Of a stretch of DNA of 34,775 bases, positions 1 to 34,775 are shown in pieces (positions within the stretch are counted from its first letter, which is position 1; each line of letters begins with the position of its first letter). The stretch covers positions 1 to 34,775 of the forward strand of contig DULZ01000020.1 of assembly GCA_012840125.1 (NCBI GenBank). Reading direction: 5' to 3'. Origin of the DNA: Clostridia bacterium (lineage in GTDB: Bacteria > Bacillota > DULZ01). The notes under the pieces were generated by a model that ran no database searches, was not told the origin of the DNA, and saw nothing but the letters and a program-made list of their open reading frames with translations. The position numbers and the translations under genes are program-made.

Positions 1-482
1 GGGACGGGCGGCCCGCTTGGAGTCTGCTGCTCTACGCCCCGCGGGACCGGGGGCTGCAGGAGTTTCTCATCCGGCAGGAAACGGTCACGGAGGGAGATGC
101 CAAGGGGTTGGCCCGGTACATCGAGAGCCGGCGGGAAGGGGATAAGGCTGTCTTGAGACACGTGGATTTGGAAAGCTTGGATTTGGAGGAAACGAAATTG
201 CGTTTCCTGCTGAGTGAAATGGAGCACCAGGGCCTCATCAAGAGTTTCGAAAGGACCCCCGAGGCCACCGGTGTGATGATTACCGGCGATTTCAGCCGGA
301 AAAACCTTACTGCCATCGCTCGCCGCTCCGAAGCCCTGGCGGAAGAAAAAAGGAAGAAACTGGCGGCCATGGTAGAATACGCTGCTACGAAGCGGTGCCG
401 CCGGGAGATGATCCTCCGGTATTTCGGGGAGGAAAAACCGGGGACAGGAGGTCCTTGCTGCGACGTGTGCCAGGGAATCTAA
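1..482 (+). CDS. recQ: RecQ-family ATP-dependent DNA helicase, C-terminal fragment
   Basis: The reading frame is open from the first bases of the window, so only about the last 159 residues are present. The fragment begins with the end of the second helicase lobe (a LLLYAPRD-like stretch followed by a QEFLIRQ helix). A winged-helix-like segment follows (LRFLLSEMEHQGLI). It ends with a zinc-binding signature, CRREMILRYFGEE...CCDVC, which is typical of RecQ helicases. The family unwinds DNA 3' to 5' in recombination and repair. The protein stops right after the zinc cluster, so there is no HRDC domain, and the winged-helix-like part lies before the zinc cysteines instead of after them, unlike E. 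coli RecQ. The family call is firm. Whether this is the RecQ or RecS type cannot be decided without the N-terminal part. Confidence 0.85.
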   Translation, partial: DGRPAWSLLLYAPRDRGLQEFLIRQETVTEGDAKGLARYIESRREGDKAVLRHVDLESLDLEETKLRFLLSEMEHQGLIKSFERTPEATGVMITGDFSRKNLTAIARRSEALAEEKRKKLAAMVEYAATKRCRREMILRYFGEEKPGTGGPCCDVCQGI

Positions 483-830
483 TATAAGGCTGTGAAAAGA
501 CAGGAATGCCCGCCCCCGGACCTGCGCCGGGCGCAACCTGATGCAATTAAGGTAACGGGGCGGGTGGGCAGTCAAATTTAGCCAATTTTGCTGCTGGTAG
601 AATCGCCGGCTGTGGGCTGCGACCGTAAGGGGCGGTCGTATGGCCATGCCGGCGATTTTTCTTTTGATGGAGCGATTTTGTTACATTGTAAACGAGGCAT
701 TTGGCGGCAAACTGCCGGCTCTGGGACGACGAGGGTGCACTCAGGGCATCTCCGGTCCACCCTTTATACCGGCTGCCGGGCGGCAGGTGTGTCAACCGGC
801 TGAACTGTTGGCAAGAAAGGAGGGAGGGAA
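483..830 (+). other. Structured intergenic region between recQ and yvrJ
   Basis: I find no convincing gene in these 348 bases. Around 508-570 a TGCCC/GGGCA pairing encloses further GC-rich pairing, including a TGCGC-CGG-GCGCA hairpin. A long terminator-like hairpin follows at 601-665. At 664-692 there is a weak SigA-like promoter (TTGATG, 17 bp, TGTAAA) whose -10 overlaps the palindrome TTACATTGTAA (681-691). More hairpins lie before the yvrJ ribosome-binding site, for example CTGCC-GGGC-GGCAG near 773-787. The order 'folded segment, terminator, gene' would suit a riboswitch or attenuator, but I do not recognise any known aptamer. Confidence 0.4.
601..665 (+). terminator. Rho-independent terminator-like hairpin after recQ
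   Basis: AATCGCCGGC (601-610) pairs perfectly with GCCGGCGATT (648-657). Inside it GACCG pairs with CGGTC, giving a long extended hairpin. The 3' arm runs into TTTTTCTTTT. It can end recQ transcription or act as the terminator of a leader ahead of yvrJ. Confidence 0.65.
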
Positions 831-977
831 ATGGAAGAACTCTGGCTGCAGGTCGGCAACGTCGGCTTTCCCATGGCGGTGGCCATTTACTTACTGGTCC
901 GGGTGGAAAAGAAACTCGACGACCTGACCATGGCCATCAATTCCCTGGGGGAAACCCTCCGGCGGCATGGGGTTTAA
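831..977 (+). CDS. yvrJ: YvrJ family small protein
   Basis: A 48-residue protein with one predicted membrane segment near its N-terminus (VGFPMAVAIYLLVRVEKKL) followed by a short amphipathic helix. Length and the pattern 'V-G-N-x-G-F-P-x-x-V-x-x-Y-L-L-V-R-x-E-x-K-L' match the YvrJ family of Bacillus and Clostridia, whose function is unknown. The start is well supported: AAGGAGGGAGGG ends just before the ATG. It lies directly upstream of the LexA-box promoter, so it is probably not part of the SOS transcript that follows. It may be read from the weak promoter at 664-692 or through the upstream leader. Confidence 0.85.
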   Translation: MEELWLQVGNVGFPMAVAIYLLVRVEKKLDDLTMAINSLGETLRRHGV

Positions 978-983
978 AACGAG

Positions 984-1012
984 TTGACTACGAACATATG
1001 TTCGATTATAAT
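984..1012 (+). promoter_or_regulatory. SigA promoter with embedded LexA box
   Basis: TTGACT (984-989), a 17-bp spacer and a perfect TATAAT (1007-1012). The spacer holds CGAACATATGTTCG (991-1004), a perfect 14-bp palindrome that fits the Gram-positive LexA (DinR) operator consensus CGAAC-N4-GTTCG. LexA bound there would cover the region between -35 and -10, a standard repression geometry. The first gene downstream starts at 1048. Confidence 0.88.
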
Positions 1013-1047
1013 CAGAATTAAACATTCCAAGGGAGGTGTTAGCATAA

Positions 1048-1641
1048 ATGGAAAAAAACACTTCGCTCAATTGGGAAGAGAACTGGCCCAGTCTTCTGGG
1101 ATTTTATCCTTGTCTTGCGGAAGACGGCGGTAATTATACAACGGTGATGCTGGCTCATGGAGGGGAAGTATTGGAACGGCGCAAGACGAAAACGGTCTTG
1201 GCCCAGCTGGCCAGGCTGTTTGCCTTAGATGTGGCCTTGGTAAAAGCCAGGGGAAGGAAGGTGCTGAAAAGCCGGAGGGAGGTGCCCCTGGCCTTGCTGC
1301 CGGAGCTGGTGCTTTTGCCGGTGAAGCGGAGGGAGGCTCCCATGAAAGATGCCGGCAGCATCGGGTATGTGGTGATGTCCCAGGTGGCCGGCTGGGAGGT
1401 GGCGCCGGAGCCGCCCTACCGGACCCGGATTTTTTTTCAAGAAGGTTCTTTTCTTGATGTGTTGACAGCACCCGTTACTTTCCGCAAAAAGATGGCGGAA
1501 GGAGAACTGGTGCTGAAAGACTACCATCGCCGTCATCATGCCCCGCTGGGGCTGCCCGGTTACCCGGTCGATTACGGTTGGCCGCCGGAGGGCCGGCCCT
1601 GTTTCCGGCTGCGGGAAAGGTTTCCCGGGCGCATTTTTTGA
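1048..1641 (+). CDS. SOS-controlled protein of unknown function, ComK-like layout
   Basis: A 197-residue soluble protein rich in Arg, Lys and Pro, with no signal peptide or membrane segment. GGGAGGTG lies about 9 nt before the ATG. I do not recognise it by overall sequence. Its order of motifs parallels ComK, the competence transcription activator of Bacillus: an N-terminal beta-rich part, then an L-x-R-x-F...GRK stretch (residues ~65-72), a basic K-x-x-x-x-x-P-L...L-V-L-L-P segment (~74-93), a G-S-I-G-Y-V strand (~103-108), then 'T-R-I-F-F-x-x-G' (~125-132) with a hydrophobic/basic tail. In ComK the matching parts are CRFFG...GRK, KPPI...FLFP, CGWIS and TEVTFSNG. This is a by-eye comparison without a statistic. 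The gene is the first behind the LexA-box promoter at 984-1012, so DNA damage should induce it. Alternative: an unrelated SOS protein. Confidence 0.45.
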   Translation: MEKNTSLNWEENWPSLLGFYPCLAEDGGNYTTVMLAHGGEVLERRKTKTVLAQLARLFALDVALVKARGRKVLKSRREVPLALLPELVLLPVKRREAPMKDAGSIGYVVMSQVAGWEVAPEPPYRTRIFFQEGSFLDVLTAPVTFRKKMAEGELVLKDYHRRHHAPLGLPGYPVDYGWPPEGRPCFRLRERFPGRIF

Positions 1642-1743
1642 TGCCGGCCTGCCGCAGGGAGCGACCGGTTGTGCAAGTGCTTGCAGGAATTCCATGGCCG
1701 GAGGAGAAATACTGATCATCCAAAGAGGCAGGAGGTTAAATGA

Positions 1744-3228
1744 ATGAGATGCATCAGGAAACAGGTTGTTAGGGTTTTATTGCTTTGCTTGTTCTTAACC
1801 CTGGTGTTTGCGCACGGTGCCTGGGCCGGTGCCGGGGAGGACGAGTTATTACAGGAGATCAAAAGCTATGTGGAAAGGGAATACGTGGGACCGGTCGCTC
1901 CCGAGGTACTGGAGGCCGCTTCCGTTGAAGAACTGTTTCAAAAATTAGGAGATCCCCACAGCGGCTACATGACCCCGGAAGAATTTGAAAACTTTAAGAT
2001 TGCTTCGGCGCAGGAATACGCCGGGGTAGGTATGCAGCTGGAACAGGGCGAGGAATACGTGGTGGTGGTGAAGGTCTTTCCCAACACACCGGCGGAGCGA
2101 GTAGGTGTACAGCCGGGGGATGAGATCAGGGCCATCAACGGGGAGGATATGAAAGGCCGCTCCCTGGAAGAAGTGGCCGCTTTAATCAGGGGTAAGGCCG
2201 GCACGGCGGTGCTCATTGAATTTGCCCGCCAGGGGGTCGCCGAGCCCATGATCGTGTCCGTCACCAGGGAAAACATCCATTTAGAGGTGGTTCATGCTGA
2301 ACTCAAGGAGGAAGGTATCGGTTACATAAAACTGGACACTTTTACCCCCACGGCCGGGGCGGAATTTGATGAGGCCGTGGCAGAGCTGGAAAACCTGGGG
2401 ATGCGGGGGCTGATTATTGACCTGAGGCAAAACTCCGGCGGGTATTTGAATGCCGCCCTGGATATCGGCGCCAATTTCGCCGGTGTCGGAGAGCCTCTTT
2501 TACACGTGGTGGGGCGGGATAATAAGACCGTGTCTTATCAATCCCTCACCAAAGCCGCTGAGCTACCGGTGGTAGTGCTGGTGGACGATAAGAGTGCCAG
2601 CGCTTCGGAGATCGTCTCAGGCATTATCCGGGACACCGGGGCAGGCATCCTGGTTGGCACCAAGACTTACGGCAAGGCTTCCGTGCAAACGGTTTTCACC
2701 CTGTCCAACGGGGGCGGGCTGAAGCTTACCACCGCCCGTTATTTGACACCGAAAAAATATGATATCAACGGGGTGGGACTGGTGCCCGACCAGGTGGAGG
2801 AAGATGAAGCCAAGCAGTTGGAAAAGGCCATCGCCTATTTACGGGAACAAATCAAGAAGCTGCCCCGCCATGAACTGGTGATCAAAGGGGAACAGGTTTT
2901 ATGGAACGGGAAGGACATTGATCTGGCGCCGGCCCCTTATACAGCCGGGGGGCAGCTCTTGGTGCCTTTAAGAGCGGTGGGAGAACTTTTCGGCTTCACC
3001 GTGACCTGGGATGGAACAAATAACCAGGTTGTGGCGTCTATAGGAGATAAGGAGCTGCAAATGCGGCCGGAGGGGGGCGAGGTGGTGATCAACGGGCAGG
3101 TGCACCGGCTCACGGGGCCTGTCATGTACCAGGGGAACGCCTTCATTCCCATCCACCTGCTGGCGGATTTCTTGGATGCCAGCTGTGATTATGACGGGAA
3201 AACCGGGGCGGTGACTTTCCGGTTCTAG
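1744..3228 (+). CDS. Secreted S41 C-terminal processing peptidase with stalk domain
   Basis: A 494-residue exported serine protease of the CtpA/CtpB family. A signal peptide ending in an Ala-rich site (residues 1-28) is followed by an N-terminal helical part and a PDZ domain (~85-175, including YAGVGMQLEQ and VQPGDEIRAING). The S41 core follows (~180-350). The catalytic set is visible: Ser286 in SASASEI, Lys311 and Gln315 in TYGKASVQ. The 25- and 4-residue spacings equal those of B. subtilis CtpB. The last ~120 residues are a copper-amine-oxidase-N-like 'stalk' domain (LLVPLRAVGELFGFTVTWD...), a wall-associated module common in Clostridia. AGGAGG precedes the ATG. No strong own promoter is visible in the 102-bp gap, so it may be read through from 984. 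In sporulating relatives such proteases activate spore or envelope regulators, but the substrate here is unknown. Confidence 0.9.
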   Translation: MRCIRKQVVRVLLLCLFLTLVFAHGAWAGAGEDELLQEIKSYVEREYVGPVAPEVLEAASVEELFQKLGDPHSGYMTPEEFENFKIASAQEYAGVGMQLEQGEEYVVVVKVFPNTPAERVGVQPGDEIRAINGEDMKGRSLEEVAALIRGKAGTAVLIEFARQGVAEPMIVSVTRENIHLEVVHAELKEEGIGYIKLDTFTPTAGAEFDEAVAELENLGMRGLIIDLRQNSGGYLNAALDIGANFAGVGEPLLHVVGRDNKTVSYQSLTKAAELPVVVLVDDKSASASEIVSGIIRDTGAGILVGTKTYGKASVQTVFTLSNGGGLKLTTARYLTPKKYDINGVGLVPDQVEEDEAKQLEKAIAYLREQIKKLPRHELVIKGEQVLWNGKDIDLAPAPYTAGGQLLVPLRAVGELFGFTVTWDGTNNQVVASIGDKELQMRPEGGEVVINGQVHRLTGPVMYQGNAFIPIHLLADFLDASCDYDGKTGAVTFRF

Positions 3229-3306
3229 GCAGCAATTTTTTGCAGAATATCCCTCGAAAGACAGGATTTATGTCCGTGTCAATCGAATTTAAGGGAAAAC
3301 TGCCGG

Positions 3307-5367
3307 ATGAAGAAAGGGGTAGAGGAAGTGCGAGGAAGAAAACCGATTGCGGCGGCGCTCATGATGTTTTTCTTGCTTAGCCTGGCGTCCCCCGCGGCAG
3401 CAGCACCCTTCAAGGATGTGGCAACCAATCACTGGGCTTACCGTGATGTGATGAAAATGTATGCCAAAGGGGTGGTGGCCGGGTACGGGGAGGAGTATCG
3501 TCCCAATGAGTCTATTTCCCGGGAGCAAACGGTGGTGATGCTGATCCGGGCCCTCGGTTTGGCAGGAGAAGCCCAAAGCGAGACTTTTCCGGCCAATTTC
3601 CGGAATCCTGAAGCCATCAGCAAGGATTTCCGCGCGATGATTGCTTTGGCGGTAAACAAAGGGATCGTGGCCGGCCCCGATGTGCTGGACTTCCGTCCCA
3701 GGGATCCGGCGAAAAGATACGAAATAGCCGTCTTTATTGCCCGGGCCATGGGTTTTGACGGGACTGTTTCCGGCAGTATTGTGCTTCCGTTTACCGACAC
3801 CAAACTGCTAAATGATCAGGCCGCTTGGGCCGTTCCTTATGTCGCTTATGTTTACAACCAAGGGATTATGGCCGGCGATGCCGGCGGTGCTTTCCGGCCC
3901 CTGGACCAGGTGACGCGGGCGGAAATGGCCGTTCTCCTGTCCCGGGTCGATGCCAAAGTGATGAAGCTGACCGGTAATACCATTAGGGGAGAAGCCTACT
4001 CCGTCAGCCCGTTAGCTAATTCCATCCTGGTGCAGGACGGGACGGGCCAGATTGTCACAGTGCCCGTGTCGACGGAGGCTGCCATCTTCAAAAACAAGCA
4101 GCCGGTTTCATTGCAGGAATTGCGGAAGGGCGATAAGCTGGAGGTCATTAAAAACTCTCAGGGACAAGCCGTCTACGTGGAAGTGATTCCCGCGGAAGAG
4201 TTTAGTTATCATGAAGCGGAAGTGACCGGTACCATTGAAACGGTGACGAAAAGCGGTACCGTCTCTATTTCTGTGCGGACTGCCACCGGCCTATCCACTT
4301 ATATACTGGACAGCAATGTCCAGGTGACCGTGGACGGGCTGGCGGCAAGCGTGCAGGATATTTTGGCCGGCCAAGAAGTGAAACTGGTGGTGCGCGGCTC
4401 CACCGTCGTCAAAGTGGAGAGCCGCAATGTGGCCAGGGAAGTAACGGGGGAACTGGTATCCGTCAATACCGGGCTGTATCCCCAGGTGACCCTCCTGGAC
4501 AGCCGGAATAACCGGGTCACTTACAGTCTCCGCAGCGATGGGCGGGTGTACCTGGACAATGCTCCGGCGGATCTGGATGCCCTGGTGCCCGGCCAGCAGG
4601 TCAAAGCCCTGGTGGCAGGACAGGAAATCATCCAACTCTGGGCGGAGAGCTTTTCCAGTCAAGTAACGGGTACCCTGGTGAGGGCGGAATATGCCCCGAC
4701 CGGCAGGGTTACAGTGCAGGTGGAAACGGCAAAAGGCGAGTTGAGGGAACAGACTTTTGAAGTGGCTGCCAATGCCCGGATCCGGCGGGACGGCCGCAGT
4801 GCCACCCTGCGGGATTTGATTCCCGGGGATGAGGTGGAGTTGGAACTCCAGAACAACCAAGTGGTAACCCTCTATGCCGAGACGGTGGAAGTCAGGACGG
4901 AGGGGCGGATCGTCGCCATTACCCTTTCCTATAATCCCACCCTGACGATCATTGATCCTAAAGGCCAAGAGCGGACCTTCACCGTGGCCTCCGATGCCAG
5001 GTTAAGAAGAGACCGGGAAAGGATTGACCTCACTGACCTAGCCGTGGACGATTATGTCACCATCCGCGCTGAGGGACGAGCCATTGTGGACTTGCGGGCT
5101 GAAGACCGGGTGGTCAATGATTACCTCATCGGCACCATCAAAGAAATCAAAGGACGTGAAAAAGTCCTGGTCTTGGAGGACCTGGAGGAAAACAGCCGCT
5201 TCGGCCTGGGGGTCTATGTGGACGACCGGAACACCATCATTATCAAGTTTGGTTGGGAAAGTGACCTGGATGACCTAGCCGTGGGAGACCGGATTTTTGT
5301 GGTGGGCAGGGCGGACAGCTATCGCTTCCTCGCCGAAACCATCGTGGTCATCAGCGGTGCGAGGTAA
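3307..5367 (+). CDS. SLH-domain surface protein with six tandem beta repeats
   Basis: A 686-residue exported protein. A signal peptide (to about residue 33, ending SPAAAA) is followed by three S-layer homology domains (~34-85, 97-150, 161-216), each with the F-x-D-x-x-x-x-W/A-A...G-x-x-x-G...F-x-P...R-x-E-x-A pattern. SLH domains hold proteins to the pyruvylated secondary wall polymer. The remaining ~460 residues are about six repeats of 70-78 residues. Each begins 'G-x-I/L/V-x-x-V', has a 'T/L-Y-x-L/V' strand pair, an 'L-x-x-L-x-x-G-D/Q-x-V' turn and a closing 'V-x-x-I/L-x-A-E' strand. I do not know a function for the repeat; it looks like a spacer or carbohydrate-facing module. ATG 3307 is used; GTG 3328 would also leave a normal signal peptide. 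A strong terminator follows at 5386. Confidence 0.85.
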   Translation: MKKGVEEVRGRKPIAAALMMFFLLSLASPAAAAPFKDVATNHWAYRDVMKMYAKGVVAGYGEEYRPNESISREQTVVMLIRALGLAGEAQSETFPANFRNPEAISKDFRAMIALAVNKGIVAGPDVLDFRPRDPAKRYEIAVFIARAMGFDGTVSGSIVLPFTDTKLLNDQAAWAVPYVAYVYNQGIMAGDAGGAFRPLDQVTRAEMAVLLSRVDAKVMKLTGNTIRGEAYSVSPLANSILVQDGTGQIVTVPVSTEAAIFKNKQPVSLQELRKGDKLEVIKNSQGQAVYVEVIPAEEFSYHEAEVTGTIETVTKSGTVSISVRTATGLSTYILDSNVQVTVDGLAASVQDILAGQEVKLVVRGSTVVKVESRNVAREVTGELVSVNTGLYPQVTLLDSRNNRVTYSLRSDGRVYLDNAPADLDALVPGQQVKALVAGQEIIQLWAESFSSQVTGTLVRAEYAPTGRVTVQVETAKGELREQTFEVAANARIRRDGRSATLRDLIPGDEVELELQNNQVVTLYAETVEVRTEGRIVAITLSYNPTLTIIDPKGQERTFTVASDARLRRDRERIDLTDLAVDDYVTIRAEGRAIVDLRAEDRVVNDYLIGTIKEIKGREKVLVLEDLEENSRFGLGVYVDDRNTIIIKFGWESDLDDLAVGDRIFVVGRADSYRFLAETIVVISGAR

Positions 5368-5385
5368 AACCAGGTAGTAGCAGGG

Positions 5386-5418
5386 GCACCGGCGCTTAGC
5401 TGCCGGTGCTCTTTTTTT
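5386..5418 (+). terminator. Rho-independent terminator
   Basis: GCACCGGC (5386-5393), an 8-nt loop, GCCGGTGC (5402-5409), then TC and seven T. It ends the SLH-protein transcript and insulates it from the efflux operon. Confidence 0.93.
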
Positions 5419-5443
5419 CTGTGCTTCTCTTCCAATTTACTTC

Positions 5444-5472
5444 TTGCCTGTGAACTATCCCGGTGATATAAT
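5444..5472 (+). promoter_or_regulatory. SigA promoter of the RND efflux operon
   Basis: TTGCCT (5444-5449), 17-bp spacer, TATAAT (5467-5472). The predicted start is near 5479, and the probable TetR operator lies just after it. Confidence 0.8.
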
Positions 5473-5486
5473 GCAGTTGTGGTTCC

Positions 5487-5502
5487 GACTGACCGGTCAG
5501 TC
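5487..5502 (+). promoter_or_regulatory. Probable TetR-family operator
   Basis: GACTGACCGGTCAGTC is a perfect 16-bp palindrome. It widens to an imperfect TTCC...GGAA pair on both sides. Palindromes of the TGACCGGTCA type are typical TetR/AcrR-family operators. It lies about 8 bp after the predicted transcription start, so a bound repressor would block the RND operon. The TetR gene at 11034 closes the same operon, suggesting autoregulation. Confidence 0.75.
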
Positions 5503-5540
5503 CGGAATCATGATAGATCAAGTGGAGGGGATTAACGGAG

Positions 5541-6740
5541 ATGAGATTACCGAAAAGATGGTTGATCGGGTGCTTGTGCATAGCGGCCCTGGTGTTTACC
5601 GGGTGCGGCAGCCAATCCGGACAGGAAGAGACTACCGAAGCCAGAGCCATTCCGGTGGAAGTGGCGGAGGTTACCCAAGGAACCGTGTCGGTGTATGATA
5701 CAGTTACCGGCAGTATTACCCCTGCCGTGGAAGTAGCCGTGGTGCCCAAACTGGGCGGCCTGGTACAGGGCATTATGGTCAGTGTGGGGGAAGAGGTGCA
5801 AAAAGGGCAGCTCCTGGTGCAGCTGGATACTAAGGAGATTGAGGCTCAAGTGCGGCAAGCGGAAGCTGCCGTGGAGGCGGCCAAAACGGCCTATGCCAAC
5901 GCTGAAGCCAAGATCCCGACTGCCTTGCAGATCGCGCAAGCCAATTATGAGGCGGCGAAAAGCGCCTATGACCGGATGGAGTACCTGTACCAGGAGGGCG
6001 GTATTTCCGAGCAGCAGTGGGAAAGTGCCAAGACCCAGCTGGAAGTGGCGGCGGCCCAGCTGGCGGACGCGCAAAATGCCCACCTGCAGTTGGAAACCCT
6101 TAAAGCCCAGATCAAGCAAGCGGAAGCTGCTTATGAAACGGCGAGAACGCAGTTGGACAACGCTTACATTACCGCCCCTGTCGCGGGGATTGTGACGGCG
6201 GTACATATTGATCTGGGGCAAATGGCCGGGCCGACGACCCCGGTGGTCACCATTGCCCAGCTTAATCCCGTTTACGCGGAATTCAACCTGACGGAAAGCA
6301 AGATAGGCAAACTGGCGGTAGGAGATAAGGTGCAAGTGCTGGTCAGCGCCGCCGGGGACGCACCCTGGGAAGGCACCGTGGTGGAAGTGCCCCCGTCGGC
6401 GGATCCTTATACCCGCGGCTACAAAGTTAAAGTGGAAATACCCAATGATGAGGGCCTGTTGAAAGGCGGTATGACGGCCCAAATTAACCTGGCCCTGGAC
6501 AGTGTCACTGATGCGCTGGTGGTCCCGGTAGACAGTATTGTCACCAAAGACAACCGGCCCAGCATTTATATCCTGGCAGGGGACCGGGTGCGCCAGTGCC
6601 CTGTTGAGATCGTATTGCAAAATGATCAGGTAGCTGCCATCACCGGTGAAATAAAAGCCGGGGATCAGCTCGTGGTGGCCGGGCAGCACCTGCTGCAAGA
6701 CGGCAGTGTCGTTAAAGTAGTGACTGGGGAGGGTAACTAA
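5541..6740 (+). CDS. RND efflux periplasmic-adaptor (membrane fusion) lipoprotein
   Basis: A 399-residue HlyD/AcrA-type adaptor. The N-terminus is a lipoprotein signal with lipobox FTGC (Cys22), so it should be anchored to the outer face of the cytoplasmic membrane. Then come the first half of the lipoyl-like barrel (~40-95, GTVSVYDTVTGSI... and VSVGEEVQKGQLLVQLD), an Ala/Gln/Glu-rich coiled-coil hairpin (~95-205), the second barrel half (APVAGIVTAVHIDLGQ) and beta-barrel and membrane-proximal domains to the end. The adaptor links an RND pump to a TolC-type channel. GGAGGGG lies 10 nt before the ATG. Its stop codon overlaps the ATG of the pump gene by one base (TAATG), which implies translational coupling. 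Confidence 0.93.
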   Translation: MRLPKRWLIGCLCIAALVFTGCGSQSGQEETTEARAIPVEVAEVTQGTVSVYDTVTGSITPAVEVAVVPKLGGLVQGIMVSVGEEVQKGQLLVQLDTKEIEAQVRQAEAAVEAAKTAYANAEAKIPTALQIAQANYEAAKSAYDRMEYLYQEGGISEQQWESAKTQLEVAAAQLADAQNAHLQLETLKAQIKQAEAAYETARTQLDNAYITAPVAGIVTAVHIDLGQMAGPTTPVVTIAQLNPVYAEFNLTESKIGKLAVGDKVQVLVSAAGDAPWEGTVVEVPPSADPYTRGYKVKVEIPNDEGLLKGGMTAQINLALDSVTDALVVPVDSIVTKDNRPSIYILAGDRVRQCPVEIVLQNDQVAAITGEIKAGDQLVVAGQHLLQDGSVVKVVTGEGN

Positions 6741-9700
6741 TGAACCTGCCGAAACTGTCTGTGGACCGCCCGGTAACGGTGGTCATGGTGATTTTAATTA
6801 TCCTCCTGTTGGGATTTGTCTCGTTTACTAATCTGGCTATCGACTTGTTGCCGGAAATGAATCTCCCCATCGTCATCATTTATACGGAATATCCAGGTGC
6901 CGGCCCGGCGGAAGTGGAGAACCTGGTGACCAGGCCCATTGAGCAGGTGGTGGGTACCGTCCGCGGGTTGGACACCATTGAATCCATATCTTCCCTGGGC
7001 TCGTCCATGGTTGTTGTCCAGTTCGGCTGGGGGACCGATATCGACCAAGCGGCCAATGACCTGCGGGAGCAGCTGGACATTATTAGGGGTTATTTACCCG
7101 ACAGTGCCCAGAAACCCATGGTGTTCAAAATGGACCCCAACCTGATACCCGTGGTCCAGTTGGCTGCTACCGGGTCTCGCAGTCCGGCTGATTTAAAGAC
7201 CCTGCTGGAAGATAAAGTAGTACCCAAACTGGAGCGCATCGAAGGTGTGGCTTCCGTGGTCCTCACTGGGGGGGACACCAGGGAGATCCGTTTGGAAGTA
7301 GACCCGGCGAAGCTGTCCCATTACGGCTTGACGCTGCCCCAACTGCTGCAAAGCATGCAGGGAGATAACGTGAACCTGTCCGGCGGCACCGCCGGGCTGG
7401 GTGACCGGGAACTGCTGGTCCGGATTAAAGGGGAGTTCAAGAGTGTCGAGGATATCGGCAATGTCACCGTAGCCACCCCCCTTGGTACCCGGGTGCGCCT
7501 GAAAGACTTGGGGGAAATTATCGATACCTATCAGGAAAAGACCCAGCTCAGCCTCTTGAACGGGCAGGAAGCTATCGGCCTTAATATCAGCAAGCAAACC
7601 GATGCCAACACCGTGCAGGTGTCCCGGGAGGTCAGGAAAACGCTGGCCGCCCTGGCGAAGGAATTGCCGGAGGATATCTCCATTGAGACCCTGTTTGACC
7701 AGGCCGAGTACATTGAATTCTCCATTCGCAATATGACCCAGAACATGGTTACCGGCGGCATCTTGGCGATGTTGATCCTATTCATATTCCTCCGGAACGT
7801 GCCTACCACATTGATCATTGCTTTGTCCATGCCCGTTTCGGTGGTCGCCACGTTTACGCTGGTCTATTTCGGGGGGATTACTTTAAATATCATGTCCCTG
7901 GGCGGTCTGGCGCTGGGACTGGGGATGCTGGTTGATAACTCCATTGTGATCCTGGAGAATATCTACCGTCACCGGGAGACAGGTCTGTCGGCTATGAATG
8001 CGGCTGTGACGGGAGCCAACGAGGTGGGCAATGCCATTACGGCCTCCACCTTGACTACCATTGCGGTGTTTTTCCCGATTGTGTTTGTGGAAGGGCTCGC
8101 CTCCCAGTTGTTTAGAGAGTTTGCTTTGACCATCTCCTTTTCCTTGTTCGCTTCCTTATTAGTGGCTTTGACCGTGGTGCCCATGTTTTCCTCCCGCATG
8201 ATGAAGATCACCCCCCTGGATCAAAACGGGGAAGCCGGGGGAAGTCAAGGGGGCCTGCGGGGCTTCTGGCGCCGGGTATTTGCAGCTTGGGGAACGGGAT
8301 TGCACAAGCTGGAAGTTGGTTACCGGCAGCTGTTAGCCGCCTGCTTGAGGCGGCGCCGGCGGGTGATCTTGGTGGTCACCCTGATTGTGGTGGCAAGCCT
8401 GGTTCTAGTACCCGTGATCGGGGCAGAATTCATTCCGGCCATGGATCAGGGCTATGCCACAGTAAACATTTCCCTGCCCTACGGTTCCAAGTTAGAGGCC
8501 ACCAGGGAAATTGCGGGCCGGGTGGAAGAGATTATTCAGTCCATTCCTGAAGTTGACCTGGTGTTTACCGCCATCGGCGCCGACAGTACCGGACTGGGCG
8601 GTGTGGGGCCGGCGGAAAACGCCAGCATCGCTATCACCTTGAAACCGCTGTCGGAACGGGAACGCAAGACTGATGAGGTAGTAGATGAGATCTGGGCGAA
8701 GGTGCAGGATATTCCCGGCGCCGAGATTTCCGTTTCCGGCGTAGACGCCTCTGCCATGATGGGGCATGGCATGGCTCCCGTCCAAGTGCGGGTGGAAGGG
8801 GATGATTTGGAAGTCCTGACGGAAATCGCTAAGCAAATCAAGACGGTCATGGAAAGTATCCCCGGTACCAGGGAAGTGGAAATCGGTACGGAGGAAGGCC
8901 GGCCGGAGCTGGCTCTGGTGGTGGACCGGGCTAAAGCGGCCCAGTATGGGTTGAGCACGGCCCAGATCGTGTCCACGGTCCAGACGGCCATGCAGGGGCA
9001 AACCATCACCCGGTACAAGGAAACCGGGGAAGAAATCGATGTAAAAGTCATCTTCCCCAGGGAGCTACGGGAAAACGTGGCCCATCTTAAGAGCATTGAG
9101 TTCTTGACACCTTCGGGGCTGAAAGTGCCTCTAGGGGAAGTGGCGGAATTGAATATCGAGCAAGGGCCGACGGATATCAACCGGCGCAACCAAACCCGCT
9201 ATATCCCGGTAACCTGCCAGATCAGCGGGCGGGATTTAAACAGCGTCATGAATGATATTAATTACATGTTGGAGGAACAGCTGCAGCTGCCCGACGGCTA
9301 TGCCCTGGAAATGGGTGGGTCCGCCGAGGAAATGGTGAAAGCTTTTTCCAGCCTGACCAAAGCCCTGTTGTTAGCAATTGCGCTGGTCTACATGATCATG
9401 GCCGCTCAATTTGAGTCTTTCCTCCATCCTTTTGTGATCATGTTCTCCATGCCGGTGGCCATTGTCGGGGTGATCTTAGGTTTGCTGGTCACGGGCAGCA
9501 CCTTTAACGTCATTTCCTTTATCGGGATTATCATGCTGGCCGGTATTGTGGTAAACAACGCCATCGTGCTGGTGGACTATGTGAATACCCTGCGCAAGAG
9601 AGGCATGGCCCGGGACGAAGCCATCCTGGTCGGCGGGCAAACCAGGCTGAGACCCATTTTAATGACCACTTTAACCACCGTGCTTGCCATGCTGCCTTTG

Positions 9701-9895
9701 ATGTTTGAAGCAGGAGAAGGAGGGGAAGCCGGTGCGCCCCTGGCGGCAGCGGTAGTAGGCGGCTTGACCACTTCCACCCTGTTAACGCTGGTACTGGTGC
9801 CTGTCGTCTACAGTATTTTTGATGATTGGGGACAGAGGATCATGCGGAGGAGAAAAGCGAAACGGGAGAGCCAGAAGGGGGTACAATCGGCATGA
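6740..9895 (+). CDS. RND family efflux pump (AcrB/SwrC type)
   Basis: A 1051-residue inner-membrane transporter of full HAE1 length. It shows the expected duplicated layout: TM1 at the N-terminus (VVMVILIILLLGFVSF), a large extracytoplasmic loop, TM2-6, a second large loop and TM8-12. The TM4 segment GLGMLVDNSIVILENIY carries the Asp expected in the proton relay, and the second-half equivalent is MLAGIVVNNAIVLVDYV. The family exports drugs, detergents or surfactant lipopeptides by proton antiport; B. subtilis SwrC shows that this works in monoderms. The substrate cannot be read from the sequence. It overlaps the next gene by 4 nt (ATGA). Confidence 0.95.
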   Translation: MNLPKLSVDRPVTVVMVILIILLLGFVSFTNLAIDLLPEMNLPIVIIYTEYPGAGPAEVENLVTRPIEQVVGTVRGLDTIESISSLGSSMVVVQFGWGTDIDQAANDLREQLDIIRGYLPDSAQKPMVFKMDPNLIPVVQLAATGSRSPADLKTLLEDKVVPKLERIEGVASVVLTGGDTREIRLEVDPAKLSHYGLTLPQLLQSMQGDNVNLSGGTAGLGDRELLVRIKGEFKSVEDIGNVTVATPLGTRVRLKDLGEIIDTYQEKTQLSLLNGQEAIGLNISKQTDANTVQVSREVRKTLAALAKELPEDISIETLFDQAEYIEFSIRNMTQNMVTGGILAMLILFIFLRNVPTTLIIALSMPVSVVATFTLVYFGGITLNIMSLGGLALGLGMLVDNSIVILENIYRHRETGLSAMNAAVTGANEVGNAITASTLTTIAVFFPIVFVEGLASQLFREFALTISFSLFASLLVALTVVPMFSSRMMKITPLDQNGEAGGSQGGLRGFWRRVFAAWGTGLHKLEVGYRQLLAACLRRRRRVILVVTLIVVASLVLVPVIGAEFIPAMDQGYATVNISLPYGSKLEATREIAGRVEEIIQSIPEVDLVFTAIGADSTGLGGVGPAENASIAITLKPLSERERKTDEVVDEIWAKVQDIPGAEISVSGVDASAMMGHGMAPVQVRVEGDDLEVLTEIAKQIKTVMESIPGTREVEIGTEEGRPELALVVDRAKAAQYGLSTAQIVSTVQTAMQGQTITRYKETGEEIDVKVIFPRELRENVAHLKSIEFLTPSGLKVPLGEVAELNIEQGPTDINRRNQTRYIPVTCQISGRDLNSVMNDINYMLEEQLQLPDGYALEMGGSAEEMVKAFSSLTKALLLAIALVYMIMAAQFESFLHPFVIMFSMPVAIVGVILGLLVTGSTFNVISFIGIIMLAGIVVNNAIVLVDYVNTLRKRGMARDEAILVGGQTRLRPILMTTLTTVLAMLPLMFEAGEGGEAGAPLAAAVVGGLTTSTLLTLVLVPVVYSIFDDWGQRIMRRRKAKRESQKGVQSA

Positions 9896-11028
9896 GAAGA
9901 AAGTGGCTGGCGCTGGTGACACTGGTGGCGGTATGTTTCGGGGTGCTCACCCCGGCCCTGGCGCAAACGGGGGCAGAGGAGGCCATCCCCTTGAGCCTGG
10001 AGGAAGCCATGGAAATAGCGGTGACCAACAACCTGGAGGTGGCCCTGCGGGAAAATGCCATCGGGAAAGCAAAGGTAAGTTTGCGGGAAGCACGTACTGC
10101 CGCGGACCAGTTGGACACCCTCATGGAGTTTTCGGGAGCTACTTTGGAAACCCTGCAAGCGGTATATGTGGGTCCGAAAGCCGCCGAGACCAATTTGCGG
10201 TTGGCGGAGCTGGCGGCGGACTATACCAAAAAGGGGTTGTACATGGCCGTTGAAAAAGCCTACTATGATGTTTTGAAGGCCCAGACAGAGGTGGCCCTTA
10301 AAGAAGCTGCCCTGGATAGGGCCCGGGAGCAGCTGCGGCTGGCTGAGGCCAGCGTGGCGGTGGGGTTGGCGGCCAAGAGCGATGCGATGGCCGCCCAGGT
10401 GGGGGTCACCAGTGCCGAGGTACAACTGGCCACCGCCCAGAATAATCTAGAAATAGCCATGATGGCCCTGGCGAAGGTGATGGGGAGAGACCTGGCCGAA
10501 CGCTATGCCTTGACCACGGAGTTTTCTTTCGCCCCGGTGGAAGAAATGGATCTTGATGCTTACCTGGCGGAACTGATGGAAAAAGACGTGACGGTGGTCG
10601 GGGCCAGGGAAGGATTGGCTATTGCGGAACTGCAGTTTGAGCAAGTGAAAAAGATGTATACCCCAAATGTGTATACTTATCAGCAAGCCCAATACGATCT
10701 CATCGAGGCCCAGCTGAAATACGAGCAGGCCAAAACGGATCTGGTCCAGAATGCCAGGCAAGCCTACCTGAATCTAAAGACGGCGGAAGAGGCTTATCGC
10801 TTGCTGGAAGAAAACGTTACGTTTGCGGAAGAGACGGCCAGGTTAGCCGCCCTGCGCTATGAAGCCGGTGTGGCCACCAGGCTGGAAATGGAGCAAGCCT
10901 TTGACCGGTTAAACGAGGCGGAGGCCCAAAGACTAGGCATGTTGTATAACTACAACCTGGCCAAAGCCCAATTGCGGTACGGCATCTTCATGGGCAGCGG
11001 TGCCGGGACGACGGCCGGTGGAGTGTGA
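9892..11028 (+). CDS. TolC-family (outer membrane efflux) protein
   Basis: A 378-residue secreted protein. The signal peptide ends ALAQ, about residue 24. The rest is long Ala/Glu-rich helices in two pseudo-repeats, each with the TolC pattern: L-x-x-A-x-x-x-A-x-x-N-N-x-x-V at residues ~35-50, then paired helices such as AKSDAMAAQVGVTSAEVQLATA. In Gram-negatives this family forms the outer-membrane channel. The protein is shorter than typical TolC (430-490 residues). Its presence in a genome that otherwise looks monoderm (SLH proteins, CsaB) is notable; such short homologues do occur in Peptococcaceae-type Clostridia. The ATG at 9892 overlaps the pump's stop codon and has AGAAGGGGG about 10 nt upstream. 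Confidence 0.87.
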   Translation: MRRKWLALVTLVAVCFGVLTPALAQTGAEEAIPLSLEEAMEIAVTNNLEVALRENAIGKAKVSLREARTAADQLDTLMEFSGATLETLQAVYVGPKAAETNLRLAELAADYTKKGLYMAVEKAYYDVLKAQTEVALKEAALDRAREQLRLAEASVAVGLAAKSDAMAAQVGVTSAEVQLATAQNNLEIAMMALAKVMGRDLAERYALTTEFSFAPVEEMDLDAYLAELMEKDVTVVGAREGLAIAELQFEQVKKMYTPNVYTYQQAQYDLIEAQLKYEQAKTDLVQNARQAYLNLKTAEEAYRLLEENVTFAEETARLAALRYEAGVATRLEMEQAFDRLNEAEAQRLGMLYNYNLAKAQLRYGIFMGSGAGTTAGGV

Positions 11029-11033
11029 GAGCC

Positions 11034-11630
11034 ATGACCGGTACTCCCGATAAAAAGTCCTCCATCATCCGGGCTGCTTTCCGACTCTTTGCGGAAAAAG
11101 GTTTTCACCATACCACGGTGGACGAAATCGCGGCCCTGGCGGGCGTCGGCAAAGGCACGGTTTACGAGTATTTTTCCAGCAAGCAGAAGCTCCTGCAGGA
11201 AATGCTCCTTTTGGCCAGCGACTACTATTTCAGCGATTTTACCCGCCACATGGAAGGAATTGGGGACCTCAAAGAGAAATTAAAAAGGTTAGTTGAGCTC
11301 CATTTTCAGTTTTTTGTGGAACATAGAGATATTGCCCGGGTGGTCCTGTTTGAACACCGCTACATTACCGAAGATCTAGGCGATTTACTGGTGGAAAAGG
11401 AAAAGCGCCGCACCGCCTACCTGGCTGAACTGCTGAAGGTTTCGGCGGCCCAAGGGGAAATCCGGCCGGTGAATTTTCAAGTGGCGGCGAAGATGATTAC
11501 CGGTGCTTTGTGGAATATGGGACTGGAAATGGCTGTATCCGAGGAAGAGACCGCGGGGCCGGAGTTGGCCGGGGAGATCCTGGATATCCTCTGGACCGGG
11601 TTGGCGCCGGCGGAAGGAGCTCGCGGATAA
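11034..11630 (+). CDS. TetR family transcriptional regulator
   Basis: A 198-residue regulator. An N-terminal TetR helix-turn-helix (residues ~10-57) includes FAEKGFHHTTVDEIAALAGVGKGTVYEYFSSKQKLL, the family hallmark. The C-terminal all-helical half should bind the inducer and dimerise. I chose ATG 11034 because GGTGGAG lies 10 nt upstream; GTG 11025, overlapping the tolC stop, is possible. As the last gene of the RND operon it most likely represses the promoter at 5444 through the palindrome at 5487, with relief by a pump substrate. Confidence 0.9.
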   Translation: MTGTPDKKSSIIRAAFRLFAEKGFHHTTVDEIAALAGVGKGTVYEYFSSKQKLLQEMLLLASDYYFSDFTRHMEGIGDLKEKLKRLVELHFQFFVEHRDIARVVLFEHRYITEDLGDLLVEKEKRRTAYLAELLKVSAAQGEIRPVNFQVAAKMITGALWNMGLEMAVSEEETAGPELAGEILDILWTGLAPAEGARG

Positions 11631-11638
11631 CCGTTGAC

Positions 11639-11674
11639 AAGGACACAGGGGGAACACACTTCTGTGTCCTTTCT
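11639..11674 (+). terminator. Terminator of the RND operon, GACACAGGGGGA-type
   Basis: AAGGACACAG (11639-11648), a 13-nt loop starting GGGGA and ending CTT, CTGTGTCCTT (11662-11671) and TTTCT. Its stem and loop frame match the terminator at 24392, so the two belong to one repeat family. Confidence 0.8.
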
Positions 11675-11745
11675 AGTGTTGAGGGGGAACAAACCGGGGC
11701 CGTTCTCCGTCAGAAATGTTATGGCTAAGAAGGGAGAGTGCGTTC

Positions 11746-14700
11746 ATGGTGAGTCATCGCCAAAACATATACCGCCTCATCCTGGCTTTCGTCCTGCTCC
11801 TGGTTATATTAACCTGTTTTGCTCTCCCTGCCACGGCATTCCCTGATACTGCTGACCACTGGGCGGCGACGGAGATCAACCTGCTGGCGGCTAAAGGGTT
11901 AGTCGGCGGCTATCCTGACGGAAGCTTTCGCCCGGAACGAGGTGTGACCAGGGCGGAGTTTGCCCGGCTGCTCATTTCGGCATTGAACATGGATGACAGT
12001 GCCTGGGCTTTGGAGACCAGTCACCAGTTGTTCAGGGACGTTCCCGTCGGGCACTGGGCCAGGGTTTATATTCAACTGGCCTGGGAACTCGGCATCGTAT
12101 CCGGTTATAAAGACGGTACTTTCCGGCCGGATCAGGTGATCAGCCGGGCGGAAATGGTGAGCATGCTGCTGCGGGCTTTAAAATTTGTCGGGCACGGGGA
12201 CCAGGAAGTGTCCTTTACCGATGAACTGCCCGACTGGGCCCGGGACGGTATCATGCTGGCGGCTAAATGGGGTTTAGTTAACGGCTTTGAGGACGGTACA
12301 TTCCGGGCCGGGGCGCCGGTGACCCGGGCGCAAGCCGCGGTCTTCTTGAGCCGGATGCTGTCCCAGCGGGGTGCTTTGTATGAAATCTACGGCAATGTTC
12401 TGTCGGTGGATGAAAGTACCATTACGCTGGGGATTGAGGGGCAGGTGGCGACGCTGCCCTTGCGGGAAGGGTGTCTTTTTTATGCTGGCGCCCAACAGCT
12501 GGACAGGAACGGGCTGGTGAACGAACTGCCCCAGCCTGCCCTGTTGGCGGTGCACCGGGAAGGAAAAGTAGCTTTTGTGCAGCTTTTGGAAGATGCTTTA
12601 GACAGCAGCATCAGGATAGCTTATCAGGGTGACGGCACCGGCGCCCAGGTTAATGCTCGCACCGGTGTCAGTTTTATGGAACAGCCCTTGGAGGACGCGG
12701 ATTTATCCGCCGCTTCCACGGCGGATCCGGCGGCGAGCCTGGCCACCACTAAAAAGGCCATGAACCTGGCCGGTCTTTTGCGGGATGTGAATGTTGACGG
12801 CCGGGGACAAATCATCGCTATCATCGACAGCGGGGTGGATCCCGGGCATCCGGACCTCCAGCGGACCACTAACAATAGAACTAAGATTATCGGCTGGCGC
12901 AATTTCACCGGTGAAGGAAAAGTAGAGCTGTCCGGTACGGCCCCGGCCGGCAGCAGCGTTCTCTCCCACCAGGGAGTGAGCTACCGCCTGCCCGGGGTTA
13001 GCTCAAAAAGCGGCGTACTTAGGTTCGGTTTCTTGGATGAAGAGAGCCAAGGGGTGGACTTCAACCTGGACGGGGATTTAACGGACCGGTTCTTAGTCCT
13101 GGCCGTGGACAGCAAAAAGGCCGGGGTTTATGATCTGGTTTTCCTGGATACCCAGGGGGACCGGGATTTAAGCAATGAGACCGGTTTAGAGGCGTATGAC
13201 CTCAGCAGGGCTTATGCTACCTTCCGGGGGCCCTTCGGCAACAGCTTCAACCTGGTGGTAAGCCATGTTGATCCGGCCGGCACGACGGTGGTCTTTGGTT
13301 ACGACCAGTTGGGACACGGTACCCAGGTGGCCGGGATAGCAGCCGCCAACGGCGTTATCCAGGGAGTGGCCCCCGGGGCGAGGCTCCTGGTGGCCAAGGT
13401 GCTGGACCGGGAGGGAACCACCCAGTGGGAGCAGCTGGCGGAGGCTATTCGCTGGGCGGCGGCGGAAGGAGCCGATGTAATCAACCTGAGCCTGGGCTAT
13501 TACCGGGATGAAACCGCCGGGAATAACACTTTGACCAAACTGGCGGATGACCTGTCCGAGCAGGGCATCATTTTCACCGTGGCCGCCGGCAATGAAGGGC
13601 CGGGTCTAGGGACCCTGGCCACGCCGGGCAATGCCAAGAGCGCTATCAGTGTAGGGGCGTATATCACGCCGGAAATGTGGCGCACGGATTACGGCTACGA
13701 AGTTTCTTCCCCCACATTATGGCATTTTAGCTCCGCCGGTCCCAGGCAGGACGGCCTCATGGTGCCCACCGTCGTGGCACCGGGCAGCGCCGTCTCCACC
13801 TGGCCTTTGACGGCAGGTAACGGCTACCGGCGGGGGGAGGGGACCAGTATTGCCGCGCCCCATGTAGCGGGTGCCGTGGCGTTGATGCGGCAGGCAGCCG
13901 GGGAGCTGGGGTTTGACTTTGACTGGAATGATTTCAAGCAGGCCCTGGCCGCCGGCTCTCAATCCTTGCCCAATATGACGGCGGCAGAGGTGGGTTACGG
14001 CGCTTTCGATGCCGGGCGCACCTGGCGGGAGCTGAGGCAGCAGGAGGCTTTTTACCGGCTTTTCCGCGGCTATGCTTATAACCGGCGGCTGGGCTTCGGG
14101 GAAGGGTTGTATTCCCGTGAAGTGATGCCGGGGGACGTACCTTATTATGTGATTAACCAGGGCGATCAAGAGCAAATCATCTTCTGGTCTTCCACGGCCG
14201 AGTGGTTAAAGCCCTTATTCCAAATGACTTCCCTGCCGGCGGGCGGGCGCCGGGAACTGCCCGTGGAATACGTGCTGCCCCGGGAGCCGGGCCTCTATAC
14301 GGGCTGGCTGGAAGGGCGCTTGCTCACTTCCACCGGTGCCGACATCCGTTTAATGACCACGGTGATCAAACCCTACCTGCTGCACCGGGAGAACATGTAC
14401 CGGCAGGAACTGTCCGGGAGTCTGCCGGCCGGGCAATTCAAGCGATACTTCTTTAAAGTTCCTGAGGGGACGGCAGCCATGCAGCTGTCCCTGGCGGTGA
14501 CCGGCAGCCAAGGCAGGTTTGATGGGCGGGTGCGCTTCCATGTGAACCAGCCCAATGGTGCTCCTTACGGGATGAGTGATTGGGTAGGGTTGGCACCGGC
14601 GGGGCAGGCGAGCCAGGGCTGGTCCGGCCTGGTGATTGAACAGCCCCAAGCCGGCATCTGGGAAGTGGTGGTCTACAGTTCGGCTTCCTTGTCTACTTAC

Positions 14701-14982
14701 GGCCGGCGGGATTCCCATTACCGGTTGTCGGTGCAGCTGGCGGGGGTGGATGAGAGCAAGACATCCTCCCGGCCCCTGCCTTACTTGGTCAGTATAGCGC
14801 CGAAAGAGCTTGTTCCGGGTGAGCCTAATTACGTGACCGTGCATGTGTTTGACCGGGATACCTTAAGACCTGTTACCGGCATGCTGACCATCAATGAACA
14901 GCTGTATCAAGTCAAAAAAGGGCAAGTGACGTTAACGGTGGTGCCCCAGAATCAGGAATTCGTCGTGAACATCCAGATCTAG
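11746..14982 (+). CDS. SLH-anchored subtilisin-like serine protease (S8)
   Basis: A 1078-residue surface protease. A signal peptide (to ~32, ending ATAF) precedes three SLH domains (~33-80, 92-140, 152-200). A single ~70-residue beta module follows (GNVLSVDESTITLGI...), resembling the repeats of the protein at 3307. Then comes the S8 catalytic domain with Asp361 (AIIDSGVD), His524 (GHGTQVAG) and Ser701 (GTSIAAPHVAG). Asp and His are 163 residues apart, against about 30-50 in simple subtilisins. The insert holds two acidic loops, DFNLDGDLTD and DTQGDRDLSNE, that look calcium-binding. About 300 residues of beta-rich C-terminal domain follow. ATG 11746 is chosen over 11716 because AAGGGAGAG lies 8 nt upstream and the signal peptide then starts normally. 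The role is likely surface protein turnover or nutrient proteolysis. Confidence 0.92.
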   Translation: MVSHRQNIYRLILAFVLLLVILTCFALPATAFPDTADHWAATEINLLAAKGLVGGYPDGSFRPERGVTRAEFARLLISALNMDDSAWALETSHQLFRDVPVGHWARVYIQLAWELGIVSGYKDGTFRPDQVISRAEMVSMLLRALKFVGHGDQEVSFTDELPDWARDGIMLAAKWGLVNGFEDGTFRAGAPVTRAQAAVFLSRMLSQRGALYEIYGNVLSVDESTITLGIEGQVATLPLREGCLFYAGAQQLDRNGLVNELPQPALLAVHREGKVAFVQLLEDALDSSIRIAYQGDGTGAQVNARTGVSFMEQPLEDADLSAASTADPAASLATTKKAMNLAGLLRDVNVDGRGQIIAIIDSGVDPGHPDLQRTTNNRTKIIGWRNFTGEGKVELSGTAPAGSSVLSHQGVSYRLPGVSSKSGVLRFGFLDEESQGVDFNLDGDLTDRFLVLAVDSKKAGVYDLVFLDTQGDRDLSNETGLEAYDLSRAYATFRGPFGNSFNLVVSHVDPAGTTVVFGYDQLGHGTQVAGIAAANGVIQGVAPGARLLVAKVLDREGTTQWEQLAEAIRWAAAEGADVINLSLGYYRDETAGNNTLTKLADDLSEQGIIFTVAAGNEGPGLGTLATPGNAKSAISVGAYITPEMWRTDYGYEVSSPTLWHFSSAGPRQDGLMVPTVVAPGSAVSTWPLTAGNGYRRGEGTSIAAPHVAGAVALMRQAAGELGFDFDWNDFKQALAAGSQSLPNMTAAEVGYGAFDAGRTWRELRQQEAFYRLFRGYAYNRRLGFGEGLYSREVMPGDVPYYVINQGDQEQIIFWSSTAEWLKPLFQMTSLPAGGRRELPVEYVLPREPGLYTGWLEGRLLTSTGADIRLMTTVIKPYLLHRENMYRQELSGSLPAGQFKRYFFKVPEGTAAMQLSLAVTGSQGRFDGRVRFHVNQPNGAPYGMSDWVGLAPAGQASQGWSGLVIEQPQAGIWEVVVYSSASLSTYGRRDSHYRLSVQLAGVDESKTSSRPLPYLVSIAPKELVPGEPNYVTVHVFDRDTLRPVTGMLTINEQLYQVKKGQVTLTVVPQNQEFVVNIQI

Positions 14983-14989
14983 TGCTAAC

Positions 14990-15018
14990 TTGTGGCTTAC
15001 GGGAAATACTGTTAGAAT
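14990..15018 (+). promoter_or_regulatory. Possible SigA promoter before the DUF5693-csaB genes
   Basis: TTGTGG (14990-14995), 17-bp spacer, TAGAAT (15013-15018). It lies in the 78-bp gap after the protease and would drive the tightly packed genes that follow. Confidence 0.5.
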
Positions 15019-15060
15019 GGATGTATTAGTATGCTGGTCCCGCGGGATAAGGAGGCATTT

Positions 15061-16965
15061 ATGCGTAAAGACCCCTTGCAAATTACCTTGGTGGTGCTGT
15101 TGATCATTGGGATTGTGTTGTCGGTGGATGTGGGCCTGGCCCGGATCCGGTTGGAAGAGGCCAACCGCCGGGTGGAACTGGCCGTGGAGTACGGTGAAGT
15201 CAAAAGATTGGCCCGCTGGTCCGGCCTCTCCACCGGGGCAATGCTAGAGGAACTGGCGGCCCGGGGGGCCACGGGGGTCCTGTTTAAAGAAGAAAACCTC
15301 AGCCAATGGGAGGCCCAGAACGTCTCCATCAAATCAGGCGAGGCCATTCTTTTGGAGTACGGCTGGGAGCAGGAACAGGTGCCCCAACTCAACCCCCAGG
15401 CTACCTATTTGGTTACCCAGAATGAAAACACTTACCGCCGGCTGGCGGATCAATTACAATACAAAGCACCCGGCTTTCAGGATTTCCAGCATGACGGCGT
15501 ATACCTCTTGACTTCCACATTAAGTGCCGCCGAACTGCGTTCCCTGGGCCTGGGTTTTGACCGGGAAGGCATCCAGGCGGCCCGCCGGGCCGGGCTCAAT
15601 ATCCTGCTGCAGGTGCAGAACTGGCCCATGGCCTCGCCGGAAGGGGTACAGGCTGTGCTGGCCCAGGCGCTGGCCACGGAAGGGTTGACGGCACTTTTGT
15701 TTAACGACGCGGTGCTGCCGGGCTACCCGCGCCACCGGGAGATTTATCGCCAGGCATTGAGCCAGAGCCGGGTGCCGGTGGGGATTATCGAGTTCTTTCC
15801 CCAGCAGGGATTAAACCAGCTTATTCTAAACCTGGACAAAAGAGCCGTGCGGGTACATGCCATCGGGGAGCAGGAGATGACCAAGCTTACCCCCGGCAAG
15901 GCGGTGGAACGGCTGTGCCTGGCGGCTTCGGAGCGCAATAACCGGATTTTGTTAACCCGTTTCTTTTTCCGCCCGGAAGTGAATGACTGGACGGCATACA
16001 ACCTGGACTATATCGCCTCTTTGTCCGGGGCATTGGTGAAGGAAGGGTTTAGCTTAGGCCAGGCGGAGCCCTTCGGCACCCTGCGGGCATCCAGGCTTAA
16101 CCTGCTTTGGATTGGTCTGGCGGTGCTGGCGGGAGGAGTGATGCTTCTTGCTAAATTCATCGCCCGGCGCTGGGCTTTGCTGCTGGGCGCTCTAGGGGCG
16201 GCGGCCTGGGTGGGGCTTTTGGCCTTAGGGCTGGCAGGGCCGGGGCGGCTCATGATGGCCCTGGCGGCGACGGTTGTTTTCCCCAGCTTATCGCTCATGA
16301 CCTTTATCCGGCCCCAGCGGGCGGGGCTGGTGGAGAGCATTGGGCTGTGGCTCAAGACATCCCTGTTCTCCCTGGTGGGAGCGGTGCTGCTGGTGGGACT
16401 GCTGGCTGATGTGAGCTTTATGTTGAAGTTGGACCAGTTCCGGGGCGTGAAAATCGCCCATATCCTGCCCCTCATCATCCTGGTGCTCTTTTGCTGGTAC
16501 CGGCAGGAAGGGAAACACTGGCGGAAGAGCTTGCAAAGCCTCTGGCAATCCCATATCTCCGTCGGGTGGACAACCATTGCCGCAGTCCTGGCCCTGGGAC
16601 TCCTCATTTATGTGTCCAGGACGGGCAATGAATCGGCAGCGGTGAGCAGCCTGGAGCTGCAGATTAGATCCCTTTTGGATCAATGGCTGGTGGTGAGACC
16701 GCGGACGAAAGAGTTTCTCATCGGTCACCCGGCGCTGTTGCTGCTGTTTTACCTGGGCTACCGGCATCAATACCTGCCGGTGATGATTCTGGGGGCCATT
16801 GGCCAAATTTCCCTGGTGAATACCTTTGCGCACGTGCACACCCCGGTTTTGATCTCCTTGTTCCGCGCTCTTAACGGCTTGTGGCTGGGGCTGGTCATCG
16901 GGGTGCTGGTGATTGCCGGTTACCGCTTAATCGCCAGATTAGGGGAGCGGGTGGACAATGGGTAA
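15061..16965 (+). CDS. DUF5693 family polytopic membrane protein
   Basis: A 634-residue membrane protein. One N-terminal membrane segment (LQITLVVLLIIGIVLSVDV) is followed by ~320 extracytoplasmic residues (LARWSGLSTGAMLEELAARGATG...) and then about eight or nine membrane spans from residue ~350. This layout and the conserved start match DUF5693 proteins, whose function is unknown and which regularly sit beside csaB in Clostridia. ATG 15061 is chosen because TAAGGAGG lies 5 nt upstream. Its last 8 bases overlap csaB, so the two products are probably coupled. By context it may take part in making or exporting the pyruvylated wall polymer; that is inference. Confidence 0.8.
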   Translation: MRKDPLQITLVVLLIIGIVLSVDVGLARIRLEEANRRVELAVEYGEVKRLARWSGLSTGAMLEELAARGATGVLFKEENLSQWEAQNVSIKSGEAILLEYGWEQEQVPQLNPQATYLVTQNENTYRRLADQLQYKAPGFQDFQHDGVYLLTSTLSAAELRSLGLGFDREGIQAARRAGLNILLQVQNWPMASPEGVQAVLAQALATEGLTALLFNDAVLPGYPRHREIYRQALSQSRVPVGIIEFFPQQGLNQLILNLDKRAVRVHAIGEQEMTKLTPGKAVERLCLAASERNNRILLTRFFFRPEVNDWTAYNLDYIASLSGALVKEGFSLGQAEPFGTLRASRLNLLWIGLAVLAGGVMLLAKFIARRWALLLGALGAAAWVGLLALGLAGPGRLMMALAATVVFPSLSLMTFIRPQRAGLVESIGLWLKTSLFSLVGAVLLVGLLADVSFMLKLDQFRGVKIAHILPLIILVLFCWYRQEGKHWRKSLQSLWQSHISVGWTTIAAVLALGLLIYVSRTGNESAAVSSLELQIRSLLDQWLVVRPRTKEFLIGHPALLLLFYLGYRHQYLPVMILGAIGQISLVNTFAHVHTPVLISLFRALNGLWLGLVIGVLVIAGYRLIARLGERVDNG

Positions 16966-18070
16966 GCGGATAGTGATTTCCGGTTATTACGGGTTTAACA
17001 ATGTGGGGGATGAAGCAGTCTTGTTCAGCATGCTGCGGACTCTGCGGGCCCAGCGGCCGGACTTGAAAATCACGGTGCTGTCCCAGGACCCGGAGAAGAC
17101 CGCCAGGGCTTACGGGGTCCAGGCGGTCAACCGCTGGCGGCTGAAAGAAGTATGGCAGGCTTTGCGGCAGTGCGACCTTTTCATCAGCGGCGGCGGGAGT
17201 TTGTTACAGGATGTTACCAGCTCCCGGAATGTATTCTACTATTTGGGCCTGGTCCAGCTGGCGAAGCTGTTGGGCAAGAAAGTGTTTTTTTATGCGCAAG
17301 GCGTCGGCCCCATTTCCCGGAAGCTGAGCCGGGAGGTCATGCGCCGGGTGGTGAATCAGGTGGACCTGGTTACCGTGCGGGATGAAGATTCGAAAAGGCT
17401 CCTTTTGGAGTTGGGGGTCACCAAGCCGGAGATCCTGGTGAAAGCCGATGCGGTCCTGGGGCTCTACGCCAAAGAGATGGACCGCCAGCCGGGCCTGAAA
17501 TACCTGGCCAAAAATGAGGTGCAGTTGGGGGAGGGTGCTCCGCCCATCATCGGGATTTCCGTGCGGGACTGGCACCAGTTTCAAGGTTATAAGAAAGCCG
17601 TGGCGGCAGTGGGGGACCGGTTGGTCCGGGAGGGCTACCAGGTGGTCTTCTTACCTTTCCATTTTCCCGATGATATCGCCCCTTCCAGGGAAATCGCCAA
17701 GATGATGGAGGAACCGGCGGTGGTGATCCGGGATGAGCTGGGGGTGGTGGAGATGCTGGGCTGCCTAAGCGCCATGCATCTTTTAATCGGCATGCGGCTC
17801 CATGCCTTGATCATGGCCGGGGTGATGGGAGTCCCTATTGTCGGTATCTCTTATGATCCAAAGGTGGACGCCTTCATGAAAGCCGTCGGCCAGCCGGTGG
17901 CAGGCCGGGTGGAGACCCTGGCTGCGGAGGTGCTGGCCGGCGAAGTGGACAGGATTTTAGCCAACCGCGAGACAGTAACGGCGCAGCTGGCGGAAGCCGT
18001 TGGGGCGCTGCGGGTAGAGGCGCGGGATACCGGGCGCCTGGCCCTGCAGCTGCTGCAAGAGCAGCCTTGA
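16958..18070 (+). CDS. csaB: Polysaccharide pyruvyl transferase CsaB
   Basis: A 370-residue cytoplasmic enzyme with the family's opening motif (ISGYYGFNNVGDEAVL) and glycine-rich FISGGGSLLQD. Further hallmarks are FFYAQGVGPIS, the VTVRDEDSKRLL strand-helix, and the C-terminal IGMRLHALIMAGVMGVPIVGISYDPKV block. CsaB adds a ketal-linked pyruvate from PEP to the secondary cell-wall polysaccharide, the ligand of SLH domains. This fits the two SLH proteins encoded upstream. It overlaps the DUF5693 gene by 8 bp, and the next gene follows after 17 bp, forming one transcript. Confidence 0.95.
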   Translation: MGKRIVISGYYGFNNVGDEAVLFSMLRTLRAQRPDLKITVLSQDPEKTARAYGVQAVNRWRLKEVWQALRQCDLFISGGGSLLQDVTSSRNVFYYLGLVQLAKLLGKKVFFYAQGVGPISRKLSREVMRRVVNQVDLVTVRDEDSKRLLLELGVTKPEILVKADAVLGLYAKEMDRQPGLKYLAKNEVQLGEGAPPIIGISVRDWHQFQGYKKAVAAVGDRLVREGYQVVFLPFHFPDDIAPSREIAKMMEEPAVVIRDELGVVEMLGCLSAMHLLIGMRLHALIMAGVMGVPIVGISYDPKVDAFMKAVGQPVAGRVETLAAEVLAGEVDRILANRETVTAQLAEAVGALRVEARDTGRLALQLLQEQP

Positions 18071-18087
18071 GTTTAAGGGGGACGGAT

Positions 18088-19350
18088 ATGAGGTTTTGGA
18101 CGAAGCAGTTTTGGCAAAAAATTACCGGTGTACTGCTGGCTTGGGGGTTAGTGAGTTTCCTGGCGCCTCCCGGGATTTTCGGTCAGGTGACGGAACCAAT
18201 CCCCGCCCCGAAAGTGGAGTTGGAGCTGCTCCAGGAAGCGGACGTGGCTGCAGGAGTGAAGCATTATACATATCGCGGGACTCTGGCCGATGGGGAACCC
18301 ATCATGGTGCAGGTGATTGAGGCGGATTTACTAAATCCGGAAGTGGAAGTAAAACCGGTGGCGGCTCAAACAGGGAATTACGGTAAGCGGGAGGCGGTGG
18401 CTTCCCTGGGCGCCCGCAGCGGGGCCGTGGCTGCGGTCAACGGCGGTTTTTACAGTACCTCCGCTCCCTACACTCCGGTAGGGAGCCTGGTCATAGACGG
18501 CAAGTTGGAAGCGGCCTCTTCCATTTGGCGCACTTCTATGGCTTGGCTGGAGGAAGGAAGAATTGTCTTCGGTTATTTTAACCTGGAAGATTACCCGGTG
18601 GTGTCCGATGAAATCCAGCAGGTCACTTACACGCCGGGCATTAAGCACTTGATTACCGGGGGGCCCCTGCTGGTCGAGGGAGGCAAACCCGTTTACCAGT
18701 ATCACCTGGAAGGATTGGCCGGGAGCCTGGCTGCCCGGCATCCTCGCACGGCGGTGGGCGGCAACCAGGCCGGCCGCCTGTTCTTGGTGACGGTGGACGG
18801 CCGGCAGCCCGGGGTGAGTGTAGGCGTGACCTTTGAGGAATTGTCCCTGCTCATGATCCGGCTGGGGGCCGAGATGGCCATGGGGCTGGACGGCGGGGGT
18901 TCCACCACGGCCTGGGTGAACGGCCGGGTCGTTAACCAGGTGAGTGAGGGCAGCCAGCGGCTGGTGGCCAACGCCCTGGTGGTCCGGTCCGGCATTGCGG
19001 TCTTTATCGACGGCAAGAGAGTATATTTCGATGTGCCGCCGCGGGTGGAACAAGGCCGCACCCTGGTACCCCTGCGGGCCTTTTTTGAAGGGCTGGGGGC
19101 CGCCGTGGACTGGCACGGTGATACCCAGACCATCACGGCCCGGAAGGACGGCTTGGAGGTCCGGCTGCAGGTGGGGGTCGGGGAAGCCCTGGTCAACGGC
19201 ACGCCGGTCCCCCTGGATGTACCGGCCAGGATTGAAGAGGGCCGGACCCTGGTGCCGCTCAGGTTTGTCAGTGAAGCGTTCGGGGCGGAGGTTGTGTGGG
19301 ATCCGGCGAAGATCATTACGATTTCTTCCGGGGGGAGGCTGGGTCAATGA
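18088..19350 (+). CDS. Secreted phosphodiester glycosidase-like protein with stalk domain
   Basis: A 420-residue exported protein. A signal peptide (~1-33) is followed by a phosphodiester glycosidase (NAGPA/DUF2233) domain, residues ~55-305, with AAVNGGFYSTSAPYTP and the signature MGLDGGGSTTAW. This domain family removes GlcNAc-type caps from phosphodiesters and occurs in bacterial exopolysaccharide loci. The last ~110 residues form a copper-amine-oxidase-N-like stalk domain with two VPLR motifs (RTLVPLRAFFEGLGAAVDW and RTLVPLRFVSEAFGAEVVW). ATG 18088 has AAGGGGGA upstream, better than the TTG that overlaps the csaB stop. It overlaps the next gene by ATGA. A wall-polymer processing role is inferred from context. 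Confidence 0.88.
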   Translation: MRFWTKQFWQKITGVLLAWGLVSFLAPPGIFGQVTEPIPAPKVELELLQEADVAAGVKHYTYRGTLADGEPIMVQVIEADLLNPEVEVKPVAAQTGNYGKREAVASLGARSGAVAAVNGGFYSTSAPYTPVGSLVIDGKLEAASSIWRTSMAWLEEGRIVFGYFNLEDYPVVSDEIQQVTYTPGIKHLITGGPLLVEGGKPVYQYHLEGLAGSLAARHPRTAVGGNQAGRLFLVTVDGRQPGVSVGVTFEELSLLMIRLGAEMAMGLDGGGSTTAWVNGRVVNQVSEGSQRLVANALVVRSGIAVFIDGKRVYFDVPPRVEQGRTLVPLRAFFEGLGAAVDWHGDTQTITARKDGLEVRLQVGVGEALVNGTPVPLDVPARIEEGRTLVPLRFVSEAFGAEVVWDPAKIITISSGGRLGQ

Positions 19351-20585
19351 AGAAGCGAAACTGGACCGTCATTATTTGCGCAGCTCTGCTCATCTGCATG
19401 CTGGCGCCCGTGGAACTCCTGGCTGCTTTGCCCCCGCGGGTGGTTTGGGAATACTCCACCACCCAGTCTTTCGTGGGCTTTGTGAGCCTTACGCCCCATG
19501 GGACGCTCCTCATAGCCGAAAACGGCCCTTATGAACCAAAAGTACGGGAGCTTGGCCCCCAGGGAGAGGTTCTCTGGGAATACGGTCCCGTGCAGGCAAA
19601 CAGCGCCGTAATGCTGGCCGGCGGGAACGTCTTGATTGCCGACAGCGGGGCTCCCGGCTATCCCCTCAAGCCCAGGGTGATGGAGGTGGACGGGCAGGGT
19701 CAGGTCCGGTGGAGTTACGAGTTCAGCCACCGGGGGGACAGCCCGCGGCTGGCCGTGGCGGCCGCCGAGGGCCGGTTTCTGGTGGTCCTGCCGGACCGGG
19801 TAGTGGAAATAGACCGTCAAGGAAAAGTTTACTGGCATTATGAGGGACTGCTTTATCCAGTCTGGGCGGAGCGACTGCCCGACGGCAATACGTTAATCGT
19901 GGACCGGGGTTTTTACGGCGGGCAGGTGCTGGAAGTTGACCCGTCCGGTACGGTGGTTTGGAGTTATGGCGATTACGGCGCCCCCGGTCAAACCGGGATC
20001 TTGTCCCGGCCCGTCTGGGCCACCCGGTTACCTGACGGCAGCACCCTGGTCAGCGACCGGGGCAGGGCTTGCCTTTTAAAGATTACCGGTGAAACGGCCG
20101 AGGTGGTCAACCAGTGGTCTGAGGTGTTAAGCAGCGTACCGGTGGCGGACCGGTGGGTGGCGCTGCCGGATTTGGACAGGGGCCGGGTCTATCTCAGCGT
20201 AACCCTGAGCAGCGGGCGTTCGGTGCTCTGGCTGGTGGACCGGGAAATCCGCACCCTGGTGTGGGGAGAGCCGGTACGGTTCCAGGTGCCGCCGGTGCTG
20301 CTGGAGGAAGGGCTGTACGGCGGGGCCCGGGAACTGGTGGAATTGCTGGGAGGCCGGGTTACCTGGCAAGCCGATACCAAGGAATTAGAAATCCTGCACC
20401 GGGACCGGCAGGCCGTGCTGCGGGCGGACAGCCGGGAAGCCCTGGTAGACGGGGAAAAGGTACACCTGGCACCGCCCAAAATCTTCGGCGGTACCGCCCT
20501 GGTACCCCTGGAATTCCTCAGGGACTATTTCGGGCTGGAGTACCGCTGGGATCCGGAGGCCAGGGAGCTGGATCTTACGCCGTAG
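19347..20585 (+). CDS. Exported beta-propeller (ASST/PQQ-like) protein with stalk domain
   Basis: A 412-residue protein with a signal peptide (to ~27). Residues ~28-310 consist of propeller blades with recurring 'V-x-W-x-Y', 'L-P-D/x-G-x-T/V-L-I/V-x-D' and 'V-x-E-V/I-D-x-x-G' motifs, as in arylsulfotransferase-like and PQQ-like propellers. Residues ~320-412 form a copper-amine-oxidase-N-like stalk domain (GTALVPLEFLRDYFGLEYRWD). I cannot confirm a catalytic His of a true arylsulfotransferase, so a binding or scaffold role is as likely. The ATG overlaps the upstream stop (ATGA), so the two exported stalk proteins are likely made together. murJ follows after 22 bp. Confidence 0.8.
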   Translation: MKKRNWTVIICAALLICMLAPVELLAALPPRVVWEYSTTQSFVGFVSLTPHGTLLIAENGPYEPKVRELGPQGEVLWEYGPVQANSAVMLAGGNVLIADSGAPGYPLKPRVMEVDGQGQVRWSYEFSHRGDSPRLAVAAAEGRFLVVLPDRVVEIDRQGKVYWHYEGLLYPVWAERLPDGNTLIVDRGFYGGQVLEVDPSGTVVWSYGDYGAPGQTGILSRPVWATRLPDGSTLVSDRGRACLLKITGETAEVVNQWSEVLSSVPVADRWVALPDLDRGRVYLSVTLSSGRSVLWLVDREIRTLVWGEPVRFQVPPVLLEEGLYGGARELVELLGGRVTWQADTKELEILHRDRQAVLRADSREALVDGEKVHLAPPKIFGGTALVPLEFLRDYFGLEYRWDPEARELDLTP

Positions 20586-20607
20586 CCGGAAGAGAAGGAG
20601 AAAGTTC

Positions 20608-22143
20608 ATGTTTCGCGCCGCATTAGTCATCTTGGTTTTGAATTTGCTCAGCCGCCTGCTGGGTTTTGTGCGGGACGCGGTCATCACCTGGCAGTTCGGC
20701 GCCGGCGGTATGACGGATGCCTACCTGGTAGCTTACACCATTCCCTATGCCCTGGAGGCGGTGCTGGGGATGTCTTTTGTCACCGTGATCGTGCCGGTGC
20801 TGACCAGGTACCTGGTGCAGGGGGAGCGGGAAGAAGGGAGCCGGGTGGCCTCGGCGGTGGTGAGCGGTACCGGCTTGCTCCTAGTTTTTCTTACCGCCCT
20901 GGGCCTGGTGCTGGCCCCGGTACTGGTGCAGGCCCTGGCGCCTGGTTTTGCCCCGGACAAATTGGCTTTGACGGTGGAGCTGACCAGGATCATGTTTCCC
21001 TCTATTATCTTTATGGGCTTGGGCTTGATGCTGTCGGGGATTTTGAATGCCCACAAGCGTTTTGCTTTGCCTGCCGTTGCTCCTGCTCTAGTCAACCTGG
21101 TCATCATCCTGGCGGTGGTGTGCTTCGGTTCCCGGTACGGGATTAAGGGACTGGCGGTGGGGACCCTGGTGGGTTTTGCCTGCTCCTGCCTGGTCCAACT
21201 GCCCGGCATGGGCCGCCTGGATTTGCGGCTGGGGTGGGTGCTGGATTTCCGGCACCCGCAGGTGAGGCAGATGATTAAAGCCATCATCCCGGTGACTTTT
21301 GCTACCGGGGTGAACCAGGTGAACCTGGCGGTGAACCGCTTTTTTGCCTCCGGGCTGGCCGCCGGGAGCATCACCGCCCTGGACTTGGCTAACCGGGTGA
21401 TGAACCTGCCCCTGGGGGTTTTTGCCGCCGCTGTGGCTACGGCGGCTTTTCCCGCCATGGCGGAAAAGGCCGCCCGGGACGACGGCCCAGGCTTGGCCCG
21501 GGAATTCACTTCCGCCTTGCGGCTGGTCTGTTTAACCATGCTGCCCTGTACCGTAGGGCTGGCGGTACTGCGGGAGCCGGTGATCCGGCTGCTTTTTGAA
21601 AGGGGCGCCTTTCAAGGGGAAGCCACCGGCATGACCGCCGGGGCCCTGCTCTATTTTTCCCTGGGCCTCTTGTTTCTAGGCGGCATTTACCTGCTCACCC
21701 GGGCCTATTATTCCCTGGGCGACTTAAAAACCCCCGCCCGGGTGGGCCTGGTGGCGGTGGCCTGCAACCTGGTATTTAGTATTATACTGCTGCCCTTTTT
21801 GGGGCACCGGGGCTTGGCTTTCGCCAATACCCTGGCGGCGCTGGTGAATGCCGGCCTGCTGTACTACCTCCTGGGGAAACGGATCCCCCTCAGGGAGCAA
21901 GGCAGTTTGGCGGCGCCCCTGGGGAAAATGGGAGGTGCCGCTCTGGTCATGGGCCTGGTGGTGGACCGGGGACTGCACTTTCTGGGGCCGGCAGGAGAAC
22001 CGTCTTCCTTCCTCCTGCAGCTGCTTCTTTTATTACTGCTGGTCGCTGTAGGAGGTGCGGTTTACGGGGCTTTGGTGCTCCTTTTAGGCGTGGAGGAAGG
22101 GAAAAAACTGCTGTCCCTGGTGAAACTATCCAGAGACAAATAA
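20608..22143 (+). CDS. murJ: Lipid II flippase MurJ (MviN family)
   Basis: A 511-residue membrane protein with about 14 membrane spans. The N-terminus LLSRLLGFVRDAVITWQFGAGGMTDAYLVAYTIP holds the family signature with conserved Arg and Asp. Later landmarks are VTFATGVNQVNLAVNRFFAS, LGVFAAAVATAAFPAMAEKA, REPVIRLLFERGAF and YSLGDLKTPARVG. MurJ flips lipid-linked peptidoglycan precursor across the membrane; paralogues can export other lipid-linked glycans. Lying among wall-polymer genes, this copy could serve either role. AAGGAG precedes the ATG. Confidence 0.93.
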   Translation: MFRAALVILVLNLLSRLLGFVRDAVITWQFGAGGMTDAYLVAYTIPYALEAVLGMSFVTVIVPVLTRYLVQGEREEGSRVASAVVSGTGLLLVFLTALGLVLAPVLVQALAPGFAPDKLALTVELTRIMFPSIIFMGLGLMLSGILNAHKRFALPAVAPALVNLVIILAVVCFGSRYGIKGLAVGTLVGFACSCLVQLPGMGRLDLRLGWVLDFRHPQVRQMIKAIIPVTFATGVNQVNLAVNRFFASGLAAGSITALDLANRVMNLPLGVFAAAVATAAFPAMAEKAARDDGPGLAREFTSALRLVCLTMLPCTVGLAVLREPVIRLLFERGAFQGEATGMTAGALLYFSLGLLFLGGIYLLTRAYYSLGDLKTPARVGLVAVACNLVFSIILLPFLGHRGLAFANTLAALVNAGLLYYLLGKRIPLREQGSLAAPLGKMGGAALVMGLVVDRGLHFLGPAGEPSSFLLQLLLLLLLVAVGGAVYGALVLLLGVEEGKKLLSLVKLSRDK

Positions 22144-22206
22144 AGGATTTCCGCCCCCGGTGGCGAATAAGATCGTTTTGAGTAGATGAATCACGGGAGG
22201 GCTGCC

Positions 22207-22632
22207 ATGTTAGATAACCGCGAAATTCAGCAAATCATCCCGCACCGGTACCCGTTCTTGCTGGTGGACCGGATTGTGGAACTGGCAGAAGGCAAAAGAG
22301 CCGTCGGGATCAAAAATGTAACTGTGAATGAGCCTTTTTTTATGGGCCATTTTCCTGGTTACCCGGTGATGCCCGGGGTGCTGATCATGGAAGCGCTGGC
22401 TCAGGTAGGCGCCGTGGCTCTGCTCAAAATGCCTGAATTCCAGGGGAAGCTGGCTTTTCTGGCCGGTTTGGAAAACGTGCGTTTCCGCCGCCAAGTGGTG
22501 CCGGGGGATGTGCTGCGGCTGGAGGTAGAGCTCACCAAACTGAAGGGCCGCGTGGGTAAAGGCCTGGGACGAGCTTACGTGGGGGAAGAACTGGCAGCTG
22601 AAGGCGAGATCTTGTTTGCGGTGGAAAAGTAA
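22207..22632 (+). CDS. fabZ: 3-hydroxyacyl-ACP dehydratase FabZ
   Basis: A 141-residue hot-dog fold enzyme of normal length. The N-terminus has [17 protein letters not shown]. The catalytic His lies in [12 protein letters not shown] and the catalytic Glu, 14 residues later, in IMEALAQ, the FabZ spacing. It dehydrates 3-hydroxyacyl-ACP in fatty-acid synthesis. ATG 22207 is chosen because GGGAGG lies 6 nt upstream. It is isolated from other fab genes and sits between murJ and a tagO-like gene, an arrangement seen in several Clostridia. Confidence 0.95.
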
Positions 22633-22635
22633 GAC

Positions 22636-22664
22636 TTGTACCGGTTGCGCACAAGGTTTACAAT
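22636..22664 (+). promoter_or_regulatory. SigA promoter before the tagO-like gene
   Basis: TTGTAC (22636-22641), 17-bp spacer, TACAAT (22659-22664), in the 82-bp gap after fabZ. Confidence 0.65.
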
Positions 22665-22714
22665 GTTAAGGAACGCTTTCTTGGGAGAAGGAGAAACATT
22701 GGAGGCGATGGCCT

Positions 22715-23803
22715 TTGTGGTGGAAATTGATGCTGGGAGTGTTAGCCGCTTTTCTTTTGACCTGGCTGGTTACTCCATGGATTAAGAAATTAGCCGTCCG
22801 CTGGGGCGCTTTGGATAAACCGAATGGGCGTAAAGTACACCGGCGCGTGATGCCGCGCATGGGCGGGGTGGCCATGTACCTGTCCTTCGCGGCGGTGGTG
22901 CTGGCCACGCAGCCGTTAAACAACTTGGTGCTGGGACTCTTGGTGGGAGCCACCTGGATTATCATCTTGGGCATCCTGGATGATATCAAAGGGCTTTCCG
23001 CCAAAGTGAAGCTGGTGGGGCAGATCGCCGGGGCAGCTATTCTGGTGGCTTTCGGTTACCGGGTGGAGTTCATCACCAATCCTTTCAGCGACGGCCTGCT
23101 CATGCTGGGCAAACTGGCGGTGCCCTTGACCATCCTGTGGGTAATCGGGGTGACCAATGCCATTAACTTGATCGACGGCCTGGACGGCCTGGCCGCCGGG
23201 ACGTCTGGGATTGCCGCGTTGACCATGGCCGCCGTGGTAGTCTCCGAATACACCCTCAACGGCAGTTTAGGCGATATTTCCTGGTTGGTGATCAGCCTGG
23301 CCCTGATCCTGACCGGCAGTATTGCCGGTTTCCTGCGGTATAATTTTCACCCGGCCCAGATCTTTATGGGGGACAGCGGTTCCATGTTCTTGGGCTTTAC
23401 CCTGTCCGCCTTGGCCATTGCCGGCTTGACCAAAGGAGCGACGGTGATTTCCGTTTTCATCCCGATTGTGATCCTTGGTATTCCCATTTGCGATACGCTT
23501 TTTGCCATTGTGCGCCGTTTTCTCAACCAGCAGCCGATTTTCCAGCCGGATAAGCATCACCTGCATCACTGCCTGCTGGAAAAAGGGCTGTCCCACAAGC
23601 AAACGGTGGTCACCATTTACGGTATCAATGTCCTGCTGGGCATTAGTGCCGTCCTGTTAACCAGGTTAAACAACGACCAGGCGATTATGCTGCTGATCGG
23701 GTTGGCCTTCTTGGTTCTGGTAGGGGCAAACCGGTTAGGTGTAACCGGTGCCGGTACGGTGACCGGCCAGGTGGAAGAAAGACGGACGAGCTTACCCCGT
23801 TAG
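22715..23803 (+). CDS. tagO: Undecaprenyl-phosphate GlcNAc-1-phosphate transferase (TagO/WecA)
   Basis: A 362-residue polytopic membrane enzyme of the MraY/WecA superfamily. Hallmarks are DKPNGRKVHRRVMPRMGG near the N-terminus, the Asp pair in LGILDDIKGLSAK, NAINLIDGLDGLAAG, FMGDSGSMFLGF and the HHCLLEKGLSHKQ loop (HHxLx). It starts lipid-linked synthesis of teichoic-acid-like or secondary wall polymers from UDP-GlcNAc. The start is TTG 22715, with GGAGG 9 nt upstream; ATG 22730 is possible. With csaB and the SLH proteins it suggests that the pyruvylated wall polymer may be initiated here. Confidence 0.92.
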   Translation: MWWKLMLGVLAAFLLTWLVTPWIKKLAVRWGALDKPNGRKVHRRVMPRMGGVAMYLSFAAVVLATQPLNNLVLGLLVGATWIIILGILDDIKGLSAKVKLVGQIAGAAILVAFGYRVEFITNPFSDGLLMLGKLAVPLTILWVIGVTNAINLIDGLDGLAAGTSGIAALTMAAVVVSEYTLNGSLGDISWLVISLALILTGSIAGFLRYNFHPAQIFMGDSGSMFLGFTLSALAIAGLTKGATVISVFIPIVILGIPICDTLFAIVRRFLNQQPIFQPDKHHLHHCLLEKGLSHKQTVVTIYGINVLLGISAVLLTRLNNDQAIMLLIGLAFLVLVGANRLGVTGAGTVTGQVEERRTSLPR

Positions 23804-23817
23804 ACTGAGAGGTGGCG

Positions 23818-24384
23818 ATGGTAGTGCCTAGTAGAGCGGTGATGATAGGAGTTGTGGTTATCAGTGTGGCCATTGCCGGTTTTGCGGCGGGCAGTTTTGC
23901 CGGTGCGTATATGGCCGGGGAACCGGGAACCGAGTATGATCCGCTGGTGGCGGAGAGTTATCTCCAGGAAGCGGTGACCCAGGCCGCGGGGGAACTGCAG
24001 GCGGAAATTGTAGCGCTGCAAGAAGAAATCGAGGCCCTGCGTAAGAAGGTGGACGACTTGGAGCGGAAGGCTGCGTCCTCTGCCGCTGCCACCAGTGCCA
24101 GCCGGGCCCAGAGCAGCAGTAGCGGCAGCCAAGCCCGGAGTTCTTCCGGCGGCGAGGAAAGCGCCGTTGCCGGTGTACCCAAGCAACCCGGCAAAACCGG
24201 AGTAGTTAAGGCCGCCGCCGGAGCCAACCTGCGTACCGGACCCAGTACGGAATACGAGACCATTACGGCGGTAGCCCATCAAACCAGGGTGGAGCTGATC
24301 GCCAGCATGGACGGCTGGTATGAGGTTAAATTGGCCGATGGGACGAAGGGATGGATTTTCGGCGAGTTAATCGAACTTGACTAA
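23818..24384 (+). CDS. Membrane-anchored SH3b-domain protein
   Basis: A 188-residue protein. One N-terminal membrane anchor (MIGVVVISVAIAGFAAGSF) is followed by a coiled coil (~45-85), then a Ser/Ala-rich low-complexity linker (~86-118). A C-terminal bacterial SH3 domain (~127-188) carries AGANLRTGPSTEYETI and the DGTKGWIFGELIE ending. Such SH3b domains bind the cell wall. ATG 23818 has GAGAGG 5 nt upstream; GTG 23812 is less likely. It follows the tagO-like gene after 14 bp and is probably co-transcribed. No enzymatic domain is present, so a wall-sensing or scaffolding role is likely. Confidence 0.82.
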   Translation: MVVPSRAVMIGVVVISVAIAGFAAGSFAGAYMAGEPGTEYDPLVAESYLQEAVTQAAGELQAEIVALQEEIEALRKKVDDLERKAASSAAATSASRAQSSSSGSQARSSSGGEESAVAGVPKQPGKTGVVKAAAGANLRTGPSTEYETITAVAHQTRVELIASMDGWYEVKLADGTKGWIFGELIELD

Positions 24385-24391
24385 CCAGTAC

Positions 24392-24425
24392 GACACAGGG
24401 GGATAATTCTTCTGTGTCATTTTTA
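24392..24425 (+). terminator. Terminator of the tagO-SH3b unit, GACACAGGGGGA-type
   Basis: GACACAG (24392-24398), a 13-nt loop starting GGGGA and ending CTT, CTGTGTC (24412-24418), then ATTTTTAT. It shares its stem and loop frame with the terminator at 11639. Confidence 0.8.
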
Positions 24426-24466
24426 TTGCCGGCATCGACTGCCGCAAATACCACGATCGTTCCGGT

Positions 24467-24717
24467 TTCAGACTGTAGACAAAAGAGCGTTCGGTGCTAA
24501 TCCCAGGGCTGGGGAGCGAGGGAGCCCTTAACGGTAGTCAGTCATCAGGCGGCGGGCGTCGGGATGTGTTTCTATTGCCCCTAGGCATAGACCGCCAGGC
24601 CTATTAAAACCCGAAAGGATGACATGCACGCCTGACGACTGGCGGCTGAAGTCTGGTGAACGTGGTTGGCTCATCCCCAAATAGGGCTCCTTGCAGCCGG
24701 CAATTAACACCGAACGC
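24467..24717 (+). repeat. Dispersed structured RNA-like element, copy 1 (complete)
   Basis: This fills most of the gap between the SH3b gene and cinA. It starts with TTCAGACTGTAGACAAAA (24467-24484). An outer 15-bp stem follows: GCGTTCGGTGCTAAT (24487-24501) pairs with ATTAACACCGAACGC (24703-24717), one mismatch. Nested inside are GGCTG (24507-24511) with CAGCC (24694-24698) and GGAGC (24513-24517) with GCTCC (24686-24690). GAGCC (24522-24526) pairs with GGCTC (24668-24672). The central arm is AGTCATCAGGCG (24540-24551) with CGCCTGACGACT (24629-24640), one mismatch. A 12-nt block (24514-24525) and a 27-nt block (24669-24695) are identical in copy 2 at 34607. The bases between it and cinA (24718-24839) hold a small AAACC-GCCG-GGTTT hairpin and no gene. 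I do not recognise an Rfam family. Confidence 0.75.
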
Positions 24718-24839
24718 CAGAGGAGCAGTTTATTAACAAGCTGCGACCGTTCCGGTCTTGATGAAACCGCCGGGTTTGGTTTGCTCTGCCGGAGCGGCCC
24801 GGCATGCATGAGAAAAAGCCGTGAGAAAGGAGATCCAAA

Positions 24840-26087
24840 GTGAAAGCTCATCTCATCTGCAGCGGTACCGAATTGTTGCTGGGACAGACGCTGAATACCA
24901 ATGCCCAATACCTGGGGCAGGAGCTGGCGAAGCTGGGAATTGATCTCCATGAAATAGTTACGGTGGGGGATAACCTGCACCGGTTAAGTGACGCCATCCG
25001 CCGCGGCGGGGAAAAAGCCGGCCTGGTGCTGGTCAGCGGGGGGCTGGGCCCGACGGAGGATGACTTGACCAGGGAAGCCCTGGCGGAAGCACTGCAGGTG
25101 CCCCTGGTATATCACCGGGAGGCGGAGGCCGTGGTGACCAGGTTCTTCCAGGGCCGGAGCCTGCCGGTACCGGAAGTGAACCGGAAGCAGTTTTGCGCCC
25201 CGCCGGGGGCCAGGATTCTAGACAATCCTTTCGGCACTGCCCCCGGTATCTATTACGAGTACGGGGACCGCATTTACGTGCTCCTGCCGGGACCGCCCCG
25301 GGAATTGCAGCCCATGTTTGAGCACGAACTGCTGCCCTTGCTGAAACCTTTGTCCGCCGGGCAGGTCATCTTGTCCCGGGTGGTGAAAGTGGCCGGGTTG
25401 GGAGAGCCGGCGGCGGAAGCCAAAATTAAGGACCTGCTTCATTCCGCCAATCCCACCGTGGCACCCACGGTGAAGCGGGGGGAAGTGCACTTCCGCATTA
25501 CCGCCAAGGCCCGGGGGATCGAGGAGGCTAAGCAGCTGATCCGGCCGGTGGAAGCGGCCATTTACGAGCGGCTGGGTGACTACATTTTCGGCAAAGACGA
25601 AGAAACCATTGAGGAAGCGGTCGCCAAGCTGTTGTGGGATCAGGGGCTGACCATTGCCGTGGCGGAATCCTGCAGCGGCGGCCTGCTGGCCCACCGGTTG
25701 ACGAATGTCTCCGGCAGTTCAGCCTATTTCCAGCTGGGTACGGTGGTTTATCACAACCGGTGGAAAGAGGAACTGCTGGACGTGCCGGGGGATGTGCTGG
25801 CGGAGAAAGGCGCCGTCAGCCCGGAAACGGCGGAGGCCATGGCCAGGGGCATTAGGGCAATAGGGGGAACGGATATCGGCATCGGCATTACCGGCATTGC
25901 CGGCCCCCTGGGAGGTACGGAGGAAAAACCTGTCGGTTTGGTGTATTTAGGCCTGGATTTCCGGGGGCAGGTGAAAGTCTGGCGGGAAAACTGGGTAGGG
26001 AGCCGCTGGGACATCAAATGGATGACCAGCCAGTGGGCTTTAATGAAGCTCTATCAGGCCCTGCGGCAGGGAGGAATTCCTGAGTGA
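24840..26087 (+). CDS. cinA: Competence/damage-inducible protein CinA
   Basis: A 415-residue two-domain protein of normal length. The N-terminal molybdopterin-binding-like (COG1058) domain (~1-170) starts AHLICSGTELLLGQTLNTNAQYL and includes SGGLGPTEDDLTREAL. The C-terminal nicotinamide-nucleotide amidase domain (~255-415) has VAESCSGGLLAHRLTNVSGSS, TVVYHNRWKEELL, GAVSPETAEAMARG and GITGIAGP. CinA salvages NMN in the pyridine nucleotide cycle and is competence-induced in streptococci. The start is GTG 24840, with AAAGGAGA about 6 nt upstream. No strong SigA promoter is evident in the preceding element region, so transcription may begin in or before that element. Confidence 0.95.
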   Translation: MKAHLICSGTELLLGQTLNTNAQYLGQELAKLGIDLHEIVTVGDNLHRLSDAIRRGGEKAGLVLVSGGLGPTEDDLTREALAEALQVPLVYHREAEAVVTRFFQGRSLPVPEVNRKQFCAPPGARILDNPFGTAPGIYYEYGDRIYVLLPGPPRELQPMFEHELLPLLKPLSAGQVILSRVVKVAGLGEPAAEAKIKDLLHSANPTVAPTVKRGEVHFRITAKARGIEEAKQLIRPVEAAIYERLGDYIFGKDEETIEEAVAKLLWDQGLTIAVAESCSGGLLAHRLTNVSGSSAYFQLGTVVYHNRWKEELLDVPGDVLAEKGAVSPETAEAMARGIRAIGGTDIGIGITGIAGPLGGTEEKPVGLVYLGLDFRGQVKVWRENWVGSRWDIKWMTSQWALMKLYQALRQGGIPE

Positions 26088-26111
26088 AGGCGGCCCATCC
26101 GGTGCATACTA
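26081..26111 (+). promoter_or_regulatory. Possible SigG-type (forespore) promoter
   Basis: TGAGTG (26081-26086), 18-bp spacer, CATACTA (26105-26111). The -10 matches the SigG/SigF consensus fully; the -35 matches TGAATA at 4 of 6 positions. It would drive the 34-residue peptide and the DUF421 gene. Some DUF421 genes in Bacillus are forespore-expressed. Confidence 0.35.
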
Positions 26112-26147
26112 ATACCGAGGCTTGCTTAGGGAAGGTGTTGGTATGCA
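26103..26147 (+). promoter_or_regulatory. Hairpin covering the start codon of the 34-residue peptide
   Basis: TGCATACTAATACC (26103-26116) can pair with GGTGTTGGTATGCA (26134-26147) over 14 bp, with two G-U pairs. The right arm includes the ATG at 26143, and most of the ribosome-binding site AGGGAAGG lies in the loop. It could hide the start in transcripts that come through from cinA. It would not form if transcription starts at the promoter proposed at 26081. Confidence 0.45.
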
Positions 26148-26247
26148 TCAGTGGAGAGCGCTTGTCATCGAGGGGCTTGCTGTTGTACTCTTCATTGCTT
26201 TTGCCTTTGTCTTGTTAAATTATCTCAGCCACAGGCAAAGGGTATGA
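26143..26247 (+). CDS. 34-residue single-span membrane peptide
   Basis: The frame encodes a short N-terminus (MHQWRAL), one hydrophobic span of about 20 residues (IEGLAVVLFIAFAFVLLNYL) and a basic tail (SHRQRV). AGGGAAGG stands about 7 nt before the ATG. The stop lies 1 nt before the GTG of the DUF421 gene, which suggests a coupled pair. I do not recognise the family. The ideal spacing, topology and coupling support a real gene, but with 34 codons chance is not excluded. Confidence 0.6.
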   Translation: MHQWRALVIEGLAVVLFIAFAFVLLNYLSHRQRV

Positions 26248-26248
26248 G

Positions 26249-27010
26249 GTGGCTATGGGCATCGCGGAAGTCATCATCCAGACCGCCCTGGCTTTTTCCG
26301 CCATTTTTTTATACGCGCGGCTTTTAGGTAAACAGCAAGTCGCCCATTTATCCGTGTTTGAGTATATTACCGGCATTACCTTCGGCAGCATCGCCGCTAC
26401 CCTGGCGGTACAAAGGGGTGCCGGGGAAACGGTCTATCATTTTTTGGGTTTGACCGTTTTCTTTCTGCTTACTTACATGATGAATCATTTCATGATCCTG
26501 AGCCGGCCCGCCCGGAAGCTGATGCTGGGCGAGCCTACCATTGTCATCTACCAGGGAAAGATCTTGGAAAACAACATGAAACTCATGAATTATACCCTAG
26601 ATGAATTGATGATGCAGCTCCGGGAGAAAGGATATTTTGATCCCGCCAAAGTGGAGTATGCCATCCTGGAAAGCAACGGCGGCTTAAGCGTGCTGCCTAA
26701 GAGCCAGTACCGCCCGGTCACTCCCTTGGATTTAAACCTGCCCACCCCTTATGAGGGGATGGCGACGGAGATTGTGGTGGACGGGCAAGTGGTTTATCAA
26801 AACCTCATCCAAAACCACCGGGATGATGCCTGGTTGTTGGAAGAGCTCCGGAAACAAGGTATCAAGGATCTGAATGAAGTGGCCTTTGCCTGGCTCAGTT
26901 CCGACGGTGTCCTCCATGTGGATAAAGTAAAAGATGAGCTGGGCACCCGGCCGGTAGACCCCACGGATATACCGGAAAGCTCTTCCGTCACCCGCGGCAA
27001 AAGCAAGTAG
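26249..27010 (+). CDS. DUF421 (YetF-like) membrane protein
   Basis: A 253-residue protein. Three N-terminal membrane spans (residues ~5-90, including VFEYITGITFGSIAATLAV) are followed by the YetF domain (SRPARKLMLGEPTIVIYQGKILENNMKLMNYTLDELMMQLREKGYFDPAKVEYAILESNGGLSVL split over residues ~88-155) and a C-terminal extension. The family is linked to spore and envelope physiology in Bacillaceae, and its biochemical function is unknown. The start may be GTG 26249 (AAAGGG 6 nt upstream) or ATG 26255 (GAGG 5 nt upstream). The 34-residue peptide immediately upstream is probably part of the same unit. Confidence 0.9.
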   Translation: MAMGIAEVIIQTALAFSAIFLYARLLGKQQVAHLSVFEYITGITFGSIAATLAVQRGAGETVYHFLGLTVFFLLTYMMNHFMILSRPARKLMLGEPTIVIYQGKILENNMKLMNYTLDELMMQLREKGYFDPAKVEYAILESNGGLSVLPKSQYRPVTPLDLNLPTPYEGMATEIVVDGQVVYQNLIQNHRDDAWLLEELRKQGIKDLNEVAFAWLSSDGVLHVDKVKDELGTRPVDPTDIPESSSVTRGKSK

Positions 27011-27120
27011 ACTGCTGCGGGTAAAGACAGGGGGTCCCGCCGCCCCGTGCCGGTTTGCTTTTGGTACCTGGGCCGGAGCCGCTGCATATGATGGCACTAC
27101 TGGTTAAAGGAGGCCGGCCT

Positions 27121-27594
27121 ATGGAGTGGGTACTCAAGGTGTTGCCCCTGGGAGGCATCGGCTGTTGTCTGGTAGTGCTTTTGGCGGCGGTCGCCTGGCG
27201 GAGGCGGCTGCACAGGGGTGAGACGGTACCGGATTTGCCCCCCTTGATCCTGATTTTCCACGACTATGTGGACGGGGTGGAGGTCCTGGTGCGGTGGCTG
27301 CTATGGCAGCGATGGTGGCGGGATTGTTCTCGCCCCCTCTTGATCGGGCTGGAGGGCAGGGGGAATTCCTCCTGTGCAGAAATGCAGGCCATCCTGTGGC
27401 GGCTGCAGCGGGAATCCCAGTCCTTTCACCTGCTGCCTGCCGCGGGAATTCCTGAGCAGCCAACTGGGAGCGGGGATCTGGTGCTGATTGGGGCTGATAC
27501 CGGGGTTTCCTGGGATACCCTCAAAGCCATGCTGGAGAACCCAGCCTTTGCAAGTCCCATGGTAAGGAGGAATTGGGACGGCGGCGGCAAATAA
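27121..27594 (+). CDS. Hypothetical membrane-anchored protein
   Basis: A 157-residue protein I do not recognise. One N-terminal membrane span (LPLGGIGCCLVVLLAAVAW) is followed by a basic stretch (RRRLHRGE). A soluble alpha/beta part follows, with LILIFHDYVDGVEVLVRWLLW and a Rossmann-like alternation ending in DLVLIGADTGVSWDTLKAML. ATG 27121 has AAAGGAGG 7 nt upstream. The stop lies 8 nt before the comF ATG, so the two are likely co-transcribed. The spacing and topology support a real gene. Similar short proteins that sense telomere- or pole-located complexes cannot be claimed from sequence alone, so I leave the role open. Confidence 0.7.
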   Translation: MEWVLKVLPLGGIGCCLVVLLAAVAWRRRLHRGETVPDLPPLILIFHDYVDGVEVLVRWLLWQRWWRDCSRPLLIGLEGRGNSSCAEMQAILWRLQRESQSFHLLPAAGIPEQPTGSGDLVLIGADTGVSWDTLKAMLENPAFASPMVRRNWDGGGK

Positions 27595-27602
27595 ATGGAA
27601 TT

Positions 27603-28355
27603 ATGGATACATATCTCTTGGCAAACGTCCGGCAAGTCTTGCGCCATTGTATTGAGGGCCTGACCACCCTCCTTTATCCCCCGGCGCTCAGCTGTCCCTT
27701 ATGCCGGGAGGCACTGCCCCGGGAGGGGTTTTTGTGCGAAAAGTGCCGCCTTTTGCTGGAATTGTGGCGGGCGGAGCCTCACTGCCGCCTTTGCGGGCGT
27801 TCAGTGGATAAAGCCGGGGAGCTGTGCCCGGATTGCCGCCGGCAGCCCCCGCTTTTTGTGGCGGCCAGGGCGGCGGCACCTTACGACGGCGTTTTTCGCC
27901 AGGCCGTCCACCGGTTGAAATTCCGGGGCGAACAATTCCTGGCCGGGCCCCTGGGGAAGCTGATGGCCCAGGTGGTGGCGGCGGAACCTTTATACCGGGA
28001 GGTCCAACTGATCGTGCCGGTGCCCCTCCATCCCCGCCGCCTCAAAGAGAGAGGGTTTAATCAAAGTGCTTTGCTGGCCCAGGAGTTGGGCCGGCAGCTG
28101 GGCCTGCCTTGCCGGGAGGCGCTGCGGAAGCAAAAAGATACCTTGGACCAGGTGGGCTTAAGGCGAGGGGAGCGGCTGGCGAACCTGGCCGGGGCTTTTA
28201 GCGTGTCCCAGCCCGCCCTCATCCGGGGAAAATATGTTTTGCTGGTGGATGATATTTTTACCACCGGCAGTACCGCCGTTCATTGTACCGAAGCCCTGTT
28301 GAGGGGAGGCGCGGTACGGGTGGCGGTCATTACCTGGGCGACCGGCGCTAATTAG
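27603..28355 (+). CDS. comF: ComF family competence protein
   Basis: A 250-residue protein. A double zinc ribbon comes first (CPLC...CEKC and CRLC...CPDC, residues ~25-75). A phosphoribosyltransferase-type domain (~90-250) follows, with HRLKFRGE, VPVPLHPRRLKERGFNQSALLA and the PRPP-binding loop VLLVDDIFTTGSTAVHC. ComF is needed for DNA uptake in competent bacteria; its exact reaction is unsettled. The ribosome-binding site for ATG 27603 is poor. TTG 27573 follows AAGGAGG, but with a gap of only 2 nt. The stop of the preceding gene is 8 nt away, so coupling is likely. Confidence 0.92.
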   Translation: MDTYLLANVRQVLRHCIEGLTTLLYPPALSCPLCREALPREGFLCEKCRLLLELWRAEPHCRLCGRSVDKAGELCPDCRRQPPLFVAARAAAPYDGVFRQAVHRLKFRGEQFLAGPLGKLMAQVVAAEPLYREVQLIVPVPLHPRRLKERGFNQSALLAQELGRQLGLPCREALRKQKDTLDQVGLRRGERLANLAGAFSVSQPALIRGKYVLLVDDIFTTGSTAVHCTEALLRGGAVRVAVITWATGAN

Positions 28356-28414
28356 AAGACGAAAGATTTCGACAACTTGATCCCTTATTTTTCCTGCCGC
28401 GACACGGTTCGCAG

Positions 28415-28487
28415 CTCTCCACAAGTCTGTCCACAACAAAAAGCTTATTCTTTCAAGTTATGAACAGGTTTATCCACATTATCCACA
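28415..28487 (+). other. Array of five DnaA-box-like 9-mers
   Basis: Two perfect DnaA boxes, TTATCCACA, lie head to tail with no gap (28470-28478 and 28479-28487). Upstream in the same orientation are TTATGAACA (28458, one mismatch to TTATNCACA), CTGTCCACA (28427, two) and CTCTCCACA (28415, two). Starts are 12 nt apart within the first pair and between the third and fourth sites, and 9 nt apart at the end. The following 130 bp to the ABC-transporter promoter are AT-rich. The stretch 28356-28659 holds no gene, only this array and that promoter. Confidence 0.65.
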
Positions 28488-28588
28488 GCTTTTTTGCCCA
28501 CCGGGGAACAGACAAGAAACGGTTTTCGACATCAAGAATTTACAATAATTTCCATTTAATTCGGGGAGAAGGTTGCTCCAATCTTCTA

Positions 28589-28617
28589 TTGATTAATTAT
28601 GCAGGGGGTTGTATAAT
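28589..28617 (+). promoter_or_regulatory. SigA promoter of the amino-acid ABC transporter
   Basis: TTGATT (28589-28594), 17-bp spacer, perfect TATAAT (28612-28617), 42 bp before the start codon of the binding protein. Confidence 0.8.
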
Positions 28618-28659
28618 TAATTGGGTTAACAAAAGCACAAGCAGAGGAGGTAGCTTAAG

Positions 28660-29478
28660 TTGCGTTGGGGGAGAAATAGATTACTGGTGCTGCTGTTGGT
28701 ACTGGGGTTGACGGTTGCATTGGTAGGATGTGGAGGCGGCGGCACGGCAACGCCGCAGGGCAGCGGCGGCGACGGTGCGGCTTCGCAAGGCGGCGAAAAG
28801 GTATACATTGTAGGGACAGAACCTACTTTCCCTCCCTTTGAATACATCGATGAGAATACGGGAGAAATCGTAGGCTTCGATATCGACCTGATCAAGGCCA
28901 TTGCGGACGCTGCCGGTATTAAAGTAGAGGTACAGTCCTTAGGGTTTGATGGCTTGATCCCGGCACTGCAGGCCGGTAACATCGATATCGTTATTGCCGG
29001 TATGACGGTGAACGAGGAACGGGCCCAGGCCGTGGATTTCGGTCCCAGTTACTGGGAAGCATACTTGCAAATCGCCGTAACCGCTGACAATGACGAGATC
29101 AAGTCAGTGGAAGACCTAAAAGGCAAGACGGTGGGGGTACAGATCGGCACCACCGGGGCCTTTAAAGCAGAAGAATTAAAAGAACAGGGCATTGTCAAGG
29201 AAGTCAAGACCTATAATACAGTTGACGTCATCTTCTTGGAATTGATGCAGGGTACCATTGATGCGGTGATCAATGACTTGCCGGTGACGGAAGCCTACAT
29301 GGCCCGCAATCCCGGGAAAATTAAACTGACCGGCGAACCTTTCGAAGGTGAGGAGTACGCCTACGCGGTGGCCAAGGGGAATGCAGAACTGCTGGAGAAA
29401 TTGAACGCCGGTTTGGAACAAGTCAAAGCCGACGGTACCTTTGATGAACTGGTATTGAAGTATTTCGGCGGTGAGTAA
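28660..29478 (+). CDS. Polar amino acid ABC transporter, substrate-binding lipoprotein
   Basis: A 272-residue family 3 solute-binding protein. The lipoprotein signal ends in LVGC (Cys23), then a Gly/Ser-rich linker to ~45. The binding domain begins GTEPTFPPFEYIDENTGEIVGFDIDLIKAIAD. The family's ligand residues appear in VNEERAQAVDFGPSYWEA (Arg for the alpha-carboxylate) and in INDLPVTEAY (Asp for the alpha-amino group). The side-chain pocket does not tell glutamine from arginine or another polar amino acid. The start is TTG 28660, with GAGGAGG 9 nt upstream. A hairpin after the stop may keep this mRNA more abundant than that of the membrane parts. Confidence 0.93.
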   Translation: MRWGRNRLLVLLLVLGLTVALVGCGGGGTATPQGSGGDGAASQGGEKVYIVGTEPTFPPFEYIDENTGEIVGFDIDLIKAIADAAGIKVEVQSLGFDGLIPALQAGNIDIVIAGMTVNEERAQAVDFGPSYWEAYLQIAVTADNDEIKSVEDLKGKTVGVQIGTTGAFKAEELKEQGIVKEVKTYNTVDVIFLELMQGTIDAVINDLPVTEAYMARNPGKIKLTGEPFEGEEYAYAVAKGNAELLEKLNAGLEQVKADGTFDELVLKYFGGE

Positions 29479-29485
29479 ACACGAG

Positions 29486-29510
29486 CATGCGTAACTTTCA
29501 GTTACGCATG
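29486..29510 (+). terminator. Intercistronic hairpin after the binding-protein gene
   Basis: CATGCGTAAC (29486-29495), a 5-nt loop and GTTACGCATG (29501-29510) form a perfect 10-bp stem followed by TTTGCTT, which is too weak for full termination. This suits partial termination or 3'-end protection, common between binding-protein and permease genes. Confidence 0.6.
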
Positions 29511-29553
29511 TTTGCTTAAATGGTATGATACCTGGCAAAGTTGGTGAGACATT

Positions 29554-30249
29554 TTGCATTTGTTAAATACTTATATCACGCACCTGACCAAGGCTGCTCC
29601 CGCGTTACTGCAGGGAGCTCTCTTAACAATTGAAATCACTGCCCTGTCGGTGTTGATGGGCACCGTTATCGGTTTGGTGGTCAGCTTGTGCCGCCTGTCC
29701 CCCAACCGGCTTTTAGCCAGGCTGGCCGCGGTCTATGTGGATGTGATTCGCGGGACGCCTCTTTTGGTACAGGTATTCATCATCTATTTCGGCATTCCCA
29801 AGCTCTTGAGTGATATCCTGCAGCAGCCGGTGCGTATCGCCCCCATCGCTGCGGCCATTATCGCCTGCAGCATCAACAGCGGGGCCTATGTGGCGGAAAT
29901 CTTCCGGGCGGGCATCCAGTCCATTGAGAAAGGGCAAATGGAAGCGGCCAGGTCCCTGGGGATGACCCGGGGGCAGGCCATGCGCTACGTGATCTTGCCC
30001 CAGGCTTTTCGCCGGGTGGTACCTCCCCTGGGGAATGAGTTTATTGCTCTAATGAAAGATACTTCCATTCTGTCCGCCATCGGGGTGGAGGAGTTGGTCC
30101 GCAAGGGACAGCTCTACGTGGCGGCCACATTCCAATCTTTCCCTATTTATATAGGCATTGCGCTGGTTTACCTGGTGTTGACCCTGACCATTTCCCGCTG
30201 GGTAGCTTATACGGAAAGGAGGCTGGGGGTGAAAAATGATCAGAGTTGA
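29554..30249 (+). CDS. Polar amino acid ABC transporter, permease
   Basis: A 231-residue HisM/GlnP-type permease. About five membrane spans surround the EAA loop, [36 protein letters not shown] (residues ~124-160, seen in parts), which docks onto the ATPase. The N-terminal [28 protein letters not shown] and the [19 protein letters not shown] block are family hallmarks. The start is TTG 29554, with GGTGAG 5 nt upstream. It overlaps the ATPase gene by 14 bp. Confidence 0.94.
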
Positions 30250-30958
30250 AGGACTGCACAAGCATTTCGGCGACCTAAAAGTGCTCAACGGCATCGACTG
30301 TGAAGTCAAGCCGCAAGAGGTAGTAGTGGTGATCGGCCCCAGCGGTTCCGGTAAAAGTACTTTCCTGCGGTGCCTGAATCAACTGGAGGTGCCTACCCAG
30401 GGGCGGGTATTTCTCGACGGGGTGGAAGTAACGGATCCCAAGTGCGATATCAATCAGGTACGGCAGCGGGTGGGCATGGTCTTCCAGCGGTTTAACCTGT
30501 TTCCCCACATGAATGTGCTGCAAAACATCTGCCTGGCGCCCGTCAAGGTGAAGGGATTATCTCCTGAGGCTGCGGAGCACATCGCCCTGGACCTGCTGCG
30601 CAAGGTGGGGCTGCAGGATAAAGCCAAGGCCATGCCCGATGAGCTTTCCGGCGGCCAGCAGCAGCGGGTGGCCATTGCCCGGGCTTTGGCCATGCAGCCC
30701 AAGGTGATGCTTTTCGATGAGCCCACCTCCGCTTTGGATCCGGAGATGGTGGGGGAAGTCCTGGCGGTGATGAAAGGGTTGGCCCGGGACGGGATGACCA
30801 TGGTGGTGGTTACCCATGAGATGGGATTTGCCCGGGAAGTAGCGGATCGGGTCATTTTTATGGATGAAGGGGTTATTGTGGAAGAAGGAAGGCCGGAGGA
30901 GATTTTCCGGAACCCGCAGCATCCCCGGACCCAGGCTTTTTTGAGCAAGATCCTGTAA
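30236..30958 (+). CDS. glnQ: Polar amino acid ABC transporter, ATP-binding protein
   Basis: A 240-residue ATPase of the GlnQ/HisP type. Walker A is GPSGSGKST (residues ~34-42), the Q-loop is [12 protein letters not shown], the signature is [15 protein letters not shown], Walker B is [14 protein letters not shown] and the switch His lies in VVVTHEMGF. It powers uptake by the permease encoded just upstream. The C-terminal [23 protein letters not shown] is typical of this subfamily. The symbol marks the family, not a proven substrate. Confidence 0.95.
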
Positions 30959-31008
30959 AGGGGCGGCAGCACCATTCCTCCTTTTCCTGACACCTTTTCC
31001 AGAAATGA

Positions 31009-31037
31009 TTGACACGTAACCATGCCTGTGGTACACT
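31009..31037 (+). promoter_or_regulatory. SigA promoter of cspA
   Basis: A perfect TTGACA (31009-31014), 17-bp spacer and TACACT (31032-31037). The untranslated leader to the start codon would be about 48 nt. Confidence 0.8.
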
Positions 31038-31091
31038 TAGTATACTTGTGGTCTCCTAGCCCGCAAGAGTTTATGTTAGGAGGAATGGTTA

Positions 31092-31289
31092 ATGCTAGGG
31101 AAAGTCAAATGGTTCAATCAAGAAAAAGGTTATGGGTTTATCGAAAGAGAAGGCGGGTCTGATGTCTTCGTGCACTTCTCTGCCATCCAGGAAGAAGGTT
31201 TCAAGACATTGGTGGAAGGGCAAGAGGTGGAATTCGAGATTGTCGAAGGTCCCCGCGGTCCCCAAGCTGCCAATGTTGTTAAATTATAA
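31092..31289 (+). CDS. cspA: Cold shock protein, CspA family
   Basis: A 65-residue single OB-fold protein with both RNA-binding motifs, KGYGFIE (RNP1) and DVFVHF (RNP2), and the usual start [11 protein letters not shown]. It acts as an RNA chaperone that melts secondary structure. AGGAGG lies 8 nt before the ATG. An ATG at 31085 opens only a two-codon frame. A strong terminator follows, so the gene is monocistronic. Confidence 0.96.
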
Positions 31290-31309
31290 AGGTTTATAAT
31301 TTAACAGCC

Positions 31310-31340
31310 GGCCCCTTACTTATGCGGTAAGGGGCCTTTG
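31310..31340 (+). terminator. Rho-independent terminator of cspA
   Basis: GGCCCCTTAC (31310-31319), a 7-nt loop and GTAAGGGGCC (31327-31336) form a perfect 10-bp stem followed by TTTGTAATT. Confidence 0.85.
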
Positions 31341-31395
31341 TAATTAAATGGAATTTCATCCAAAGAAAGGGGCATAATAGGAGTAAACTTGACCG

Positions 31396-31424
31396 GCAGG
31401 ATTTTTCCTGCGGGCGCTGAATCT
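31396..31424 (+). promoter_or_regulatory. SigH-type promoter of hpf
   Basis: GCAGGATTT (31396-31404), 11-bp spacer, GCTGAATCT (31416-31424). This fits the SigH consensus RNAGGAWWW-N11-12-RNNGAATWW at all but one position. The B. subtilis hpf homologue (yvyD) is known to use SigH and SigB. The element also forms a small GCAGGA/TCCTGC inverted repeat, which could be a coincidence or a second signal. Confidence 0.6.
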
Positions 31425-31457
31425 ATTTATAAAAGCCCGAAAGGAGCGGATCTGTCT

Positions 31458-31982
31458 ATGAGAATTTCCGTCCGAGGAAAGAACATTGAAGTAACTGACG
31501 CTCTGCGGCAACAAGCCGAGAAAAAGCTTAGCAAGTTAGACCGGTACCTGGATCCGGAGACCGAGGCGCAGGTGACTTTCAGCATAGAAAGAGAATCCCA
31601 TGTGGTAGAAGTCACTATTCGTTTAAATGGATATATTTTAAGAGGCGAGGAAGCCACCGCCGATATGTATGCTTCCATCGATTTGGTCATAGACAAATTG
31701 GAAAGACAAATCCGCAAATATAAGACGAAGCTGGCTAGAAAGGTGAAGAACCCGGGGCTGAAGGAATTGGCCGCCCAATTCTCCGACGAGGTGGAAGAGG
31801 AACCCAAAGTTTTGCGGACCAAGCGTTTCCCCATCAAGCCGATGGCGGTAGAAGAAGCGATTATGCAGATGAATATGCTGGGACATAGTTTCTTCGTTTT
31901 CTCCAATGCGGAAACGGAGGAGGTCAACGTAGTCTACCGCCGCAAGGACGGGAACTACGGTTTAATTGAACCTGAGGTGTAG
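31458..31982 (+). CDS. hpf: Ribosome hibernation promoting factor, long form
   Basis: A 174-residue protein with two parts. The N-terminal RaiA/HPF domain (1-~100) starts MRISVRGKNIEVTDALRQ and binds the 30S decoding site. The C-terminal dimerisation domain (~118-174) includes VLRTKRFPIKPMAVEEAIMQMNMLGHSFFVF and YRRKDGNYGLIEPEV. The long form alone can pair 70S ribosomes into inactive 100S dimers. ATG 31458 has AAAGGAG 11 nt upstream, slightly long; no better start is seen. secA, the usual neighbour of hpf in many Firmicutes, is absent; a transporter gene follows. Confidence 0.95.
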   Translation: MRISVRGKNIEVTDALRQQAEKKLSKLDRYLDPETEAQVTFSIERESHVVEVTIRLNGYILRGEEATADMYASIDLVIDKLERQIRKYKTKLARKVKNPGLKELAAQFSDEVEEEPKVLRTKRFPIKPMAVEEAIMQMNMLGHSFFVFSNAETEEVNVVYRRKDGNYGLIEPEV

Positions 31983-31986
31983 CGAG

Positions 31987-32009
31987 GAGGCCGTTTAGGC
32001 CTCTTTTTT
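31987..32009 (+). terminator. Rho-independent terminator of hpf
   Basis: GAGGCC (31987-31992), loop GTTTA, GGCCTC (31998-32003), then six T. Confidence 0.9.
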
Positions 32010-32011
32010 GG

Positions 32012-32062
32012 TTCGCATCTTTTCCCGGGGTGCATATAGTATAACACCATGAAAACCCCGGG
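32012..32062 (+). promoter_or_regulatory. Promoter region of the transporter gene with inverted repeat
   Basis: A weak SigA-like promoter, TTCGCA (32012-32017), 17 bp, TATAGT (32035-32040). CCCGGGGT (32024-32031) and ACCCCGGG (32055-32062) are a perfect 8-bp inverted repeat flanking the -10 and the predicted start. The right arm touches the ribosome-binding site. This is a plausible operator; no local regulator gene is visible. Confidence 0.45.
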
Positions 32063-32072
32063 AGGTGCACCT

Positions 32073-33449
32073 ATGACCGCAGGACACTGGTTGTATCTTT
32101 TAGGCATCATCGTCGTGGTGATCACCATGGTGCTGCGACGAAATGTATTGATCCCTTGCATTGTTTTTACCCTGCTCTTGGGTTGGAACTACTTCGGCAG
32201 TTTCAGCAAGGGCATCCAGACGATTTTCAATGCCAGCATCGTGGCGGGCAGCGATTTGCTGGGCATCTTCATGATCATCGGCCTCATGGTGGCTTTGCTG
32301 AAATCCCTCAGTGCCAACGGGGCGGATGAATTGATGGTAGTCCCCTTAAAGAGGTTAATGGTGAGTCCTTTTATCAGTTACTTAGTGATCGCCGGCACCA
32401 CTATTCTGGTGTCCATGTTTTTCTGGCCCACGCCGGCGGTACCTTTGGTTGGGGCTTTGCTGGCCCCGGCCGCTATCCGGGTTGGTTTGTCCCCCATGCT
32501 GGCGGCCATGGCGGTGGCCATTGCCGGCCAGGGGCTGGCTCTGGGGGGTGACGTCATCATTCAAGGTGCGCCGGGACTGACCGCCGCCTCGGCAGGGGTT
32601 CCCACGGAACTGGTTACTTTTAAGGGAGGAGTGCTTTCCCTGATTGCCGGTGTCATCGCTTTAATCCTCGCATACCTGGGCGGAAGGCAAGACATCGGGC
32701 GCGGTCAGGTGCCGGGAAACACCGGCGGCATGAACCCGGCGGCCGGGGTGAAGAGTTGGACCCCCGGTGAAAGGACCAAAGGGAAGACCTTGCTGCTCCT
32801 GCTGGGCATTTCCATGGCCTATGTTATCTTTGCCATGTTCCGCTTCAATCTCCGGGGCGGCGACGCTTCCGCCATGCTGGGAGGCGTGGCCCTCTTAGTG
32901 GCAGTGGCGGCCTCCTTATTCGTGAGAGGAGGCAGGGGCTTTGACGTCATGGCCGATTACCTGGCGGACGGGTTAGTGTTTGCTTTTCGTGTGATGGGTC
33001 CCATTATTCCCATAGCCGGGTTCTTCTTTCTAGGCAACCCGGAAGCGTCAGCCAAAATCCTTGGTGAAGGAGCACCCGGTTACCTGTTCGATTTAGGTCA
33101 ATGGGCCGCCGAGGTCATTCCGCCCACGGGATTTTTGGCAGCTTTCGGCTTGCTAATTGTGGGCCTGCTGACCGGCTTAGACGGGTCAGGCTTTTCCGGG
33201 CTGCCCCTGGTGGGGACCTTAGCCGGCGCCATGGCGGGCGGGGATGCCAACGTGGCTGCCACTCTGGGGGCGCTAGGTCAATTAGGTGCCATCTATGCCG
33301 GCGGCGGTACCCTGGTGGCCTGGTGCTCCCTGGTGGCGGTAGCAGGCATTATCGGGGTGCCGGTGTTTGAACTGGCCCGCCGGAACTTCTTCCCGGTGAT
33401 GACCGGGTTAGCGGTGGCCACCGTCGTCGCGGTGCTGTTTATGATGTAA
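32073..33449 (+). CDS. Polytopic membrane transporter, unknown substrate
   Basis: A 458-residue membrane protein with about 11-12 spans in two halves joined by a hydrophilic stretch (~residues 208-240). Loop motifs rich in Gly/Pro (FFWPTPAVPLVGALLAPAAIRVGLSP, GLALGGDVIIQGAPGL and GLDGSGFSGLPLVGTLAG) resemble the re-entrant loops of the ion transporter (IT) superfamily of organic-anion carriers. That is a fold-level impression, and the substrate is unknown. ATG 32073 has GGGAGG 8 nt upstream, better than ATG 32049, which has no ribosome-binding site and lies inside the inverted repeat region. A terminator follows. Confidence 0.75.
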   Translation: MTAGHWLYLLGIIVVVITMVLRRNVLIPCIVFTLLLGWNYFGSFSKGIQTIFNASIVAGSDLLGIFMIIGLMVALLKSLSANGADELMVVPLKRLMVSPFISYLVIAGTTILVSMFFWPTPAVPLVGALLAPAAIRVGLSPMLAAMAVAIAGQGLALGGDVIIQGAPGLTAASAGVPTELVTFKGGVLSLIAGVIALILAYLGGRQDIGRGQVPGNTGGMNPAAGVKSWTPGERTKGKTLLLLLGISMAYVIFAMFRFNLRGGDASAMLGGVALLVAVAASLFVRGGRGFDVMADYLADGLVFAFRVMGPIIPIAGFFFLGNPEASAKILGEGAPGYLFDLGQWAAEVIPPTGFLAAFGLLIVGLLTGLDGSGFSGLPLVGTLAGAMAGGDANVAATLGALGQLGAIYAGGGTLVAWCSLVAVAGIIGVPVFELARRNFFPVMTGLAVATVVAVLFMM

Positions 33450-33460
33450 GGGTGGATTTA

Positions 33461-33486
33461 GGGACGGCTGGGGCCGTCCCTTTTTT
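33461..33486 (+). terminator. Rho-independent terminator of the transporter gene
   Basis: GGGACGGC (33461-33468), loop TGGG, GCCGTCCC (33473-33480), then six T. Confidence 0.93.
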
Positions 33487-33848
33487 GCAGAACTCCAAAG
33501 CCGGTCACCGGTGTTAAGCTCAGGCGACAGGCGAAGCCTTATCCGGAGTGAGCCCGGGACGGTCGTCAGGTTTCAGGTGGGCATGTTCATCCTTTCGCGC
33601 CGGAAATGCCTTTACGGTCTGGGCTTGACCGCGGCGCAAATACTATCTGACCACCGGCGCCCGGCCACTGCCGGGGGCTCCTTTCCTCTTGCGGTTTTGG
33701 CTCCCATGGGGCCCTGCCATGCACACCGGGGCCGACGCCACAGTTTGGCAAGAAGCGTGCCGGCTAGGGTGGTAATTTTCGGGGAAGACGGTTCAGTTAA
33801 GCCGCCGGATATTGGTATACTAAGGGAAGAACCAGGTGAGGAGGTAAG
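33487..33848 (+). other. Intergenic region before the methyltransferase gene
   Basis: I see no convincing gene. There are GC-rich inverted repeats, for example GCTCA (33519-33523) with TGAGC near 33548 and a GCCCGGC-CACT-GCCGGGGGC hairpin near 33658 followed by a pyrimidine run. A lone TATACT (around 33816) could be the -10 of the next gene, but no good -35 stands at 17 bp. Length and structure leave room for a small RNA; nothing is recognised. Confidence 0.3.
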
Positions 33849-34580
33849 ATGATGGAGTTTTACACGGCTTTGGGCCGGTACTATGACCAGGTCTTCCCCC
33901 TGGGGGAGGCCCAGCTGGCTTTTTTGACGAAATACATGGACAAGCCGGGTCCGGTGGCGGATTTGGCTTGCGGTACAGGCACTTATGCGCAAGCGCTGGC
34001 GGAACGGGGATATCGGGTAGTCGCCGTGGATTTGGACGGGGAAATGGCGCGGCAGGCGGTGGAGAAAACCCAAGGGCTGCCGGTGAAGGTGCTGCAAGGA
34101 GATATGAGGGAGGCGGCGGTCCTGTTAAAGGATGAGGCGCCTTATACCGGTGTCTTTTGCATCGGCAATTCCATTGTGCATCTCAATTCCCACCGGGAGA
34201 TCGCCGCTTTGTGCCGGGATGTGTACGGGCTGCTGAAACCGGGCGGGGTGTTCATCATCCAAATCGTCAACTACGACTGGGTCTTGCAAGAAGGTGTGAC
34301 GGAGCTGCCCACCATCAAAAGGGAAGAAGTGACCTTTGCCCGCAAGTATTTGTATCGCCGGCCCGGGGAGCCCATTGAGTTCCGCGGGGAATTGACCTTT
34401 TGCCAAGACGGCAGGTCCGAGACGGTGGTAAACAGCGTGACTCTTTTACCCCTGCTAGCGGGGGAGCTGGAAAAGATGCTCCGGGAGGCGGGCTTTAATG
34501 CCGTCGATCTCTTCGGCGGCTTCCATGAGGTGCCTCACAGTGTCAAAACGCCGGCCACCGTAGTCCTGGCACGCAAATAA
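33849..34580 (+). CDS. Class I SAM-dependent methyltransferase
   Basis: A 243-residue cytoplasmic methyltransferase. Motif I is VADLACGTGTYAQALAERG (residues ~37-55), then acidic VVAVDLDGEMA (motif II), GVFCIGNSIVHL (motif IV region) and LLKPGGVFIIQIVNYD (motif post-IV). The C-terminal half carries a beta-rich insert (YRRPGEPIEFRGELTF...). The substrate cannot be assigned; such enzymes modify small molecules, quinones or tRNA. GAGGAGG is 4 nt before ATG 33849 and 7 nt before ATG 33852, so the second may be the true start. It follows a long gap and precedes the second copy of the dispersed element. Confidence 0.88.
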   Translation: MMEFYTALGRYYDQVFPLGEAQLAFLTKYMDKPGPVADLACGTGTYAQALAERGYRVVAVDLDGEMARQAVEKTQGLPVKVLQGDMREAAVLLKDEAPYTGVFCIGNSIVHLNSHREIAALCRDVYGLLKPGGVFIIQIVNYDWVLQEGVTELPTIKREEVTFARKYLYRRPGEPIEFRGELTFCQDGRSETVVNSVTLLPLLAGELEKMLREAGFNAVDLFGGFHEVPHSVKTPATVVLARK

Positions 34581-34606
34581 CGTCAAAGACCCCTTATTTC
34601 GAAGTC

Positions 34607-34775
34607 TTCAGACTGTAGACAAAAATGTGTTCGGTGTTAATCGCAAGGCTGCATGGGAGCAAAAATCAAAAGAGCGAGGGAGCTCGAGGAAGAACGCCGA
34701 CCTCTGAGCACCTTAAGGTGCGAATGGGAGGCGTCCGAGAGCGACCGAGCTCATCCCCAAATAGGGCTCCTTGCA
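34607..34775 (+). repeat. Dispersed structured RNA-like element, copy 2 (cut by the window end)
   Basis: It opens with the same 18-nt box TTCAGACTGTAGACAAAA (34607-34624). The left outer arm follows, GTTCGGTGTTAAT (34629-34641). GAGCGAGGGAGC (34672-34683) and the 27-nt block 34749-34775 are identical to copy 1. Between these the sequence is unrelated to copy 1 but again pairs: AGCTCG (34681-34686) with CGAGCT (34746-34751), ACGCC (34694-34698) with GGCGT (34730-34734), and GCACC-TTAA-GGTGC (34708-34721). The right outer arm should lie within about 25 nt beyond the window. Confidence 0.75.

What the first reader, a model, noticed from the sequence alone, without database searches (positions are those of the whole stretch)
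24467..24717. A dispersed structured RNA-like element with a fixed core and a swapped central stem
Two intergenic copies (24467-24717 and 34607-34775) share an 18-nt opening box, a 13-nt outer arm, a 12-nt purine block and a 27-nt block that contains CCCCAAATAGGG. Between the shared blocks the sequences differ, yet each copy keeps a paired central arm. The stem next to the purine block changes from GAGCC/GGCTC in copy 1 to AGCTCG/CGAGCT in copy 2. Conserved loop-like blocks around variable stems are the pattern of a folded RNA rather than of a decayed transposon. I do not recognise it as a known riboswitch, tmRNA, 6S, RNase P or group II intron domain. The same data could also describe a MITE with TTCGGTGTTAAT terminal repeats that carries such an RNA.
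Basis: partly seen in the sequence, partly recalled or inferred. Interest (0 to 1): 0.88.

Follow-up and report, generated by a model that had tools for sequence, protein, structure and literature searches.

The report
Roaming structured RNA in bacterial genomes
The two look-alike stretches are copies of a small jumping DNA element whose conserved heart is a folded RNA of about 165 letters; relatives turn up in many copies across at least 17 bacterial families, including the model acetogen Moorella, and no RNA database we searched describes it.

Summary
Confirmed and extended. Both window copies belong to a dispersed element (18 model hits in this genome, 77 in a relative). Its core is a roughly 165-nt structured RNA. 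A covariance model built only from the window's own family finds the RNA in ten families. A second model, built without that family, finds window copy 2 at 105 bits and hits in 38 of 398 genomes of the phylum (17 families), including Moorella thermoacetica DSM 521. On sequences outside the window's family, 39 of 45 base pairs show double compensatory changes. Rfam 15 has no match. In the window's lineage the '18-nt box' is the transposon end (CAGACTGTnGACAAA). The element inserts between a terminator hairpin and its T-run and duplicates the hairpin (16 of 33 copies above the 99th percentile of control). Other lineages use different ends around the same RNA. The apical arm is swapped in some copies, including window copy 1. 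There is no linked gene. Orientation bias is lineage-specific. Function is inferred, not shown: most likely a selfish RNA-bearing element mobilised in trans. Transcription has not been tested.

The parts
24455..24468 (+). left copy of the duplicated target hairpin of copy 1 (GATCGTTCCGGTTT)
   Evidence: read; matches 24745-24759. Weak and diverged in this copy; the pattern is statistically supported in sister copies
24469..24743 (+). copy 1, whole element from CAGACTGTAGACAAAA to TTATTAACAAGCTG
   Evidence: left end shared with other elements
24490..24502 (+). closing stem P1, 5' arm of copy 1 (TTCGGTGCTAATC)
   Evidence: pairs with 24703-24715
24492..24712 (+). RNA match of copy 1 (diverged form)
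   Evidence: model R1, 35 bits, E = 1.5e-6
24526..24668 (+). swapped apical domain of copy 1, unrelated to the standard P4-P6 arm; approximate limits
   Evidence: 142-nt insertion in the model alignment; sister copies of the same form in G000 and G001
24669..24695 (+). 27-nt block with CATCCCCAAATAGGGCTCC (3' strands of the inner stems)
   Evidence: identical in both copies
24703..24715 (+). closing stem P1, 3' arm of copy 1
24745..24759 (+). right copy of the duplicated target hairpin of copy 1 (GACCGTTCCGGTCTT)
   Evidence: read
34586..34608 (+). left copy of the duplicated target hairpin of copy 2 (AAGACCCCTTATTTCGAAGTCTT); the right copy lies on contig C78
34609..34775 (+). copy 2, element cut by the contig end
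34632..34775 (+). RNA match of copy 2, standard form, 3' end missing
   Evidence: R1 137 bits; R2, built without this family, 105 bits
34672..34753 (+). GA-rich arm P4-P6 (GAGC-GA...GA-GCTC) with apical hairpin
   Evidence: most conserved part; the GARC/GYTC motifs occur in 41 of 41 sequences of other families, pairs 52-55 x 213-216 of A6

Best explanation
The feature is a mobile, non-coding, MITE-like element whose conserved part is a roughly 165-nt structured RNA of an undescribed family. The RNA has a long perfect closing stem P1 (sequence free, pairing kept), two inner stems, a conserved A-rich strand, and an arm with GA-rich internal loops capped by a hairpin that can be swapped. The element has no gene of its own and is presumably moved in trans by host transposases acting on its ends. 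In the window's lineage the ends are CAGACTGTnGACAAA. There it enters between the stem-loop and the T-run of a terminator and duplicates the stem-loop, as expected of a hairpin-targeting transposase of the IS1182 kind. As a result the host gene keeps a terminator and the element is read through as part of the 3' untranslated RNA. Shown here: the RNA family, its structure by covariation, multi-copy dispersal, hairpin duplication, and change of ends between lineages. Inferred: that it is transcribed, that an IS1182-like enzyme moves it, and that the RNA acts mainly for the element's own spread or tolerance rather than for one host gene.
For: Structure: on 41 sequences of other families, aligned to a model built from the window's family only, 88.3% of cells pair (60% shuffled), 39 of 45 pairs have double changes, and the covariation score is 0.591 against 0.155 +- 0.009 shuffled and 0.06-0.08 with slid partners. 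Reciprocal test: a model built without the window's family finds window copy 2 at 105 bits and copies in G001 at 155 bits. Spread: 38 of 398 genomes, 24 genera, 17 families; model hits per genome 77, 32, 18, 11, 10 and so on. Within G001, some single-stranded motifs change in 0-2% of cells while other loops change in 15-28%. Unpaired bases on the + strand are purine-rich. Mobility: 16 of 33 full copies are flanked by matching repeats that in most cases abut both ends, at or above the 99th percentile of mismatched pairs; 15 of these 16 fold as hairpins; a T-run follows the right one in 9 and the left one in none. The same ends carry other interiors or nothing. The same arrangement occurs in another family, G116. 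Other ends occur elsewhere (TTAGATTCYGCTGAAAAA in G045/G363). The Moorella dapF-dapL site is empty in two species, holds the RNA in one, and holds another interior in two. IS1272, of the IS1182 family, is published as targeting terminator hairpins (PMC4923244). There is no recurrent neighbour protein over 20 loci.
Against: No transcript was seen. G-U exceeds A-C only weakly (30 against 18 in other families; 22 against 14 within G001), so selection on single-stranded DNA is not excluded. No autonomous transposon with exactly these ends was found. IS1182 transposases are rare in these genomes, and the one near-complete copy shares only GGCAGACTGT at its ends. Published IS1272 makes blunt cuts without duplication, unlike here. 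In Moorella, 10 of 13 copies lie between co-directional genes in the sense direction, which would also fit a cis role.
Confidence: 0.6

Rival explanations
1. A host-serving trans-acting small RNA whose genes multiply because MITEs pick them up; the RNA binds a protein or target in the cell.
For: Deep conservation of structure and loops; retained as 1-2 copies in some genomes; no linked gene; different carriers around one RNA.
Against: Absent from about 90% of the genomes sampled in the phylum; up to 77 copies in one genome; patchy even within a genus at one site.
Confidence: 0.18
2. Selection acts on DNA: the folded single strand or cruciform is what a transposase recognises, and any RNA is incidental.
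For: Perfect terminal palindromes in every lineage; targets are themselves hairpins; G-U exceeds A-C only weakly.
Against: Asymmetric, purine-rich conserved loops, GA-rich internal loops found in all 41 outside sequences, conservation across lineages whose ends and presumably transposases differ.
Confidence: 0.17
3. A cis-acting mRNA element (3' UTR or between genes of an operon) that tunes the neighbouring gene, for example by stability, processing or antitermination.
For: In Moorella relatives 10 of 13 copies lie between co-directional genes, e.g. pheS-pheT, argF-argG, leuC-leuD, dapF-dapL, often with a ribosome-binding site just behind. In the window's lineage copies sit ahead of terminators.
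Against: No common pathway among the genes; orientation is the opposite in family f22 (6 antisense, 0 sense) and mixed in f1 and f56; no conserved synteny.
Confidence: 0.13
4. A guide or bridge RNA of an RNA-guided enzyme encoded elsewhere (works like omega RNA or IS110 bridge RNA).
For: Mobile, structured, multi-copy, often without a neighbouring enzyme gene, and loops or arms can be swapped.
Against: No enzyme gene recurs next to the copies; the closing stem pairs both ends, leaving no free guide; no Rfam HEARO match; the only IS110 seen is inserted inside one copy and is absent from the others.
Confidence: 0.07
5. A plain decaying MITE whose inverted repeats look like an RNA by chance.
For: It does have transposon ends and target duplications.
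Against: Covariation across families, reciprocal model detection, near-zero change in specific loops among copies.
Confidence: 0.03

Closest known systems
HEARO / omega RNA of IscB elements (Rfam RF02033) and other transposon-linked RNAs
   Same: Structured RNA on a mobile element, many copies, often without the protein gene
   Different: No Rfam match at gathering or relaxed thresholds, no HNH or TnpB gene recurring nearby, both ends paired in a long closing stem
IS110 bridge RNA (seekRNA)
   Same: RNA in a mobile element with internal loops
   Different: No IS110 gene linked to the copies; the target hairpin is duplicated in the window's lineage, which IS110 does not do (from general knowledge)
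Structured bacterial repeats such as BOX/RUP of pneumococcus and Correia/NEMIS of Neisseria (from memory; MITE review PMC10969869 listed)
   Same: Small, dispersed, transcribable fold-back elements moved in trans
   Different: Those are restricted to a few species; here one RNA structure is kept across 17 families while the transposon ends change
IS1272 / TnSha1 (IS1182 family), PMC4923244
   Same: Inserts at terminator hairpins with no sequence preference
   Different: IS1272 deletes part of the hairpin by blunt cutting; here the hairpin is duplicated. No transposase in the element

Membership tests
Known Rfam 15 family (4227 models) | Covariance-model score at or above gathering | tested here: not met
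   No match for the window, for copies of other families, or in relaxed searches of five stretches; the one gathering hit was an unrelated T-box next to the copy in L054
Structured RNA family (as a class) | Compensatory changes beyond column composition and register controls | tested here: met
   39/45 pairs, score 0.591 vs 0.155 +- 0.009; slides 0.06-0.08
Structured RNA family (as a class) | Stable transcript | not testable with these tools
   no RNA-seq available
MITE | Short non-coding element with terminal inverted repeats, many copies | tested here: met
MITE | Target-site duplication | tested here: met
   duplicated hairpin flanks, 16/33 at or above control 99th percentile
MITE | Related autonomous transposon with the same ends | tested here: not met
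   not found; an IS1182 element of G002 shares only GGCAGACTGT
IS1182-mobilised element | Targets hairpins or terminators | tested here: met
   15 of 16 duplicated targets fold as hairpins; family behaviour from PMC4923244
Omega/bridge RNA | Linked nuclease or recombinase gene | tested here: not met
   no recurrent neighbour over 20 loci
Cis-regulatory leader or riboswitch | Fixed orientation and related downstream genes | tested here: not met
   orientation differs by lineage, genes unrelated; sense bias holds only in some families
Group II intron | Domain V / Rfam intron match | tested here: not met
   no Rfam match

The most novel reading that the evidence does not exclude
An RNA-level parasite of bacteria: one structured RNA that survives across a phylum by boarding unrelated DNA transposon ends and by swapping its apical arm, with the RNA fold itself needed for its spread (for instance as a recognised or guiding RNA), a bacterial counterpart of SINE-like logic.
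Probability: 0.15. Interest if true: 0.93.

Novelty: new variant of a known kind. Interest (0 to 1): 0.74.

Why it matters
It adds a large, well-supported structured RNA family absent from Rfam 15, spread over at least 17 families and present in Moorella thermoacetica DSM 521, a cultured model acetogen, so expression and function can be tested at once. It also shows a pattern not usual for MITEs: the inside is conserved across a phylum while the ends change, which raises the question of what the RNA does for the element. The terminator-hairpin duplication is a neat low-harm insertion strategy that leaves a terminator for the host gene and places the element within the transcript.

Tried and rejected
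Rfam at gathering and relaxed thresholds (8 searches): nothing. Linked-gene hypothesis: no recurrent protein across 20 loci with up to 4-kb flanks. Riboswitch or leader hypothesis: genes unrelated and orientation differs by lineage. A 3.7-kb pair of TTAGATTCYGCTGAAAAA ends in G045 looked like an autonomous transposon but encloses an ABC transporter operon. A 1.9-kb larger copy (L074) proved to be an IS110 element inserted in the RNA element. IS1182 transposase as partner: rare, with only partly similar ends. Strand test by G-U against A-C: only weakly in favour of RNA. Sequence-only MAFFT alignment of all families misaligned the outer stems and gave a poor consensus, so model-fitted alignment was used, with the bias noted. 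Phage and plasmid collections: no match for the few queries tried. Literature searches found no description.

Full report
What is in the window. Copies at 24469-24743 and from 34609 to the contig end share the blocks described. Copy 2 ends where the assembly breaks: its last 105 nt are also the first 105 nt of C69 and the end of C78. C78 then carries the same terminator hairpin, AAGACCCCTTATTTCG, that precedes copy 2, so these two contigs very probably meet inside this copy. The genome (2.47 Mb, 106 contigs) has 18 RNA-model hits and further pieces. No Rfam family matches.

Anatomy. Copy 1 keeps the frame but replaces the arm by about 140 unrelated bases that again look paired. Sister copies of this second form exist in G000 and in G001. 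That is the 'swapped central stem'.

Homologues. The model R1, from 34 copies of the window's family (G000-G002), finds matches in 20 of 398 genomes of the phylum in ten families. Model R2, from 41 sequences of other families only (alignment A6), finds window copy 2 at 105 bits, copies in G000 at up to 129 and in G001 at up to 155 bits, and reaches 38 of 398 genomes, 24 genera and 17 families. One genome, G015, has a chromosome of 2,527,564 bp, exactly the published length of Moorella thermoacetica DSM 521 (PMC4599090); it has two copies.

Covariation. On A6, 88.3% of cells pair against 60% in shuffles, 39 of 45 pairs have a double change, and the score is 0.591 against 0.155 +- 0.009. With partners slid by 1-3 columns it falls to 0.06-0.08. 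The alignment was fitted to the structure, which inflates the figures somewhat. P1, however, is nearly ungapped and has ten of eleven pairs with double changes at 96% paired. Within G001 copies, the motifs GAATT, CAAAATCAAAA, GA, ATCC and TCTGA change in 0-2% of cells while other loops change in 15-28%. Unpaired bases on the + strand are A/G-rich. G-U exceeds A-C only weakly. So a folded single strand is well supported; that it is RNA rather than single-stranded DNA is likely but not proven.

Mobility. In the window's family, 16 of 33 full copies have left and right flanks that match each other at or above the 99th percentile of mismatched pairs, and in most the match abuts both ends of the element. 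In 15 of 16 the duplicated stretch folds as a hairpin. A T-run follows the right hairpin in 9 of 16 and the left one in none. So insertion occurs between a terminator stem and its T-run, with duplication of the stem. G116, from another family, shows the same: AACCCCTTTCGGGGTT on both sides and the end AGACCGTAGACAAA. The same ends carry unrelated interiors or almost nothing. In G045 and G363 the RNA sits between other inverted ends, TTAGATTCYGCTGAAAAA. In G064, G015 and G137 the long P1 itself is the terminal repeat. In Moorella relatives the dapF-dapL gap is empty in two species, holds the RNA in one, and holds an element with similar flanks but another interior in two. Targeting of terminator hairpins is published for IS1272 of the IS1182 family, though without duplication (PMC4923244). 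An IS1182 element in G002 ends in GGCAGACTGT, a partial likeness only.

Surroundings. No protein family recurs next to the RNA. Orientation to neighbours is mixed in f1 and f56, sense in f14 (10 of 13) and f44 (6 sense, 0 antisense among co-directional sites), antisense in f22. In f14 the copies lie inside operons such as pheS-pheT, argF-argG and leuC-leuD, with a ribosome-binding site close behind.

Most likely reading. A mobile element without genes, moved in trans, with an RNA fold as its selected part. Shown: family, fold, dispersal, hairpin duplication, change of ends. Inferred: transcription, the moving enzyme, and the RNA's role. The rivals are a host-serving RNA, DNA-level folding, a cis role on mRNA, and a guide RNA; their probabilities are given in the Rival explanations section.

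Limits. No transcript data. Genomes outside the phylum could not be sampled. Copy numbers from MAGs are approximate. Gene calls around loci were made by simple open-reading-frame search, and gene names of neighbours rest on reading the translations, not on a family search.

Noticed in passing
window 11642-11678 and 24392-24428: Two 81% identical terminator-like hairpins GACACAGGGGGA...TTCTGTGTC followed by T-rich DNA; the second ends the gene just upstream of copy 1.
   Followed up: no
L134, L141, L124 (G001): A second, unrelated fold-back element with the same CAGACTGTnGACAAA ends (interior AAGGCTGATAATGTTTGC...), also set between matching terminator hairpins; L132 and L135 show it inserted into the apical hairpin of the RNA element itself.
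   Followed up: partly
L074 1664-3607 (G001): An IS110-family-like element (406-aa transposase, named from its translation) inserted inside one copy of the RNA element.
   Followed up: partly
L259 about 130-215 (G000:C14): Near-empty remnant: terminator hairpin, CAGCCTGTTGACAAACTG, short spacer, same terminator hairpin again; L140 shows two bare ends joined.
   Followed up: no
L333-L337, dapF-dapL of Moorella relatives: G131 and G236 hold an element at the same site and with the same right flank as the RNA in G015, but with another interior not found by model R2; possible replacement of the cassette in place.
   Followed up: no
L303-L306, L321, L326 (G236, G307): In this genus the copies share extra flanking sequence, and the right flank carries a ribosome-binding site (ccagaaccccattttcggaggag) ahead of the next gene.
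   Followed up: partly
L267, L268 and the window: The RNA lies within about 2 kb of wecA in three different genomes (a csaB gene is in the same neighbourhood), at different positions; may be chance.
   Followed up: no
G299:C1 (2,349,476 bp): Chromosome length equals what I recall for Candidatus Desulforudis audaxviator; from memory, not checked. It holds one copy between cysS and thyX.
   Followed up: no
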